In this document: positions 1 through 64,000 of the stretch, one piece after another
How positions within the stretch are numbered: the first letter of the stretch is position 1
How the letters are laid out: each line of letters opens with the position of its first letter
Assembly (NCBI GenBank): GCA_947475165.1
Contig: CANJLD010000003.1
Span: forward strand, 62,001 to 126,000
Reading direction: 5' to 3'
Source: Bacteroidota bacterium
Lineage (GTDB): Bacteria; Bacteroidota; Bacteroidia; Chitinophagales; LD1
Length of the DNA stretch: 64,000 nt
Notes under the pieces: generated by a model
What the model was told of the DNA's origin: nothing
The model's database searches: none
What the model saw: the letters and a program-made list of their open reading frames with translations, nothing else
Made by a program: the position numbers and the translations under genes

Positions 1-1
1 A

Positions 2-379
2 GTGCAGGGCGGAACAGCTTCGCGTTTGCGCTACCGGTGGAAACTGATGGGAGATATACTCGGCAAAACCGGTACCACACAAAATTATTCTGACGGATGG
101 TTCATTGGCTTAACGCCCGATTTAATTGCGGGCTCATGGGTGGGCTGCGATGACCGGTATATTCGTTTTCATAGTATGGAGAACGGTCAGGGGGCGAGTA
201 CCGCTCTTCCCATCTGGGCAAAGTTTTTTCAGAAGGCATACACCGACAGCACTAATTTTAAGAATGAAATAAATGCCGAGCATAAATTCCCTCCGCCTAC
301 CGAGCGTATTAACATAGAAATGGATTGCGGAAAGTTTAAAGGCAATAGCAGTGGTGACAAAGGAAACGAGTACGAATAA
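2..379 (+). CDS. Penicillin-binding protein 1A-type transpeptidase, C-terminal fragment
   Basis: This is the last 125 or so residues of a class A penicillin-binding protein; the gene begins upstream of the window. The visible part is the end of the transpeptidase domain that cross-links peptidoglycan peptides in the periplasm. The diagnostic KTGTT box (the third PBP motif, KTG) is at residues 22-26, followed by the usual DGWFIGLTP and AGSWVGCDD segments that close the acyl-serine transferase fold. The tail is short and ends in a low-complexity Gly/Ser/Glu stretch. uvrC starts 3 bp after the stop, so the two are probably cotranscribed. The SxxK and SxN motifs and the GT51 domain are outside the window, so assignment to PBP1A, not PBP2, rests on this tail and is an inference. 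Confidence 0.85.
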   Translation: MQGGTASRLRYRWKLMGDILGKTGTTQNYSDGWFIGLTPDLIAGSWVGCDDRYIRFHSMENGQGASTALPIWAKFFQKAYTDSTNFKNEINAEHKFPPPTERINIEMDCGKFKGNSSGDKGNEYE

Positions 380-382
380 ACT

Positions 383-2197
383 ATGACCTCCGAAGAGTTT
401 AAATCTTATCGCGAAACACTTCCCGGCCAGCCGGGCATTTACAAATACATCAGCGAGCAGGAAGAAATTATTTACATAGGCAAGGCGAAAGATTTGAAGA
501 AGCGCGTGAGTTCGTATTTCACGAACAATATGCACAGTAACCGCATTAAGCGGATGATTTTCTTCATTCATAAAATTGAATTTGTAATTGTAGATACCGA
601 GCAGGATGCTTTTCTGTTAGAGAATTCGCTCATCAAAAAATATCAGCCGCGCTACAACGTAATGCTGAAAGATGATAAGACTTACCCTTTCATCTGCATT
701 AAGAAAGAACCTTTTCCGCGCGTATTCTTTACGCGCAGAGTTATAAAAGATGGCTCAGAATATTTAGGCCCTTACACTTCGCAGTATAACGCCAAGATTG
801 TTTTGGATTTGATGAAAGAAATTTTTCCGCTGCGCACTTGTAATTTGAATCTTACAAAGCAGAATATTGAAGCCGGAAAATTTAAAGTGTGTTTGGAGTA
901 TCATTTAAAAAATTGTCTCGGTCCTTGCCAATCGTTTCAAACAACAGAAGATTATGATGAAGAAATTGTACAGATACGAAACGTACTCAAAAGCAATTTT
1001 GGTTCGGTAAAATTTTATTTAAAGAAGAAGATGGCAGAATACGCTGCCGATATGCAATTTGAAAAAGCTGAGGAGTTTCGTCAAAAGATTGAAATACTTA
1101 CCGGTTACGAAAACAAGTCCACTATAGTTAATCCGAAGTTGACGGACATTGATGTATACGGTTACACCGAAAACGAAACAGCCGCGTTTATGAATTATCT
1201 GAAGATTGTAAACGGAACGGTGGTGAAGACAAGAGCAATGGAAGTAAAGCGCGTATTAGATGAAACGCGCGAAGAACTTTTGCTACGCGCCATCATCGAA
1301 CACTCGATGGAAGAAACAGAACCTGCGCATGAAATAATTGTTCCGTTCGAAATTGATTTTCCGTTTGAGCAGATAACACTCACCGTTCCGCAGGCAGGAG
1401 ATAAAAAGCGATTACTTGACTTGGCTGTAAAGAACGCCCTTTACATGCGTCAGGAACGCGTAAAGCAAAACATGACTTCGGAGGAAAAGAAACCGGCTTT
1501 CCGCATTATGAAAACGCTGAAAGAAGATTTAAAACTGAAAGACCTTCCGGTGCATATCGAATGTTTCGATAATTCAAACATTCAGGGAACCAATCCGGTT
1601 AGTGCTTGTGTGGTTTTTAAAAATGCGAAACCATCTAAGAAAGATTACCGCCACTTCAATATTAAAACCGTAGAAGGTCCCGATGATTTTGCTTCCATGC
1701 ACGAAGTAATTACGCGCAGATACAAACGCATGATGGAAGAAGAACAACCGCTTCCACAACTCATTATCGTAGACGGAGGCAAAGGACAACTGAGCAGTGC
1801 AGTAGATGCATTGAAACAACTTGGCATTTACGGACAGATTCCCATTGTGGGAATTGCAAAACGGTTGGAAGAAATTTATTTCCCAGAAGATACCCTGCCG
1901 CTTTACATCAACAAAAAATCTGAATCTCTTAAGTTGATTCAACGTATGAGAGATGAAGCACATCGCTTTGGTATTACGCATCATCGCCTGCGCAGAAGTA
2001 ACTCATCCCTCAATTCTGAATTGGTGCAGATAAAAGGAATTGGAGAAAAGACTTTTGAGTTACTGATGAATAAATACCGGAGCGTGAAGAAGCTGAAAGA
2101 AATTTCTTTAGAAGAATTAACCGAAGTAGTAGGAAAAAGTAAAGCAAAAATCGTTCAGGAACAGCTATCATTGCGCGCAAATCAAAACCCAACATGA
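383..2197 (+). CDS. uvrC: Excinuclease ABC subunit C
   Basis: UvrC makes the dual incisions around bulky lesions in UvrABC nucleotide excision repair. At 604 aa it is full family length. The GIY-YIG nuclease that cuts 3' of the lesion is at the N-terminus (GIYKYI...YIGKAKDLKKRV, about residues 17-45). A UVR motif for UvrB contact lies near residues 210-240 (FEKAEEFRQKI). The RNase H-like 5' nuclease core is around 390-490, with the segments HIECFDNSNIQG and IIVDGGKGQL supplying acidic residues. A helix-hairpin-helix tail (IKGIGEKTFELL) binds DNA. The ATG lies 3 bp after the PBP stop. The stop overlaps the next gene by ATGA, indicating translational coupling. Confidence 0.97.
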   Translation: MTSEEFKSYRETLPGQPGIYKYISEQEEIIYIGKAKDLKKRVSSYFTNNMHSNRIKRMIFFIHKIEFVIVDTEQDAFLLENSLIKKYQPRYNVMLKDDKTYPFICIKKEPFPRVFFTRRVIKDGSEYLGPYTSQYNAKIVLDLMKEIFPLRTCNLNLTKQNIEAGKFKVCLEYHLKNCLGPCQSFQTTEDYDEEIVQIRNVLKSNFGSVKFYLKKKMAEYAADMQFEKAEEFRQKIEILTGYENKSTIVNPKLTDIDVYGYTENETAAFMNYLKIVNGTVVKTRAMEVKRVLDETREELLLRAIIEHSMEETEPAHEIIVPFEIDFPFEQITLTVPQAGDKKRLLDLAVKNALYMRQERVKQNMTSEEKKPAFRIMKTLKEDLKLKDLPVHIECFDNSNIQGTNPVSACVVFKNAKPSKKDYRHFNIKTVEGPDDFASMHEVITRRYKRMMEEEQPLPQLIIVDGGKGQLSSAVDALKQLGIYGQIPIVGIAKRLEEIYFPEDTLPLYINKKSESLKLIQRMRDEAHRFGITHHRLRRSNSSLNSELVQIKGIGEKTFELLMNKYRSVKKLKEISLEELTEVVGKSKAKIVQEQLSLRANQNPT

Positions 2198-3231
2198 GTT
2201 CATTTAATAAAGAGCAGATTCTCGAAGACCTGAAAAACTGGAATTCGATTGTGCGGAAATACCAGATACCAAGTACGAAAGATGCCATCATTCAATTAGC
2301 AAACAGTTTCAGTTTTTATTTAGTGTTGCTCGCGTTTCAATTTTACTTATACGACAAATCAATTTTGCTTTCAGCGGCAGTTGCCATCCTCAACGGATTT
2401 ATCCTCGGAAGAATTTTCATCATTCAACACGATTGCGGACATAGTTCGTTTACCAAAAGCAAAACTGCGAATAACATTATCGGAACCATCTGCAGTATCT
2501 GCACATTGATTCCTTATAAATATTGGGCAAAGAACCACAGTTTTCACCACGCGCATAACGGACAATTAGAGTTCAGTGATATTGGTGATATTGAATGTCT
2601 TTCTACAGAAGATTATGCAAAGTTAGGATGGAAGAAAAAATTATGGTACCGCATTTACCGCAACCCGTTTTACCTTTTCACCATTGGCGGATTTATTTAT
2701 GTGGTAGTTTATAACCGGTTCGCGTTTTTGGATAACGATTATCTTAAGAAAGTAAAGAAGAGCGTAAACATCAGCAATGCGATGTTTATATTGCTGTATG
2801 CCGGCTTCGCTTATCTGATAGGGCCGGGAAGATTTTTGATTGTGCAGTTCATTAACCTGTTATTTTTCGGAGCGTATGCGCTTTGGTTTTTTTATATCCA
2901 GCACCAGTACGAGCACATTTACAAAAGCGGAAAGGAAAACTGGAACTATGTAATTGCTGCTATGAAAGGGAGCACTTATTACAAGTTACCTTGGATTGGT
3001 CATTGGCTGACCGGTAACATCGGGTTTCATCATATTCATCACTTATCTCCGGCAATTCCCAATTACAATTTGCGGAAGGTGCATCGCGAGAACCCGATTT
3101 TTCAGAAGCATACGAACACCATCACTTTCTGGCAAAGTCTGAAAACCGTACAGGCAAATTTGTGGGATGCACAACGCCAGAAAATGGTTTCATTCCGCGA
3201 ATACAAACGGAATAAAAAGCAGCAATCCTAA
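2194..3231 (+). CDS. Membrane fatty-acid desaturase (acyl-lipid type)
   Basis: An integral-membrane di-iron desaturase that introduces a double bond into membrane acyl chains. All three histidine boxes are present: HDCGH (about residue 80), HSFHH (about 115) and HHIHH (about 278), the HxxxH/HxxHH/HxxHH set of the acyl-lipid (Delta12/DesA-like) family. Hydrophobic pairs between the boxes fit the four-helix topology. At 345 aa the length is normal. The start overlaps the uvrC stop (ATGA), so it probably belongs to the PBP-uvrC transcription unit, although no functional link to DNA repair is apparent. Regiospecificity cannot be read from the sequence. Confidence 0.92.
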   Translation: MSSFNKEQILEDLKNWNSIVRKYQIPSTKDAIIQLANSFSFYLVLLAFQFYLYDKSILLSAAVAILNGFILGRIFIIQHDCGHSSFTKSKTANNIIGTICSICTLIPYKYWAKNHSFHHAHNGQLEFSDIGDIECLSTEDYAKLGWKKKLWYRIYRNPFYLFTIGGFIYVVVYNRFAFLDNDYLKKVKKSVNISNAMFILLYAGFAYLIGPGRFLIVQFINLLFFGAYALWFFYIQHQYEHIYKSGKENWNYVIAAMKGSTYYKLPWIGHWLTGNIGFHHIHHLSPAIPNYNLRKVHRENPIFQKHTNTITFWQSLKTVQANLWDAQRQKMVSFREYKRNKKQQS

Positions 3232-3232
3232 A

Positions 3233-3314
3233 CGTCATTGCGAGGCTCTGCGAAGCAATCTCCCAATTATATTTGAGGATTGCTTCTCTACGGAAGCCTT
3301 CACTCTCAATGACG
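3233..3314. repeat. Dispersed palindromic repeat (CGTCATTGCGAG family)
   Basis: An imperfect inverted repeat that begins CGTCATTGCGAGG and ends CTCTCAATGACG, with the inner arms GAAGCAATC and GATTGCTTC. The central part (CCCAATTATATTTGAGG) is unpaired. It starts 1 bp after the desaturase stop and could act as a terminator-like or mRNA-stabilising hairpin. Elements with these arm sequences are recognisable as a dispersed intergenic hairpin family seen in many bacterial genomes; assignment to that family is from memory of its consensus. Confidence 0.75.
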
Positions 3315-3371
3315 AGTTCGTGTTAATCTTCTCTGATTATATTTACCGTATCACTCACGAAAAGAATCATT

Positions 3372-4256
3372 ATGGTTCAGGTAGATGTATTTTGGGGATA
3401 CGGTTTTGGAGCTAGTTTAGCGCTCGCCAGCGGCAATCAGTTAGCAAAAACAGCCGAACCTTTCTACACTAAGTATTTCGTAAAAACAGTTTTGTTTCTC
3501 TCGCTATTTTGGGCACCCACCGGTATGTTGTTACTGCTCAAGCATCCGAGTTGGGAAACCATGCAGGTTACAGATAATTTTCTTTCTATGTCACCATGGT
3601 TGGTTCTTTCATTCGGTATTACAAACGTTACACAAGGAGTTTTAGGTTTCTGGATTGGACAAAAATTAATGGCTAAAGGAAATTACCTCTACGCTAATTT
3701 GAATTGGATATTCGGTTACTTCGGCATGTTTTTTATTTTGCTTTACGGATGGGATGGGTTGGGTTATGATAGATTTCTTTATGACAGAGATATGCTTTCC
3801 GGTTCGCCTGCATGGCATGCCGGTGCCTCAGGTGCATCGTTTCATGCACTTGAAAGTATTTGGAAACACTTGCAAAGCAGTGTTGCTATTACCTTGTATA
3901 TAGATGGCGTTTGGCTGTTGCCGCCTTTCTTTTACTTAATGGCCAAATGGATTCGCGAAATAAATCCTGATGCAAATTCAGCTTCACTCATTTTTCAAAT
4001 ACTCCTCATCATTTTTGTTGGCGGACTTGGCTCCGCTGCCATCTCTGCACTGACTGTAAATTATACCGGTGCATTGCTCGGTGTAGGAAATCATATTGCA
4101 AGAGCAACGGGAGAAATTCCTTCAAACACATCTATGCACATTCTTAGCTACATCATTGGGTTGCCAGTGTCGCTCGCGCTGATGTGGTTTTTACTATGGC
4201 GAAAAGGAATGCCTTTTTACAGGATGCTGAAACCACTGATGTTCGGAAAGGATTGA
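3372..4256 (+). CDS. Conserved polytopic membrane protein of unknown function
   Basis: I do not recognise this 294-aa protein. It is strongly hydrophobic, with about seven predicted membrane segments (roughly residues 38-58, 75-95, 110-128, 170-190, 212-235 and 265-285 are the clearest), short loops and an Arg/Lys-rich C-terminus. A Trp/Gly/His-containing loop (SPAWHAGASGASFHALESIW) sits mid-protein. There is no signal peptide or catalytic motif. A weak promoter-like TATATTTA lies about 30 bp upstream, after the palindromic repeat. The gene is convergent with rluF, with only 2 bp between the stops. The alternative longer ORF starting at 3167 is in another frame and is a shadow. Confidence 0.8.
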   Translation: MVQVDVFWGYGFGASLALASGNQLAKTAEPFYTKYFVKTVLFLSLFWAPTGMLLLLKHPSWETMQVTDNFLSMSPWLVLSFGITNVTQGVLGFWIGQKLMAKGNYLYANLNWIFGYFGMFFILLYGWDGLGYDRFLYDRDMLSGSPAWHAGASGASFHALESIWKHLQSSVAITLYIDGVWLLPPFFYLMAKWIREINPDANSASLIFQILLIIFVGGLGSAAISALTVNYTGALLGVGNHIARATGEIPSNTSMHILSYIIGLPVSLALMWFLLWRKGMPFYRMLKPLMFGKD

Positions 4257-4258
4257 TT

Positions 4259-5011
4259 TTATTTTCTCTTCTTGTTTCTTACCGAAGCTTCTTCCGTTTT
4301 AACCGAGCCGGAAACCATTTTGTTTAGCTCTTCGGTTTCAGCAAAAGAAAGATTGCGCCACTTGCCCACCGGTAAGTTCGATAAAGTAATATTCATAACG
4401 CGAATGCGCTTGAGTGTCATTACATCATACTGCAAAAACTCGCACATGCGTCTTATCTGACGGTTCAAACCTTGCGTAAGGATAATTTTAAAACTGCGAT
4501 TGCCAAGTTGACGCACGACACATGGTTTTGTTTTTTCTCCAAGCACTGGCACGCCACTGCTCATGCGCTTTATAAATTCAGGAGTAATGGCTTTGTTCAC
4601 ATTAACGATATATTCCTTTTCATGCTCGTTCCCCGCGCGAAGAATTTTGTTCACGATATCGCCATCGTTGGTTAGCAGAATCAGGCCTTCCGAATCTTTA
4701 TCTAATCTGCCGATAGGAAAAATTCGTTTAGGGTGATTGATAAAATAGATGATGTTGCTTCTGTCGTTCGGGTCGGTAGTGCTGGTAACGCCTTTGGGTT
4801 TATTGAAAGCGATATACGAACTCTGCTTTCGGCTTATTTTAATTTTCTCACCATCTACCGCCACCACATCGCCAGCCTGCACACGCGCTACGGGCAGCGC
4901 CATTTCATCGTTAATAGTCACGCGCCCTTCTTCTATGTATCTGTCCGCTTCTCTGCGCGAGCAAAACCCCGATGAACTGATGTATTTATTGAGTTGAATT
5001 CCTTCCTGCAC
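4259..5011 (-). CDS. rluF: 23S rRNA pseudouridine(2604) synthase RluF
   Basis: RluF isomerises U2604 of 23S rRNA to pseudouridine. The N-terminal S4 RNA-binding domain (LNKYISSSGFCSRREADRYI, residues 7-26) is followed by the RsuA/RluB-type catalytic core, with the active-site Asp in GRLDKDSEGL (about residue 98) and the conserved RQIRRMCE motif (about 185). Residue-by-residue resemblance to E. coli RluF is high across the core, including RAGNEHEKEY. A 30-residue basic tail is extra. The gene is divergent from atpG; the 124-bp gap carries the atpG promoter. Another pseudouridine synthase of the RluB type is at 13.5 kb. Confidence 0.93.
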   Translation of the reverse strand: MQEGIQLNKYISSSGFCSRREADRYIEEGRVTINDEMALPVARVQAGDVVAVDGEKIKISRKQSSYIAFNKPKGVTSTTDPNDRSNIIYFINHPKRIFPIGRLDKDSEGLILLTNDGDIVNKILRAGNEHEKEYIVNVNKAITPEFIKRMSSGVPVLGEKTKPCVVRQLGNRSFKIILTQGLNRQIRRMCEFLQYDVMTLKRIRVMNITLSNLPVGKWRNLSFAETEELNKMVSGSVKTEEASVRNKKRK

Positions 5012-5086
5012 AGCGGTGAAAATAAAACTTCCGCGCTGTCGGGGTTTTTATTCTCAAAATGCCTGTTTCATAGGCAGATTTTTGCG

Positions 5087-5117
5087 CTTGTTTCTGTAGG
5101 TTATTCTTCTATTTTTG
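5087..5117 (+). promoter_or_regulatory. Bacteroidota-type promoter for atpG
   Basis: A TATTTTTG -7 element (5110-5117) lies 19 bp downstream of CTTG, a one-mismatch -33 TTTG box (5087-5090). This matches the TTTG-N19-TAnnTTTG promoter architecture of the phylum. Transcription would start near 5124, leaving a leader of only about 12 nt before the atpG ATG at 5136. Confidence 0.6.
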
Positions 5118-5135
5118 CCGCGCAATTTTTGAAAC

Positions 5136-6026
5136 ATGGCGAATCTTAAAGAAGTTAGAATACGAATAGCGAGTGTGAACACCACACAGCAAATTACCAA
5201 GGCAATGAAACTGGTGGCAGCTTCAAAGTTGAAGCGCGCGCAGGACAGAATTTTGCAAATGCGTCCGTATTCTGAAAAGCTGAACGAAATGCTCAGCAAT
5301 ATCATGAGTGGCATGGAAGGCGGAACTTCAATGGCTTTCAATAAAAAGCGCGATATAAAGAAAGTGCTGGTGGTTCTCATCACATCCGATAAAGGATTGT
5401 GCGGAGGTTTTAACTCAAACCTGATTAAGACTGCAAGGAAAATTTTGACAGAAAATTTTGCTGCTCAGAAAAAAGCTGGTGGTGTAACCATGTTGTGCAT
5501 TGGCAAGAAAGGTTACGACTTCTTCAAGAAAGATAAGGACATCACTTTTATTACCGATTACCATAGCTTAATGGCAAAACTGTCTTTCGATACTTCAAAG
5601 GAAGTTTCTGAATTACTGATGCAACAGTTTGCAGAAGAAAAGTACGATGTAATTGAACTGGTTTACGCCAAGTTTGTGAATGCCGCAACACAGCATTTTA
5701 TGCTGGAAAGATTTTTGCCGGTAGCTCCATCGGCAGAGAACAAAGCGGTGAAGACAAAGGCAGATTATATTTTTGAACCGCAGAAAGAAAAGTTGTTAGA
5801 AGAATTGGTTCCGAAAATATTGAACACGCAATTGTTTAAAGCCATTTTAGATACCAACGCATCGGAACACGGAGCGCGAATGGTAGCTATGGATGCGGCA
5901 ACCAATAACGCGAACGAATTGATTCGCGCTTTGAAAATTCAATACAACCGCGAACGTCAGGCAGCAATTACTAAAGAAATTTTGGAAATTGTGGGCGGGG
6001 CAGCAGCGCTTGAGGAGAAAGGATAA
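5136..6026 (+). CDS. atpG: F1F0 ATP synthase subunit gamma
   Basis: Gamma is the rotating central stalk of F1, coupling proton flow to the alpha3beta3 catalytic sites. The N-terminal helix motif (LKEVRIRIASVNTTQQITKA) and the C-terminal signature (NANELIRALKIQYNRERQAAITKEILEI, residues 262-289, abbreviated here) are both present, and 296 aa is typical. The Rossmann-like middle domain contains ITSDKGLCGGFN. It is alone: no atpA or atpH lies upstream (rluF is divergent) and scpB follows with an overlapping TAATG. Its own promoter supports independent expression. The other ATP synthase genes must be elsewhere. Confidence 0.97.
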   Translation: MANLKEVRIRIASVNTTQQITKAMKLVAASKLKRAQDRILQMRPYSEKLNEMLSNIMSGMEGGTSMAFNKKRDIKKVLVVLITSDKGLCGGFNSNLIKTARKILTENFAAQKKAGGVTMLCIGKKGYDFFKKDKDITFITDYHSLMAKLSFDTSKEVSELLMQQFAEEKYDVIELVYAKFVNAATQHFMLERFLPVAPSAENKAVKTKADYIFEPQKEKLLEELVPKILNTQLFKAILDTNASEHGARMVAMDAATNNANELIRALKIQYNRERQAAITKEILEIVGGAAALEEKG

Positions 6027-6094
6027 TGAGCCAGTTAGAAATTGGGACATTTGGAAATTCGGATAATGCTCAATTTGCTAAGACCCAATACAAA

Positions 6095-6739
6095 ATGGAT
6101 AATTTACACCAACATATCGAAGCTCTTGTTTTCAGCAGCGAAAATGCTGTGACGGTAAGCGACCTTATCGGAGCAATGGGCAAAGCATTTCCGGGAACTG
6201 TTTTGGATGCGCAGGTGGTAGAATCTATTCTCAATGACCTTCAGGGAAAATTCAAGAGTGATATTTATGCGTTTGAACTTCGAGTAATTGGTGGCGGCTA
6301 CCAGTTTTTTACCAAGCCGGAATATCACAACACCGTAGCGGCATTTATCGGGCAGAAAGAAAAGAAACGACTTTCTACTGCTGCGCTTGAAACGCTTTCC
6401 ATTATTGCTTACCGCGGACCAATTACTAAAGTGGAATGCGAAAAAATACGTGGAGTAGATTGTAATTACTCGGTGGAGAAATTATTGGAAAAAGAATTGA
6501 TTGAAATCTGCGGACGGTTAGAAAATTCTGTTGGGAAACCCATTCTTTATAGAGTAACCCAAACTTTTCTCGACTACTTCGGCATTAACTCAACTACCGA
6601 ATTGCCGAAACTGAAAGATGTTCTTCCGCAATTTGACGATAATACTGTTGGAGAAGTGCCTGAAGTGATTTCAGATAATCCGGAAATTGAAGCAGCCTCA
6701 TCAGATACCCCTGCATCTGATGAACCCGTAAAGGAATAA
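6095..6739 (+). CDS. scpB: Segregation and condensation protein B
   Basis: ScpB is the winged-helix kleisin partner that, with ScpA and Smc, forms the bacterial condensin. The family core starts at HIEALVFSSENA and continues through the two winged-helix domains, including LETLSIIAYRGPITKVECEK and the conserved GVDCNYSVEKLLEKELI segment. A Pro/Glu/Asp-rich tail of about 50 residues follows. The ORF track opens at 6026 (214... codons), overlapping the atpG stop as TAATG, but family proteins begin only a few residues before IEAL, so I prefer the ATG at 6095 (214 aa). The 6026 start would add 23 residues with no family counterpart; it remains possible because of the coupling geometry. Confidence 0.92.
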   Translation: MDNLHQHIEALVFSSENAVTVSDLIGAMGKAFPGTVLDAQVVESILNDLQGKFKSDIYAFELRVIGGGYQFFTKPEYHNTVAAFIGQKEKKRLSTAALETLSIIAYRGPITKVECEKIRGVDCNYSVEKLLEKELIEICGRLENSVGKPILYRVTQTFLDYFGINSTTELPKLKDVLPQFDDNTVGEVPEVISDNPEIEAASSDTPASDEPVKE

Positions 6740-6765
6740 TCTACACTGGACTTTGTTTTGCATTT

Positions 6766-6790
6766 AAGCCACTTTAGGGGTTGGGGGCTT
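6766..6790. repeat. Short dispersed G-rich element
   Basis: AAGCC-ACTTTAGGGGTTGG-GGGCTT in the gap between scpB and the 1195-aa gene. The ends pair (AAGCC/GGCTT). It resembles the AAGTCCCCTTTAGGGG family found at 27622, 35390, 41918 and 55017, and may serve as a weak scpB transcript end. Confidence 0.45.
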
Positions 6791-6825
6791 CCAATACTTT
6801 TTCTTTCTTTGGTAAATAGTATTCG

Positions 6826-9800
6826 ATGAAGAAATTTTTTACTCCTCTTCTTATTCTTGTTTCGGTTATCGCAAATTCATTTGCAGGCACTTCTTGTAAA
6901 TCATGTCAGCAAATTATTTTCAAGCAAAACAAAGGTCAATGGGAGAATAACATTCTCTATAAAGCTGAAATTAAGAACGGAGCAATCTTCTTCGAAAAAA
7001 ACATAATCACCTTTAATCTCTTCGATACCCGAGATATTCTCCGCATAAAAGGCGACCATCACAAACTCGAAAATTATAAACCTACTATCGATTACACTTT
7101 GCATTTTCACGCTTTCAAAATGAAATTTGAAAATGCGAATGTGCAATCAAGTTCCGGTGGAAGCGAAGCCATAAAGGAATACTTCAACTACTTTATTGGC
7201 AACGATAAAAGCAAATGGGCTTCGAAAGTGCAGGCGTTTAGGCAAATTGATTACACGAATCTTTATAACGGAATTGGTTTGCAAATTTCTTCGAAAGAAA
7301 ATTCTATGAAGTATGTGTATGAAGTTGAGAAAGGAATAGATGCTTCGCAACTGAAAATAAATTTTGAAGGCACAAACGGAATTGCAATTGATGAAACGGG
7401 AAATCTGAAAATAAAAACTGCCGTTGGCGATGTAATGGATTTGAAACCTTACGCATATCAAATCATAAACGGAAAGGAAACAGAAGTGCCTTGCGAATTT
7501 ATGCAGAACGGAAATTCGCTCAGCTATAATTTCCCGAAGGGCTATGACAATAAGCAAAAACTTTTCATTGACCCGACTCTGATTTTTTCTACTTACTCCG
7601 GCTCTACTGCCGATAACTTTGGTTACTCAGCTACATATGACAGTAAGGAAAATGCTTTCGCTGCCGGTTCTGTTTTCGGAGTAGGTTATCCGGTTACCGT
7701 TGGTGCTTATGATATGAGTTATACCGGAGGGGCTACGGTTGTATTCACCAGTGGCGGCACATATCCGGGCGATGATATTTCTATTACCAAATATTCTGCT
7801 GACGGAACGCAGCGTATTTTCTCAACTTATCTTGGCGGTTTCGGTCAGGATTTACCGCATAGCTTAATTGCCAACTCAAATGATGAACTCTATATTCTCG
7901 GCACTACCGATTGTCTGAATTATCCAACTACAACTACTGCCTACGATACTACTTTCAACGGTGGAAATGACCCTGGCGTTTTTGATGGTATTGCAGCGCA
8001 CTATACACGCGGTTCTGATATTGTTATTTCGCGGCTGAGTGTAGACGGTTCGCAGCTTCTTTCCTCTACATATGTAGGCGGTAGCGGTAATGACGGTTTG
8101 AATTACACAGCCGGTCAGCCTTATTCAACACCCGGCTTTTTGCGACACAATTATGCCGATGAAGTGCGCGGTGAAATTGAAATTGACAAGAACAATAATA
8201 TCTACATCGCTTCCTGCACGCGCTCGGCAAATTTTCCCCGCACTGCTGGAACATTTCAGAATTCGTTTGGGGGAGAAATGGATGCCTGTATTTTTAAAAT
8301 GGATGCGAATCTTACTACCATGATTTGGAGTACCACTTTTGGTGGCAACGATGATGATGCTGCATATTCTGTTGCAGTTGATGGTGATGAAAATTTATTT
8401 GTTGCCGGTGGCACACTCTCTCCTAATTTTCCGGTGACGAACGGTGTTTTCCAAACTGCTTTTGCGGGAGGAACCTGCGATGGATTCATTACGCACATCG
8501 ATAAAAACGGACAAATTAAAATTGCTTCTACCTACTACGGCTTTGCCGATTACGAGCAAAATTATTTTGTTGATTTAGATAAGCAGAACAACGTTTATGT
8601 GTTGGGACAAGCAGATAATTCTTCAAGCAATTTCATTAAGAATGCAGCATTCAACAAGCCAAATGGCGGTCAGTTTATTTCAAAATTTAATGAGGCATTA
8701 GATACTTTGGTTTGGTCTACTTCCTGGGGAAGAGGATTGGGAGTTACGGATATTTCACCCACTGCTTTTCTTGTAGACGTGTGCAGTAATATTTACGCTT
8801 GCGGTTGGGGAAGTCAGGGAGTAAATAACAATGTGGGCGGCACCGGTGGCACTTTAGGGTTGCCGGTTACCGGTAATGCGTATAAGCCGACTACCGATGG
8901 ACAGGATTTTTATTTGATGGTGATGAAAGATGATGCCAGCGCATTGGCGTATGCAACTTTTATGGGAGGTGGAATTAGTGAAGAGCATGTGGATGGCGGA
9001 ACAAGCCGGTTTGATAGAAAAGGGAAAGTTTATCAAAGTGTGTGTGCCGGTTGCGGCAGTAATGACGATTTTCCGACAACTCCCGGTGCAGTTTCTAACA
9101 CGAACAATTCAAATAATTGTAACAATGCCATTTTTAAATTCGATTTGAATTTACCGATTTGCCTTGCTGATTTTACATATCCGAATGCCTGTAAAAATTT
9201 TCCGATGCAGTTTACCAACCAAAGCACTTCGGTTTTATCACCTTCTTATCAATGGACTTTTGGAGACGGAAATTCTTCTACACAAGCAAATCCTTCGCAC
9301 ACTTTTTTGCAAACCGGTTTGTTTGATGTAACGCTTATTGTAACCGACCCTGGAAGTTGCAATGGTGCTGATACGATTACGAAAAAAATATTGGTAATTG
9401 GCGGAGTTGGCAGCGATACGCTTTCAACTATTACTATCTGCAATGCACAAACAACTCAAATAGGTTTTCCACCAACTAACGATTCAGCGATTGTTTACCA
9501 ATGGTCACCAACCGGTACTTTGAGTGCAGCAAATGTTTCAAACCCAATTGCGTCACCAACCACAACTACTACTTATCTCCTTTTGGTTTCAAACGGAGTT
9601 TGTGTAGATACATTCACGCAAACTGTGGAGATTTTTGCTGATGCGCTTACGTTGCAGGGCAGCGATGTTTTGTGTGGAGGCGACACGCTACAACTTTCTG
9701 TAACTAATTCACAACCGGGTCAGCAACTTACTTGCAGCTGGCAACCGGTTAATCAAATTATTTCCGGTGCAAATACTGCAACTCCTTCGGTGAGTCCATG

Positions 9801-10413
9801 GCAAACCACCACATACTATGTTTCGGTAACAAACCAAATTGGATGTGTGTTCAGCGATTCAATTGTAATTAATGTTTTTTCATCGGTGCTGTTTATAAAT
9901 GCTACTGCAAATCCCGACACCATTTATTTTGGCGATACCACACAACTTAATTTGTCGCTGAGTTCAAATGTTACTTCGTTTTCATGGACAGCTGACGCTA
10001 CTTTAAGTTCAACAACGATTGAAAATCCTTTAGCGTTTCCACCAAACACGCATACTTATTATGCAGAAGCTACTGACTCGCAAGGCTGCTACAAGCGCGA
10101 TTCGGTAATTGTGTATGTCATTAATACTCCCTGTAAGGAATCAAACATTTATATTCCGAATGCGTTTTCTCCGAATGGCGATGGTAAGAACGATGTGTTG
10201 TATGTGCGCGCTAACAATGTGACCAAAATTTATTTTGCCGTGTATGACCGGTGGGGACAAAAGGTTTTTGAAACGCGCGATATATCAAAAGGCTGGGATG
10301 GAATTTTTAACGCAAAGAAAATCGACCCTGCTGTTTTTGGCTGGTATGCCGAAGGGGAATGTATTGGGGGAAATAAATTTTTGAAGAAAGGAAATGTAAC
10401 ACTATTGCGATGA
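6826..10413 (+). CDS. Secreted SBBP beta-propeller/PKD protein with gliding-type (T9SS type B) C-terminal domain
   Basis: A 1195-aa exported protein. A signal peptide (residues 1-20, ending ANSFAG) is followed by an N-terminal region of about 250 residues of the DUF7948 type (KQNKGQWENNILYKAE...), then a long beta-propeller/SBBP-like stretch to about 785 with repeats of the form FSTYLGGFGQD, SSTYVGGSGND and WSTTFGGNDDD. A PKD domain (YQWTFGDGNSSTQANPSHTF) lies near 805-870, with Ig-like modules to about 1095. The last 95 residues (IPNAFSPNGDGKNDVLYV) are the CHU/gliding-motility-associated C-terminal domain used for type B T9SS export and anchoring. The following gene is a PorP/SprF barrel overlapping by ATGA, so this protein is probably the cargo or partner of that barrel. 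It is likely a cell-surface adhesin; the ligand is unknown. Confidence 0.92.
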   Translation: MKKFFTPLLILVSVIANSFAGTSCKSCQQIIFKQNKGQWENNILYKAEIKNGAIFFEKNIITFNLFDTRDILRIKGDHHKLENYKPTIDYTLHFHAFKMKFENANVQSSSGGSEAIKEYFNYFIGNDKSKWASKVQAFRQIDYTNLYNGIGLQISSKENSMKYVYEVEKGIDASQLKINFEGTNGIAIDETGNLKIKTAVGDVMDLKPYAYQIINGKETEVPCEFMQNGNSLSYNFPKGYDNKQKLFIDPTLIFSTYSGSTADNFGYSATYDSKENAFAAGSVFGVGYPVTVGAYDMSYTGGATVVFTSGGTYPGDDISITKYSADGTQRIFSTYLGGFGQDLPHSLIANSNDELYILGTTDCLNYPTTTTAYDTTFNGGNDPGVFDGIAAHYTRGSDIVISRLSVDGSQLLSSTYVGGSGNDGLNYTAGQPYSTPGFLRHNYADEVRGEIEIDKNNNIYIASCTRSANFPRTAGTFQNSFGGEMDACIFKMDANLTTMIWSTTFGGNDDDAAYSVAVDGDENLFVAGGTLSPNFPVTNGVFQTAFAGGTCDGFITHIDKNGQIKIASTYYGFADYEQNYFVDLDKQNNVYVLGQADNSSSNFIKNAAFNKPNGGQFISKFNEALDTLVWSTSWGRGLGVTDISPTAFLVDVCSNIYACGWGSQGVNNNVGGTGGTLGLPVTGNAYKPTTDGQDFYLMVMKDDASALAYATFMGGGISEEHVDGGTSRFDRKGKVYQSVCAGCGSNDDFPTTPGAVSNTNNSNNCNNAIFKFDLNLPICLADFTYPNACKNFPMQFTNQSTSVLSPSYQWTFGDGNSSTQANPSHTFLQTGLFDVTLIVTDPGSCNGADTITKKILVIGGVGSDTLSTITICNAQTTQIGFPPTNDSAIVYQWSPTGTLSAANVSNPIASPTTTTTYLLLVSNGVCVDTFTQTVEIFADALTLQGSDVLCGGDTLQLSVTNSQPGQQLTCSWQPVNQIISGANTATPSVSPWQTTTYYVSVTNQIGCVFSDSIVINVFSSVLFINATANPDTIYFGDTTQLNLSLSSNVTSFSWTADATLSSTTIENPLAFPPNTHTYYAEATDSQGCYKRDSVIVYVINTPCKESNIYIPNAFSPNGDGKNDVLYVRANNVTKIYFAVYDRWGQKVFETRDISKGWDGIFNAKKIDPAVFGWYAEGECIGGNKFLKKGNVTLLR

Positions 10414-11465
10414 AAAGAAAGTTCAAAGTTCAAAGTTCAAAGTTCAAAGTAAAGGCAGCGTGTGCCTTTATACTTTGGTCTTTGGTCTTTGGTCTTGTTT
10501 CTTATTCGCAGGATATACATTTTTCTCAATTCAATTTTTCATCGCTCAATCAAAATCCGGCTAACACAAATTTGTTCGATGGCGATTATCGGTTTGTAGG
10601 CAATTACAGAAACCAGTGGCCGAGTGTTCCTGTTCGGTTCAATACATTTTCAGCTTCGGCAGAAATGAATTTTCTGACTCTAAAAAACAATGACCGCATC
10701 GGTGGCGGTTTGGTTTTCTTTTTTGATAGGGCAGGCGATTCTCGTTTTACTTCTTTGAGTACAGCTCTTTCTGTTTCCTATATAAAGTCACTTGATAAAA
10801 AGAATCATCATGCACTTAGCGGAGGAATTCAATTTGGTTTAGTGAACAGGAATATCAATTACAGCAAATTGAATTTCGATAATCAATGGAACGGTGATGT
10901 GTTCGACCCGAATATTGCCGTGGATGAAAATTTTTTAAAAACAAGATTCAATTCTTTCGACCTCGGAATCGGTATTGCTTACAAATGGACGAAGGCGGAG
11001 CGGACAAATTTCACCATTGGCTTTGGAGCGACACACTTAACACAGCAGAAGCAAACTTTCTATAATGACAATTCGGTGAAGCTGAACCCGCGCTTTACGC
11101 TTCATGCGCGCGCGCATGTTAAAGTGGCTAAACAGTGGGATGTGGTTCCTGAGTTAATGTGGCAGATGCAGGATTCGAAATATGAAGTATGTTATGGTGC
11201 GCATGGGAAATATCATCTTGCTCTGAAAGGGGCGCACACGGTTGCAATCAATATGGGAGTGTATGGCCGCTCAGCAGAGTCCGGTTGGCTTTTTGCTGGA
11301 ATGGATTACGACAACTTACAGGTGAATTTGAGTTACGATTTAAATTTTTCGAAACTGCATGTTGCCAGCCGTTACAACGGAGGGTTTGAAGTGAGTGTGA
11401 TTTACATTTTAGCCAAAGTGAAAAAGATAAATAAACCCGGTGCAATATGTCCGGCATTCTTATGA
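10410..11465 (+). CDS. PorP/SprF family type IX secretion outer-membrane protein
   Basis: A 351-aa outer-membrane barrel of the PorP/SprF family, whose members anchor or assist surface delivery of CHU-type T9SS cargo. The mature N-terminus carries the family signature (QDIHFSQFNFSSLNQNPA, then NYRNQWPSVP, about residues 34-72), followed by alternating beta strands. It starts in an ATGA overlap with the cargo gene and ends in an ATGA overlap with the OmpA gene. The signal peptide is odd: its n-region (KVQSSKFKV) is encoded by four GTTCAAA heptads and its hydrophobic core (LWSLVFGLV) by three CTTTGGT heptads, that is, by simple-sequence DNA. Confidence 0.9.
   Translation: MKRKFKVQSSKFKVKAACAFILWSLVFGLVSYSQDIHFSQFNFSSLNQNPANTNLFDGDYRFVGNYRNQWPSVPVRFNTFSASAEMNFLTLKNNDRIGGGLVFFFDRAGDSRFTSLSTALSVSYIKSLDKKNHHALSGGIQFGLVNRNINYSKLNFDNQWNGDVFDPNIAVDENFLKTRFNSFDLGIGIAYKWTKAERTNFTIGFGATHLTQQKQTFYNDNSVKLNPRFTLHARAHVKVAKQWDVVPELMWQMQDSKYEVCYGAHGKYHLALKGAHTVAINMGVYGRSAESGWLFAGMDYDNLQVNLSYDLNFSKLHVASRYNGGFEVSVIYILAKVKKINKPGAICPAFL
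10421..10448. repeat. Heptanucleotide array (GTTCAAA)4 inside a coding sequence
   Basis: Four exact GTTCAAA units read in frame as the basic n-region of the PorP/SprF signal peptide. The same repeat recurs degenerately in the intergenic gap at 16692-16719. Confidence 0.9.
10473..10493. repeat. Heptanucleotide array (CTTTGGT)3 inside a coding sequence
   Basis: Three exact CTTTGGT units (with a partial fourth) encode the hydrophobic core of the same signal peptide, 24 bp after the GTTCAAA array. Confidence 0.9.
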
Positions 11466-13501
11466 GAAAATTGCGGATTGCGGATTGCGGATTGCGGATT
11501 GAATACAAAAAATATTTTTTTGTATTTCTGTTAGCTTTTAGCTGCTGTCTGTCGTCTTTCTCTCAAACTGTTTCACAACTTACCAAAGCAGGCGATAAAA
11601 AAATAGAAGAGGGAGATTACTACGCGGCATCGTTGTATTATAAGGATGCACTGAAAAAGGATGAAGAGAATATTGATTTGAATTTTAAGTATGCCGAGGC
11701 ATGTCGCATGTTTAATGATTTGCAAGGCTCTACTACCGGTTACCGCGCAGTAACTAAACTTGATAAAGCGAATCAATATCCAATAGCGAATTTCTGGCTC
11801 GGAGAAGTTTTGCGAAGCACTTGCGAGTGTAAATGTGAAGAAGCGCAGAAACAGTTTCACCGCTTTCAAACTAAATACCGAAGGAAAGATTATTTCTATG
11901 CCAAAGCCCAACAGGAAATAGAAGCTTGTGCTTGGGTGAAAGATCATTTAAAGAAAAACGATTCAATTAAGATTGAACATTTAGGGAAGGAGGTAAACAC
12001 TCCGCAATCGGAGTTTAATGCTATCCATGTTTTTCCTGATAAGATTCAATACTCTTCTTTGCGAAATATTTCAACCGACAAGAAGAACGAAAAGTATTTA
12101 GTGCGCTTGTATAATGAGCCACCCAATTTTGAACTTGTTTATATTCCCAATGGTTCGAACCAGGAACTGAACATTGGCAACGGAGCATATTCTCCCGATT
12201 CGAAAAAATTCTTTTTTACGCAATGTGAGCAGAAGGATAAGTCAACTACCCGTTGCGATATTTATGTAACGAAGTACGATAACTTTAAATGGTCACCGGC
12301 TGAAAAACTCAACGACCATGTAAACAATGCAAGCGCAACTAATACACAGCCCTCGCTTGGCTATGATTTATCCGGTAATGAAATTTTGCTTTTCTCGTCT
12401 GACCGCGAAGGCGGACAAGGCAAGATGGACATTTGGATGAGTAAGTTGAATGCTGATGGAACTTACTTGCAAGCAGTAAATGCGGGAAATAAAATCAATA
12501 CGCAGGGGAATGAAATCACTCCGTTCTATGATGTAAACAACCGCAAACTTTATTTCAGCAGCGATTGGCATTATGGGTATGGCGGCTATGATATTTTTGA
12601 AGCTGCGGGTGAATCTACCAACTGGACTGAGCCTAAAAATTTGTTGCAGCCTATCAATACTCCGCAGAATGATTTGTATTACACAAAAGCGATTGATGAT
12701 TCGCGGGCATACATTACTTCAAACAGAAAGGGTTCTTATTTTATAGAAGCCGAAACCTGCTGTAATGATATTTATGCTTACGGCACAGGAAAGAAAATTG
12801 AAAAGCGCGATACTGTTTTTGTTGTAAAGGCGGATACACCGGTTGTTGAGTTGCGTGATACTACTCCGGTAGTGCAAATAGAAAGACCGGTTACACAAAC
12901 AACCTTTATAGACGAAAAAATTAAAAATGTAAAGCAGAAGCTTTCTGTACAGCTTTATTTCCATAATGATGAACCCGGTGCTAAAAGCATGAGCGATACT
13001 ACCAACCTCGACTACAAACAAACGTATGAAGCATATTCTTCGCTGCGATACGAGTATGAGCGCGAGTATGCAAAAACGATGAAGAAGGAAGAACAGCTAA
13101 AGACTGAAGAGGAAATTACCAATCTGTTTGAAGATAAAATTGATAAAGGTTATTACGATTTAGTGGCGTTTGCTTCAGAGTTGCTCGCGCTTTTACAAAG
13201 CGGAAACAAAGTAGAAGTGACGGTGAAAGGATATTGCTCTCCTCTGAATTTTAATCAATACAATGTAAAACTCGGTTATCGCAGAGTGGCTTCGTTGCGC
13301 AATTATTTCTTTCATTACCGCGATGGCATTTTACTTTCTTATGTGGCTGCCGGTAAACTGAATATTAAAAACGAATCGTTTGGTGAGGAAACCGCTTCGA
13401 AAAATATCAGCGATAGCCGCGAAGACAAACGCAATTCGGTTTATAATCCTGCCGCTGCGTTGGAAAGAAGAGTTGAAATAATTTCGATTGAGGTGAAATA
13501 A
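11462..13501 (+). CDS. TPR-PD40-OmpA outer-membrane/periplasmic protein (PorE-like, T9SS-associated)
   Basis: About 679 aa. After a signal peptide come TPR-like helices (AGDKKIEEGDYYAASLYYKDALKKD, abbreviated; residues about 40-130). Next is a WD40-like PD40 propeller (YSPDSKKFFFTQC, ILLFSSDREGGQGKMDIW, LYFSSDWHYGYGGYDIF), and then a C-terminal OmpA-like domain (about 560-679) with VTVKGYCSPLN and a terminal ERRVEI segment that would contact peptidoglycan. This TPR-PD40-OmpA order is that of PorE and related proteins that tether T9SS components to the cell wall. I chose ATG 11462, which overlaps the PorP/SprF stop as ATGA, over the ORF-track ATG 11447. Immediately after the start the n-region (LRIADCGLRI) is encoded by four TTGCGGA heptads. 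Confidence 0.88.
   Translation: MRKLRIADCGLRIEYKKYFFVFLLAFSCCLSSFSQTVSQLTKAGDKKIEEGDYYAASLYYKDALKKDEENIDLNFKYAEACRMFNDLQGSTTGYRAVTKLDKANQYPIANFWLGEVLRSTCECKCEEAQKQFHRFQTKYRRKDYFYAKAQQEIEACAWVKDHLKKNDSIKIEHLGKEVNTPQSEFNAIHVFPDKIQYSSLRNISTDKKNEKYLVRLYNEPPNFELVYIPNGSNQELNIGNGAYSPDSKKFFFTQCEQKDKSTTRCDIYVTKYDNFKWSPAEKLNDHVNNASATNTQPSLGYDLSGNEILLFSSDREGGQGKMDIWMSKLNADGTYLQAVNAGNKINTQGNEITPFYDVNNRKLYFSSDWHYGYGGYDIFEAAGESTNWTEPKNLLQPINTPQNDLYYTKAIDDSRAYITSNRKGSYFIEAETCCNDIYAYGTGKKIEKRDTVFVVKADTPVVELRDTTPVVQIERPVTQTTFIDEKIKNVKQKLSVQLYFHNDEPGAKSMSDTTNLDYKQTYEAYSSLRYEYEREYAKTMKKEEQLKTEEEITNLFEDKIDKGYYDLVAFASELLALLQSGNKVEVTVKGYCSPLNFNQYNVKLGYRRVASLRNYFFHYRDGILLSYVAAGKLNIKNESFGEETASKNISDSREDKRNSVYNPAAALERRVEIISIEVK
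11471..11498. repeat. Heptanucleotide array (TTGCGGA)4 inside a coding sequence
   Basis: Four exact TTGCGGA units directly after the start codon of the OmpA-like gene, translated in frame as part of the signal peptide. Confidence 0.9.
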
Positions 13502-13547
13502 TTTCCAAACAACTTCAACAACTCACAACACTTTCTATATTTACTCC

Positions 13548-14564
13548 GTGCAGAAAAAATCATCAGATAGGCCTTTTAAGAAAGACACCAAAACATCTTC
13601 TATCCCTTATAAAAAGTGGGATAAGAAGAAAGAAAAGAATCCTGTTTTGGTAGCCGCTGCAAAAAAAATGTTTGAGCGCACTGCTTCGGATGATGCTAAA
13701 AAAGCGGCTCTCAAAACTCCTCCCGATAAAGCAAAACCTTCTAAATACTTCGGCAATAAAAAGCACATCAATCCTACAGAAGAAAATGAGGATGGTGAGT
13801 TAATCTATTCTGAAACTGAAAAAATTTCAGATGAATTACGTTTGAATAAATATTTAGCTCATGCTGGTGTTGCTTCGCGCAGAGCGGCTGATGAGTTGAT
13901 TAAAGAAGGACGTGTGAAAGTGAATGGAGATGTGGTGAAGGAGATGGGGCATAAAGTAAAAGTGAAAGACAAAGTTGAGTTTGACGGCAAAGTTCTTTCG
14001 CTTGAAAAGAAATATTATTTGTTGCTTAATAAGCCTAAAGATTACATCACTACTTTAAAGGATGAGAAAGACCGCAAAACGGTGATGGAACTTTTGCGTG
14101 GTGCGTTTGAGCAAATTAAATCTATACAAAAGCCGCGCTTGTATCCGGTGGGCAGATTAGACAGAAATACTACCGGTGTGCTTTTAATTACCAATGACGG
14201 AGAGCTGGCGCAGAAGTTAACGCACCCAAGCACGGAAGTAAGAAAGGTGTATCATGTTATTCTGAATAAAAAATTACGTAAAGATGATTTCAATAAAATA
14301 GCTGAAGGCGGAGTTGTGCTGGAAGATGGTATTGCGGAGGTAGATGAAATTGCTTATCCGAATCCAAAAAATCTTGCTGAGGTGGGCGTGCAGATTCACA
14401 CCGGTAAGAACCGGTTCATTCGCAGGCTGTTTGAGGCTATGGATTATGAAGTAGAAAAACTCGATCGCGTTTTCTTTGCCGGTCTTACCAAAAAAGATTT
14501 ACCAAGAGGCAGATGGAGATTTTTAAGTCAGGAGGAAGTAAGATTGCTGAAGCATTTTATTTAA
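13548..14564 (+). CDS. RsuA/RluB-family rRNA pseudouridine synthase
   Basis: A 338-aa pseudouridine synthase, best matching the RluB (23S U2605) group. The first 95 or so residues form a lysine-rich, low-complexity extension of the kind common in Bacteroidota. An S4 domain follows (LRLNKYLAHAGVASRRAADELI, abbreviated). The catalytic core has the nucleophile Asp in GRLDRNTTGVLL and the conserved GKNRFIRRLFEA motif. The start is GTG at 13548; the first ATG (MFERTASDD) would remove 40 residues and is possible, because the extension is poorly conserved. It reads toward kup and shares a strong bidirectional terminator with it. Confidence 0.88.
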   Translation: MQKKSSDRPFKKDTKTSSIPYKKWDKKKEKNPVLVAAAKKMFERTASDDAKKAALKTPPDKAKPSKYFGNKKHINPTEENEDGELIYSETEKISDELRLNKYLAHAGVASRRAADELIKEGRVKVNGDVVKEMGHKVKVKDKVEFDGKVLSLEKKYYLLLNKPKDYITTLKDEKDRKTVMELLRGAFEQIKSIQKPRLYPVGRLDRNTTGVLLITNDGELAQKLTHPSTEVRKVYHVILNKKLRKDDFNKIAEGGVVLEDGIAEVDEIAYPNPKNLAEVGVQIHTGKNRFIRRLFEAMDYEVEKLDRVFFAGLTKKDLPRGRWRFLSQEEVRLLKHFI

Positions 14565-14569
14565 AACCG

Positions 14570-14619
14570 ACTGTAAAACAGAAAGGCGCGAAGAGATTCG
14601 TGCCTTTCTGTTTTACAGT
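14570..14619. terminator. Bidirectional intrinsic terminator
   Basis: A perfect 18-bp inverted repeat, ACTGTAAAACAGAAAGGC / GCCTTTCTGTTTTACAGT, separated by a 14-nt loop, lying between the convergent pseudouridine synthase and kup genes. The A/T-rich inner stem can supply the U tract on either strand. Confidence 0.85.
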
Positions 14620-14629
14620 TGGTAAGATA

Positions 14630-16582
14630 TTACTTTACCCGTTGCAATTCAATCTTTGTAGAAGGCGCAATGGTAATAGGCACAGTTTCTTCTTCAACGT
14701 TCGTCAATTCCAAGCCAAAATCTTCGGCAGTAGAAAGCGAGATACTTTTGATGAACCGGTAACCCTTTACAATAAATTGTTCGTAAGGAGTGAGGGCATC
14801 GTCAATGGCAACGCGACTGTTGAGTAGGATAAATTTAAAATCTGCAGGCATATTGTATTTGCGCAGCGATGGATAGTGTGACAGTTCATCTACCTCGCCA
14901 TTCTTCACCATTTCTTCCACAATTTTGTTGAACATCAGGTTCACTTTATGGTCTACCTTAAAACCAAAACTTAAACGCACAAAGAAAATTCTGCGTGGCA
15001 CTACAGCTTCTACCGAATACGATGCACCAAAAGGTTCGTTCGAAATATCTACGTGAACAAACCAATAAATATCGGCACGCTTAGGGCGTTTGCGGAAAAT
15101 CGAATAGATGATATTCGAATCGATATGGCTCTTGTCGTTTGCCATAGAAAGATAAACCAGGTTGTTCGCTTCTTTCGGGATGGTATCATCCTGCATCAAC
15201 TCTTTCAGCGGAGCTATGTAATCTTTGATCTCCACAAATTCGATATGCTTTTTGCGTAGCAAACGCGCTTGATAAAAAACCCACATGCCAAAAAACAAAA
15301 GCGATGCAATAGAGAAAGTAAACCATCCACCATGCGTAAACTTAAGCATGTTAGACAGGAAGAACGCACCTTCTATTGTTAGAAACACACACGGTATTCC
15401 CCAGGTTACAATGGCCGGTGCGCGCCTTACATACATTAAATAAGTAAGAAGCGTGGTGGTCATCAGCATATCAATAGTTATGGCTAAGCCATAAGCGGCT
15501 TCCATATTACTTGCCTGCCTAAAAATGATAACAACGGTAATACAGCCAAGCAACAGCAACCAGTTAATGCCCGGTATATAAATTTGTCCTTGTTGAGTGG
15601 TTGGGTAAATTACTTTCAAGTTTGGCCATAGGCGTAGCTTCATGGCTTCGTTTACCAAAGTAAAACAACCGGTAATTAAAGCCTGCGATGCAATAACAGT
15701 AGCCAACGAAGCAATGGTAATTCCTATTGGTAAAAACCAAGCCGGCATTAGCGAGTAAAAAGTTGATTGCCCTTCGGGCCAATGTTGACCGTTAAAGTTA
15801 TGAAGGAGATGTGCGCTTTGCCCAAAGTAACTTAATAACAAGGCGATAAGTACAAACCCCCAACTAACGCGAATGTTCGATTTACCACAATGACCTAAAT
15901 CTGAAAAAAGTGCTTCGCCCCCTGTAGTGCAAAGGAACACAGCGCCCAACAACCAAAACCCTCCGGGATACAATACCAATAAATTGATGGCATACCAAGG
16001 ATTGAGAGCGTGTAATACGAAAGGATATTGAATAACTTCTCTGAACCCAAAAAAACCAATCATGCTGAACCAAATCAACATAACAGGACCAAAAATTCCA
16101 CCTATTACTTTAGTGCCAAACTGCTGAAAAGTAAACAGACCAATTAAAATAGCAATTACAATAGGAATAGTTGGAATATCGGGATTCAAAATTTTTAATC
16201 CCTCAATAGCCGATGAAATAGAAATAGGTGGAGTAATAAACCCATCAGCTATCAAAGTAGCACAACCAATAATTGCGGGAATAATTGTCCAGGTAACTTT
16301 ATACCTGCGCACTAAAGCGTAAAGTGCAAAAATCCCTCCTTCGCCTTTGTTATCGTTGTTGAGCGCGAGAAACACATATTTAAAAGTGGTAATAATCATC
16401 AGTGTCCAAAACACACACGACAGTCCACCCAGCACCAACTCATGCGAAATAACATGGCCGCTCAAAATAGCGTTCATCACATAGAGCGGTGATGTTCCAA
16501 TGTCGCCAAAAATAATACCCAGTGTAATAAGCACTCCAGCTGTAGACAGTTTATGCCCGTGGCTACGATAACTTTCCGCCAT
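14630..16582 (-). CDS. kup: KUP-family potassium uptake transporter
   Basis: Kup imports K+ by proton symport. The N-terminal family signature GIIFGDIGTSPLYV (residues 22-35) is intact, followed by the conserved NDNKGEGGIFALYALVRR segment and about twelve membrane helices to about residue 440. A soluble C-terminal domain of about 200 residues completes the 650-aa protein. Acidic and Thr/Gly residues in TM1-TM2 typical of the family are visible. It is a single-gene unit convergent with the RluB-type gene. A TACATTTGCGC -7 element lies about 100 bp upstream. Confidence 0.95.
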   Translation of the reverse strand: MAESYRSHGHKLSTAGVLITLGIIFGDIGTSPLYVMNAILSGHVISHELVLGGLSCVFWTLMIITTFKYVFLALNNDNKGEGGIFALYALVRRYKVTWTIIPAIIGCATLIADGFITPPISISSAIEGLKILNPDIPTIPIVIAILIGLFTFQQFGTKVIGGIFGPVMLIWFSMIGFFGFREVIQYPFVLHALNPWYAINLLVLYPGGFWLLGAVFLCTTGGEALFSDLGHCGKSNIRVSWGFVLIALLLSYFGQSAHLLHNFNGQHWPEGQSTFYSLMPAWFLPIGITIASLATVIASQALITGCFTLVNEAMKLRLWPNLKVIYPTTQQGQIYIPGINWLLLLGCITVVIIFRQASNMEAAYGLAITIDMLMTTTLLTYLMYVRRAPAIVTWGIPCVFLTIEGAFFLSNMLKFTHGGWFTFSIASLLFFGMWVFYQARLLRKKHIEFVEIKDYIAPLKELMQDDTIPKEANNLVYLSMANDKSHIDSNIIYSIFRKRPKRADIYWFVHVDISNEPFGASYSVEAVVPRRIFFVRLSFGFKVDHKVNLMFNKIVEEMVKNGEVDELSHYPSLRKYNMPADFKFILLNSRVAIDDALTPYEQFIVKGYRFIKSISLSTAEDFGLELTNVEEETVPITIAPSTKIELQRVK

Positions 16583-16679
16583 CTTTAATTTTGATTAAGA
16601 AGTTGTGATTACAAAAAACAAACCGGTAGGTTTTACAATCGCCCTCGTGAGAAGAATTCATAGAATGATTAAGCAAGCG

Positions 16680-16713
16680 CAAATGTATAAAAGTTTAAAG
16701 TTCAAAGTTCAAA
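16680..16713 (-). promoter_or_regulatory. Candidate kup promoter overlapping a heptad repeat
   Basis: On the minus strand TACATTTG (16680-16687) matches TAnnTTTG exactly. A TTTG -33 box supplied by the AGTTCAA repeat is 22 bp upstream, slightly long for this class, and another is at 15 bp. The leader would be about 90 nt. Confidence 0.4.
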
Positions 16714-16719
16714 GTTCGA
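16692..16719. repeat. Degenerate heptanucleotide array (AGTTCAA)4
   Basis: Units AGTTTAA, AGTTCAA, AGTTCAA and AGTTCGA in the divergent gap between kup and the aquaporin gene. It is the same heptad as the in-frame array at 10421. Confidence 0.85.
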
Positions 16720-16785
16720 AGACAAAATGATGGATTTATTCAATTCACTAATTCTTCTACTTTTAAGCGAACAAAAAATTGAAGC

Positions 16786-17427
16786 ATGAAAAAATATCTG
16801 TCAGAAGTTATCGGAACTTTCATCCTCATTTTTGCGGGAACGGGTTGTGTGGTGGTAGAGCAGCAAACCGGTGCGCTTGGCCTGCCGGGCATTGCAGCCG
16901 TTTGGGGTTTTGTGATTATTGCCCTGATTTATGCTTTTGGCGATATTTCGGGAACGCATCTTAACCCGGCAGTTACCGTGGCGTTTGCAGTAGACAGGAG
17001 ATTTGAATGGAGAGAGGTTCCTGCTTATCTCGGCTCGCAGTTTACAGGCGCAATAGCGGCAAGTTTCCTGCTTCATTTTCTTTTTCCGGACAATAAAACT
17101 TTGGGAATTACCCATCCATCCGGCACCGAAATGCAGGCATTCATAATGGAAACGGTAATGACCTTTATACTGATGATGGTGATTTTGCGGGTAAGCGTGG
17201 GGGCAAAAGAAAAGGGAATTACTGCCGGAATTGCCATTGGCGGAACGGTTTGGTTCCTGGTTTTGTTTGGCGGGCCTATTTCGGGCACAGGGCTGAACCC
17301 TACCCGCTCAATTGCACCTGCTATTGTTACAGGAAACTTCGAATCGCTCTGGATTTATATTGTAGCTCCGTTTGCAGGGGCGCTTTCTGCTGTTTTTGTT
17401 CATCGGGTCCTGCATTCCGAGCCGTAA
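16786..17427 (+). CDS. MIP-family aquaporin/glycerol facilitator
   Basis: A 213-aa membrane channel with six hydrophobic helices. The first half-helix motif is a normal HLNPAVT (Asn60-Pro-Ala), while the second is GLNPTRS (Asn171-Pro-Thr), where most family members have NPA. The pore-lining Arg after the second motif is kept. The Asn residues that orient water are both present, so the channel may still conduct water or small solutes, but selectivity cannot be inferred. It is a short version of the family with minimal termini. It is divergent from kup; the gap contains the heptad array and a weak TACTTTTA -7-like box. Confidence 0.92.
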   Translation: MKKYLSEVIGTFILIFAGTGCVVVEQQTGALGLPGIAAVWGFVIIALIYAFGDISGTHLNPAVTVAFAVDRRFEWREVPAYLGSQFTGAIAASFLLHFLFPDNKTLGITHPSGTEMQAFIMETVMTFILMMVILRVSVGAKEKGITAGIAIGGTVWFLVLFGGPISGTGLNPTRSIAPAIVTGNFESLWIYIVAPFAGALSAVFVHRVLHSEP

Positions 17428-17445
17428 CAGACAGTTTAAAGATGT

Positions 17446-17475
17446 TTTGATTTTTCAGCTATTCGCCTATATTTG
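17446..17475 (+). promoter_or_regulatory. Promoter for the DUF177-rpmF unit
   Basis: TTTG (17446-17449), an 18-bp spacer, then a perfect TATATTTG (17468-17475) followed by CGCTCC, the pyrimidine-rich discriminator common at ribosomal promoters of the phylum. The predicted start near 17482 leaves a leader of about 75 nt. Confidence 0.75.
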
Positions 17476-17555
17476 CGCTCCTTTTTCGCGAAAGCTGAAG
17501 GGGTGTTGTTTGAATAAGTGAAAGAAGCTATAGCATCATTATAAATATTTGAATT

Positions 17556-18083
17556 GTGAAGGGGTTAAGGGAATTTGAGATTCCATACGTTGGTCTTAAG
17601 TTAGGAGTTCACAAGTTTGAGTTTGATATTGATGCAAATTTTTTCAAACACTTTGAAGATTCGCTGATTGGCGATTGCAAAGTGAGGGTGAGACTGGAGT
17701 TTGATAAAAAGGAAACGTTCTTTATAGCTAATTTTTTTATTGACGGAAACGTGAAAGTGGAATGTGACCGTTGCCTGATTCCGTTCGACAAGGAAATTTT
17801 TGGCGACTATGTTTGCTATATCAAATTTGCAGAAGACCCTGCAAAGATGAACGATGAGCCGGATGTAATGTATATAGCCCGCGAGCAAACAGTAATTGAT
17901 GTTTCGCAGTTGGTTTATGAATATGTAAACCTTTGTTTGCCGATTCAGAAAATGGGATGCGAAAAACCGGGGCAGGAGCCACAATGCAACAAAGAAGTGT
18001 TGAAGTATTTAAGTATAGAAGATAGTAAAGAGAAAAATGAAGAAGACCCTCGCTGGGCAGCTTTAAAGAACTTGAAAAATTAG
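17556..18083 (+). CDS. DUF177 (YceD) protein, 23S rRNA accumulation/ribosome assembly
   Basis: 175 aa of the YceD/DUF177 family, which in several bacteria affects 23S rRNA accumulation and is encoded next to rpmF, as here (37 bp upstream of it). The family core VKVECDRCLIPFDKEI, with its paired cysteines, is at about residues 66-82, followed by the acidic strand-turn segment and a Cys-containing C-terminal region (GCEKPGQEPQCNKEV). The start context GTG AAG GGG fits the ORF track. Synteny with rpmF strengthens the call. The exact molecular role is unresolved in the family. Confidence 0.9.
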   Translation: MKGLREFEIPYVGLKLGVHKFEFDIDANFFKHFEDSLIGDCKVRVRLEFDKKETFFIANFFIDGNVKVECDRCLIPFDKEIFGDYVCYIKFAEDPAKMNDEPDVMYIAREQTVIDVSQLVYEYVNLCLPIQKMGCEKPGQEPQCNKEVLKYLSIEDSKEKNEEDPRWAALKNLKN

Positions 18084-18120
18084 AATCAAAGAATAAATAA
18101 TCAATTAAAAATTACAGACC

Positions 18121-18309
18121 ATGCCAAATCCAAAACATAGAATCTCGAAACAAAGAAGAGATAAAAGAAGAACCCACTACAAGGCAGTAGCACCAACAAC
18201 CGGTGTTGACCAAACAACTGGCGAAGCACACTTGCTGCACCGCGCTCACTGGAGCGAAGACAAGTTGATTTACCGCGGTAAGGTAGTGTTGGAGAAAACT
18301 AAGAAGTAG
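18121..18309 (+). CDS. rpmF: 50S ribosomal protein L32
   Basis: A 62-aa L32, a small basic protein of the large subunit near the exit tunnel. The N-terminal [21 protein letters not shown] block is characteristic (a 'kRRt' core). The zinc-type cysteines of some L32s are absent; this is the cysteine-free form usual in Bacteroidota. It is coexpressed with the DUF177 gene and followed by an intrinsic terminator. Confidence 0.95.
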
Positions 18310-18337
18310 TAAGCTACCAAACGGAAATTATTTTTTT

Positions 18338-18369
18338 CCCCCATTGGCTCATGCTGGTGGGGGTTTTTC
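18338..18369 (+). terminator. Intrinsic terminator after rpmF
   Basis: CCCCCA...TGGGGG stem followed by TTTTTCG, 29 bp after the rpmF stop. Confidence 0.8.
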
Positions 18370-18386
18370 GTTTTTATTGAATAGGG

Positions 18387-18457
18387 AAAATTGAAAATTG
18401 AATATTTGAATGCAACTGGCTGTTCAATATTCAGTATTCAATCTTAAATTTTAAATC
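18387..18457. repeat. Two degenerate heptanucleotide arrays upstream of the MATE gene
   Basis: (AAAATTG)2 at 18387-18400, and a five-unit run TTCAATA, TTCAGTA, TTCAATC, TTAAATT, TTAAATC at 18423-18457, ending 4 bp before the MATE start codon. Confidence 0.75.
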
Positions 18458-18461
18458 AAGA

Positions 18462-19814
18462 ATGATTTTATCAGAAACATACAGACAGAAAATTAAGGAG
18501 GCACTCACACTTGCCTTGCCCATTATTGCGGGGCAATTGGGGCAGGTGCTAATGGGCTTTTTCGATACCGTGCAAATTGGCGGACTCGGTCACGAGTATA
18601 TAGCGGCATCGGGTTTTGCCAATGGCATTTACTGGATGACCATACTTGCCGGCATGGGTATTCTGTTTGCCGTTTCGCCATTGGTGAGCGAAGCCTTTGG
18701 CGAAAACAAAGGCTACAAAAGCATTGGCGTTTTAATCTCGAGTCTGGTGGTATCGCTTGTTCTTACAGTGGTGTTCATGATTATTATTTGGTTGATGGCA
18801 GCCAATCTTTCTGTTCTTAAACACAGCGAAACGGATACCGTTCTTGGCGGAAAATTTCTCTATCTCGTCAACTACTCCACCGGTTTTGTTTTCTTCTTTA
18901 TGGCAGCCAAACAGTTTTTAGACGGCATGGGCAGAACAAAAATAGGTATGCAGATTACGCTTGCCGGTTTAGTGCTCAACTGTTTTCTGAACTGGGTATT
19001 GATTTACGGCAGATTCGGTTTGCCGCAAATGGGTATTGAAGGTGCGGCAATTGCCAACGGAATTTCACGAGCCTTAATGACTATTGCTATTCTCATTTAC
19101 ATCTGGCGCGATGAACAGGTGCGTGAATTGCGCAAAGAATTTGTAAAACATATTGATGCCAGTTTAAGTTATGTAAAACCTATTTTGCTGATTGGAATTC
19201 CTGCAGGCTTGCAGTTTTTTTGGGAAGTAGCTGCCTTTAATGCCGGGCAAATTATGAGCGGTTGGATAAGCACTTCTGCCGAAGCCGCGCACATGATTGC
19301 CATTGGTCTGGCAAGTATCACTTTTATGGTGGCTACGGGCATTTCTGCTTCGGGAACAATTATGATTGGCTATTCGTTTGGTGCAAAGGACAAAGAAGGA
19401 ATACGTATTGCCGGTAACACGGTTATCCTGCTTACGCTGCTTATTGAAATTGTTTTTGCCGTTTTCTTTTTCAGTTGCCATGCGTTGCTGCCTGAACTTT
19501 ATACAGACCATGCGGAAGTTATTTCTATTGCTTCTTACATGTTGTTGTTTGCAGCTGTGTTTCAGATAAGCGATGGCTTGCAGGCTACCGCGGCCGGTGC
19601 TTTACGCGGTATGCAGGATGTAACCTATCCGGCAGTAATTGCCTTTATTTCGTATTGGCTGATTATGATTCCTGCCTGTTACCTGCTTACCTTTACTTTC
19701 CACTTCGGTTTAAAGGGAATATGGGTTGGCTTTATTATCGGGCTAACCGTCGCAGCCGTGTTACAATTAGTGCGGTTTAAATATGTATTGAAGAAATTGC
19801 AGTTTGAAGAATAA
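18462..19814 (+). CDS. MATE-family multidrug/metabolite exporter
   Basis: A 450-aa membrane protein with twelve hydrophobic segments in two homologous halves (about 10-220 and 235-445). The opening ALTLALPIIAGQLGQVLMGFFDTVQIGGLG (abbreviated) is the typical first MATE helix and loop. The conserved GMGRTKIGMQI and LRGMQDVTYPA loops follow TM4-5 and TM10-11. The family exports cationic or organic substrates by Na+ or H+ antiport; the substrate is not predictable. It is a monocistronic unit with its own terminator. Confidence 0.93.
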   Translation: MILSETYRQKIKEALTLALPIIAGQLGQVLMGFFDTVQIGGLGHEYIAASGFANGIYWMTILAGMGILFAVSPLVSEAFGENKGYKSIGVLISSLVVSLVLTVVFMIIIWLMAANLSVLKHSETDTVLGGKFLYLVNYSTGFVFFFMAAKQFLDGMGRTKIGMQITLAGLVLNCFLNWVLIYGRFGLPQMGIEGAAIANGISRALMTIAILIYIWRDEQVRELRKEFVKHIDASLSYVKPILLIGIPAGLQFFWEVAAFNAGQIMSGWISTSAEAAHMIAIGLASITFMVATGISASGTIMIGYSFGAKDKEGIRIAGNTVILLTLLIEIVFAVFFFSCHALLPELYTDHAEVISIASYMLLFAAVFQISDGLQATAAGALRGMQDVTYPAVIAFISYWLIMIPACYLLTFTFHFGLKGIWVGFIIGLTVAAVLQLVRFKYVLKKLQFEE

Positions 19815-19844
19815 AAAAGCCCCGCATTTTTGCGGGGCTTTTTT
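19814..19844 (+). terminator. Intrinsic terminator after the MATE gene
   Basis: AAAAAAGCCCCGCA-TTT-TGCGGGGCTTTTTT, overlapping the stop codon. The same GCCCCGCA stem is used for the rplQ terminator at 21891-21920 on the other strand. Confidence 0.9.
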
Positions 19845-19858
19845 GTTTTTGTCTATTG

Positions 19859-20145
19859 CTTCCGTGGTTTCCACGGCAATACTTTCTGCTCTCCAAGTGC
19901 CTCCGTGGCTTCCACGGCAACACTTTTTGCTCTCCAAGTGCCTCCGTGGGTTCCACGACAGCACTTTCTGTTCTCCAATTGCCTCCGTGGCTTCCACGTT
20001 GATAGTTTTTGTTCTCCAAGTGCTTCAGTGGTTTCCGCGACAATACTTTTTGCTCTCCAACTGACTCCGTGATTTCCACGGCAATACTTTCCGCTCTCCA
20101 AGTGCTTCCGTGGGTTCCACGATAGCACTTGGAGTACTCCGATTG
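19859..20145. repeat. Tandem array of seven 41-bp hairpin-forming units
   Basis: Seven consecutive units at a strict 41-bp period (the CCGTGG motif recurs at 19862, then every 41 bp to 20108). A consensus unit is CTCCGTGGCTTCCACGG plus CAATACTTTCTGCTCTCCAAGTG, about 80-90% conserved between copies. Each unit holds a CCGTGG-nnn-CCACGG inverted repeat. The last unit ends in an inverted copy of its own flank, giving an 11 + 5 bp hairpin (20096-20134: CTCCAAGTGCT...AGCACTTGGAG). The array fills the 334-bp convergent gap between MATE and the 559-aa gene. Since 41 is not a multiple of 3, five frames stay open by chance; no coding signal is seen. Confidence 0.9.
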
Positions 20146-20178
20146 TTAAAATGGAATTAAAAAAGGAGGTATTAGGCT

Positions 20179-21858
20179 TTACTGCTTCACCAATTGTCTC
20201 ACACTCCTTTCGCCACCGGCAATTACCTCTAAAAAATAAACACCGGCAGGCAGGTAGCCAAGCTCGAGGGTTTTGGTGTAGGTGCTGCTTAGGTTGCTCT
20301 CGTGTTTAGTGTAAACCGGGTGGCCTATTATATTGATTATGGTAAAGTCTGCTTGTTGCAGGTTTTCTTTTTGGATGGAGATGGAGAGTGTGGTGGTGAA
20401 GGGGTTGGGGGAGAGGGAAATATAAGTATTGTCTTTCAAATCAGTTGCATTTGTGTGGATAGAAGTATCTATACAAAACTTGATAATCCAGTAATCATTA
20501 CCACCCCTACTTGGTTGGGTACAATATCCGCCTGTATCTTGAATCTGCCCAGCTATAGTATAACAACCATCTCCGCTTGAATTAATCTTTCCAATTTTAT
20601 CAAGACCTGTAACGAAAATGGTTTTATCCCACTGCTTATTGCCTAACCAATCTGTTTTTACAACCCAAATATCTGAAGCGTTATAAGTAATTTCTGATTT
20701 ATCCCCCCCAACGCCAGAAGTCGAGATTCCAGCCATTATATATCCGTTATCTGAAGTTTGAAAAATATTCCCAACTGGACCTTCGTTATTTTCCCCTCCA
20801 AATCGTTTATCCCATTGCTTAATTCCTGCTCCATCAATTTTTACAATCCAATAATCTCCTTGTTGAGAAGGGTTCGGTGAAATATCCCAACTTGCTTGTG
20901 TTTTATCACCGCTTATTCCTGACTTTGAAATTCCTCCCAGGATATATCCTCCATCAGAGGTTTGCTGTAATGAATAACAAACATCATCACCTGTTCCCCC
21001 AAACCGTTTATCCCATTGCTTAATTCCTGCTGCGTCAATTTTTACAATCCAATAATCCCAACCACCCCAACAATCTTGCGTTTTATCTCCTCCAATTCCC
21101 GATCTTGAATTTCCACCTAAAATATATCCTCCACCTATAGTTTCCTGCAAAGAAGATGGGGCGTCAATATTTAACCCTCCGAATCTTTTGTCCCAAAGTT
21201 TATCTCCTTGAGAATCAATTTTTACAACCCAGTAGTCTCCCTGCGCCCCAGCGTAAATGTTTGCAGAAGTATCGCAACTTGTTTGCGTTTTATCTCCTCC
21301 AATTCCCGACTTTGACATCCCTCCCAAAATATATCCCCCGTCAATAGATTGTTGCAAAGAAAAGAGTTGGTCTACATTTAACCCACCAAATCGTTTGTCC
21401 CATTCCTTATTACCTAAAGCATCAGTTTTTACAATCCAATAGTCCCCTTTACCACTAATAACAGAAGAAGTATCTTGTGGATTTTGTGTTTTATCTCCGT
21501 TCATTCCAGAGGTCGACATCCCGCCCAAAATATATCCTCCATCATTTGTCTGCTGGAAACAATAAAGTTCATCAAAACTGTTACCTCCAAATCGTTTATC
21601 CCATTGCTTACTACCTAGTGAATCAGCTTTTACAATCCAGAAATCATCTTCACCTCTGCTACCCTCTGTTTTATCACCGCCTAAAACAGAATAAGAATAT
21701 CCTCCTAATATAAATCCTCCATCACTAGTTTCTTGAAATGAAGTAAAAACTTCTTCGTCAATTCCTCCAAACCTCTTATCCCATTGTTTTACTAAAGGGT
21801 TTTGCGCTGAAGAGAAAAAGAAACCAAGTAAAAAGAAAGGGAAGAGAAGGTGTTTCAT
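20179..21858 (-). CDS. Secreted repeat protein with T9SS type A sorting domain
   Basis: 559 aa. The signal peptide (MKHLLFPFFLLGFFFSSAQN) is followed by about seven imperfect repeats of 55-65 residues of the form KQWDKRFGG...LQQTSDGGYILGGxSxSGxGGDKTQ...DYWIVKID, a bladed beta-propeller-like arrangement. The last 80 residues are a type A T9SS sorting domain (LSPNPFTTTLSIS ... LPAGVYFLEV ... LVKQ). Expected location is the cell surface or secreted. No enzymatic motif is visible. It follows rplQ on the same strand but a terminator separates them, and its short upstream region overlaps that terminator. Confidence 0.9.
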   Translation of the reverse strand: MKHLLFPFFLLGFFFSSAQNPLVKQWDKRFGGIDEEVFTSFQETSDGGFILGGYSYSVLGGDKTEGSRGEDDFWIVKADSLGSKQWDKRFGGNSFDELYCFQQTNDGGYILGGMSTSGMNGDKTQNPQDTSSVISGKGDYWIVKTDALGNKEWDKRFGGLNVDQLFSLQQSIDGGYILGGMSKSGIGGDKTQTSCDTSANIYAGAQGDYWVVKIDSQGDKLWDKRFGGLNIDAPSSLQETIGGGYILGGNSRSGIGGDKTQDCWGGWDYWIVKIDAAGIKQWDKRFGGTGDDVCYSLQQTSDGGYILGGISKSGISGDKTQASWDISPNPSQQGDYWIVKIDGAGIKQWDKRFGGENNEGPVGNIFQTSDNGYIMAGISTSGVGGDKSEITYNASDIWVVKTDWLGNKQWDKTIFVTGLDKIGKINSSGDGCYTIAGQIQDTGGYCTQPSRGGNDYWIIKFCIDTSIHTNATDLKDNTYISLSPNPFTTTLSISIQKENLQQADFTIINIIGHPVYTKHESNLSSTYTKTLELGYLPAGVYFLEVIAGGERSVRQLVKQ

Positions 21859-21890
21859 TGGTTATTGAACCTAAAGGTAGATTTATTTAA

Positions 21891-21920
21891 AACAAAAAAG
21901 CCCCGCAAAAAATGCGGGGC
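21891..21920 (-). terminator. Intrinsic terminator of the alpha operon (after rplQ)
   Basis: On the minus strand GCCCCGCA-TTTTT-TGCGGGGC followed by TTTTTTGTT, 26 bp downstream of the rplQ stop. Confidence 0.9.
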
Positions 21921-21946
21921 TCTTGTATTCTATATTTAAGAGGTCC

Positions 21947-22444
21947 TTATGCCTCTTCTGTAGTTGTTTCTTCTGTAGTATCAGTTTTCTTCTTAGCCAC
22001 AGATTTCTTAGCAGTTCCACCGGCTCTACGAGTCTTTTTCTTAGGCTCAGTTGCTTTAGCAGTATTCTTGTTCTGTGTGTAGATTTCGTTAAAGTCTACC
22101 AGTTCAATCATCGCCATTTCAGCAGCATCACCTGCGCGGAAACCGGTCTTGATAACGCGGGTATATCCACCCGGGCGGTTACCTACCTTAGGTGCAATTA
22201 CTGTAAACAGTTCGGTGATAGCCGCTTTGTCTTCTAATAAACTGAAAACATTTCTGCGGTTGTGCGTAGTGTTATCCTTGCTTTTAGAAATCATCGGCTC
22301 AATATAACCGCGCAATGCTTTTGCCTTTGCCAATGTAGTGAAGATACGCTTGTGCGTAATCAAAGCCACACCCAAATTCATCATCAATGCATGACGGTGA
22401 GCTGTCTTTCTTCCTAAATTATTTACCTTATCTCCGTGTCTCAT
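21947..22444 (-). CDS. rplQ: 50S ribosomal protein L17
   Basis: 165 aa. The first 120 residues are canonical L17 ([64 protein letters not shown], abbreviated). A basic Lys/Ala/Thr-rich extension of about 45 residues follows, of the kind common in this phylum. It is the last gene of the alpha operon, 69 bp after rpoA, and is followed by a terminator. Confidence 0.97.
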
Positions 22445-22457
22445 GACTTTATTATTT

Positions 22458-22513
22458 AACTATTTACTATTTGCATTTACTACTCGCTACTGGCTATTCA
22501 CCACTCGCCTCTC
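22458..22513. repeat. Degenerate heptanucleotide array between rpoA and rplQ
   Basis: About eight 7-bp units of the type ...ACTC/CTATT (for example TACTATT, ACTACTC, GCTACTG, GCTATTC, ACCACTC) filling the rpoA-rplQ gap. Confidence 0.55.
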
Positions 22514-23506
22514 TTACTGCTCGTCTAATTTGAACTTAGCTAAGTCCATTCCAAAGCCTAAGCCTTTTTCAATCAACAAAGCTTCAATTTCCACTAAAGA
22601 CTTCTTACCGAAGTTGCGGAACTTCAACAAATCGTTGGTGTTGAACTGAACCAGTTCTTCCAATGAATTAATCTTAGCTGCTTTCAAGCAGTTGAAAGCG
22701 CGAACTGAAAGGTCTAAATCTTCCAATGGAGTCTTCAACAGTTTGCGCATGTGCAATACATGCTCGTCAACCATTTCAGTTTGTTGTGCAGTTGGTGTAT
22801 CGAAAGAGATATGCTCATCGGTAATCAGCATCAGGTGCTGAATCAAAACGCGGCTTGCTTCTTTCACAGCTTCTTCCGGATGAACTGTTCCATCGGTAGT
22901 AACTTCAAGAACTAGTTTTTCGAAATCCACACGCTGTTCAACGCGGAAAGGCTCAACAGCATACTTTACATTCTTAATTGGAGTATAGATAGCATCAACC
23001 GGAATAAAACCGATAGCGTGCTCTTTAGAGTTTTCATCAGCCGGAACATAGCCGCGGCCTTTGGTAATAGTCAATTCAATTTCAAGGTTTACGTTGCCTT
23101 CCATGTTAGCGATAACCAACTCAGGGTTCATTACCTGGTAAACGTTAGTATGCTTTTCAATGTGTTCAGCTTTAAATTGTGTTTGGTTCTTTAAAGCTAT
23201 GTAGATTTTTTCTGCAGCATTCTCATCATCCATTACCTTCTTCAAACGCACTTGTTTCAGGTTAAGAACCATTTCGGTTACATCTTCCAAAACACCTTTA
23301 ATAGTAGAGAACTCATGGTCAACACCGCTAATCTTGATGCCGCTGATAGCATAACCTTCTAACGAAGAAAGAAGAACTCTTCTTAATGCGTTGCCAATTG
23401 TTACACCAAAGCCAGGCTCCAAAGGTTTAAATTCAAAAGTTCCTTCAAAATCTGTAGCTTTTTGTAAAGTGATTTTGTCGGGCTTCTGAAAGGTTAATAG
23501 TGACAT
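22514..23506 (-). CDS. rpoA: RNA polymerase subunit alpha
   Basis: 330 aa. The N-terminal dimerisation/assembly domain has the signature GFGVTIGNALRRVLLSSLEGYAI (abbreviated; residues 34-56), which nucleates beta and beta' assembly. The C-terminal domain (about 255-325) carries the helix-hairpin-helix AFNCLKAAKINSLEEL...FRNFGKKSLVEIE that binds UP-element DNA and activators. Its position between rpsD and rplQ is canonical. Confidence 0.98.
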   Translation of the reverse strand: MSLLTFQKPDKITLQKATDFEGTFEFKPLEPGFGVTIGNALRRVLLSSLEGYAISGIKISGVDHEFSTIKGVLEDVTEMVLNLKQVRLKKVMDDENAAEKIYIALKNQTQFKAEHIEKHTNVYQVMNPELVIANMEGNVNLEIELTITKGRGYVPADENSKEHAIGFIPVDAIYTPIKNVKYAVEPFRVEQRVDFEKLVLEVTTDGTVHPEEAVKEASRVLIQHLMLITDEHISFDTPTAQQTEMVDEHVLHMRKLLKTPLEDLDLSVRAFNCLKAAKINSLEELVQFNTNDLLKFRNFGKKSLVEIEALLIEKGLGFGMDLAKFKLDEQ

Positions 23507-23553
23507 ATGTTATATTGGTTTTTATTTATGAATAACTGAACTTCTTATTTCTC

Positions 23554-24159
23554 TTACTTAGAATACAACTCCACAATCAACTGCTCGTTAATGTTTTCAG
23601 GAACCTGATCTCTTTCAGGGAAATCAACAAACGTTCCTTCCATGCTCTTCTCATCAAACACTAACCAGTTGAACTTCTTTCCTCTTTTTGCAACTGCATC
23701 AAGAACCACTACTAAGTTCTTAGAACGTTCGCGCAAAGCCACTTTATCTCCGGGAGTTAAAGTATAAGATGGAACGTTAACGATATGACCGTTAACCGAA
23801 ATGTGCTTGTGAATTACCAACTGACGAGCCTGTGCACGTGATGCAGCCAAACCTAAACGGTAGATGGTGTTATCCAATCTGCCTTCCAAAAGTTTAAACA
23901 TGTTATCACCGGTTACACCTTTCTTGCGAGAAGCTTTCTCGAAAAGGTTACGGAACTGACGCTCCAATAAACCATAGGTATATTTCGCCTTTTGTTTTTC
24001 CTGTAACTGCACAGCGTACTCAGAAGCAGTTTTACGCTTCTTAGATTGTCCGTGCTGTCCTGGCGGATAGCTTCTCTTATCGAAGTATTTATCTTCTCCG
24101 AAAATTGCTTCACCGAACTTGCGGGCTATTCTGGTTTTTGGTCCTGTATATCTTGCCAT
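23554..24159 (-). CDS. rpsD: 30S ribosomal protein S4
   Basis: 201 aa. The N-terminal [17 protein letters not shown] and [10 protein letters not shown] segments and the S4 RNA-binding domain ([29 protein letters not shown], abbreviated) are canonical. S4 is a primary 16S-binding assembly protein, and in other phyla it represses the alpha operon translationally. It lies between rpsK and rpoA. No zinc-finger cysteines are present. Confidence 0.98.
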
Positions 24160-24173
24160 AATTTGTTCTTCTT

Positions 24174-24208
24174 AATTCGTATTTCTAATTTCTTATTTCG
24201 TATTTAAT
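24174..24208. repeat. Degenerate heptanucleotide array between rpsK and rpsD
   Basis: Units AATTCGT, ATTTCTA, ATTTCTT, ATTTCGT, ATTTAAT, running up to the rpsK stop codon. Confidence 0.75.
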
Positions 24209-24624
24209 TAAACTCTTCTCTTCTTTGGAGGACGGCAACCATTGTGAGGCATTGGTGTAGTATCATTAATGATAGTTACTTCAATACCGCTCTGGAAAAT
24301 AGTTCTGATAGCTGACTCGCGTCCGCCACCCGGTCCTTTTACAAATACTTCAACTTTACGCAAACCTGCTTCGTGAGCCACTTTCGCAGCTTCTGTAGCC
24401 GCTAATTGTGCTGCATACGGAGTGTTCTTTTTAGAACCACGGAAACCTACCTTACCGGCACTGCTCCAGCTAATGGTTTGCCCTTGCATGTTAGTGAAGG
24501 TGATAATGATGTTATTGAAAGTAGCGTTCAAAAAAGCCTTGCCTTCTGAATCTACCTTTACCACTCTCTTCTTAGCTTTCGCTTTTGCAAGTGCAGATGG
24601 TTGTTGTGATTGTTGTTTTGCCAT
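24208..24624 (-). CDS. rpsK: 30S ribosomal protein S11
   Basis: 138 aa. Canonical S11 of the platform, near the Shine-Dalgarno helix, with [40 protein letters not shown] (abbreviated) and the C-terminal [19 protein letters not shown] basic N-terminal extension of about 20 residues precedes the fold. It is the third structural gene of the alpha operon. Confidence 0.98.
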
Positions 24625-24630
24625 TTTTAT

Positions 24631-24665
24631 AGTCTATTGTCTAACGTCTTAAATCTAATGTCTAT
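24631..24665. repeat. Degenerate heptanucleotide array between rpsM and rpsK
   Basis: Units AGTCTAT, TGTCTAA, CGTCTTA, AATCTAA, TGTCTAT fill the 40-bp gap and reach the rpsM stop. Confidence 0.75.
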
Positions 24666-25042
24666 TACTTAGTTACCATTTTCTTATTAGCAACTGTCTT
24701 ACGCTTACCTTTTCTGGTTCTTGCATTAGTCTTGGTTCTTTGACCACGAAGCGGCAAGCCTTTACGGTGACGGATACCACGGTAAGTTCCGATATCCTGA
24801 AGGCGTTTAATGTTCTGCTGAACTTCTCCACGCAATTCACCTTCCAGTTTAAGGTTATCTGCCAGGTAGCGGATAATTCCGTTTACATCCACATCGGTCC
24901 AGTCTTTCACCTTTGCATTCGGGTCAATACTTGCTGCTGCAAGAATTTTACCGGCTGTTGTTCTGCCAATACCGTAGATATAAGTGAGTGCAATTGCGCC
25001 TCTTTTGTTTTTTGGAAGGTCTACCCCTGAAATACGTGCCAT
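24665..25042 (-). CDS. rpsM: 30S ribosomal protein S13
   Basis: 125 aa. S13 of the 30S head, contacting P-site tRNA and the B1 bridge. It shows [23 protein letters not shown], with the helix-hairpin-helix, and the basic C-terminal [21 protein letters not shown] (abbreviated). Canonical position after rpmJ. Confidence 0.98.
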
Positions 25043-25071
25043 TCGTTATGCTTGGTTTATTAGTTTTAGAA

Positions 25072-25188
25072 TTAACCCTGACGTTGTTTGAACTTCGGAT
25101 TTTTTTTGTTGATGATGTAAACCACCCCTTTGCGTCTTACAATTTTGCAATCCACACTTCTCTTTTTTACTGATGCTCTTACTTTCAT
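25072..25188 (-). CDS. rpmJ: 50S ribosomal protein L36
   Basis: A 38-aa ORF too short for the track, read directly from the minus strand: [19 protein letters not shown]... ending NPKFKQRQG. Length, start and position between infA and rpsM are canonical. Of the four zinc ligands of C-type L36 only one cysteine (DCK) remains: the first Cys is Ser, the third Asn and the His is Phe. This is therefore a zinc-independent (C-minus-like) form, which is my understanding of the norm in Bacteroidota. The gaps are 9 bp to infA and 29 bp to rpsM. Confidence 0.96.
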
Positions 25189-25197
25189 GACTCTTTA

Positions 25198-25416
25198 TTA
25201 TTTATATCTAAAAGTTATTCTTCCTTTATTTAAATCGTAAGGACTGATTTCTAACTTCACTTTATCGCCAGGCAAAATCTTAATATAGTGCATTCGCATC
25301 TTCCCTGAAATATGCGCTATCAACTCGTGTCCGTTCTCTAATCTCACTCGGAACATAGCATTGCTAAGTGCTTCTATTATTGTTCCGTCCTGCTCAATTA
25401 AATCCTGTTTTGCCAT
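25198..25416 (-). CDS. infA: Translation initiation factor IF-1
   Basis: 72 aa, a full-length OB-fold IF-1 that binds the 30S A site during initiation. It shows [24 protein letters not shown] (abbreviated), [25 protein letters not shown] and a C-terminal GRITFRYK. It is the first gene of the alpha operon here. Normally secY and map precede it; in this window a promoter and an unrelated T9SS gene do. Confidence 0.98.
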
Positions 25417-25459
25417 TCAAATTGTTGAAAATACACGCCACCCCCTTAAAAAGGGAACG

Positions 25460-25490
25460 CAAAAGTAGAATTTACATTCACGTTTCCAAA
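25460..25490 (-). promoter_or_regulatory. Promoter of the infA-rplQ alpha operon
   Basis: On the minus strand TTTG (25487-25490), a 19-bp spacer and TACTTTTG (25460-25467) fit the Bacteroidota consensus exactly, followed by CGTTCCC. The predicted start near 25453 gives a leader of about 37 nt. This makes the operon independent of any upstream spc genes. Confidence 0.75.
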
Positions 25491-25528
25491 TATTTTTTTA
25501 GAAAAGAAAACATCAGGAACGGGCGATG

Positions 25529-25690
25529 GTTTTCTGCCTTAGACTTCGTTTATGAACCCTATACATATATGACAGCTTATTTTGGGGCAAATATTCATAC
25601 TTGACCACACATTCTTCAACATAGGGCTATGTTTTGACATATAATATAGTGTCTGCCGAAGTCCGTATTTTAGACTTTTCGCCAGAAAAC
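25529..25690. repeat. Possible degenerate inverted-repeat element (MITE-like)
   Basis: Nested inverted repeats frame about 160 bp of A/T-rich, ORF-free DNA: GTTTTCTG (25529)/CAGAAAAC (25683), GACTTCG (25542)/CGAAGTC (25657) and CCCTAT (25557)/ATAGGG (25621). Spacing between arms is unequal, so it is either a decayed mobile element or a coincidence. It also contains the upstream region of the alpha operon. Confidence 0.35.
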
Positions 25691-25696
25691 GGAAGC

Positions 25697-27589
25697 TTAT
25701 CTGCTTACGGTAAACTTTCCGAGCATTCTCTTTTCACGCTTATCGGAAATGATTGTTGCCAGATAAATGCCGTTAGGTAAATCGCTCACATCGAGCGAAA
25801 CCATTTTGCCTGCTCCTTTTTTTGAAACCGATTTTTGTTTTTCGCCCAGCGTGTTCAGAATTTCGATAGAAGAATAATTGCGCGTTATTTCATCGCTGTT
25901 GTTTTGCATGTCAATGGTCAAAATATTGTTGGCTGGATTGGGGTATAAGTGAACATTGGAGAGTGGGATTTCGGAGATACCTTCGCAGAGATAGTTGTAA
26001 GTATTACAAAGTGTATCCGCTCCAAATCGATTGGATACGTATAAACAAACTTCTCCGTAAAATCCCCACATATTAAAATTCAGATAATAGCCTGTATCTC
26101 CGTAAAGTGTCATGGGTGATGCGAACGAAGGAGAGAAAATCCAGACAACAGTTCCTGTATCACCTGTAGAAGTATTAATAGTAGTAAAACTATTACAGCT
26201 AAAATTACCGAATGCTACTTCAAAATCTGCAACAGGTGGCAGACCTAAAGCACTTATAATTAAACTTGCCGTATCGCACAAAGCAGGCGAACCGTTATCG
26301 CATACTATATACCAGCAAGTATCGTTCCCAACAAAAAAAGAATCAGGCGAGAAAATAATGTTGGTGCAGTTAGCAGTATCAAGCGAAAAGAAGTTTGAGC
26401 CGTTGATAGAAGTTACACATAGTGTATCACCAATTGCATCTACATCGTTTGCTACAACATTTACAGTTATCGGATTGGGTTGAATGGTGCTTGCTGTATC
26501 ATCATGCGCTACCGGTGCAAGGTTTCCGCCACCTGCCACATTAGTAATTACTAAAGAACCTGTTTTGCAAAACGATGGAGTGTCTACTGAGCAAACAACA
26601 TAGTTAATGGTGTCATTGCCCACGCTGTTTGCAGTATAGTTAATGCAATTGCCACTTGTAACTGCATTACCAAGTTGAGGAGAAGAAAAACTTTGCAGCA
26701 CAAGCGGGACATTGCCGTCTATCAAATCGTTCTGCAAAACACAAATTGTTTTTTGATAAGAAACAGTTACTGTATCAAAATCGCTAACAGGTTTTGGTCG
26801 GGGAAACCCATAAAATTTAACCGAATAAGGACTTCCTGTATTGGGCACAGCAAGAGTATCGCTAAGTGTATTGTAAGAAATATCAGCCGGATTAAGTAAA
26901 CCGCTGACCACTTTTACAGGAGTATTTACAAAAGCTGAATCGAAAAAATAGATACCATCTGTTCCCCAATCTGCTGCGTAAAAATTTCCTTCTCCATCAA
27001 TACTGATTCCGTCAAAATTACTTAACGAAGTAGTTTTTAAAACTATAGTAACGGAATCGGTTAAGGCAACACCCAAGATGCTCGCATTGGAGCCCCAAGT
27101 GGCAACGGCTAACCTGTTATGAAACGGGTCAAACACAATTCCGTTAGGTGTTTTTGCCATTGCTGTTCCTACAAAATAATTGAATTGCTGCGAGGCAATA
27201 TTGTAGCGCACAATTTTTTTGGCTGTAAAATCAGTTACAAAAATATTTCCCGCAAAGTCGGTGCAGATACCGTTTAAAAAAGTTCCGCCAAGGTTTACAT
27301 CGAACGCCAATGCACCGGTAGTAAGATTATAGCCGCGCAAGTGCGTGCTGTTGCAGCATACATAAACGGTATCGCCAACAATGGCAATTCCATAAGGGCC
27401 TGGAACGCTGGAAACAAAAAGTGTTGGCGCGCTGCCCGGAATTACCTGCTGTAAATTGTTTGCCGAAGTATTGGCAACAATATACCGCTGATGGTTAGCA
27501 TCATACTCCACGCTTTCGGGGCTGTTATATGTTTGCGCATTTAAAACAAGTATGGTAAAGAGCAACAGTGAGGTAAAAAGTGATTTCAT
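25697..27589 (-). CDS. Secreted NHL-like propeller protein with T9SS type A sorting domain
   Basis: 630 aa. After a signal peptide (MKSLFTSLLLFTILVLNAQ), residues 25-265 form an NHL/SMP-30-like propeller with blades such as NGICTDFAGNIFVTDFTAKKIVRY and DGISIDGEGNFYAADWG (abbreviated). Next come two cadherin/Ig-like modules (NVVANDVDAIGDTLCV). The C-terminus is a type A T9SS sorting domain (LYPNPANNILTID ... LPNGIYLATII ... KFTVSR). It is probably secreted or surface-anchored with a scaffolding or binding role; no catalytic residues are recognisable. It stands upstream of the alpha operon on the same strand, with about 280 bp of non-coding DNA between. Confidence 0.88.
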   Translation of the reverse strand: MKSLFTSLLLFTILVLNAQTYNSPESVEYDANHQRYIVANTSANNLQQVIPGSAPTLFVSSVPGPYGIAIVGDTVYVCCNSTHLRGYNLTTGALAFDVNLGGTFLNGICTDFAGNIFVTDFTAKKIVRYNIASQQFNYFVGTAMAKTPNGIVFDPFHNRLAVATWGSNASILGVALTDSVTIVLKTTSLSNFDGISIDGEGNFYAADWGTDGIYFFDSAFVNTPVKVVSGLLNPADISYNTLSDTLAVPNTGSPYSVKFYGFPRPKPVSDFDTVTVSYQKTICVLQNDLIDGNVPLVLQSFSSPQLGNAVTSGNCINYTANSVGNDTINYVVCSVDTPSFCKTGSLVITNVAGGGNLAPVAHDDTASTIQPNPITVNVVANDVDAIGDTLCVTSINGSNFFSLDTANCTNIIFSPDSFFVGNDTCWYIVCDNGSPALCDTASLIISALGLPPVADFEVAFGNFSCNSFTTINTSTGDTGTVVWIFSPSFASPMTLYGDTGYYLNFNMWGFYGEVCLYVSNRFGADTLCNTYNYLCEGISEIPLSNVHLYPNPANNILTIDMQNNSDEITRNYSSIEILNTLGEKQKSVSKKGAGKMVSLDVSDLPNGIYLATIISDKREKRMLGKFTVSR

Positions 27590-27621
27590 AGAAATGATTA
27601 AAATTTAAAAGTAAAGTATTT

Positions 27622-27648
27622 AAGTCCCCTTTAGGAGATTTAGGGGTT
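27622..27648. repeat. Dispersed element, AAGTCCCCTTTAGGGG family
   Basis: A 27-bp element differing by one base (GGAG for GGGG) from the copy inside the coding sequence at 55017-55043. Confidence 0.8.
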
Positions 27649-27845
27649 TAGCAGTTGTTGGCGTTATCATCAGCAACCAAATCTAAACTTTCCATAAACA
27701 AAATGCCGTCACAGTTTAATCGAAACGGCTTTTAACTAAATAAAGGACAATTGCCCGAAAGGTAAGTGATTCCATTCGGTGTATCAACCCTCCCTTATCG
27801 TTTGTTTTTGAAGTGTTTTGTGCATATACCTTGAACTCATAATGT

Positions 27846-27919
27846 TTCGTCCCATGATCGCGATCATTTGCCGTGAACTTACAAGTATTCGCCCCGTGTT
27901 CGCGATCATTTAGCGGGAA
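27846..27919. repeat. Two 32-bp direct repeats at 42-bp period, with GATCGCGATC-type core
   Basis: TTCGTCCCATGATCGCGATC... (27846-27877) and TTCGCCCCGTGTTCGCGATC... (27888-27919), about 80% identical and ending 4 bp before the priA stop. Copy 1 has a perfect 14-bp palindrome ATGATCGCGATCAT (27854-27867); copy 2 has lost it by two substitutions. Confidence 0.75.
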
Positions 27920-27923
27920 GGGG

Positions 27924-30374
27924 TTAAGGGTCAACATCTACACTCACAGTTACGCTTCTCAACTCAGGTAGCGTCTTCATTTTATCAAGCACCGTTTGCA
28001 ACGCATGTTTAGCCTGCAACAACTGTTTCGAACCCAGACTGCTCTTAAGCAGAATCTCGCGGATGTAGTAATTGTTGATTTTAGAAACGAAGGGAATAGC
28101 CGGTCCAAGAATTTTTGCCGTATTTGTTTTACGCAACTCGTTGGCGAGAAACAGAGCTGCCTGCTCAATGGTTTGCACCTTGGTATGTTTTAGCGTCACT
28201 TCAATTACCCGTGCAAATGGCGGATACTGAAACTGTCTGCGCGACAGAATTTCGGTTTCATACATCCGTTTAAAATCGCTGTTCATTACATTATATATCA
28301 CCGGATGCGCAGGGTCACTGGTTTGCAACACTACACTTCCTTTTTTGTTTTTGCGTCCTGCTCTTCCCGCCACCTGCATCATTAATTGAAATGCGCGTTC
28401 GTGAGAGCGGAAGCCCGGATGATGAATGAGTTGGTCGGCATTGATAATGCCTACTAAACTCACATGGTCAAAGTCTAAACCTTTTGTAACCATTTGTGTT
28501 CCTACAAGAATATCTACCTCTCGGTTTTCAAACTCGGCAATCACCTTAGCGTGACCGTGTTTTGTTTTCATGGCATCATAATCTAACCGGCTTACTTTTG
28601 CCGAGGGAAATAGCTCTGCAATTTCATCTTCAATCTTTTCGGTGCCCATGCCTACAATATCCAAATCAATAGCCCCGCAGCTTTTGCATTTGTCAACCAC
28701 CTTTTCGTAGTAGCCGCAGTAGTGGCACTTTAACTGATGCGAAAACTTATGGTAGGTTAAACTCACATCGCAGTTCTTGCATTTGTAAACATAGTTGCAG
28801 GTTTTACAAACCTGATAATTGGCAAAGCCCCTGCGGTTCAAAAACAAAATCACCTGCTCTTTATTATTCAGTGCCTGACTTATGTAATCTACCAAGGTTT
28901 GCGTAAAACTGCCGCGCATCCGTTTCCACTTCGTATCATCCTTTATATTGGCTATGACAAACTCGGGCATTTCCATTCCGCCATAGCGTGTGTTGAGTTT
29001 TACCAAACCAAACTTTCCGCGTTCGGTATTATAGAAAGTTTCTACCGATGGAGTGGCAGTTCCTAAAATTACTTTCGCATTAAAAAGGGTAGCAAGCAAA
29101 ATCGAAGCATCGCGCCCGTTGTATCGTGGTGCTGGGTCGGCTTGCTTCATACTGTTGTCGTGCTCTTCATCTACAATTACCAATCCTAAATTTTTAAAAG
29201 GAAGAAACAAACCGCTGCGCGCACCAATCAGAATTTTGTATTCGCCATGCAGCACCTTGTTCCAAATTTCTACGCGCTCGTTCTGGTTGAACTTGCTGTG
29301 ATAAATACCAACTGATGTTCCGAATATTTTACGCAACCGGTTAATGATTTGCGCAGTAAGCGCAATTTCAGGAAGAAGGTACAACACCTGTTTGCCTTCG
29401 GCAATTACCGCTTTTATTTTTTCGATGTAGATATTGGTCTTACCCGAACCGGTCACCCCGTGCAGTAAAACCACATTCTTAGTTTCAAAATGCTGATTGA
29501 TTTCCGTCAAAGCAGTTTTCTGCTCCACGCTCAACTCCGGTGAATCCACATCACCTGTTTGCAAATTGCCGAGGCGCGAAACTTCCATTTTAAATTCGAT
29601 AAAAACATTTCGCTTAACCAAAGCTGCAAGCACAGCAGCAGAACTTTTAGATAAATCAAGCAGTTCGTTCTTGCGAATGAATTTTGATTTCTTCCCTAAC
29701 TGCGAAAAAGCGAGAAGCAGTTCCACTTGTTTTGGCGCACGACCTAATTCCGTGTAAATTTTTTCTAACTCATCTTCCTCTTCATACTTATCGTTCAGCT
29801 TAATGTAAGTTTCTGTTCGGGGTTTAAACTTCTCCACTACTTCTTCCGATGAAACTGCAATGCTCAGATTGAAAAGCGTTTTAAGCGCGCGATAAACATT
29901 TTTCTTCTTCAACAAATCCTGCACCTGTGGAATTTTTATTTCCTGCTGTGCGCGCAAAGCCTGCACAATCAAAAATTCTTCTTCGCTCAACGCTTCAAAA
30001 TCGCCATCGTAACTTTCGTTATAGCGTATTTTTGTCTCACTCGAAAGTTTTAATCCCGAAGGAAGGGCAGCGTTCATCACTTCGCCTTCGGTGCACATAT
30101 AATATTCGCTCATCCACTTCCAGAACTTCAATTGCGTTTCAGTCACAATCGCTTCTTCTTCGGCAAGTGTTTCAATCAGCTTTGCATCTACCACCGGTTT
30201 GTTGTGATGAATGCTTTTAATTATGGCGGAGTAAAAACGGTTTTTGCCAAACTGTACAATCACCCGCTGACCAATTTTTACAAAGGGCACCAAATCTATG
30301 GGCACCGCATAGGTGTAAGCCTGCGGCAAAGCCAGCGGAAGAATAACATCTACATAAGTAATTTGCGAACTCAC
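27924..30374 (-). CDS. priA: Primosomal protein N' (replication restart helicase PriA)
   Basis: 816 aa. PriA recognises stalled forks and D-loops, unwinds DNA 3'-5' and reloads DnaB. The N-terminal 3'BD/winged-helix region (about 1-200) precedes the helicase core with Walker A GVTGSGKTNIY (about residue 309) and Walker B VIVDEEHD (DEEH). A zinc-binding insert has the eight cysteines CKTCNYVYKCKNCD...CHYCGYY...CKSCG. Motifs V and VI (GTQMVTKGLDFDHV and QVAGRAGRKNKKG) are intact. It is divergent from the CotH gene (47 bp). All catalytic motifs are present, so it is functional by sequence. Confidence 0.97.
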   Translation of the reverse strand: MSSQITYVDVILPLALPQAYTYAVPIDLVPFVKIGQRVIVQFGKNRFYSAIIKSIHHNKPVVDAKLIETLAEEEAIVTETQLKFWKWMSEYYMCTEGEVMNAALPSGLKLSSETKIRYNESYDGDFEALSEEEFLIVQALRAQQEIKIPQVQDLLKKKNVYRALKTLFNLSIAVSSEEVVEKFKPRTETYIKLNDKYEEEDELEKIYTELGRAPKQVELLLAFSQLGKKSKFIRKNELLDLSKSSAAVLAALVKRNVFIEFKMEVSRLGNLQTGDVDSPELSVEQKTALTEINQHFETKNVVLLHGVTGSGKTNIYIEKIKAVIAEGKQVLYLLPEIALTAQIINRLRKIFGTSVGIYHSKFNQNERVEIWNKVLHGEYKILIGARSGLFLPFKNLGLVIVDEEHDNSMKQADPAPRYNGRDASILLATLFNAKVILGTATPSVETFYNTERGKFGLVKLNTRYGGMEMPEFVIANIKDDTKWKRMRGSFTQTLVDYISQALNNKEQVILFLNRRGFANYQVCKTCNYVYKCKNCDVSLTYHKFSHQLKCHYCGYYEKVVDKCKSCGAIDLDIVGMGTEKIEDEIAELFPSAKVSRLDYDAMKTKHGHAKVIAEFENREVDILVGTQMVTKGLDFDHVSLVGIINADQLIHHPGFRSHERAFQLMMQVAGRAGRKNKKGSVVLQTSDPAHPVIYNVMNSDFKRMYETEILSRRQFQYPPFARVIEVTLKHTKVQTIEQAALFLANELRKTNTAKILGPAIPFVSKINNYYIREILLKSSLGSKQLLQAKHALQTVLDKMKTLPELRSVTVSVDVDP

Positions 30375-30421
30375 GGAGGCAAAATAAGAGATAATACTAA
30401 ATTCGAACCCTAACTTATTGA

Positions 30422-32836
30422 ATGAAACAGTTTTTACTTTTTGCTTCTACTCTTGTAACTCTCTTTGCTCAGGCACAAACTTTTTCGCAAACTTTCAATC
30501 AAACAGTTCCCGATGATGGCTCTACAGTAAAGTATGATATTCCGGTGACCGGTTTGCAGAATTCTATTGATACAAATTTTGGGTTGGAGGGAGTTTGCAT
30601 CATCCTCAACCATACGTGGGACGATGATATGGAAGTGAAACTGCAATCGCCAGACGGAAGTATTGTTTTGCTATTTACGCACGTGGGGGGCGATGGCGAT
30701 AATTTTAATGTCACTTGTTTTAATGGTGTTTCACCTACGTCAATTTCTTTCGGTTCTGCTCCGTTCAACAACACGTATCGTGCAATGGGTGATTTGGGAA
30801 CGTTCAACAATGGACAAAACCCGAACGGCAATTGGACTTTGATTATTCACGATACGTATGCTTTTGCTGATCAGGGATTTTTGATTGGCTGGGGGCTTAC
30901 GTTTGGCAACCAACCTGTGCATCCGGCTCCGCCTTTTTCTTCTAATCTTCCCATCATAAAAATAAACGCACACGGCACTGTAATTCCCGATAACCCGAAG
31001 ATTGAAGCAGACTTCATGGTTGTTGATAATGGTACCGGTGTCCGCAATTTTGTAACGGATACCAATTATGTTTTTTCGGGAAAAATAATGGCAGAGCAAC
31101 AGGGATTTTCCGGTCCCTCATACCCGAAAAAGAATTATGATTTCTCGACCATAAATGCCGACAGCAGCAAATTAGATACTTCGCTTTTAGGAATGCCCAC
31201 CGAACACGACTGGATTTTGAAAGCAGAATACCTGGACCATAGTTTAATGGCAAACCCGCTGACGTATGAAATGAGCAGACGCATGGGCGTGTATGCACCG
31301 CGAACAAAGTATTGCGAGGTGACCGTGAATGGTGAATACGTTGGCGTGTATTCTCTTACAGAAAAAGTAAAGCGCGATGCCAACCGCGTGGACATTGCAA
31401 AATTGAATCCACAAGACACAACCGGTAGCGAGCTAACCGGAGGCTATATTATTGAAATGAATATTAATGGTAACCCACCGGCTTGGACTTCGGTTTATGC
31501 TCCAATTAATAACGCTACCTGCACCTACAACGTAGAGTATAAAGAAGTTTATCCCAAGCAGGATGAAATACAACCGCAGCAACATAACTACATCAGAAAT
31601 TATGTAGATAGTTTTGAATTGGTTTTGCAGAATGATTCGCTTGACCCGAACACTTGGAGAAATATGGCTTCGGAAAAATCGTTTATCAATTTTCAAATCA
31701 TTAATGAGTTCAGTGCGAATTACGATAGTTACGGGCGCAGCACTTATATGTATAAAGAGAAAAACGGCAAGCTGCACATAGGTCCGCCATGGGACTATGA
31801 CCGTGCTTTTGCACCTGGTTCTGAAAATGGCTGGGTTTGGGAACTTACGCATCCCTATTGGCCGTTTCCGTTTTGGTGGAGCGAACTCAACAGCGATTCG
31901 ATTTACTTAAAGAAGTTGTATTGCCGCTGGACAGACCTCCGCACCAACGTGCTGAGCGATGATTCTTTCAATGCGTTTATTGATTCTACTTCTGCATTGT
32001 TACAGGAATCTGCTGCAAGAAATTTTCAACTATGGGGAGGAGTAACTGACTACAACAATGCAGTCACTGATTTCAAAAATTTTGTCTCTGCACGTTTGGC
32101 ATGGATGGATGCAAATATTCTTCCCACCGGTGCAATTATTCCAACACTTAGTTTGAGCGATACTACTATTTGTAAGAATGAATCCATAGAAGTAAATATC
32201 GGCAATCAATATCATTATGTGTGGAGCAGTGGCGATACCACCTCTGTTATTTCAGTTGCGCAAACAAATACCTATTCGGTAAGTGCGAAGGATGATTACG
32301 GGTGCTCGGCAAGTGATGATATAATTGTTTATGTGAGCGAGCCTGATGCTTCATTTACGATTGTGCAAGATTCAGTTTATACTTTTTCTTTTTCACCGGT
32401 TGCTGTAAATGCAGTTGGCTACCAATGGCAATTTGGCGATGATTCTGTTTCAAATCTTGCCTCACCTTCTCATACTTACGATACGGCAGGCACTTATATT
32501 ATCTCACTCACTGTTACAGATTCTATCGGATGTTCAGTTGTTTCGTTCGATACCGTTACGATTGCTCCGGTAATTTCAGGAATTGAAAATGCGTTGCTGA
32601 ATGAGGTGAAGGTTTTCCCAAATCCATTTAAAGATTTGATTGAAATAGAAATTCCTGATTTTAAAGCACAGGCTACTGTTCAATTAAAAGATATTACCGG
32701 AAGGGTTATTGAAGAGAAGCGAATTGTTTCTTCCAATACAAAACTTTCTACAGAGAGATTAAGCGTAGGAATTTATTTTGTTGAGTTGTGGTTGGCGGAC
32801 AGGAAAAGCAAAATATTCAAACTGTCGAAGCAGTAA
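30422..32836 (+). CDS. Secreted CotH-family kinase with P-domain, PKD and T9SS type A sorting domain
   Basis: 804 aa. A signal peptide (residues 1-18) is followed by a proprotein-convertase P (Homo B) domain (about 20-165: GLEGVCIILNHTWDDDMEVKLQSP, abbreviated; NPNGNWTLIIHD). A CotH kinase-like domain covers about 175-555, with the lysine-bearing EYLDHSLMANPLTYEM region, VGVYSLTEKVKRDANRV and the metal-binding GPPWDYDRAF motif. A PKD domain (YQWQFGDDSVSNLASPSHTY) lies near 665-715, and the last 75 residues are the T9SS type A domain (VFPNPFKDLIEIE). CotH proteins phosphorylate secreted protein substrates in spore coats and eukaryotes; here the substrate would be extracellular and is unknown. 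Confidence 0.9.
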   Translation: MKQFLLFASTLVTLFAQAQTFSQTFNQTVPDDGSTVKYDIPVTGLQNSIDTNFGLEGVCIILNHTWDDDMEVKLQSPDGSIVLLFTHVGGDGDNFNVTCFNGVSPTSISFGSAPFNNTYRAMGDLGTFNNGQNPNGNWTLIIHDTYAFADQGFLIGWGLTFGNQPVHPAPPFSSNLPIIKINAHGTVIPDNPKIEADFMVVDNGTGVRNFVTDTNYVFSGKIMAEQQGFSGPSYPKKNYDFSTINADSSKLDTSLLGMPTEHDWILKAEYLDHSLMANPLTYEMSRRMGVYAPRTKYCEVTVNGEYVGVYSLTEKVKRDANRVDIAKLNPQDTTGSELTGGYIIEMNINGNPPAWTSVYAPINNATCTYNVEYKEVYPKQDEIQPQQHNYIRNYVDSFELVLQNDSLDPNTWRNMASEKSFINFQIINEFSANYDSYGRSTYMYKEKNGKLHIGPPWDYDRAFAPGSENGWVWELTHPYWPFPFWWSELNSDSIYLKKLYCRWTDLRTNVLSDDSFNAFIDSTSALLQESAARNFQLWGGVTDYNNAVTDFKNFVSARLAWMDANILPTGAIIPTLSLSDTTICKNESIEVNIGNQYHYVWSSGDTTSVISVAQTNTYSVSAKDDYGCSASDDIIVYVSEPDASFTIVQDSVYTFSFSPVAVNAVGYQWQFGDDSVSNLASPSHTYDTAGTYIISLTVTDSIGCSVVSFDTVTIAPVISGIENALLNEVKVFPNPFKDLIEIEIPDFKAQATVQLKDITGRVIEEKRIVSSNTKLSTERLSVGIYFVELWLADRKSKIFKLSKQ

Positions 32837-32837
32837 A

Positions 32838-34022
32838 CTACTCAATCACCGGATGGCGTCTGAATGGTTTGGTTTCATCAAATAGTTTACGGTAAGTAAT
32901 ATGACGCTTAAATAATTTCGCACCAAGCGTTTCGCAGGTTTTTATCATGCGCGAATTAAAATCGCCAATCCAAACCAGCTCAATTTCATCCCATCGGTTC
33001 TTCGGAATCACCACTTCATCGGCAGCCATTACAATCGCTGCTTCTACTCCTTTTTTCTGATGCTCCGGCACTACACCGAAAATAATTCCGAATATCTTCC
33101 GATTGGTTTTATCGAATGTTTTATACCACAAAAATTTTAGCAGTCCAACAATATTCAAATTGCCGTTTACGTGCTTAAACCAACCATTTAACTCGGGCAG
33201 CATAATAAAAATAGCAACCGGTTCATCTTTATAATAGCCAAACCAACACAAATAATCCAGCAGCACAGGCTTCATGCTGTTCATCATTTGCAGCGATTGC
33301 TCTTCACTCATTTCATGAAAATTTGGCAGAAATTTCCAGGTGCGGTTATACACCGAACGAAAATCTGCCGCGTAATTTTTTAAATTATTTTTCTCTATGT
33401 GGCGGAAAGTATAATCACCGGTTCGCCTCATGCGCTCAAAAACAGGTTGGTAACGCTCCGGTCTTTTTTCGCGCAAATCAATCCGGTAAGAATACTGCTG
33501 AAAATAATCTTTGAATCCGTAGGCCTCAAAAAGTTGCCGGTAATAAGGCGGGTTGTAATTCATTTGATAAGTAGCCGGAGTAAAACCTTCTACCAACAAT
33601 CCCCACCAGGCATTTCGTTCTCCGAAATTTATGGGACCATCCATTGCCTGCATTCCTTTTTGCTGCAGCCAGTTCTTAGCAGTATCAAAAAGAAGATTGG
33701 CTGCTTCCTGATTATTACTGCATTCAAAAAATCCGCAGCCACCGGTGGGTTGTTCTTCGTTCTTGGCAGTATCGTAATTGATAAAAGCTGCTATTCTACC
33801 AATAATGCCACTGTTGGTGTTATCACCAACAATATTGTCATCAATCAAAATCCATCGGATACACTCTCCGTGTTCGAAATGCTTGTTCTTATTCGGATTG
33901 AAAATTTTCTCTAAATCCTGTTTGAGCGGGGCAATCCAGTTAGCATCGTTGCTGTAAATAGAAAAGGGATGCTGAAGAAATTTTCCCTCGGTCGCGCGGT
34001 CTCTTACCTCAACTATCTTCAT
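32838..34022 (-). CDS. GNAT-like N-acetyltransferase-fold protein of unknown substrate
   Basis: I chose the ATG at 34022 (MKIVEVRDRATEGKF; 394 aa). The ORF-track start at 34193 adds 57 hydrophobic residues and would overlap the divergent sucB start by 37 bp. The protein has a soluble alpha/beta composition with DGPINFGERNAWWGLLVEGF and, near the C-terminus, VPEHQKKGVEAAIVMAA, a Q/R-x-x-G-x-x/A-type acetyl-CoA loop, followed by ELVWIGDFNSRMIKTCETLGAKLFKRH (abbreviated). This is typical of the conserved YghO-like/GNAT family found in Bacteroidota. No partner genes suggest the substrate. The stop lies 2 bp from the convergent CotH gene. Confidence 0.8.
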   Translation of the reverse strand: MKIVEVRDRATEGKFLQHPFSIYSNDANWIAPLKQDLEKIFNPNKNKHFEHGECIRWILIDDNIVGDNTNSGIIGRIAAFINYDTAKNEEQPTGGCGFFECSNNQEAANLLFDTAKNWLQQKGMQAMDGPINFGERNAWWGLLVEGFTPATYQMNYNPPYYRQLFEAYGFKDYFQQYSYRIDLREKRPERYQPVFERMRRTGDYTFRHIEKNNLKNYAADFRSVYNRTWKFLPNFHEMSEEQSLQMMNSMKPVLLDYLCWFGYYKDEPVAIFIMLPELNGWFKHVNGNLNIVGLLKFLWYKTFDKTNRKIFGIIFGVVPEHQKKGVEAAIVMAADEVVIPKNRWDEIELVWIGDFNSRMIKTCETLGAKLFKRHITYRKLFDETKPFRRHPVIE

Positions 34023-34077
34023 CATAGTGCGAAGTGAAATTAAGACTGCTTCTGTGTTTTCAAAATATAACAAGGCG

Positions 34078-34107
34078 TTTGGCTGAATAGCAATGGAATT
34101 ACCGTTG
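34078..34107 (+). promoter_or_regulatory. Candidate sucB promoter
   Basis: TTTG (34078-34081), 18-bp spacer, TACCGTTG (34100-34107; one mismatch to TAnnTTTG). An alternative -7, TAATATTG, lies 17 bp downstream. Confidence 0.35.
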
Positions 34108-34156
34108 TTTTTGGATAATATTGCACCCGCAATTCGAAAACATTCAATTATAAATA

Positions 34157-35389
34157 ATGACAGAAGTAAAAGTTCCCGCACTTGCCGAATCAATCACCGA
34201 AGTAACACTCAACCGTTGGTTGGTGAAGGATGGAGATTATGTAGCACTTGACCAACCGCTATGCGAATTTGAAACAGACAAAGCCTCGCAGGAATTGCCA
34301 TCGCCCGCTGCCGGAGTAATTAAGTTGATTGCAAAAGACGGAGATGATTTGAAAATTGGTGCGCTGATTTGCAACATAGATGAGTCTGCAGCAAAACCGG
34401 CAGAAGAAAAAAAGGCAGAAACGAAAGTTGAAGAGCCGAAAAAAGAAGAACCTAAAAAGGAAGAAAAGAAAGAACCTGTTGCAGATAAAGAAAAAACTTA
34501 CGCTACCGGAACTCCATCACCTGCTGCTAAAAAAATACTGGATGAAGGCGGAGTGAAGAATACGGATGTGAAAGGAACCGGTGTAAAAGGCCGAGTTACT
34601 AAAGAAGATGCCATCTATGCCGTTCGTGGAAAAGCAAATATGCCTGTGCGCGAAGCATTCAGTCGCAACGAGAGAAGAGAGAAAATGAGCCGGTTGAGAA
34701 AAACTATTTCAGAAAGACTGGTTTATTCAAAGAACTCAACCGCCATGCTTACCACTTTTAACGAAGTGGATATGACAGCCATCAACACTATTCGCGCTAA
34801 ATATGGCGACAACTTCAAGAAGAAGAATGAAGTGAGCCTCGGCATTATGAGTTTTTTCACTAAGGCAGTTTGTCTGGCCTTAGAGAAATTTCCGTCAGTA
34901 AATGCTTCGATTGAAGAAAATGAAATCGTGTATCACGACTACGCGGATGTTTCTATAGCAGTTTCTACTCCTAAAGGTTTGGTTGTGCCGGTTATCAGAA
35001 ACGCAGAATCTCTTTCGCTGGCGGGTATTGAAAAGAAAGTGAAAGAACTAGCTATTAAAGGTCGCGATGGGTTGTTGACCATGGAGGAAATGACAGGTGG
35101 AACATTTACCATTTCAAATGGCGGAGTGTTTGGTTCATTAATGAGCACACCAATTATCAATCCTCCGCAAACATCCATTTTAGGAATGCACAAAACACAG
35201 GACCGCCCAATGGCAATTGACGGACATGTGGTCATTCGTCCGATGATGTATGTGGCATTAAGCTACGACCACCGCGTAATTGACGGAAAAGAATCGGTTA
35301 GCTTTTTAGTAGCGGTAAAAGATTTTTTGGAGAACCCGCACAAAATGTTGCTGGGTGCCGACCCGGTTGATTTATTGTTAGATATTTGA
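34157..35389 (+). CDS. sucB: 2-oxoglutarate dehydrogenase E2 (dihydrolipoyl succinyltransferase)
   Basis: 410 aa. The lipoyl domain (1-77) carries the lipoylated lysine in ETDKAS (Lys42). A Lys/Glu/Pro linker follows ([12 protein letters not shown]), then a peripheral-subunit-binding domain ([15 protein letters not shown]...[10 protein letters not shown], about 118-156) and the catalytic acyltransferase domain ending in [11 protein letters not shown] (the HxxxDG active site, about residue 372). The [24 protein letters not shown] opening (abbreviated) and single lipoyl domain are typical of the SucB type. The E3 gene lpdA follows within 60 bp, but no E1 (sucA) gene is adjacent. Confidence 0.94.
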
Positions 35390-35423
35390 AACCCCTCTAA
35401 ATCTCCCTTAAGGGGGAGACTTT
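35390..35423. repeat. Dispersed element directly after the sucB stop codon
   Basis: AACCCCTCTAAATCTCCC followed by TTAAGGGGGAGACTTT, an inverse-oriented relative of the AAGTCCCCTTTAGGGG family. The TCTCCC/GGGAGA arms form a hairpin. Confidence 0.75.
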
Positions 35424-35448
35424 AATACAGTATACAAAATCAGAAGTC

Positions 35449-36852
35449 ATGAGTAAATATCAGGTAGTGGTTATTGGTTCGGGTCCGGGTGGTTATATCG
35501 CGGCTATTCGTTCGGCACAGTTAGGTATGAAGGTGGCTATTATTGAAAAGTATGATGTGCTGGGAGGCACCTGCACCAACGTGGGTTGTATTCCTTCTAA
35601 GGCTTTGCTCGATTCATCGGAGCATTTTCATAATGCTGAACATGCGTTTGAAGGCCACGGTATAGCTACTAAAGGTTTGAGTTTCGACTTTACAAAAATG
35701 GTTGCCCGCAAAAACGGAGTGGTGAAAGCCAACAACGATGGCATTGCGTTTTTGATGAAGAAAAACAAAATTGATACTTACTACGGCACCGGTTCGTTTA
35801 TTTCGAAAAGTAAAATAGCGGTTACCAACGCGAAAGGCGAAGTAACCGAACTGGAAACTGAAAAAACAATTATTGCCACCGGTAGCAAGCCAACTAAACT
35901 TCCGTTTCTTCCTATTGATAAAAAACGGGTGATTACTTCTACCGAAGCATTGACTTTAAAAGAAGTGCCAAAGCACTTGGTAATTATTGGTGGTGGAATT
36001 ATTGGCGTTGAACTCGGCTCGGTTTATCTGCGCCTTGGCTCGAAGGTTACTGTAATAGAATTCCTCGATAAAATCATTCCGTCAATGGATGATGATTTAG
36101 GAAAAGAATTGCTGCGCGTATTGCGTAAACAAGGCATGGAGTTTATGCTTTCTACCAAAGTAATCGGTGCAACTACTAAGGGAAAAGAAGTAACTGTTAC
36201 GGCAGAAAATAAAAATGGAGAAAAAGTAGAATTGAAAGGCGATTACTGTTTGGTAGCCGTTGGTCGTGTGCCGTTTATCGATGGTCTTGCTTTAGATAAA
36301 GTAGGATTGAAAGCCGATGAGCGCGGACGCATTGCAGTGAATGATAATTTAGAAACACCAGTTGTCGGAATTTATGCCATTGGCGATGTAGTGCGCGGAG
36401 CAATGCTGGCGCATAAGGCAGAAGAAGAAGGCGCGTTTGTGGCAGAAGTAATTGCAGGACAACATCCGCACATCAATTACAATTTAATTCCCGGTGTAGC
36501 TTATACCTGGCCCGAAGCTGCAAGTGTGGGTGCAACTGAACAAGAGTTGAAACAAAAAGGTGTGGCATACAAGAGCGGTAAATTCCCTTTCCGTGCTTTA
36601 GGGCGCGCACGTGCCAGTGGAGATTTGGATGGCTTTGTAAAAGTGCTGGCTGATAAAACTACCGATGAAATTTTGGGCGTGCACATTATTGGTGCGCGCG
36701 CTGCCGATTTAATTATTGAAGGCGTAGTGGCAATGGAATACCGCGCTAGTGCCGAAGATATTTCGCGCATGAGCCACCCTCATCCAACATATACCGAAGC
36801 GTTTAAAGAAGCTTGTTTGATTGCTACTGATAACAGGGCGTTGAATATGTAA
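35449..36852 (+). CDS. lpdA: Dihydrolipoyl dehydrogenase (E3)
   Basis: 467 aa flavoprotein disulfide reductase that reoxidises dihydrolipoyl groups of 2-oxoacid dehydrogenases with NAD+. It has an FAD-binding GSGPGGYIAAI (10-20), a redox disulfide in GGTCTNVGCIPS (Cys42/Cys47), a NAD-binding GGGIIGVELGSVYLRLG (about 180-196), a second FAD motif AIGDVVRGAMLAHKAEEEG (abbreviated) and a catalytic His/Glu in HPHPTYTEAF near the C-terminus. It lies 59 bp after sucB, across a dispersed repeat, and is followed by a clear terminator. Confidence 0.97.
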   Translation: MSKYQVVVIGSGPGGYIAAIRSAQLGMKVAIIEKYDVLGGTCTNVGCIPSKALLDSSEHFHNAEHAFEGHGIATKGLSFDFTKMVARKNGVVKANNDGIAFLMKKNKIDTYYGTGSFISKSKIAVTNAKGEVTELETEKTIIATGSKPTKLPFLPIDKKRVITSTEALTLKEVPKHLVIIGGGIIGVELGSVYLRLGSKVTVIEFLDKIIPSMDDDLGKELLRVLRKQGMEFMLSTKVIGATTKGKEVTVTAENKNGEKVELKGDYCLVAVGRVPFIDGLALDKVGLKADERGRIAVNDNLETPVVGIYAIGDVVRGAMLAHKAEEEGAFVAEVIAGQHPHINYNLIPGVAYTWPEAASVGATEQELKQKGVAYKSGKFPFRALGRARASGDLDGFVKVLADKTTDEILGVHIIGARAADLIIEGVVAMEYRASAEDISRMSHPHPTYTEAFKEACLIATDNRALNM

Positions 36853-36876
36853 CCATAGAAATCATTTTATATTTCC

Positions 36877-36907
36877 ATCCGAAGTTTAAACGCTTCGGAT
36901 TTTTTAT
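36877..36907 (+). terminator. Intrinsic terminator after lpdA
   Basis: ATCCGAAG-TTTAAACG-CTTCGGAT followed by TTTTTA. Confidence 0.88.
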
Positions 36908-36923
36908 TTAACCACCACACCAC

Positions 36924-38240
36924 ATGAGCAAAACAGTTACCGAAGAAAATATCCTTACGCGCTTTATTGTTCCCATATTTCTTGTTTGTGTAACTCCGTT
37001 TTTTGCCATGCTAATGTGGCATACTAATGTGGAGTTGGATGGCTCGTTCCTGAATTTATGGAATGAAATTACCACCAAAGGTTTTTTGACTGTCATCAAA
37101 GAAGTTTGGTTTTCGCGCTTTTTCGGAACGGCTACGGCTTGGAAAATTATTGGTGTGTTTGCTGTGCTGCAATTGTTGCTCATGCGCGTTCTTCCCGGTA
37201 AAAAATTCACCGGCACTATTACCCCAATGGGAAACTTACCGGAATACAAAGACAATGGATTGGCTTCTTACATCATTACTTTCATTCTCTTCTTTGTTTG
37301 CTCGCTGGGCTTGAATTTTTTTCCCCCTTCCATTGTTTACGACCACTTTGGCGATATTCTTGGCGCGTTGAATTTCACGGCATTGGCATTTTGCGTGTTT
37401 CTATATTTTAAAGGAAGGTTCTTTCCTTCTTCCACCGATAACTCGCACACCGGTAACTTTATTTTCGATTATTACTGGGGAACCGAATTGTATCCGCGTA
37501 TTTTAGGTTGGGATGTAAAGCAATTTACCAATTGTCGCTTTGGTATGACCGGTTGGGCAGTAGCGGTTACTTCATTTGTATTTGCCCAAAAAAATATTTA
37601 CGGCACGGCCGATTGGTCTATCATTATTTCTGCAGCCCTGCTGGTTATTTATCTGTTCAAATTCTTCATTTGGGAAAGCGGCTACATGCGCTCGATGGAT
37701 ATTATTGTTGACCGCGCAGGGTTTTATATCTGCTGGGGCTGCTTGGTTTGGGTGCCTGCAGTGTATACTTCACCGGTTATGTTTATGGTGAAGCATCCGG
37801 TTGGTTTGCCTTTGTGGGCTGCTGCTTTAATTTTTACAGCAGGCGTAGGAGCCATCTTTATGAATTACTGGGCAGATAAGCAGCGTCAGGATGTGCGTGC
37901 TAAAAATGGCGATACAAAAATATGGGGCAAGGCACCGGTGCTTATTCACGCCACTTATACTACCGAAACCGGTGAGCAGAAAGAAAACTTATTACTTGCC
38001 TCCGGTTTTTGGGGTATCAGCAGTCACTTTCATTATTTACCGGAACTGGCTGCTGCGTTTTTGTGGAGCTGTGCCATAGGCTTTGGTTATCTGATGCCTT
38101 TCTTCTACTTTTTGTTTCTGTGTATTCTGCTTACGCATCGCGCATTTAGGGATGAAGCAAAATGCAGTAAAAAATACGGGAAGTATTGGGAAGAGTATCG
38201 CAAACTTGTTCCGTACAAAATTGTTCCGGGTATAGTTTAA
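36924..38240 (+). CDS. Sterol Delta7-reductase (DHCR7/ERG4-ERG24 family) homologue
   Basis: 438 aa, about nine membrane segments. The C-terminal half matches eukaryotic 7-dehydrocholesterol reductase motif by motif: WGTELYPRILGWDVKQF (DHCR7 has a G-E-x-NPRIG-x-x-DFK block), DRAGFYICWGCLVWVPAVYT (the family's GW-GxxVW-PYLYT), IWGKAPVLI, LLASGFWGISSHFHYLPEL (SGFWGxxRHxNYxGDL) and LLTHRAFRDEAKCSKKYGKYW, with the ending VPYKIVPGIV. The last block is the ERG4/ERG24 family signature. The reaction in eukaryotes is NADPH reduction of the C7-C8 double bond of sterols. It starts 16 bp after the lpdA terminator and runs into the SDR gene with a 6-bp gap. Bacterial function and substrate are unproven. 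Confidence 0.85.
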   Translation: MSKTVTEENILTRFIVPIFLVCVTPFFAMLMWHTNVELDGSFLNLWNEITTKGFLTVIKEVWFSRFFGTATAWKIIGVFAVLQLLLMRVLPGKKFTGTITPMGNLPEYKDNGLASYIITFILFFVCSLGLNFFPPSIVYDHFGDILGALNFTALAFCVFLYFKGRFFPSSTDNSHTGNFIFDYYWGTELYPRILGWDVKQFTNCRFGMTGWAVAVTSFVFAQKNIYGTADWSIIISAALLVIYLFKFFIWESGYMRSMDIIVDRAGFYICWGCLVWVPAVYTSPVMFMVKHPVGLPLWAAALIFTAGVGAIFMNYWADKQRQDVRAKNGDTKIWGKAPVLIHATYTTETGEQKENLLLASGFWGISSHFHYLPELAAAFLWSCAIGFGYLMPFFYFLFLCILLTHRAFRDEAKCSKKYGKYWEEYRKLVPYKIVPGIV

Positions 38241-38246
38241 GCAGCA

Positions 38247-39131
38247 ATGAGTAAAAAGAAGCTCATCATCACCGGTGCATCGGGTTTTCTCGGTTATCAT
38301 TTACTGAGAGTGGCTTCTGTTGATTGGGAAGTTTACGGCATTACTAATTCAAAGAGTTTTTATTTTGGAAATGCTACAGCTATTAACTGCAACATCCGCA
38401 ATTACATTGAACTTGGAAATTTTATAGATGATATTGAACCGGATGCAATAATTCATGCAGCGGCCATTGCCGATGCCAACTTTTGCGAGCAGAATAAAGA
38501 GTTGAGTTATGAGGTAAACGTAGAAGCCACAAAAAATTTGGCAGGTATTTGCTGCGATTTTCATATTCCTTTTGCGTTTACTTCTACCGATTTGGTGTTT
38601 GATGGCAAGCAGGGAATGCATAAAGAGAACGATGCGAAGAATCCTGTGAGTATTTATGGTGAGCAAAAAGCTGTTGCGGAAGATGAGGTGCTTCTTATTT
38701 ATCCTGAAGCGACTGTGTTCCGTTTGCCGTTAATGTTTGGTGAACCGGCAGCAAGTGCATCAAACTATTTGCAGAAATTTATTTTGCAGATAAAGAACGG
38801 AGAGAAGGCTTCTCTCTTTCACGATGAATACAGAAGCGTATGCGGAGCAAGGAGTATTGCAGAAGGAATTCTGAAACTATTGAATGAAAAAGGCATCATT
38901 CATTTAGCAGGAAAAGAAAAATTATCACGTTACGAGTTTGGTTTAAAAGCAGCTAAAGTATTTGAGTTAGACGAATCGCTTCTTCTCTCCTGTTCGCAAA
39001 AAGATGTGAAGATGGCAGCACCGAGACCGGCAGATGTATCGCTCGATATTTCAAAAGCGCTAAGTTTGGGCTTTGTCCCGCTAAGCGTTGATGAAGAATT
39101 GAATTTGATTGCCACCGGTAAATATTTGTAA
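38247..39131 (+). CDS. RmlD-like extended SDR (NAD(P)-dependent sugar-nucleotide or related reductase)
   Basis: 294 aa. N-terminal Rossmann motif ITGASGFLGYHLL (9-21; GxxGxxG), the HAAAIADANFCE segment and an active-site Tyr/Lys in YGEQKAVAE (about 137-145; YxxxK). This is closest in shape to dTDP-4-dehydrorhamnose reductases (RmlD), but no other rml genes are near. It is cotranscribed with the DHCR7 homologue upstream and overlaps the next gene as TAATG. Given the upstream gene, an NAD(P)H-dependent step on a lipid or polycyclic substrate is an alternative to sugar metabolism. Confidence 0.82.
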   Translation: MSKKKLIITGASGFLGYHLLRVASVDWEVYGITNSKSFYFGNATAINCNIRNYIELGNFIDDIEPDAIIHAAAIADANFCEQNKELSYEVNVEATKNLAGICCDFHIPFAFTSTDLVFDGKQGMHKENDAKNPVSIYGEQKAVAEDEVLLIYPEATVFRLPLMFGEPAASASNYLQKFILQIKNGEKASLFHDEYRSVCGARSIAEGILKLLNEKGIIHLAGKEKLSRYEFGLKAAKVFELDESLLLSCSQKDVKMAAPRPADVSLDISKALSLGFVPLSVDEELNLIATGKYL

Positions 39132-40147
39132 TGAAAAAAAATCTGTTTCTCCTCTTTCTGCTTTTTTCTTCCTCTGTATTTGCACAAAAAGAAGAACCGC
39201 TGCTTAAACCAAGCCGTGTAATTTTCTATAACGTAGAAAACCTGTTCGATACAATTGATGACCCTGCTATTAACGATGCAGAATATCTTCCTTCTTCTAA
39301 AAACGAATGGAATACCAAGAAGTATAAGACGAAACTGAACCACTCGGCTAAAGTTTTTGCAGCTATGCTTGATACTATTCAGCCATTGGTAATTGGTATG
39401 AGCGAAATAGAAAATATAAAAGTGCTACAAGATTTAATTGCGCAACCGGCTCTTAAAAAATTCAACTTCGGTATTGTTCATCACGATTCACCGGACGAGC
39501 GGGGAATTGACGTAGCGTTTTTGTACAATAAAGATATAGTGGAAAGTATTTTTGATGCCACGCTTAAAGTTGATTTGGGCAATGGCGATAAAACACGCGA
39601 CATTCTTTATTTCAAAGCATCGGTATCGGAAGAAATGAGTGTCTGGTTTTTTGTAAACCACTGGCCCAGTCGCAGAGGGGGCGCAGAAGAAAGTGATGAC
39701 AAACGGATGATTGCTTCGAAAGTATTGAAGAGCAAAATTGATAACCTGTTGCAAGGTGAGCCTTTTGCCCGCGTAATTGTAATGGGCGATTTTAACGACA
39801 ACCCCGGTGATGCCAGTTTGAAAAATCTTTCACCGGTAGTTGATAAAAAACAGAAAGCACAACCACTGGTGAATCTGATGCTTCCGTTGCAAGGCAAGAA
39901 AGAGTTTACCCTTAAATACAAAGCTGAGAGCGACATCTTCGATCAGTTTATTGTTTCGCTTAATTTGCTTGACCCGAAGAATCAATATTTCATCCGCAAT
40001 TCTTCAGCGTCTGTTTTCAAACCGCGTTGGATTCTTTACAACCACAAAACTTACGGGCTAATTCCTAACCGTACCTTTACAAATGGCAAATGGGTAAACG
40101 GTTACAGCGACCATCTGCCGGTTTATTTCGATTTGCTGGTTAAGTAA
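39131..40147 (+). CDS. Secreted endonuclease/exonuclease/phosphatase-family protein
   Basis: 338 aa with a signal peptide (MKKNLFLLFLLFSSSVFAQ). The EEP fold is shown by VIFYNVENLFDTID (metal site Asn/Glu region), SEIEN (Glu), DVAFLYNK, the NHWPSRRGG loop, VMGDFNDNPGD (catalytic Asp/Asn pair) and a terminal GYSDHLPVYFDL (Asp-His). These are the standard Mg2+-dependent phosphodiesterase residues. The substrate could be nucleic acid, phospholipid or inositol phosphate. It is translationally coupled (TAATG) to the SDR gene and convergent with queD. Confidence 0.9.
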   Translation: MKKNLFLLFLLFSSSVFAQKEEPLLKPSRVIFYNVENLFDTIDDPAINDAEYLPSSKNEWNTKKYKTKLNHSAKVFAAMLDTIQPLVIGMSEIENIKVLQDLIAQPALKKFNFGIVHHDSPDERGIDVAFLYNKDIVESIFDATLKVDLGNGDKTRDILYFKASVSEEMSVWFFVNHWPSRRGGAEESDDKRMIASKVLKSKIDNLLQGEPFARVIVMGDFNDNPGDASLKNLSPVVDKKQKAQPLVNLMLPLQGKKEFTLKYKAESDIFDQFIVSLNLLDPKNQYFIRNSSASVFKPRWILYNHKTYGLIPNRTFTNGKWVNGYSDHLPVYFDLLVK

Positions 40148-40160
40148 TATCAGATTGACG

Positions 40161-40568
40161 TCAGACAGGATATTCAAAATAATTCCGCTCGGTTTCATAC
40201 AAGCGCACCTGCAAATCATATTTAGAATCGAGTTTTGCGCGGAGGAGGTTATAGATGATTACTATAATGTTTTCACCGGTGGGGTTTAAGTCTTTAAACT
40301 CAGGGCAGTCTAAGTTCAGGTTACGGTGGTCGAACCGGTCGTGCACTTCTTGCTGCACAACTGTTTTCAGTTCATTCAAATCAATTACATATCCAGTTTC
40401 TGGGTTTATTTCGCCCACTACTCTTACATCTAACCTGTAGTTATGTCCATGAAAATTTTCATTGGCACATAAGCCAAACACTTCTTTATTTTTTTCATCG
40501 CTCCAGTCTTTACGATAAAGTTTATGGGCGGCATTGAATGTTATTTTTCTATAAACAGCTACGCGCAT
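40161..40568 (-). CDS. queD: 6-carboxy-tetrahydropterin synthase (QueD/PTPS family)
   Basis: 135 aa. It converts dihydroneopterin triphosphate to 6-carboxytetrahydropterin, the second step of queuosine (preQ0) biosynthesis. The zinc histidines are His15 (FNAAHKL) and His40/His42 (FHGHNY), and the catalytic Cys34 (GLCANENFHGH) is spaced as in QueD. DHRNLN and a terminal YETERNYFEY complete the tunnelling fold. No queC, queE or queF gene lies nearby, so it is a stand-alone gene. A PTPS-type activity is the alternative. Confidence 0.9.
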   Translation of the reverse strand: MRVAVYRKITFNAAHKLYRKDWSDEKNKEVFGLCANENFHGHNYRLDVRVVGEINPETGYVIDLNELKTVVQQEVHDRFDHRNLNLDCPEFKDLNPTGENIIVIIYNLLRAKLDSKYDLQVRLYETERNYFEYPV

Positions 40569-40604
40569 TTTTTATAATTTAAGCAGAGATAAATTCAAGG
40601 ATAT

Positions 40605-41804
40605 TTAATCAAACTCCTGATACTCCCATACGGCAGTTACAAAGTAGTCGTTATCTTCTATCCATCCGTTATTGGTTAAAATGCAAAGACGTAAAGCATC
40701 GCCCTTGCCGAAAGTCCAGTTGGCAGGCGCTAAAAATTCGTAATACTGTCCGTTATCGAGGTTTACATAAGTGCCTCCGGTAAAAGTAGGGACAGGATTG
40801 GTGCCGTTGGTTTGGTTTACGCTTAAGCCAAAAGTAAAGTTGCTGAGGTCGTAACCGTTGGCCGAATTGTAATCAGCAATGCGGATAATTACCTTTACCA
40901 GTCTACCGGCATAAGGTGTAGCCCAGGTTTGCTCATAGTTAAAACTGCCGTTTAGATTATCGTCACTACCATCGCCCCCCGAGTTCGGCATCCAGATGCG
41001 TTGGTTACCCTGTCCGCTGTAATTAGGCAAATTAAAAGTATGGTGTGTAACAGAGCGCACATAACCAAAAATAGTTCCCTGCACCTGCAGCGCTGCGTTT
41101 GGCGAAGAAGTGCCGATGCCCACATTGCCTCCGTTGTTATAAATGTTGCTGCTGTTGGTTACCCACTGGATGCCGTCCCAATAAGTAGTGTTGCCGGGGG
41201 CAGTGCCGTTAGGTAACGAACCTTTGGCTCCGGTAGCCCCTGTTGCACCGGTACTACCGTTGGCTCCTGTAGCTCCATCATTTCCTGTGGCACCGATGGC
41301 ACCTGTTGCGCCACCACCGGCACCGGTAGTGCCTGTGGCACCCGTGGCACCGGTAGCTCCATCTTGTCCGTTAAGCCCTGTTGCACCGGTAGCCCCCTGC
41401 GGACCCACATTGCTGTTAGCTGCATACAAAGCATAGGGCACACTAAGCAGCTGCGAAGTTCCCATATCGATAAATGTTCCGCTGTTGTTGATGTCAGTTT
41501 CTACCTGCAAATATTTAGCTCCCACACCCCAGTTTACGATGGCAAGGTTGCCCAGTGTTCCTATCTGCACATTTACTAAACCGAACTGGTTGGCGGTGGT
41601 GGTTTGCGTTTCGTTAAACACCACCGTACCGGTGGGCGAAACATCATGAATACTGAAACGAAGTTTAACTGGAGTGTTGTTAGCCACCGGTGTTCCGCTG
41701 CTGTTGCGCACTACTGCCTGGTAATTCATTTGCTGGGGCGATTGTGCAAAAGTAGATGTAATGCTCACCAAACAAACCGCGGTGTAGAGTAGAATATTTT
41801 TCAT
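40605..41804 (-). CDS. Secreted collagen-like protein, short paralogue (fibre locus)
   Basis: I chose the ATG at 41804 ([12 protein letters not shown] signal peptide, 399 aa) over 41834. Residues about 20-130 form a domain shared with the next two proteins ([20 protein letters not shown] ... [11 protein letters not shown] ... [12 protein letters not shown]). A collagen-like Gly-X-Y stretch follows (about 132-205, dominated by GATGAT), then a [18 protein letters not shown] 'tail fibre' linker and a globular C-terminal domain of about 150 residues with many aromatic beta strands. No T9SS sorting domain is evident. It is the last of four minus-strand genes of the fibre locus and is probably a surface fibre or adhesin subunit. 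Confidence 0.85.
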
Positions 41805-41877
41805 AAAATAAAGTTTGTCAGAATTTAAAAGCAAGGTAAATTTTAGCAGCCAGAAAAGAAATTTCGGGCAGAAAATA

Positions 41878-41911
41878 AAAATCCCCTTACATTTTCATGC
41901 AAGAGGATTTT
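41878..41911 (-). terminator. Terminator after the 110-aa secreted protein gene
   Basis: AAAATCC-CCTTACAT-TTTC-ATGCAAGA-GGATTTT (interrupted stem of 7, 3 and 3 bp). On the minus strand it is followed by a T-rich run. Confidence 0.65.
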
Positions 41912-41917
41912 GATATT

Positions 41918-41943
41918 AAGTCCCTTGAGAGGATTTTGGGTGG
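41918..41943. repeat. Divergent AAGTCCCCTTTAGGGG-family element
   Basis: AAGTCCCTTGAGAGGATTTT followed by GGGTGG, 5 bp downstream of the stop codon of the 110-aa gene, next to its terminator. Confidence 0.5.
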
Positions 41944-41948
41944 TAATT

Positions 41949-42281
41949 TTACTTCGTCAGTTTATCTTCTTTAACCACTCTAACCGGTTTGCTTTTGCTA
42001 CCGGTAGTAGTAGCCGGAATTGCCGAAGATGCAGGCTTTGTTGTATTTTGATTAGCCGCATCTGATTTACCGGTTTCCGGTTTCATATAATTTACCGTAC
42101 CCGAAGCCGGTTTTACTCTTGTGGTAACCTGTTGCTGTGCTGGTTTCGCGGTATTTACTTCGGAAACTGTACCAACTGATGGAGCCGTTCTTACCGGTGT
42201 TGGTTGTGTTTCTACTTCTGTTGTTTGTGCAAAAGCAGTAACAGCAAAAAGCAAGAAAGCGGGAATCAATATCTTCTTCAT
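41949..42281 (-). CDS. Small secreted Thr/Pro/Lys-rich protein of unknown function
   Basis: 110 aa. A clear signal peptide (MKKILIPAFLLFAVTAFAQ) is followed by a low-complexity, probably disordered chain rich in Thr, Pro, Ser and Lys (TTEVETQPTPVRTAP; ends VRVVKEDKLTK). There are no cysteines or conserved motifs. It lies 20 bp downstream of the 503-aa collagen-like gene on the same strand and has its own terminator, so it is likely cotranscribed with that gene. It could be a periplasmic linker or glycosylation substrate; this is an inference. Confidence 0.7.
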   Translation of the reverse strand: MKKILIPAFLLFAVTAFAQTTEVETQPTPVRTAPSVGTVSEVNTAKPAQQQVTTRVKPASGTVNYMKPETGKSDAANQNTTKPASSAIPATTTGSKSKPVRVVKEDKLTK

Positions 42282-42301
42282 AAGTATTCGGTTTAGCCGT
42301 A

Positions 42302-43816
42302 TTATGGTTTAACAATCAATAATTCTAAATGCGATTGAAAGCCGCCTGTAGCTCCCGCCAACTGAATGTTGGTAGTGCCGGTAGGTCCTGCATGCGCTCC
42401 ACGCACATCAATAGTGTGCGAACCGGCAGTAAAGTCACCGGCATAAGCAATAGCCCATTGCCCGTAAGCGAAAGTAAGGCTGGTAGCACCATCTAATATT
42501 GAAACGCGTTGAAGTTTAGTGCTGGCTGCTCCGTCAATAAAAATTTCTAACTGTGCCGTGCAATCAGCAAACGAACCTAAGTTCAATGCGGTACCGAAGG
42601 CGTTAGCCACAATATGCCATGTTTCTCCGGCAGGTACAGTAAATGAATAAGTACAGTTAGGCAACTGCACATAAGTAATAGCACCAGTAGGTGCCTGTGT
42701 TAAAGCAGTTAATGAAGCAAGGTTTACAGTAGCTGTGTTATTAGCAGCTGAAGAACCAGTTGCACCGGTAGCACCGGCATTACCTTGTGCGCCCTGCGCG
42801 CCCTGTGCACCTTGCGGTCCCTGAATACCTTGTATACCCTGATTCCCCTGATTTCCCTGTGGTCCTTGTGCGCCTGTAGCACCTGCAGGTCCTTGCGGTC
42901 CTGTTGCGCCATCTGCTCCTGTAGCACCTGCAGGTCCTTGCGGTCCCGTTGCACCATCTGCTCCATCGGCACCGGTAGCTCCTTGTGCGCCTGTAGCACC
43001 ATCTGCTCCATCAGCACCGGTAGCTCCCTGTGCGCCTGTAGCACCGTCTGCTCCATCAGCACCGGTAGGTCCTTGTGGTCCTGTAGCACCATCTGCTCCA
43101 TCAGCACCGGTAGGTCCTTGTGGTCCTGTAGCACCATCTGCTCCATCAGCACCGGTAGGTCCTTGTGGTCCTGTAGCACCATCTGCTCCATCAGCACCGG
43201 TAGCTCCCTGTGCACCAGTTGCACCGGTAGTACCCGCAGCCCCCGTAGAGCCTTGTGCGCCTGTTGCACCATCGGCACCTGCAGCTCCGGTAGCACCTGT
43301 TGCTCCATTAGCCCCCGGTACGCCAGCCGCTCCCTGAGGACCGGTTGCTCCGTTAATTCCCGGAACACCTTGTGGTCCGGTAGGTCCGGTACTTCCAATA
43401 GGGCTGTTGCCAGCATATAAGGCGTAAGGAACGCTTAGTAATTGCGAAGTTCCCATATCGGTAAAACTGCTGCCACCGGCCACGTCAATTTCTACCTGTA
43501 AATATTTAGCACCGTTGCTCCAGTTTACAGTAGCAAGGTTCGAAGTTCCCCCAATGATTTGTGTAATTAAACCAAACTGATTGGTTACCGCTGTATTGGT
43601 TTCGGTAAATACTACCGTACCGGTTGGTGAGCCATCATGTATATTGAAACGCACGGTAATGTTTGTTCCGCCCACAATAGGGTTTCCGGCAACATCACGC
43701 ACAATTGCCTGATAGTTTAATTTTTGCGGTGCCTGCGAAAATGCAGGAGAGAAAAACGATAAAACAAAAAGGAAAACAAATAGTTTCCTGACAGTAGTGT
43801 AAAGATTCGCTAGCAT
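42302..43816 (-). CDS. Secreted collagen-like protein with 15-residue perfect repeats
   Basis: I chose the ATG at 43816 ([22 protein letters not shown]; about 503 aa) over 43849. The domain shared with its neighbours ([21 protein letters not shown] ... [14 protein letters not shown]) spans about 25-140. A collagen-like Gly-X-Y region follows (about 145-350), including seven 15-residue [15 protein letters not shown]-type units. The C-terminal domain of about 145 residues ([20 protein letters not shown]...) is beta-rich and is not recognised. There is no T9SS sorting domain. The long plus-strand ORF over this gene (42785-43420) is an artefact of the Gly-X-Y codon pattern. Confidence 0.87.
42906..43220. 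repeat. Seven 45-bp tandem units in a collagen-like gene
   Basis: Units start at 42906, 42951, 42996, 43041, 43086, 43131 and 43176. The three from 43086 are nearly identical over 45 bp (GCACCATCTGCTCCATCAGC...), indicating recent duplication; each encodes 15 residues in frame. Confidence 0.9.
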
Positions 43817-43912
43817 GGTAAAATGTTTTAGTGTGTAAAGTGTACGCAATGTAACGGTAAGAAATTAAAAAAGAGAATTTTTCAAACGAAAATAAAAAGG
43901 GAACATTAAGGT

Positions 43913-49246
<5,334 letters not shown>

Positions 49247-49273
49247 TTATAAATATATTGTATAGTGATAGAT

Positions 49274-49289
49274 ACCGCTATGCAGCGGT
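49274..49289. other. Hairpin in the leader of the 1770-aa gene
   Basis: ACCGCT-ATGC-AGCGGT, a perfect 6-bp stem about 50 bp upstream of the giant gene's start codon. It could be a leader stem-loop or part of an operator. Confidence 0.4.
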
Positions 49290-49385
49290 GTCGTAAGTTG
49301 TGCAAGATAAGGCAGTTTTTTGGAAAATGAAGTGATGCTCTTATCTTGTAAAACAGGAAATGAAAACAAAAATTATTTCGATGAA

Positions 49386-52300
49386 TTAAAACGCTCTGCT
49401 AATCCCTACTACCCAACGAAACGCAACGTGTTTTTGGTTGACATAAGGAGAATGACTAATGAAGAAAGGTATATCGAAACGGAATGTCAGCGGTTTGATT
49501 CCTTGTAATGGTCCCCACTTTTTTATAGTGAGTGCCACGCCTGCACCAGCATCAAAACGAACATGTGAAAGCTGCTGCTCATTATTACTGTTGTTGTACG
49601 CAATGGCTCCCATATCGCCAAATACATAGGTATTCAGATTGAAAATGTCTTTAAGCTTTTGATTTTTAACTATAACAATTCTATTGAAATCAATTTCTGC
49701 ATTTACTGCAAAACCTGAATTGCCTTTATAAGCAGGAAGAATAATTCCGTTTACATCTTTCTCTGCTAAAAGATAACCGGCATATCCGCGCATGTTTAAT
49801 CCGCCACCAAAATGTAAGTGGTTAATATCAGCATCGTATTTGTTTGCAAAAGTTTGCGGAACAAAACCCGCAGCGCGGTAATATTTGCTGTCCATCATTT
49901 CTTCGGGATTGCCTCCTGCAAAAAATAAAGCACTTTCGCTTGGCACATCTTTGCCGGTGCCGTATCTTCCGTAAGCTCGTGTGCGGAAATCCAATTTCCA
50001 AACGGTTGCCTTCAGAATATTAGTGAGTTCCAGATAATGATAATCGAACGAAGAAGTAAGTGCACCTGAGCGCAAATGTGCTGTTATAAAACCATTGAAT
50101 TTTTCGTGGTAATAAGAATATGTAGCCGACAGGTTTATCGACACGTTGAATTTCTTTTTACTTGTCCACACAGCATCCCATTCATTGGGATAAAGCAAAT
50201 AGTTTCTCCATTCTTCGCGGTTGCGCGTAAATGCTTTCACATTTATATCAGCTGAGAAATTTTTCGGAAACTGTTTTACTAAGCCAACCTTATACATCTC
50301 GCAGCCATCTAGCCATTGCGAATGGAAATAGAAAGTGGTGCGCTTCATTACCTTATCAATAGCATTCGAGTAGTCAAACCGGTACGAAAAGTAACCGGCT
50401 TTCCTTTGGGTTTCCTTATTGAAATAGTATCGTGAACCGCATTGTGCCAAATGAGAGTTCAACCAAACCGTAAGTGAGAAAACATGTTTTACTCCCATGT
50501 AATTCCCATTGGCACTAATTCCGAATTTTAAACCATCGTATGCATTCCACCAGATATCGGGACGCATATACAAACGATATTTTTTAGAAGAAGACGGTGG
50601 GTAAATGTGCGAATCGAAACGCAACTCCACATTGCCATGCTTACGATTATCCAACATATTCATGTCAGCTAATCTTTCACTTGGGTCAATAATTGCGTTC
50701 TTAATTCCTGATGGAATTGTAACGGTGGCATTGTATGTTGGTTGAAGTTTATCCCACCCATACCATTTGGGAAGAATTTGTGTTGGTCTTTTTGCATTCA
50801 TGGAAACCCGCATCAAAGGGTCAATGAGTTCCACATATATTATATCTCCATGTTCAACTATTTTTTTAATAGCCGAAGTATCGCTCACATCCTTTTCAAA
50901 CCAAGTATTCGGAATATGAAAATCATAAACCGAATCCTTATTTGAAATCACGCGCAAATCAATCGGCATTTGCATTCTGCCTTTGCGCTTCAGCCGGATT
51001 ACATATTGATTTTTGAATTGTCCCTTTTTAATTCTGCCGATTTTGTAATCAATATTTTTTGTGGTTTCCATCCATTCATCAAAAAACCAATTCAAATCTA
51101 TGTGTGTGAATTGCGAAATACTGTTGCGAAAATCTTCCGGATATGGATGTGCAAATTTCCATTGCGCTACATAATGTTTCATAGCTGCACTAAAAAGCGA
51201 ATCGCCTAAAACGTATTGCAAATTATAAAGCATGGTAGATGTCTTCGCATACACATGTCGGTAACCACCGCCTTGTCCTAATGCACCATTAAAACCATCG
51301 CTATGTGTGTTAATGGATTCATCGTTATAAATAATCGCATCGCTCAAATAGCTGTAGTAGCATTTATTATCGCGCACGGTTGCCGGTTCAAAAAATCGCT
51401 TGTAATACCAACTTGTTTTTGGTCCAAACTCATAAGGAATGGTATCGCCATCAATGGCTTCCATTCCCCATGCTGTGAGAAATTGTGTAAATCCTTCATC
51501 GAGCATGGCACGATATGTTTCATTGTTGCCAATCATTCCGTAGAACCAGTTGTGTCCCACTTCATGTACAAGCAAACCACGATAAGATTTGTCGCGTCCA
51601 CCATCAAGTGTGAGCATCGGATACTCCATTCCATCAGCAGCATCTGCTACAACAATTTTCGGATATTCAAATACTCCAAAATCACGCGAAAATGTTGAGA
51701 TAATTTGCGCGAGGTAGTCGGAAGCATTCAACCAACCACTGGCATGAGGCTCCTGAACAATCGCTACACACCGAACTCCTTCACCATTTGCACGACCGGG
51801 ATAAATAATTGTATCATGAATCCGGTAACTCGGGTCGGCAGTAAAAGCAAAATCATGAACATTTTCTGCGTGATACTTCCATGTTTTTCGTTCTCCTTTT
51901 TTGTAAGGAGTAATTATGGAAGGAACCGAATCCCATTTCTTGTCTTTGAAATTATAGATGTCTAACTTCTTTTTCAGCGAATCAGGCAACACTTCTTTTT
52001 CATTTTGCAATACACCGGTTGCCTCCAAAACATAATTAGAAGCGAAACTCAAATCCACATCAAAAGTTCCGTAGTCGCCATAAAATTCGCGATTCAAATG
52101 CTGGTCGGTGTTCCATCCGCTTTTGCGGTCGTAAACACAAATTTTAGGATACCATTGGCAGCCGTTGTAATGATTCGCGCCAAAGGTTTTGTGTTTTTTC
52201 ATTCGCCTGCGCGTAGAACCGGCATCATAAAACGTCCTGAATTTAATTTGAAAAACTTTTGATGAATTGGGCGCAACCGGTTCATCTAAAAAAACTTTCA

Positions 52301-52745
52301 GGATGGTATTATCCAATTGCATTTGAAGAATGACTGAATCCTTATTTTTTATTTCATCAATCAGGGTTCCGAGTTTTTGTAGCTCGTATTTCCCATAGGC
52401 AATGTGCGCATCGTTATTCTCCTGTAGATTATCTAAGTAAGAACCTGGCTGAAATGCGTTTTGATATAGGTGGAAGTAAACGTAATAAAGTGTGTCGGGA
52501 GAATTATTGAAATAAGTAAGTTGCTCTTCACCGGTTATTATATCGGTGGTTTCGTCAATGTTCGCTTTTATTTTGTAGTGAACATCCTGCTGCCAATAAC
52601 CTTCAAATGGTTTTCTGTTTTTCCAGTAAAGCGGATTTTGTTTTGATTGGAAATTGTTTTCAGGACCTCTATCGGAATATATTTGGCAGTTGGCAACTGG
52701 CAGTAGGCAATAGATACAAAATGCAAGCAGAGTAATTTTTTTCAT
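49386..52745 (-). CDS. M1-family metallopeptidase with C-terminal outer-membrane barrel-like domain
   Basis: About 1119 aa from ATG 52745 (MKKITLLAFCIYCLLPVANC signal peptide). The ORF-track start at 52826 would run into dprA. Residues about 30-480 are an M1 aminopeptidase core: zinc motif VHEVGHNW (HExxH, about residue 395) with the third ligand in LDEGFTQF 18 residues on, and GGRDKSYRG upstream. Residues about 700-1119 look like an outer-membrane beta barrel, with alternating strands, GGLNMRGYAGYLL (Omp85-like 'RGY') and a terminal aromatic (ISRAF). A peptidase anchored by its own barrel is inferred. The signal-peptide segment LLPVANCQ is encoded by a heptad repeat. Confidence 0.87.
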   Translation of the reverse strand: MKKITLLAFCIYCLLPVANCQIYSDRGPENNFQSKQNPLYWKNRKPFEGYWQQDVHYKIKANIDETTDIITGEEQLTYFNNSPDTLYYVYFHLYQNAFQPGSYLDNLQENNDAHIAYGKYELQKLGTLIDEIKNKDSVILQMQLDNTILKVFLDEPVAPNSSKVFQIKFRTFYDAGSTRRRMKKHKTFGANHYNGCQWYPKICVYDRKSGWNTDQHLNREFYGDYGTFDVDLSFASNYVLEATGVLQNEKEVLPDSLKKKLDIYNFKDKKWDSVPSIITPYKKGERKTWKYHAENVHDFAFTADPSYRIHDTIIYPGRANGEGVRCVAIVQEPHASGWLNASDYLAQIISTFSRDFGVFEYPKIVVADAADGMEYPMLTLDGGRDKSYRGLLVHEVGHNWFYGMIGNNETYRAMLDEGFTQFLTAWGMEAIDGDTIPYEFGPKTSWYYKRFFEPATVRDNKCYYSYLSDAIIYNDESINTHSDGFNGALGQGGGYRHVYAKTSTMLYNLQYVLGDSLFSAAMKHYVAQWKFAHPYPEDFRNSISQFTHIDLNWFFDEWMETTKNIDYKIGRIKKGQFKNQYVIRLKRKGRMQMPIDLRVISNKDSVYDFHIPNTWFEKDVSDTSAIKKIVEHGDIIYVELIDPLMRVSMNAKRPTQILPKWYGWDKLQPTYNATVTIPSGIKNAIIDPSERLADMNMLDNRKHGNVELRFDSHIYPPSSSKKYRLYMRPDIWWNAYDGLKFGISANGNYMGVKHVFSLTVWLNSHLAQCGSRYYFNKETQRKAGYFSYRFDYSNAIDKVMKRTTFYFHSQWLDGCEMYKVGLVKQFPKNFSADINVKAFTRNREEWRNYLLYPNEWDAVWTSKKKFNVSINLSATYSYYHEKFNGFITAHLRSGALTSSFDYHYLELTNILKATVWKLDFRTRAYGRYGTGKDVPSESALFFAGGNPEEMMDSKYYRAAGFVPQTFANKYDADINHLHFGGGLNMRGYAGYLLAEKDVNGIILPAYKGNSGFAVNAEIDFNRIVIVKNQKLKDIFNLNTYVFGDMGAIAYNNSNNEQQLSHVRFDAGAGVALTIKKWGPLQGIKPLTFRFDIPFFISHSPYVNQKHVAFRWVVGISRAF
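52683..52710. repeat. Heptanucleotide array inside the M1 peptidase signal peptide
   Basis: Units TTGGCAG, TTGGCAA, CTGGCAG, TAGGCAA on the plus strand; read in frame on the minus strand as part of CLLPVANCQ. Confidence 0.85.
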
Positions 52746-52759
52746 TACAAAAGATAAAT

Positions 52760-53902
52760 TTGGCAACTCTAAATAAACAGGTTTTGTCGAATAGCCATTC
52801 CAACGAAAAATTGTATCAAATAGCACTAACGCTTTTGCCGAATGTAGGCAACGTGCTTGCTAAAAATTTGATTGCGTATTGTGGAAGCGCAGAAAATGTT
52901 TTTAAAACATCGAAAAGCAAGTTGGAGAAAATTCCAGGAATTGGAAAAGGTACAGCCGAAGGAATTTCATCTGCGGATGTAATGAAAGCAGCGAAAGAAG
53001 AATTAAAATTTATCGGGAAGTATAACATTGAACCTATTTTCTTTACCGATAAGAACTATCCTTTCCGCTTGAAAGAGTGTAGCGATTCTCCGGTGCTGCT
53101 TTACTATAAAGGCAATACCGATTTGAATGCAGAAAAAATTGTTGGCGTAGTTGGCACGCGAAGAATTACCGATTACGGAAAGGAAATGACGAAGAAGTTA
53201 ATTGCTGATTTAGCAGCGCAAAATATTTTAATAGTAAGCGGACTTGCCTATGGAGTTGATACAGCGGCACATAATGCAGCCTTAGAACATAATTTACAAA
53301 CGGTTGGAGTACTTGGTCATGGATTAAACACCATTTACCCTAAACAAAATAAAAGCACAGCTACAAAAATGATAGCGCAAGGCGGTTTGCTATCCGAGTA
53401 TAAATCAACTGACGAAATGCATCCTTCCAATTTTCCGAACCGCAACAGAATTGTTGCCGGCATGTGCGATGCAGTGGTGGTGGTAGAATCTGCCATTGAA
53501 GGCGGTGCGGTAATTACGGCTAATACTGCCTTCTCTTACAATCGTGATGTGTTTGCGTTTCCGGGCAAAGCCAATGATAGGTATAGTGCAGGCTGCAATT
53601 TTCTGATTAAGACTTTTAAAGCAAAGATGATCGAAGGTGCAGATGATTTGCTGCGCGAGATGAATTGGGTGAACAAAGAACAAAACACAAAAGGCAAAAA
53701 GCAACAAAAACAATTGCTACTTACGCTTGCCGATGAAGAGCAAAAAATTTACAACCTGCTGAATGAAAAAACGGAATTGGCAATTGATGAATTGGCAGAC
53801 GCTACCCAAATGAATGTGAGTTCGCTTGCAGCTACACTTTTAGAAATGGAAATGAACAACATTCTTGTTTCGTTACCCGGCAAGCGATTTAAATTGATTT
53901 AA
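52760..53902 (+). CDS. dprA: DNA-processing protein A (DprA/Smf)
   Basis: Up to 380 aa. DprA loads RecA onto incoming single-stranded DNA during natural transformation. An N-terminal SAM/HhH-like domain (TLLPNVGNVLAKNLI; IPGIGKGTAEGI) precedes the Rossmann core with GVVGTRRITDYG, VSGLAYGVDTAAHNAAL and PNRNRIVAGMC, and a C-terminal winged helix (ELADATQMNVSSLAATLLEME). There is no ATG near the expected N-terminus: candidate starts are TTG at 52760, 52784 or 52811. TAAATTTG (52755-52762) matches a -7 element, so transcription may start inside the annotated ORF and the true start is probably 52784 or later. Confidence 0.92.
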   Translation: MATLNKQVLSNSHSNEKLYQIALTLLPNVGNVLAKNLIAYCGSAENVFKTSKSKLEKIPGIGKGTAEGISSADVMKAAKEELKFIGKYNIEPIFFTDKNYPFRLKECSDSPVLLYYKGNTDLNAEKIVGVVGTRRITDYGKEMTKKLIADLAAQNILIVSGLAYGVDTAAHNAALEHNLQTVGVLGHGLNTIYPKQNKSTATKMIAQGGLLSEYKSTDEMHPSNFPNRNRIVAGMCDAVVVVESAIEGGAVITANTAFSYNRDVFAFPGKANDRYSAGCNFLIKTFKAKMIEGADDLLREMNWVNKEQNTKGKKQQKQLLLTLADEEQKIYNLLNEKTELAIDELADATQMNVSSLAATLLEMEMNNILVSLPGKRFKLI

Positions 53903-53911
53903 AATAAAAAC

Positions 53912-54376
53912 ATGGCATCTGCATTTTCACACGCAATAGCTTCCGTTGCCATCGGCAAGATTTCTTTCATCAGAAACATTGATAAGAAATTCTGGTTGCT
54001 TGGAATTTTTTGTGCCGTAATTCCTGATGCCGATGCAATTGGTTTTAAAATGGGTATTCCTTATGAAAGTGTATTTGGCCATAGAGGCATTACGCATTCG
54101 TTTTTCTTTGCTGCCTTACTTGCCTTTGCAGTTACCTATTTCTTTTACGGAGAAGAAAAATTATGGAACAGACGATGGCTTTCATTATTTACCTTTTTCT
54201 TTTTTGCCACGGCTTCGCATCCGGTGCTTGATGCCATGACCACCGGTGGATTGGGAGTTGCGTTGTTTGCTCCTTTCGACAACACGAGATTTTTCTTTGC
54301 GTTCCGCCCCATAAAAGTTTCGCCTATTGGTTTGGCAAGTTTTTTCAGCGAGGGGGGGGCGTGTTTTGAAAAGTGA
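53912..54376 (+). CDS. YdjM-like membrane-bound metal-dependent hydrolase, C-terminus frameshifted at a G8 tract
   Basis: 154 aa as read. YdjM/LrgB-region type small membrane hydrolases have the pattern FSHAIASVAIG...AVIPDADAIG...FGHRGITHSFFFA...ASHPVLDAMTTGG, all present (His, Asp-x-Asp, HRGxTH and HPxLD metal ligands). The frame stops at TGA 54374 just after an eight-G run (54352-54359). Dropping one G reopens the frame as RVLKSEFVWVWIPSFLVMVI to a TAA at 54450-54452, which gives the expected final membrane helix. The gene is thus interrupted by a +1 slip, real or a sequencing error. It lies 9 bp after dprA, in the same unit. Confidence 0.85.
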   Translation: MASAFSHAIASVAIGKISFIRNIDKKFWLLGIFCAVIPDADAIGFKMGIPYESVFGHRGITHSFFFAALLAFAVTYFFYGEEKLWNRRWLSLFTFFFFATASHPVLDAMTTGGLGVALFAPFDNTRFFFAFRPIKVSPIGLASFFSEGGACFEK

Positions 54377-54485
54377 ATTCGTTTGGGTTTGGATTCCTTC
54401 GTTTTTGGTGATGGTAATTTCGTATGCTTTGAAGAAGTTGTATTCGCGCTAAGTGTTTTTATTTTCACGCAGCAAATTTTAAAAC

Positions 54486-56864
54486 GTGGCAAAGCAGAAC
54501 AAAAAGCAAACAGCAAAAGGTAAAGAGCAACCGGTAATTGTTCAGCAGGTTCAACCTCAAACTCCCGGATTCAAACTTCCTGACTGGACCTTTTACATTT
54601 TCATTCTCCTCTTCACCTGCATGCTGTATTCCAACACGCTTTGGAACCGCTATGCTATTGACGACACCATTGTAGTTACCGATAATAAATTCACAAAAAA
54701 GGGTTTTGGCGGAATTAAAGACCATTTCACGCACGACATGTTTGAAGGTTTTTTTGGCGAGCGCGGTGCTAAATTGGTAAGTGGTGGGCGTTACCGTCCG
54801 CTTAGTATGACTTCGCTGGCAGTGGAGTACGAAATTGTAAGAAAAATATGTGGCGATAAACGCGAGGTGATTGACAGTAAGAACATCATTATGACAGATG
54901 CTGACCCGTATCTGAATCCGATGTTGAGTCATGCTATAAATGTTTTGTTGTTTGCGCTTACTTGTGTTTTGCTCTTTTATATTTTACAACAAGTCATCCC
55001 GAAGAAGTATGCGCTAAAGTCCCCTTTAGGGGATTTAGGGGTTGCATTTTTTGCAACTCTTCTATATGCAGCACATCCCATCCACACCGAAGCAGTTGCG
55101 AATATTAAAGGGCGTGATGAAGTGATGTGTATGTTGTTTTCACTGCTTGCGTTGCTGGCAACTATAAAGTATGCCAAAACAAAAAATTACGTTCATCTGG
55201 CTTGGGGTGTGTTCATCTATTTTATCGCCATGCTTTCGAAAGAAAACGCGATTACTTTTTTAGCGGTAATACCTCTTACATACTTTTTCTTTACCAATGT
55301 AAAAGTGAAAGATTATGTGCTTACAGTTGGCTTGTATCTTGTACCTGTGCTTATTTTTCTTTATATCCGCAGCCTGTATACACATGCGGGACTAAAGGAT
55401 GAATCGCCCGAAATTCTGAATAACCCTTTCGTTCCACCGTATAATGAGTTTGGTCTTAAGTACGGAACCATATTGTATACGTTCCTTCGTTATTACTGGC
55501 TGATGCTTTTTCCGCATCCGCTTACTTACGATTACTATTTTAATCAAATACCTTATGTAGGTTTCGATAGCGGATGGGTTTGGCTTGCTATTCTTTCTAC
55601 TATCGCGTTAATTGTTTACGCGCTCAAAAATTTGCAGAAGAAAACAATTCCTTCGTTTGCTATTCTGTTTTTCTTTGTCACTTTCTCGGTAGCATCTAAC
55701 ATGTTATTTACTGTAGGTGTGTTGATGAACGAGCGGTTTATTTACATGAGTTCGCTTGGCTTCTGTATTCTTCTCGCGTATCTTTTTATTCAGTCAAAAG
55801 ACCGGTTCAAACTTTCGCCAAATATTATTTTAGGTGCGTTTGCTGTTTTGCTCACGCTGTATTCAATGAAAACAATTGCGCGCAATTTTGATTGGAAAGA
55901 CAGCTTCACACTTTTCCGTAGAGATTCAATCAACAGCCCTAACTCTGCAAAAATTCAAACCTCGCTCGGTGGCGATTTAACTAAAGCTGCTGAATCGGAT
56001 ATTCCCGCATTGCGCGATAGCGGAATGATTAAATCATTCTTAAAAGACCTGAACAGTAATTTAACTGAAGAACAGTTGAACGCTATCAATCTATTACCCG
56101 ATTCTTCCATTCGCCATCTACTTTTCGATTCTTCTATTGCGCATTTGAATGAAGCCATTCGAATTTATCCTCAGCACTCGCAGGCACTTTTGCTTTTGGG
56201 AAATGCTGTTTACAAACGCTATCAAAATCCCGAGCAGGTAATTCCAATTTATGAAAGTGCGGTGGCTCATCATTCAGGCGCGTACTACGATGCCAATTAT
56301 AATTTGGGAGTTATTTACAATCAAGTCAACAAACCGGCTCTCGCCAAACAAAATTTGCTGATAGCTTATTCTGTAAAACCGGAACAGATAGAATGTAGGT
56401 ATGTGCTTGCGCAGGTTTATGCAAAACTGAATCAACCCGATTCGGTAGAATACTGGTTACAGAAAGGCGATGAGATTAGAAAGATTGATGCTTCGGATTA
56501 TTATCAGGTAGGAACCGGTTTTGGTAAGGTTGCGCATAATTTTGATAAGGCGATTGAGTATATCAATAAGGCAATTGCATTAAATCCGAAAGTGGAACAG
56601 TTTTACGAAGACTTAGGTGTGGCATATGGTTTACGCGGAAATTTTGATGAAGCAATTGCGGTATCGCAAAAGCTGATTCAACTCAATCCGAATTATGCGG
56701 CTGCGTATTTGAATCTTTCCGTCTCGTACCGCAACAAAGGCAATAAACAATTAGCAGACCAGTATGAAGTTAAGTATAAAGAAGTGCTTGCTAAAACCGG
56801 AGGTCAGGTAAAACAACCAGCGCCAACGGCTATTCCGACAGACTCATCTGCGCAAAAAAAATAA
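54486..56864 (+). CDS. TMTC-like membrane glycosyltransferase (GT-C) with C-terminal TPR repeats
   Basis: 792 aa, GTG start at 54486. About ten membrane segments (30-490) are followed by TPR units (about 505-770), as in TMTC/O-mannosyltransferase-like proteins. GT-C landmarks are the acidic first loop YAIDDTIVVTD, then GGRYRPLSMTSLAVEY, SHAINVLLFAL and AAHPIHTEAVANIKGRDE, all characteristic of the TMTC family. An O-glycosyltransferase acting on exported proteins is the likely role; the donor would be polyprenyl-phosphate linked. A dispersed DNA repeat is translated in frame as KSPLGDLGV (178-186) between two membrane helices. Upstream is the frameshifted YdjM-like gene, 34 bp from its repaired end. 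Confidence 0.85.
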   Translation: MAKQNKKQTAKGKEQPVIVQQVQPQTPGFKLPDWTFYIFILLFTCMLYSNTLWNRYAIDDTIVVTDNKFTKKGFGGIKDHFTHDMFEGFFGERGAKLVSGGRYRPLSMTSLAVEYEIVRKICGDKREVIDSKNIIMTDADPYLNPMLSHAINVLLFALTCVLLFYILQQVIPKKYALKSPLGDLGVAFFATLLYAAHPIHTEAVANIKGRDEVMCMLFSLLALLATIKYAKTKNYVHLAWGVFIYFIAMLSKENAITFLAVIPLTYFFFTNVKVKDYVLTVGLYLVPVLIFLYIRSLYTHAGLKDESPEILNNPFVPPYNEFGLKYGTILYTFLRYYWLMLFPHPLTYDYYFNQIPYVGFDSGWVWLAILSTIALIVYALKNLQKKTIPSFAILFFFVTFSVASNMLFTVGVLMNERFIYMSSLGFCILLAYLFIQSKDRFKLSPNIILGAFAVLLTLYSMKTIARNFDWKDSFTLFRRDSINSPNSAKIQTSLGGDLTKAAESDIPALRDSGMIKSFLKDLNSNLTEEQLNAINLLPDSSIRHLLFDSSIAHLNEAIRIYPQHSQALLLLGNAVYKRYQNPEQVIPIYESAVAHHSGAYYDANYNLGVIYNQVNKPALAKQNLLIAYSVKPEQIECRYVLAQVYAKLNQPDSVEYWLQKGDEIRKIDASDYYQVGTGFGKVAHNFDKAIEYINKAIALNPKVEQFYEDLGVAYGLRGNFDEAIAVSQKLIQLNPNYAAAYLNLSVSYRNKGNKQLADQYEVKYKEVLAKTGGQVKQPAPTAIPTDSSAQKK
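55017..55043. repeat. AAGTCCCCTTTAGGGG-family element inside a coding sequence
   Basis: A 27-bp element (AAGTCCCCTTTAGGGG, ATTTAGGGGTT) read in frame as KSPLGDLGV in the TMTC-like protein. A near-identical copy lies in the non-coding gap at 27622. Confidence 0.88.
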
Positions 56865-56880
56865 GTCAGGCTTCCTGTAC

Positions 56881-56888
56881 TATCTTTG
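56881..56888 (+). promoter_or_regulatory. -7 element immediately before the GT51 gene
   Basis: TATCTTTG followed by CACAGC, seven bases upstream of ATG 56895. The -33 position has no TTTG. If used, it would give a transcript starting at or next to the start codon (leaderless). Confidence 0.45.
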
Positions 56889-56894
56889 CACAGC

Positions 56895-58826
56895 ATGTCT
56901 CGAAAAAGACTTTCTCTTTTTTTTATTGGTGTATTGGTATTTCTGCTGATTTGTCTATTCAGCAGAAACAGTCTATTGCAGTTTGCTTTCAAAAAAGCGC
57001 AAGCCCGCGCACAGGAAAACTATCACCTTTCATTGAGAGCTTCATCTGTTCGCTTTTCAGGTTTTGATGGCATACAAATAGAAGGTGTTACGCTTCAACC
57101 GGAAGGTGCAGATACCTTAGTGCGTGTGAAAGAAATTGCGCTCAATCTTTCCTTGCTTGATTTAGTAGCCGGCAAAGTTGGTTTTGATGAAGTGAAAGTG
57201 AAAGATGTGCTGGTGACTGTTTACAACAAAACAGAACGGAACAATTTGTCATTTTTTCAGTCAACCGGTAAACCAAAATCTGCAACAACTACTACAGCCG
57301 AAACTAATTACCGGAAGTTGGGAATGAATTTAAAGTCGAAGTTAGTTCGTGCTTTTAATACTGCTTTTGAATTGGAGAATATTCAAATCAAGTGCGAAGA
57401 CAGCACAAATACGGAGAGCGTTTTTGTGCCTGAAATGAAATACGATTTGAAAACTCTTACCGGCATAGTGATTAACCAGATGATGGAAGATACTTTGCTC
57501 CTAAGCGGAAAAGTTTTAGAAAAGAATAAACGGTATCAGTTTTCAATTCAACACAACACCAATTCCGAAGTGTATCTGCCTTTTCTAAATCACGAAAAGG
57601 GTTTGAAGTGCAGATTTAAATCGTTCACCGCATCGCTTGGTTTTGAAAGCAGCAGCAGCGAATTGCAAATAACCACTAGTGTTCAGGTAGAAAATTTTCA
57701 CATCAATCATTGGCGATTGGCGAACGGTGATGTGATTCTTGAGCAATCATCATTTAGCGGCAAACTGAATGTGCGCGATGATGCGGTGGAATTGGATTCA
57801 TCATCAACGATTAAGCTGAAAGATGTAAGCACGCGTTTATTTGCCAGTTATCAGGTAACACCCGATACCATTTTTGTGGTAAACATTCACATGCCCGAAA
57901 CGGTGAGCGATACTTTTTTTCATAGCTTGCCGCAGGGAATGTTCAACACGCTGAAAGGAATTTCCTGCACCGGTTCGCTGGAATACGATTTGTTCTTTCA
58001 AATCAATACCCGGCAACCCGATTCGCTGGTGTTTAATTCTTTGTTACAGAAAAAGAATTTTACGATTAAACACTATGGCGTAGAAAACTACGGGCGGATG
58101 AATGCTCCGTTTACTTACGAAGCATACGACAAGGACCGGTTCATGCGCCAAATAGAAATTTCATCTGTTAATCCTATGTTCACTCCGTTTAACCGCATCA
58201 GCGATTATTTAGTGAAAAGCGTTTTGCAATCGGAAGACCCATCGTTTATGCTACATCGCGGGTTTCTGCCCGAATCTTTTCGCGAATCTGTTATTAAGAA
58301 TTATAAAGAGCGAAGATTTGCGCGTGGTGGCAGTACTATCAGCATGCAACTCGTAAAGAATGTTTTTCTGAGCCGCGATAAAACCATTTCGCGCAAAGCG
58401 GAAGAGGCTCTGATTGTTTTCCTGATTGAAAACCTGCGTTTAGTTCCCAAAGAGCGTATGCTAGAAGTTTATCTGAATGTTATTGAATGGGGACCCAATG
58501 TGTACGGTATTGGAGAAGCAGCGCGTTTTTATTTTAATAAAACCCCGGGCGAACTCAATTTGCAGGAAAGTATTTTTCTGGCAGGTATTATCCCACGCCC
58601 AAAAGCTTTCAAATATCAATTTGATGAAGAAGGAAAACTAAAGCCATACCTGAGCGGCTATTTCAGAATACTCACCGGACGCATGGCTTCGAAAGGATGG
58701 ATTAGCTCAGTAGATACTTCGGGTTTATTGCCCGATGTAAAATTAAAAGGCCCGGCATTGCGAATGATAGTTAAATCCGATACAATAACTCCTGAATCGG
58801 ATGATGAACTGCCGCTATCGGAATAA
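56895..58826 (+). CDS. GT51 peptidoglycan transglycosylase with AsmA-like N-terminal region
   Basis: About 643 aa from ATG 56895 (MSRKRLSLFF; the track's TTG at 56886 is inside the -7 element). One N-terminal membrane helix (about 8-25) is followed by about 400 residues of AsmA/DUF748-like beta strands (LRASSVRFSGFDGIQIEGVTL...). A GT51 domain then covers about 430-610, with SEDPSFMLHRGF (catalytic Glu of motif 1), RGGSTISMQLVKN, RKAEEALIVFLIE and EVYLNVIEWGPNVYGIG. There is no transpeptidase domain, so it polymerises glycan without cross-linking. The periplasmic AsmA-like stalk is unusual for a monofunctional transglycosylase. It lies 31 bp after the TMTC-like gene. Confidence 0.88.
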   Translation: MSRKRLSLFFIGVLVFLLICLFSRNSLLQFAFKKAQARAQENYHLSLRASSVRFSGFDGIQIEGVTLQPEGADTLVRVKEIALNLSLLDLVAGKVGFDEVKVKDVLVTVYNKTERNNLSFFQSTGKPKSATTTTAETNYRKLGMNLKSKLVRAFNTAFELENIQIKCEDSTNTESVFVPEMKYDLKTLTGIVINQMMEDTLLLSGKVLEKNKRYQFSIQHNTNSEVYLPFLNHEKGLKCRFKSFTASLGFESSSSELQITTSVQVENFHINHWRLANGDVILEQSSFSGKLNVRDDAVELDSSSTIKLKDVSTRLFASYQVTPDTIFVVNIHMPETVSDTFFHSLPQGMFNTLKGISCTGSLEYDLFFQINTRQPDSLVFNSLLQKKNFTIKHYGVENYGRMNAPFTYEAYDKDRFMRQIEISSVNPMFTPFNRISDYLVKSVLQSEDPSFMLHRGFLPESFRESVIKNYKERRFARGGSTISMQLVKNVFLSRDKTISRKAEEALIVFLIENLRLVPKERMLEVYLNVIEWGPNVYGIGEAARFYFNKTPGELNLQESIFLAGIIPRPKAFKYQFDEEGKLKPYLSGYFRILTGRMASKGWISSVDTSGLLPDVKLKGPALRMIVKSDTITPESDDELPLSE

Positions 58827-58830
58827 AATC

Positions 58831-60732
58831 TTATAGTCGAATCAGCTTCTTCGTAAAGATATTTTTACCAGAACTTATTTTCAACAGGTAAACTCCTTTG
58901 GCAAAATCTAAACGGATTTCTGATTTCTGGTTTCTGATTTCTGATTGATAAATCAGCCTGCCAGTGTTGTCGAATATTTCGAGCGATGCGCCCAACAGGT
59001 TATTTTCAATTTCTAAATTCCATCTGCCAGAAGTGAGCGGATTCGGATAAACACTCAATCCGTTCTCAATAGTCAAATCATTGATACCGGTAACGGTTAC
59101 AGGAGTTGCGTTAGATAAAGCAGTGCAACCATTTGTATCGGTAACCAATACCGAATAATTACCCGATTGCGGAGTGATATACATAGAAGTATTAGCTCCG
59201 TTTATAAGATTGTTATTGAAATACCATTGGTAAGAACTGGCTCCATACGCATTTAATGTATCGCCATTCACGCTGATGCTAACCGGTGGCTGTGGATGAA
59301 CAGCAATAGCAATATGATTCGACTCTGCGGTGCAGTTTGAATTATCGGTTACGGTAACATAATAGTTACCTGCCTGTTTTACATAAATACAGGCTGACGT
59401 TGCACCGGTACTCCAGACATAAGCATTAAAGCCGTTTGGCGCACAAATCTGTGCGCTGTCATCAGCACAAAAAACAAGTTTATTGGAAGTAATAGTAACC
59501 GTAGTGCCGATGCTTGAATTTACGGTAACGCTTGCCGTTGCACTGCATCCGCCAGTGGCGTTTACGGTAACAGTGTAAGTTCCCGATGGAAGATTTGAAA
59601 TAGATGCGGTGTTTCCGCTATTGCTCCATATATAACCGGTAGCTGTTCCCGAAGTAACCGTAACTGTTGCTGTACCGTTGCTGTTTCCGCAACTGGTGCT
59701 GATAGAAGAAGTTGAAATGGAAAGTGTGGACGAAGAAGTAATTGTAATAGAATCAACAGTGCTGCAAGTATTTGCGGCATCGCTTACTGTTACATAATAT
59801 TTGCCACCGGTAGTAATCGTATCGTTTGCGCCAATTACTCCATTGCTCCAGTTAAAAATTGCACCGGTAGTTGTTGAAGAAGCAATAATAACAGTACTGG
59901 TATTAGAACAAGTAAGCGGTGCGGGATTATTGAAGCTGACTGTTGGTGTAACAAAAGGCTGTCCGTTATTATTCAAAGAATGAATCCATGCAGCGTTAGC
60001 AGGATTGTTTGGTGCGCCCGGTGTTTCTGTAGCAGCAGTAGTGTCAACAAAATTGGCTGAGTTAAAAGGATTATTGTCAACCGCGTTTGTCATGTAAATA
60101 TCTTTTGCGTTTTGCGCTAAGCTGTAATATACATTCAATGCCGTGTTCACGTTCCCCCAGCCAATGGCAAAATAAGCCACCGAATAATTAGCCGGTGAAA
60201 CGGTATGAAAAGCATCACCGCTGTTTGCCATTCCTAAACCTGACCATGTACCGGTGGGAGAATACGTAGTTCCACCAACAGCGTAAGTGGTCATTGTTCC
60301 GTTGCTTGCAGGCAGGTTGGTATTTTTTTGCAATACCGAAGAGCTAACCGGAATTACATATACATAATCGTTGTTGGCATCGTTAGTATCAACCGTTAAT
60401 GCATGAATAGAAGAACTTGTGTCTGCATCATTATAAATAACAATGAGTGAACCGATTTTTACGTTTGCCCATTGAGGAATGCTGTCAAAGCGCACATGTC
60501 CAGCCGCTATCCCTGTTCCTGCTCCGGTGGCATGCCAGCTGTTGTTGTCATCAATAACCCATCCGCGCAAATCAACTGTGTTACTGCCTCCACAGGTTGG
60601 TGTACCGGTAACTAAGAGCTCTACAAATTCCTGGGAACCGGCAGGCCCCTGCGAGAGTTCGTTAATAATTAGCTGTGCATTGCTTGCAGTGGCTGTAAGG
60701 ATGAGCGTGAATAAGAGACTAAACTGTTTCAT
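58831..60732 (-). CDS. Lamin-tail/SprB-repeat secreted protein with T9SS type A sorting domain
   Basis: About 633 aa from ATG 60732 (MKQFSLLFTLILTATASNAQ signal peptide). A lamin-tail (LTD) domain follows directly (LIINELSQGPAGSQEFVELL), then two or three Ig/SprB-like modules (GYIWSNSGNTASISNLPSGTYTVTV; AYVWSTGATSACIYVKQAGNYYVTV, abbreviated). The C-terminus is a type A T9SS sorting domain (VYPNPLTSGRWNLEI ... KGVYLLKI ... KKLIRL). Within it EIRNQKSEIR is encoded by a heptad repeat. LTD domains in this phylum often accompany secreted nucleases, but no nuclease is visible here. It is convergent with the GT51 gene (4 bp). Confidence 0.88.
   Translation of the reverse strand: MKQFSLLFTLILTATASNAQLIINELSQGPAGSQEFVELLVTGTPTCGGSNTVDLRGWVIDDNNSWHATGAGTGIAAGHVRFDSIPQWANVKIGSLIVIYNDADTSSSIHALTVDTNDANNDYVYVIPVSSSVLQKNTNLPASNGTMTTYAVGGTTYSPTGTWSGLGMANSGDAFHTVSPANYSVAYFAIGWGNVNTALNVYYSLAQNAKDIYMTNAVDNNPFNSANFVDTTAATETPGAPNNPANAAWIHSLNNNGQPFVTPTVSFNNPAPLTCSNTSTVIIASSTTTGAIFNWSNGVIGANDTITTGGKYYVTVSDAANTCSTVDSITITSSSTLSISTSSISTSCGNSNGTATVTVTSGTATGYIWSNSGNTASISNLPSGTYTVTVNATGGCSATASVTVNSSIGTTVTITSNKLVFCADDSAQICAPNGFNAYVWSTGATSACIYVKQAGNYYVTVTDNSNCTAESNHIAIAVHPQPPVSISVNGDTLNAYGASSYQWYFNNNLINGANTSMYITPQSGNYSVLVTDTNGCTALSNATPVTVTGINDLTIENGLSVYPNPLTSGRWNLEIENNLLGASLEIFDNTGRLIYQSEIRNQKSEIRLDFAKGVYLLKISSGKNIFTKKLIRL
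58914..58948. repeat. Heptanucleotide array inside a T9SS sorting domain
   Basis: Units GGATTTC, TGATTTC, TGGTTTC, TGATTTC, TGATTGA, translated on the minus strand as SEIRNQKSEIR within the sorting domain. Confidence 0.88.
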
Positions 60733-60851
60733 AGATATCTGTTTTATTTTTTTCGGGAGTGCAAAAGAAAGAATTAGTTGCAAATGAAACGTTACCTTCT
60801 TCTTACCATTTTTTATCTACCGCATTTCTGAAAAAAAATCAACTTGCAATC

Positions 60852-61313
60852 ATGTTTTCAATGTATCTGTTTATCCTCTTTTTTTTTGCTGCTCCACAGG
60901 TGCAGGAAGTATCGCTGGAGCAATTGCAGGCGAATACCATTCAAAACAATGACACGCTTTATGTAGTTAACTTTTGGGCAACGTGGTGCAAGCCCTGTGT
61001 AGCAGAGATGCCCTACTTAGAAGAAGCGCAAAAGAAGTTCGCCAATAATAAAGTGAAAGTTGTTTTTGTAAGTTTGAATTACACGCGCGAGTTAGCCGTT
61101 GTAGATAAATTTGTGAAGCAGAAAAAAATTCTATCCACCTGTTATTTGTTGAATGCAGGAACACCGAATAGCTGGATTGATAAAGTGGAAACGGAATGGA
61201 GTGGCTCTATACCTGCCACGCTGATGTATAAGAACGGAAAGAAAATTTTCTTCCGTGAAGGAGAGTTTACGCAAACTGAATTAGATTCGATTATTCAAAC
61301 TAAAATCAAATAA
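60852..61313 (+). CDS. TlpA/ResA-type thiol-disulfide oxidoreductase
   Basis: About 154 aa from ATG 60852 (MFSMYLFILFFFAAPQ, a signal peptide); the track start at 60759 lacks support and runs toward the divergent T9SS gene. A thioredoxin fold with active site NFWATWCKPCVAEMP (WCxxC, Cys residues at about 55 and 58) and a cis-Pro loop GSIPATLMY. It probably keeps exported proteins or cytochrome c apoproteins reduced in the periplasm. It is cotranscribed with the next thioredoxin-like gene (2 bp apart). Confidence 0.9.
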   Translation: MFSMYLFILFFFAAPQVQEVSLEQLQANTIQNNDTLYVVNFWATWCKPCVAEMPYLEEAQKKFANNKVKVVFVSLNYTRELAVVDKFVKQKKILSTCYLLNAGTPNSWIDKVETEWSGSIPATLMYKNGKKIFFREGEFTQTELDSIIQTKIK

Positions 61314-61315
61314 AT

Positions 61316-61918
61316 ATGACTAAGCATTTATTTCTCGTAATCGCTGTTTTATTTCTCGCTTCGTTTAAACCCGAAGGCGGATACAAAGTAGGCGATGCAG
61401 TTGCAGACTTTAAATTGAAAAACGTAGACGACAAAATGGTTACGCTTTCCGATTTTAAAGATGCCAAAGGTTATATTGTAGTATTTACCTGCAACCATTG
61501 CCCTTTCAGCAAAAAGTATGAAGACCGGATTATTGCGCTTGACAAAAAATACAAACCACTGGGCTATCCGGTTATAGCCATTAATCCGAACGATGCGGCA
61601 CAACATGCCAGCGATGATTTTCCGAGCATGAAAAAACGCGCGAAAGAAAAGGGCTTTACTTTTCCTTACCTGTACGATGAATCACAAGCTATTGCTACGG
61701 CTTATGGTGCCAGAATGACTCCGCATATTTTTATTCTTCAAGCAGGAGTTGGCACACCGGTAGTAAAATACATTGGTGCTATTGACGATAACAGCGATGA
61801 TGCCACAGCCGTAAAAGAAAAATATGCTGAGAATGCAGTAGATGCTCTACTCGCCAACAAACCGGTTAGCCCCGAAACTACCAAAGCAATAGGCTGCACT
61901 ATTAAGTGGAAGAAATAA
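61316..61918 (+). CDS. Exported peroxiredoxin-like thioredoxin-fold protein
   Basis: 200 aa with a short signal peptide (MTKHLFLVIAVLFLASF). AhpC/TSA-like fold: GYKVGDAVADFKLKNVDDKMVTLSDF (abbreviated), then the active site VVFTCNHCPFSKKYE, with CxxC spacing (CNHC). The later YLYDESQAIATAYGARMTPHIFI segment contains the cis-Pro. The CxHCP pattern marks the widespread 'thioredoxin family' of redoxins with uncertain substrates. It sits directly downstream of the TlpA-like gene, suggesting a paired periplasmic redox role. Confidence 0.88.
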   Translation: MTKHLFLVIAVLFLASFKPEGGYKVGDAVADFKLKNVDDKMVTLSDFKDAKGYIVVFTCNHCPFSKKYEDRIIALDKKYKPLGYPVIAINPNDAAQHASDDFPSMKKRAKEKGFTFPYLYDESQAIATAYGARMTPHIFILQAGVGTPVVKYIGAIDDNSDDATAVKEKYAENAVDALLANKPVSPETTKAIGCTIKWKK

Positions 61919-61944
61919 TTTTCTAACCCCATCAATTTATTCAA

Positions 61945-62352
61945 ATGGTACAAGGAAAAGGAACCAAAGAAAGTCCGTGGAAACTGAAAACTCCACCGGG
62001 CACATCGGAATACGAAATGTATAAAGATGAAAAAGATGGAAAGGAAATTATTGTATGTACCGTTGGCAAAACGGTCTTGCATTATGATGCACGCTGCTTA
62101 AACGATTTACAGGCTATGCTCAAAAAGCATGGCGACTGGATGGAACTGGGTAGTGCCGATGAACAAAAGCCGGCTAAGGAAGGAACAGTAGAAGCATGGG
62201 GTCGCTCACCAAAAAATCCGGTGGGCGGATGGTATGGATTAAAGAAAGGCTTGCGAGGACGTTTTGGTATGTATATTCCTCCGCTGATGGAAGTTTTGGG
62301 TTTAGCAGAAATAGAACACAACCCGAAGAACAATCGGATGCGAGCGAAATAA
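61945..62352 (+). CDS. Conserved cytoplasmic protein of unknown function
   Basis: 135 aa, no signal peptide or membrane helix. The sequence is rich in Trp, Gly and Lys (VQGKGTKESPWKLKTPPGTSEY; ARCLNDLQAMLKKHGDWMELG; SPKNPVGGWYGLKKGLRGRFGMYIPPLMEVLG, abbreviated). I believe it belongs to a DUF of small proteins with this ESPWKLKTPPGTSE opening, but cannot name it with certainty. It may be the last gene of the redox unit (26 bp gap). A hairpin plus T-run follows 26 bp after the stop. Confidence 0.75.
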   Translation: MVQGKGTKESPWKLKTPPGTSEYEMYKDEKDGKEIIVCTVGKTVLHYDARCLNDLQAMLKKHGDWMELGSADEQKPAKEGTVEAWGRSPKNPVGGWYGLKKGLRGRFGMYIPPLMEVLGLAEIEHNPKNNRMRAK

Positions 62353-62362
62353 AGAGCATGGG

Positions 62363-62545
62363 TTATTCAGAATTAGGAGGAGCTGCTTGCAGCTCCTTTA
62401 TTTTTTGTGCCAGGCAAACCGGGCAAAGACAATCGCTATTATCGGTCGGGGTAATTTTAGGCAACTCGTTACACCAGCAATTTAACTCCGGTGAGTTGGC
62501 ACCACAATCAAAAGCGACATTGCATTTAGTGCAGAATTTTTGCAT
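62363..62545 (-). CDS. Cysteine-rich CWC family protein
   Basis: 60 aa with eight cysteines in the pattern CTKCNVAFDCGA...CWCNELP...CLCPVCL, which is the cysteine-rich CWC family (named for its Cys-Trp-Cys core). It is probably a small zinc-binding protein of unknown function. The start ATG overlaps the stop of the upstream gene (TGATG), so the two are coupled. Its 3' end overlaps the plus-strand terminator hairpin at 62379. It is short but real, because of the family match and the coupling. Confidence 0.85.
   Translation of the reverse strand: MQKFCTKCNVAFDCGANSPELNCWCNELPKITPTDNSDCLCPVCLAQKIKELQAAPPNSE
62379..62406 (+). terminator. Intrinsic terminator for the redox unit, overlapping the CWC gene
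   Basis: GGAGCTG-CTTG-CAGCTCC followed by TTTATTTTTTG on the plus strand; it lies within the 3' coding part of the convergent CWC gene. Confidence 0.7.
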
Positions 62546-62997
62546 CAGTTAAACAAATACAAAGTTCTAACCTGCGCATCGGGGCGGCCTATGATGTTAT
62601 TGATATAACCTTGCTGACTTACAAGTGCGCCCTTTTTAATATAACCTTCGCCATACGGCATACAGGCACCCCACGAACCCGAGGCATTGCATTTCCCGAA
62701 ATCAGAAATTTTTACAAAAGTGTGTTCGCCTACTACAATAATTCCGAATTTGAATTGTTTGGCTTCGGCTAATGCATACGCAATATTTTCTTTGGTAAGG
62801 CTGATGGTTTTTGCTGCTGTCTTTTTTGCAATGGCATCTACCGTTGCCACCAGTGCGTTGGCACTTATTTTTTCGGCAGCAGCAGCGGGAATGCTTTTTA
62901 AAAATTCTTTTACAACAACGGCATTGTCGTTCTGTGCTTTTACGGCAGTAAAACTAAACAGCAATAAAGCGACAAGAGAAAAAATTGTTGATTTCAT
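62545..62997 (-). CDS. Small secreted protein of unknown function
   Basis: About 150 aa from ATG 62997 (MKSTIFSLVALLLFSFTAVKAQ signal peptide). The track start at 63153 is upstream of any plausible signal peptide and overlaps the region in front of the metallopeptidase gene. The mature part has Ala-rich helices (IPAAAAEKISANALVATVDAI) and a beta region with two cysteines (GKCNASGSWGACMPYGEGY) that may form a disulfide. No family is recognised. It is coupled to the CWC gene. Confidence 0.75.
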   Translation of the reverse strand: MKSTIFSLVALLLFSFTAVKAQNDNAVVVKEFLKSIPAAAAEKISANALVATVDAIAKKTAAKTISLTKENIAYALAEAKQFKFGIIVVGEHTFVKISDFGKCNASGSWGACMPYGEGYIKKGALVSQQGYINNIIGRPDAQVRTLYLFN

Positions 62998-63160
62998 AAT
63001 GGGTTGGTTTTGTATTTTAAACGGAAAGTAAAAAAAACTGCTTTCCTGCCATGAAACAATAAACATTCTGCCTTTTCGTCTTAAACTTTGACAAAACAGA
63101 TTTGCAAAGCACAATAGCACGTAAATTGTTATTAGCATTGCGTAACAAAACAAAAGTAAA

Positions 63161-63838
63161 ATGATAGGAATCTATGTAATCGTTGGTGTGTTTATGCTCC
63201 TTAGCTGGTTGGTAAGCATGCGTTTAAAAAGCAAATTCAAACAATATTCCGAAGTTGCCTTTCGCGGTAATATGACGGGCGCAGAGATAGCGGCAAAAAT
63301 GCTGCGCGATAACAATATTGATGATGTGAAAGTCATTTCCATAGAAGGTCAGCTTACCGACCACTACAATCCGCTCGAAAAAACCGTGAACCTTTCGCCC
63401 GAAGTTTACAGCGGAAGAAGCGTTGCAGCTGCGGCAGTTGCCGCGCACGAGTGCGGACACGCAGTGCAACATGCACATGCGTATGCCTGGCTTGGCTTGC
63501 GCAGCAACTTAACCCCGGTGGTAAGTTTTGCTTCGCAATGGATGCAATGGATATTGCTGGCAGGTGTATTAACCATCAATATATTCCCTTACCTGCTCAT
63601 CTTCGGTATTATCCTTTTTGCGGCAACTACTTTCTTCTCGTTTGTAACCCTGCCCGTTGAGTTCGATGCTTCGAACCGTGCATTGGTTTGGTTAGAAAGT
63701 TCTGGAGTAACTTCTTCGCAAGAACACGAAATGGCAAAAGACGCTTTAAAATGGGCAGCTATGACTTATGTGGTAGCGGCTCTGGCTTCATTGGCAACTT
63801 TGCTTTATTATGTTTCGATATTTTTGAGAAGAAGATAA
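63161..63838 (+). CDS. YugP-type membrane zinc metallopeptidase
   Basis: 225 aa. The zinc motif AAHECGHAVQHAHAY (HExxH, about residues 97-101) is followed by several hydrophobic segments (about 118-135, 140-165 and 200-222), with an N-terminal helix (2-20). The segment EFDASNRALVWLESSG is the YugP/DUF-type signature containing the likely third metal ligand. It is a membrane protease with unknown substrate, conserved in Bacteroidota and Firmicutes. A TTTG/TAAATTG promoter-like pair (63101-63129) precedes it. Confidence 0.9.
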   Translation: MIGIYVIVGVFMLLSWLVSMRLKSKFKQYSEVAFRGNMTGAEIAAKMLRDNNIDDVKVISIEGQLTDHYNPLEKTVNLSPEVYSGRSVAAAAVAAHECGHAVQHAHAYAWLGLRSNLTPVVSFASQWMQWILLAGVLTINIFPYLLIFGIILFAATTFFSFVTLPVEFDASNRALVWLESSGVTSSQEHEMAKDALKWAAMTYVVAALASLATLLYYVSIFLRRR

Positions 63839-63909
63839 ATGCAACTACTAAATATGGATTAAGTCCGTTTCTTTGAGCAGGAATCCGCGCATCTTTATTT
63901 TCCGTTTGT

Positions 63910-63939
63910 TTTGAAAATTGGTCTATGTGTATATATTTG
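63910..63939 (+). promoter_or_regulatory. Promoter near the window's end
   Basis: TTTG (63910-63913), 18-bp spacer and TATATTTG (63932-63939), followed by CGTCCC. It is closely similar to the rpmF-unit promoter at 17446. A CCCTTTT-GAG-AAAAGGG hairpin (63943-63959) would form at the 5' end of the transcript. A candidate ATG lies at 63986, so a gene probably starts there and continues past the window. Confidence 0.7.
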
Positions 63940-64000
63940 CGTCCCTTTTGAGAAAAGGGGGTGAGGGGCTATTGCCGTAAGTGTTATGCAAAAACCCTTT

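Follow-up and report, generated by a model that had tools for sequence, protein, structure and literature searches.

The locus examined here raises the question of what a row of hairpin-like repeats is doing between two converging genes, and in particular whether it acts as RNA, as a protein-binding platform on DNA, or not at all, as a minisatellite would. In the window, by which we mean the whole stretch of 64,000 nucleotides that was analysed, the array occupies positions 19857-20145 (no strand assigned) of a non-coding gap and consists of seven 41-bp units in perfect register. TRF calls it at 19857-20121 with period 41, 6.5 copies, 81% matches and zero indels, and a repeat finder returns seven copies with every spacing equal to 41; the two programs thus agree on the exact period that the initial annotation had read from the letters. 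Identity at lag 41 is 0.785, compared with a maximum of 0.386 among 20,000 shuffles. From the left, a MATE-family transporter gene (18462-19814, plus strand; PF01554, 4.2e-49) converges on the array and ends in an intrinsic terminator (19814-19846, plus strand; AAAAAA-CCCCGCA-TTTT-TGCGGGG-T run) just left of the first unit. From the right, a gene for a secreted protein with a type IX secretion sorting domain (20179-21858, minus strand; PF18962, 9.8e-10) converges on it as well. Gene calls and profile matches therefore bear out a non-coding array lying between a terminator and a type IX secretion gene. No long gene runs across the array, and although short ORFs cross it, in five frames, a 41-bp unit shifts the frame at each copy. 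In the genome G010, the stop codon of the orthologous MATE gene is followed by a different, 21-bp array (L112, CAATGYTTGA..), and the same gene end thus leads into unrelated arrays in two species.

Each unit carries a main dyad, H1, of the form CCGTGG-NTT-CCACGG. The seven copies lie at 19862-19876 (unit 1, CCGTGG-TTT-CCACGG), 19903-19917, 19944-19958, 19985-19999, 20026-20040, 20067-20081 and 20108-20122, none with an assigned strand. A CCGTGG/CCACGG stem had been claimed for every unit; dyads are indeed found at all seven positions, but the stem is damaged in unit 5 and carries a single mismatch in unit 6. A weaker dyad, H2 (for example CACTT-N10-AAGTG), lies halfway between neighbouring H1 dyads, so dyad centres recur every 20-21 bp along the array. 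The last unit is capped by a larger closing hairpin (20096-20134), found just as described, with 11 bp in CTCCAAGTGCT..AGCACTTGGAG and a further 5 bp in CGTGG/CCACG. The array ends at 20126-20151 in a near-palindrome, CACTTGGAGTACTCCGATTG, followed by GTTAAAA, and this type of right end also closes five other arrays (L003, L005, L006, L128 and L178).

The 41-bp unit is not confined to this gap. Further arrays occur in the window genome (G000) at C40:12008, C17:51167, C3:251007 and C4:108111, most of them having CCGTAA/TTACGG as their stem. A covariance model detects at least 20 more, all in a single sub-clade of the genus; two that lie outside it were picked up with an exact pattern. The model (R1) finds clear arrays in G000, G024, G001, G004, G010, G025, G021 and G007, weak ones in G003 and none in 12 genomes of sister genera from the same family. 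When CCGT-N7-ACGG pairs were allowed any gap from 15 to 45 in 18 genomes of the genus, the period was exactly 41 in all cases. The same pattern with free spacing, scanned across 84,980 species, yields period 41 in members of the genus, in Bacteroidia Bin_39 and in Ignavibacteria BS750m; other periods are mostly multiples of three, read as coding, and the remaining non-coding arrays have periods such as 32, 36, 46-47, 51-52 and 55. Period-41 arrays from Phycisphaerales (L050, L052) consist of overlapping GC-rich dyads and are probably unrelated. The arrays sit in convergent, tandem and divergent gaps.

The 41-bp arrays belong to a larger population that emerged when arrays were surveyed on stretches picked regardless of repeats. 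The sample from G000 covered 864 kb and contained 21 non-coding tandem arrays, of which 19 have a period of 21n+/-1, a class that makes up about 14% of the periods scanned; their best periods are 21, 41, 42, 43, 63 or 84, and the other two arrays have 33 and 49. By extrapolation, the whole genome would hold about 85 arrays. The corresponding share is 5 of 6 in G004 and 8-9 of 10 in G010, depending on the counting of 104. Samples of other genomes gave one array in 144 kb of G005/G009, one in G007, none in 200 kb of G025 and none in the G021, G022 and G023 samples, and genomes sampled at the level of the order held nothing beyond 7-bp repeats. Autocorrelation of intergenic DNA, taken as the fraction of matches between intergenic positions and independent of array calling, shows peaks in G000 at lags 21, 42, 63, 84, 105, 126 and 147. 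G010 gives the same series with a weaker tooth at 105, and the comb is absent from the array-poor order-level controls. The arrays of this 21n class are mostly unrelated in sequence between loci, L214 and L254 being visibly related, and no motif is common to all of them. The window itself contains a second non-coding array of the class, at 27814-27926 (period 42, no strand assigned), which is unrelated to the 41-bp array and has GATCGCGATC palindromes.

Other repeats in the window are of different kinds. Heptanucleotide repeats of about 4.6 copies each lie at 10418-10450, 11470-11501, 16690-16721 and 58915-58946, with units AAAGTTC (twice), ATTGCGG and GATTTCT; one of them precedes a KUP transporter gene by about 110 bp, and 7-bp repeats are found in order-level relatives too. 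Long coding repeat tracts, collagen-like with periods of 9/18/27/45, occupy 42861-48148.

Several simple accounts of the 21n periods were rejected. Coding repeats do not explain them: 41 and 43 are not multiples of three, open frames are no commoner than in column-permuted arrays, and substitutions are spread evenly across codon positions in most arrays. Nor is 41 bp a dimer of related 20/21-mers, the match at lag 20-21 being 0.26 against a background of 0.25. Within an array, some columns are better conserved than others (P<0.05 in 17 of 25); the idea that the 21-bp unit has a conserved and a variable half fails, as conserved columns are unclustered (combined P 0.59). Spacing is exact in 198 of 199 cases, though adjacent units differ at 33% of sites. 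The detector favours indel-free arrays, however, and arrays simulated at ordinary indel rates get through it with just 1-4% of spacings deviating; we have therefore downgraded strict spacing to modest support. Array periods near 21n, multiples of two helical turns, suggest phased protein-binding platforms rather than structured RNA.

The behaviour of the stems bears on the choice between RNA and DNA. A covariation test on 21 arrays, each represented by one consensus, finds six of the seven stem pairs altered in both arms (25 cells, reached in 0 of 500 shuffles), and the paired fraction drops to 35-53% in slid controls. H1 takes the forms GG/CC, AA/TT, AG/CT, CAT/ATG and TGTGG/CCACA, with the dyad kept throughout. 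A clear pair is formed by the last unit of the window array, TCCGTGG-GTT-CCACGAT, and G004 TTTACAT/ATCGCAT-GTT-ATGCGAT, which have the flank AGCACTTGGAGTACTCCGATTGTTAAAA in common. A single locus keeps both its neighbours in two species (it is L183 in G010 and L189 in G025). There, the six units of G010 all read TGTAA or CGTAA..TTA and the G025 units TGTGG/A..CCACA, the whole array having switched from AA/TT to GG/CC or GA/CC. The folding and covariation check proposed in the initial annotation thus comes out in favour of compensated stems. Since second loci also exist, in the genome and in its relatives by both pattern and covariance model, the original observation survives the two outcomes, a solitary locus and uncompensated stems, that had been named as counting against it. 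In a 21-bp array at L215:13108-13442, the palindrome core alternates between GTCCAC and GTGGAC while the flanks stay constant, as if small cruciform loops invert.

A transcript of one strand with tandem hairpins would account for this covariation and for the strong folding, and 41-bp arrays do lie on the 5' side of one gene family at seven loci (see below). Both strands fold equally, however (z -6.83 each), and among 924 cells the departures from Watson-Crick pairing are 58 A.C and 42 G.T; such similar numbers, together with equal folding, favour no RNA strand, and the constraint looks to be at the level of DNA. The expected G.U bias is absent, the H1 loop conserves nothing except a central T, a search of Rfam returned no family at or above its gathering cut-off, and the placement of arrays in all three kinds of gap is likewise awkward for a transcript. 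We consider a structured RNA very unlikely. Of 27 arrays sampled for dyad symmetry, 9 rise above a column-permuted null, and the symmetry is thus not universal.

Two gene families accompany the arrays. Gene Y encodes a 125-aa helix-turn-helix protein that weakly resembles Xis/Cox/HTH_17, with a match below the cut-off, and is present in only 4 of 18 genomes, G000, G004, G010 and G024 (loci L170:2621-2998, L177:3317-3694 and L187 to 3013). The first three are the genomes shown to be array-rich, and G024, which the comb sampling left out, has many 41-bp arrays. In all three contexts read (G000, G004 and G024), a 41-bp array directly follows the Y stop codon; the units of these arrays are diverse, and many have GTC or GAC at the dyad centre. 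The nearest relatives of G004, G025 and G021 (91-94% amino-acid identity), have no Y and no 21n array in 280 kb sampled, so the match between Y and arrays is not simply that of one clade. These two genomes and G001 do contain a few 41-bp arrays without Y, because of which Y is put forward as a putative binder and no more. Y is nevertheless the leading candidate for a protein involved with the arrays. A precedent is the MerR-like BldC, which binds direct repeats as head-to-tail multimers (PMC5859096) and shows small winged-helix proteins to be capable of coating such repeats head to tail. Gene family X is multi-copy and about 328 aa long, and seven of its loci, spread over four species, have a 41-bp array on the 5' side (L167:3423-4409, L168:1926-2909, L176, L179, L183, L186 and L189). 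More distant copies of X have no covariance-model match nearby, and X has no match in Pfam, NCBIfam or PDB.

We tentatively read the window array as a helically phased binding array on double-stranded DNA. Dyad-symmetric sites would stand in a row two helical turns apart, with 20-21 bp between dyads and 41 bp per unit, and a dimeric or head-to-tail oligomerising protein would bind them cooperatively along one face of the helix, leaving the intergenic segment protein-covered, bent or insulated. The array would be one member of a genome-wide class in which the sequence varies by locus and the unit length stays near 21n bp. H1 dyads that are compensated while their letters change, roughly equal A.C and G.T departures as a DNA dyad predicts, sites spaced in whole helical turns, the comb and its absence from order-level controls, and the restricted occurrence of Y all argue for this reading. 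The lack of a common motif, awkward for a single binder, the limited number of arrays with dyad symmetry above the null, and the arrays in genomes without Y argue against it. The comparisons demonstrate the array and its dispersed family, the compensated dyads, the quantised 21n periods, the absence of coding and of a bias towards one RNA strand, and the distribution of Y. That a protein binds the arrays, that Y is the binder, and any function are what we infer from them. A broader proposal, which we regard as doubtful, is that the lineage has built about a hundred two-turn-unit arrays per genome, differing in sequence by locus and maintained or generated with Y, as a system of DNA architecture that passes on spacing and dyad symmetry and not sequence.

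The serious rival, only somewhat less probable in our estimate, is that the arrays are neutral or selfish minisatellites, arising from a mutational process in this lineage that tends to duplicate, in tandem, stretches of about two helical turns. Each array would then be homogenised by slippage and unequal exchange, and template-switch correction of imperfect palindromes would copy mutations from arm to arm; such correction could mimic stem compensation without selection, and we therefore keep this rival. It fits the unrelated sequences at different loci, units that change in concert within an array (AA/TT in all of them, or GG/CC in nearly all), the change in copy number between orthologous arrays (seven units at L188, six at L191), the location in intergenic gaps without a clearly preferred orientation of the genes, and the symmetric A.C and G.T departures. 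It leaves unexplained the quantisation at 21n, given the assorted periods of non-coding arrays elsewhere, and sits poorly with uneven column conservation and with a distribution that follows Y and not the species tree. An improbable further option is a mobile element of MITE type that contains a minisatellite, akin to MITE464/PgRS and BrickBuilt and mobilised through its ends by a transposase. The right end shared by several loci and species, inverted left ends in some arrays (TTTTTTAACATTCGG..) and the 41-nt tandem direct repeats of PgRS in Porphyromonas gingivalis (PMC4596501) speak for it. The window array does not carry the end motif at each of its ends, however, the motif flanks no IS-like pairs, and neither a target duplication nor an empty site was found; among 155 conserved neighbouring gene pairs compared for empty sites, an array occurred at only one, where both genomes have it. 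A common IS with ends TTTTAACATTCGG was rejected on zero paired matches. Taken together, the array is real and on present evidence not an RNA. Among the three options offered in the initial annotation, the protein-binding array is best supported and structured RNA is weakened; a phased array acting at the DNA level is the most likely explanation, with a minisatellite close behind.

In bacteria, minisatellites are mostly regarded as noise or as typing markers, and their unit length comes with no expectation. Non-coding arrays of unrelated sequence at multiples of two helical turns would point either to a mutational machine that measures length or to selection on DNA geometry, and either reading can be tested with few genomes and one purified protein.

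The array was also compared with known systems. CRISPR was rejected: the whole 41-bp unit repeats and, as had been noted from the letters, there are no unique spacers. Elsewhere, at L228:26-596 in G009, there is a CRISPR-like array with a 47-bp repeat, GTTGTGTAACAAAGAACGAGAAATACATTCTGAAAGCAAATCACAAC, and unique spacers of about 30 bp. REP/BIMEs, which carry GTAG or CGTC tags and are associated with RAYTs (PMC3733652), are likewise short intergenic palindromes, sometimes clustered, but the window array lacks the GTAG/CGTC tetranucleotides and has a head-to-tail 41-bp register. A REP/RAYT system was rejected: the lone Y1 transposase match in the genome is weak and partial (33.7 bits) and lies on another contig; Y1 matches are more numerous in genomes without arrays. 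Iterons and phased direct-repeat operators such as BldC sites (PMC5859096) resemble the array in having repeats in helix register that could take a cooperative protein; the arrays differ in being chromosomal, at many loci and of unrelated sequences, in the absence of a replication gene beside the window array, and in that their binder is putative. In the limited collection of literature searched, we found no description of a quantised population of unrelated arrays. BrickBuilt of P. gingivalis (PMC4596501) is, like the window array, a minisatellite between genes that shows dyad symmetry and frequently lies close to terminators, but has a 23-nt unit, forms one sequence family with leader and tail, and bears IS5-type ends. 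Closest is MITE464/PgRS, reported from P. gingivalis only, where 41-nt tandem direct repeats occur and 22/23-nt repeats are also present (PMC4596501). Judged by published unit length, it shares with the window array its occurrence in Bacteroidota, intergenic position, multiple copies, 41-nt tandem direct repeats and lack of spacers. It differs in the IS5-type terminal repeats GAGACTGTTGCA/TGCAACGGTCTC of PgRS; no such repeat lies 300 bp or less from the 41-bp arrays examined, and membership in the IS5 MITEs was rejected on that ground. The statement that no named family has this unit was thus nearly right, in that the terminal repeats differ, although 41-nt repeats had been reported. The PgRS repeats show that this kind of object is already known in Bacteroidota, and the 21n arrays would in turn offer a framework in which to view the unexplained repeats of 41 nt and 22/23 nt in P. 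gingivalis.

Follow-up and report, generated by a model that had tools for sequence, protein, structure and literature searches.

A DHCR7-type sterol reductase gene in a Bacteroidota genome that appears to lack a sterol front end

Bacterial genes for sterol tailoring have been interpreted as acquired by amoeba-dwelling pathogens to interfere with the cholesterol of their hosts. The 64,000-nucleotide stretch of Bacteroidota DNA analysed here, i.e., the window, encodes at 36924..38240 (+) a protein that the initial annotation took for a homologue of sterol Delta7-reductase (DHCR7), heading an operon, with no other sterol gene seen in the window. What is this protein, and on which substrate would it act in such a bacterium?

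Identity of the protein and its cofactor site

The gene starts with ATG, appears intact and is present in a single copy in its own genome. Its product is a polytopic membrane protein of 438 aa that we assign to the DHCR7-type sterol Delta7-reductases of the ERG4/ERG24 family on the basis of Pfam, the PDB, a structural model and a tree. The Pfam profile ERG4_ERG24 (PF01222) matches with an E value of 6e-66 and 223 bits (cut-off 27), and the match is full length, spanning residues 25-437 of the protein and positions 21-431 of 432 in the profile. Thus, the signature first noticed in the C-terminal half is real and is not confined to that half. None of the NCBIfam models match the protein. A sequence search of the PDB returned the Delta14-sterol reductase MaSR1 of Methylotuvimicrobium alcaliphilum (PDB code: 4QUV; E 6e-54; 29% identity) and only one other entry, 9L5R, which is likewise a Delta14-sterol reductase. 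An AlphaFold (AF2) model built from an alignment of 43 relatives has a mean pLDDT of 91.3. In Foldseek, the best match of this model is again 4QUV (TM 0.79/0.88, E 1e-21), and the runner-up is a weak match to ICMT (TM 0.33/0.46, E 0.1). Since 4QUV is far ahead and the ICMT match is weak, an ICMT-like reading, which the initial annotation had named as the competing placement, does not apply, and a search of the protein for an ICMT Pfam match found none.

A scan of named genomes gave 55 loci encoding relatives with 43-92% identity. They are found in Bacteroidota MAGs, Chlamydiae/Parachlamydiales, Legionella- and Coxiella-type Gammaproteobacteria, Verrucomicrobia, Myxococcota and one spirochaete MAG. 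In a maximum-likelihood tree the 55 proteins form one clade (support 100/100), and MaSR1, fungal ERG24 and the Delta14-like proteins of other Bacteroidota all fall outside it; the tree was built without eukaryotic DHCR7, and the clade is linked to DHCR7 through the published placement of its amoebal members (PMC2667531). In that work, by Moliner et al., the Legionella drancourtii, Protochlamydia and Coxiella proteins were placed with the plant Delta7-reductases at 52-54% identity (PMC2667531), and in a later study a Naegleria protein adjoins the amoebal-bacterial DHCR7 group (PMC3220658). The window protein lies within a Bacteroidota clade of 18 rows (100/100), and the Legionellaceae, Coxiellaceae and Parachlamydiales loci group with it at 52-58% identity. 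Support is poor for the deep branching order among the DHCR7-type proteins. The tree as it stands hints that Bacteroidota gained the gene twice, but an AU test does not reject one common Bacteroidota clade (p = 0.25). The phylogeny and the fold thus bear out the proposed homology, and we are nearly certain that the protein is DHCR7-type. Judged from its sequence, it probably also has Delta7-sterol reductase activity. Viral relatives were sought in IMG/VR by three scans (protein, alignment and DNA motif) and none was found. An apparent fusion of DHCR7 to an ORF of 1271-1476 aa in two Myxococcota loci (L097/L098) was put down to spurious open frames in GC-rich DNA and dropped.

Conservation was computed on an alignment of 43 DHCR7-type proteins, the window protein included, and 63 residues are invariant across it. 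Six of these (F181, D182, G186, E188, L189 and P191) fall in a conserved family block, FDYYWGTELYPR, at residues 181-192 (codons 37464..37499, +). The motif DRAGFY at residues 263-268 (37710..37727, +) is also encoded by the forward primer for the L. drancourtii Delta7-reductase gene (PMC2667531), and the best match of this primer in Legionella-type loci is at the equivalent position. Alignment to MaSR1 places the cofactor loop, SGFWGISSHFHY, at residues 360-371 (38001..38036, +) and the motif HRAFRD at residues 405-410 (38136..38153, +). MaSR1 shares the fold and most cofactor-site residues with the window protein: Y241, D257, R323, W352, H357, R395, D399 and Y407 (MaSR1 numbering) are identical. 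The proposed catalytic Tyr (MaSR1 Y241) is Y243 and the conserved Asp (D257) is D259, both of which are invariant in the clade.

The initial annotation would have doubted the enzyme if NADPH-binding residues were lost. There is no general loss, but the picture is mixed: MaSR1 R395, a residue of the NADPH pocket (PMC4951196), is kept as R406, and two other positions have changed. H370 aligns with MaSR1 N359; in human LBR, the residue corresponding to N359 is required for NADPH binding (PMC4951196). Since His is found here in 55/55 members, the change is a feature of the clade and not damage; MaSR1 K319 is similarly replaced by Arg in the window protein and the whole clade. S367 aligns with MaSR1 R356, beside the NADPH site, where 47/55 clade members have Arg and the window protein and seven others (8/55) have Ser. 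We take this position to be human R404. The human variant R404C is a pathogenic change close to the NADPH site (PMC5796090). As far as can be read from the alignment, S367 is the sole feature that could weaken or alter activity.

Gene neighbourhood and sterol pathway genes

Upstream of the DHCR7 gene are two housekeeping genes, for 2-oxoglutarate dehydrogenase E2 (34157..35389, +; NCBIfam sucB above cut-off) and dihydrolipoyl dehydrogenase E3 (35449..36852, +; NCBIfam lipoamide_DH above cut-off). Between the E3 gene and DHCR7, a consensus scan finds a terminator-like hairpin with a T run (36877..36900, +), which suggests that DHCR7 begins a separate transcript. An RmlD-like SDR gene follows after 6 bp (38247..39131, +; Pfam RmlD 167 bits, below the NCBIfam rmlD cut-off, with a far weaker 3-beta-HSD match), and its stop is overlapped by one base by the start of a gene for an EEP-family (Exo_endo_phos_3) hydrolase (39131..40147, +; Pfam PF19580, 322 bits). 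The genes proposed to form an operon with DHCR7 do follow it closely, but this adjacency is kept only in a subset of relatives: they are near DHCR7 in 10/17 Bacteroidota loci and absent in 7/17, and the SDR-EEP pair stays together. Both look like housekeeping genes, with no functional link to DHCR7 seen.

In same-genus genomes without a cyclase, the SDR gene directly follows DHCR7 in 6/6 (the window at 38240-38247, L051, L055, L056, L059 and L060), compared with 0/7 of the cyclase bearers examined; this may be chance, as only two subclades are represented. In three relatives (L052, L054 and L067) a cytochrome P450, whose closest PDB match is plant LUT5, stands between DHCR7 and the SDR gene. 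In the PDB it is nearest to P450s of the carotenoid type, not to CYP51. Recurrent neighbours gave no pathway clue either and are regulators, transporters and housekeeping genes. In other phyla the neighbours of DHCR7 are likewise unrelated genes, and no sterol importer or sterol-specific neighbour gene was identified. Elsewhere in the window there are three collagen-like proteins of 409, 515 and 1770 aa with Gly-X-Thr-type repeats (40605-49225, -), a 45-bp tandem repeat in this collagen-like region (42878-43212), and a membrane fatty-acid desaturase (PF00487) gene downstream of uvrC (2194-3231, +).

The genome of the window (G000; 3.88 Mb in 45 contigs, 99.72% complete) was searched family by family, and stretches of its sequence were read. 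Profile searches found no match for a sterol/hopanoid cyclase (PF13243), squalene epoxidase (PF08491) or squalene/phytoene synthase (PF00494), and EBP had no match. The initial annotation saw no squalene cyclase or other sterol gene in the window, and in the whole genome these searches likewise found neither of the two enzymes it had proposed looking for, squalene epoxidase and oxidosqualene cyclase. The organism seems unable to make its own sterols. The genome does have ten FA_hydroxylase genes of the sterol-desaturase superfamily (loci L126-L142) and four P450s, one of which is closest in the PDB to bacterial/plant carotenoid-type or BM3-type P450s. Ten FA_hydroxylases are many for the order. 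Families nearly without DHCR7, such as f75, are equally rich, so a tie between DHCR7 and FA_hydroxylase number was dropped as undiagnostic. Considered as sterol desaturases, these proteins give weak matches to ornithine-lipid hydroxylase and have no match in the PDB.

The relatives are different. Among 399 genomes of the order, 24 have close DHCR7 orthologues, full-length or partial (G550, with a 64% fragment only, is not counted). Twenty of the 24 belong to the window's family, and orthologues with 66-92% identity are common in its genus and family. A full-length protein resembling oxidosqualene cyclase (OSC), 53-68% identical to the relatives' cyclase P0002 (L159:8384-10543), is present in 25 genomes of the order, though in a few as fragments, and with three further weak matches ignored. 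Six of these (G421, G453, G481, G496, G510 and G538) are of the same genus as the window. Thus, the orphan setting is not genus-wide, since the genus includes genomes with sterol-synthesis genes.

In G453, the cyclase adjoins a squalene/phytoene synthase (SQS; 167 bits) and a squalene epoxidase (SE; 305 bits), and homologues of both are next to the cyclase in G481, G538, G421, G449 and G462; these partners were read in some of the cyclase-bearing genomes only. All three genes fit into about 5 kb. Against human lanosterol synthase the G453 cyclase reaches 746 bits, versus 135 against squalene-hopene cyclase. Tyr, His and Ile, the residues diagnostic of cycloartenol synthase in Arabidopsis (PMC7060231), are present at the corresponding positions in 9/9 order-level cyclases aligned. 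The cluster of G449 also contains an HMG-CoA synthase and a FAD_binding_4 protein, and that of G462 an HMG-CoA reductase. Clustered SQS, SE and cycloartenol-type OSC genes occur at loci of uncultured Bacteroidota of the order (L155-L163; e.g., L159:5598-10543), where they probably encode a de novo sterol pathway.

In more distant Bacteroidota (f39 and f53), cyclase and epoxidase-like domain are joined in one fusion protein of 1139-1176 aa (L165:6174-9701, L166:7468-10959, L167:9152-12568), encoded near a Delta14-like reductase. The f39 cluster (L165) also has a Rieske oxygenase and a P450, and the f53 one (L166) a sterol methyltransferase. A second family of ERG4/ERG24 proteins, with about 30% identity to the window protein, is found in 25 genomes of the order. 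At loci L106-L118 and L121-L124 this protein has about 360 aa and is often next to a short-chain dehydrogenase. Its substrate may differ, because the positions of MaSR1 Y241 and R398 are mostly Phe and Asp.

Cyclase distribution, selection and the candidate substrate

Across the order, 12 genomes have both DHCR7 and the cyclase, 12 DHCR7 only, 13 the cyclase only and 362 neither, i.e., OSC is present in 12/24 DHCR7 genomes versus 13/375 others (Fisher p 3e-10, with counts of related genomes that are not independent events). Within the window's family the numbers are 11, 9, 6 and 4, with p = 1. Because the association vanishes there, shared ancestry can explain it order-wide. On the DHCR7 tree, the genomes lacking the cyclase are the window's genome and its nearest relative (the pair G000-G535), a group of four (L055/L056/L059/L060), and G531. 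The simplest reading of this pattern would be that the cyclase was lost repeatedly while DHCR7 stayed.

The window gene and its nearest orthologue, in G535, both from cyclase-lacking genomes, give a dN/dS of 0.043 at a dS of about 1.1, which matches the 0.042-0.044 found between cyclase-bearing pairs. Thus, DHCR7 is under purifying selection where endogenous sterol is not expected.

We suggest that the lineage has retained the protein as a tailoring enzyme for the reduction of Delta5,7-sterols of outside origin, and we give this reading a probability of roughly 60%. It would be a membrane-embedded, NADPH-dependent Delta7-reductase of the type found in plants and amoebal bacteria. NADPH would reach the enzyme from the cytosol and the sterol from within the bilayer, as in the structure-based view derived from MaSR1 and SRD5A2 (PMC7591894). 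Reduction of the C7-C8 double bond would then turn a Delta5,7-sterol into a Delta5-sterol, e.g., ergosterol into brassicasterol. The lineage may once have had a sterol front end of squalene synthase, squalene epoxidase and a cycloartenol-type cyclase, the genes that many relatives keep. With this front end gone from the window's genome, DHCR7 would persist as a stand-alone enzyme whose role is to modify sterols taken from protists, algae or fungi. Here we infer both the direction of loss and sterol uptake. Organisms that could supply such substrates do exist: in the amoeba Acanthamoeba castellanii, Delta5,7,22-sterols make up about 95% of the sterols (PMC5711494). Of the substrates first proposed, a host or dietary sterol is favoured over a bacterial polycyclic or isoprenoid compound, since squalene/phytoene synthase, epoxidase and cyclase are all missing from the genome, and we consider an exogenous sterol the likelier substrate in this organism. 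More tentatively, this freshwater Bacteroidota family may make cycloartenol-derived sterols with enzymes resembling those of plants and amoebae, with some lineages being sterol auxotrophs that dropped the front end and use DHCR7 to finish borrowed sterols.

Other readings have to be set against this one. The organism could make sterols by a normal endogenous pathway, in which DHCR7 would act as it presumably does in relatives and whose SQS-SE-OSC cluster fell into an assembly gap. A single gap might hide all three genes given their spacing in relatives, and the six same-genus genomes named above do have the cyclase. We consider this unlikely, since the assembly is 99.72% complete in 45 contigs and the cyclase is also missing from the nearest relative and from four genomes of a second subclade. 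It is about as doubtful that the substrate is a bacterial isoprenoid or polycyclic lipid instead of a sterol. The ten FA_hydroxylases and four P450s show that other lipid-modifying families are present, and several phyla bear DHCR7-type genes without sterol-gene neighbours; yet with no squalene/phytoene synthase or hopanoid/sterol cyclase there is no known route to polycyclic triterpenoids or carotenoids in the genome, and the strong conservation with DHCR7-type proteins suggests that a sterol pocket is retained.

The enzyme could also bind sterols with a shifted specificity, e.g., for another ring or side-chain double bond, through changes such as S367. This would fit the six-member subclade that carries Ser at this position, as well as Coxiella CBU1206 of the same superfamily, which yields ergosterol from precursors in yeast and was read as broadly specific (PMC8787468). 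Since the rest of the DHCR7-type pattern (H370, R321, DRAGFY and the IWG...YTT..GE insert) is widespread in the clade, we regard such a shift as improbable. Finally, the absence of the upstream pathway genes could mean that DHCR7 is a decaying, functionless remnant. This is very hard to reconcile with the intact ORF, the low dN/dS over so large a dS and the maintenance of the gene in two subclades without a cyclase. The reduction of exogenous sterols by a retained DHCR7 is thus the best reading.

Relation to known systems and biological meaning

DHCR7-type proteins in amoeba-associated bacteria and the sterol cyclase in Bacteroidota are known already. L. drancourtii, Protochlamydia amoebophila and Coxiella burnetii (CBU1158) have members of the same clade with DRAGFY that are mostly orphan enzymes. 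In contrast, the window's lineage is a Bacteroidota group with genomes of 3-6 Mb, known mainly as MAGs from lakes and bogs, with no evidence of intracellular life and relatives that often have a cyclase. The literature searched contains no demonstration of Delta7 activity for any bacterial DHCR7-type protein, and that of CBU1158 is untested (PMC8787468). Fluviicola taffensis and Eudoraea are Bacteroidota with a sterol cyclase, like the relatives of the window (PMC4919349). That study mentions no Delta7-reductase, whereas the order studied here combines cycloartenol-type cyclases with, in part, DHCR7. No report of DHCR7 in Bacteroidota was found in the open-access journal papers searched. What is new is the presence of DHCR7 orthologues across the genus and family, a genome without the front end, relatives with the cyclase, and purifying selection where the cyclase is missing.

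The closest functional parallel is eukaryotic. Phytophthora capsici does not synthesize sterols, and it keeps and needs its DHCR7 to convert recruited ergosterol to brassicasterol (PMC8984297). PcDHCR7 is kept in a sterol-auxotrophic lineage; its activity is proven, whereas that of the window enzyme is predicted. If the auxotroph reading is true, the lineage would be a bacterial parallel to Phytophthora. The gene is kept by selection in lake and bog Bacteroidota with no obvious intracellular life, with or without the synthesis genes. If the enzyme is active, the family would be a natural comparison for why a bacterium retains one sterol-editing step and a testbed for bacterial dependence on scavenged sterols. 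The finding also matters for freshwater studies in which sterols serve as biomarkers of eukaryotes.
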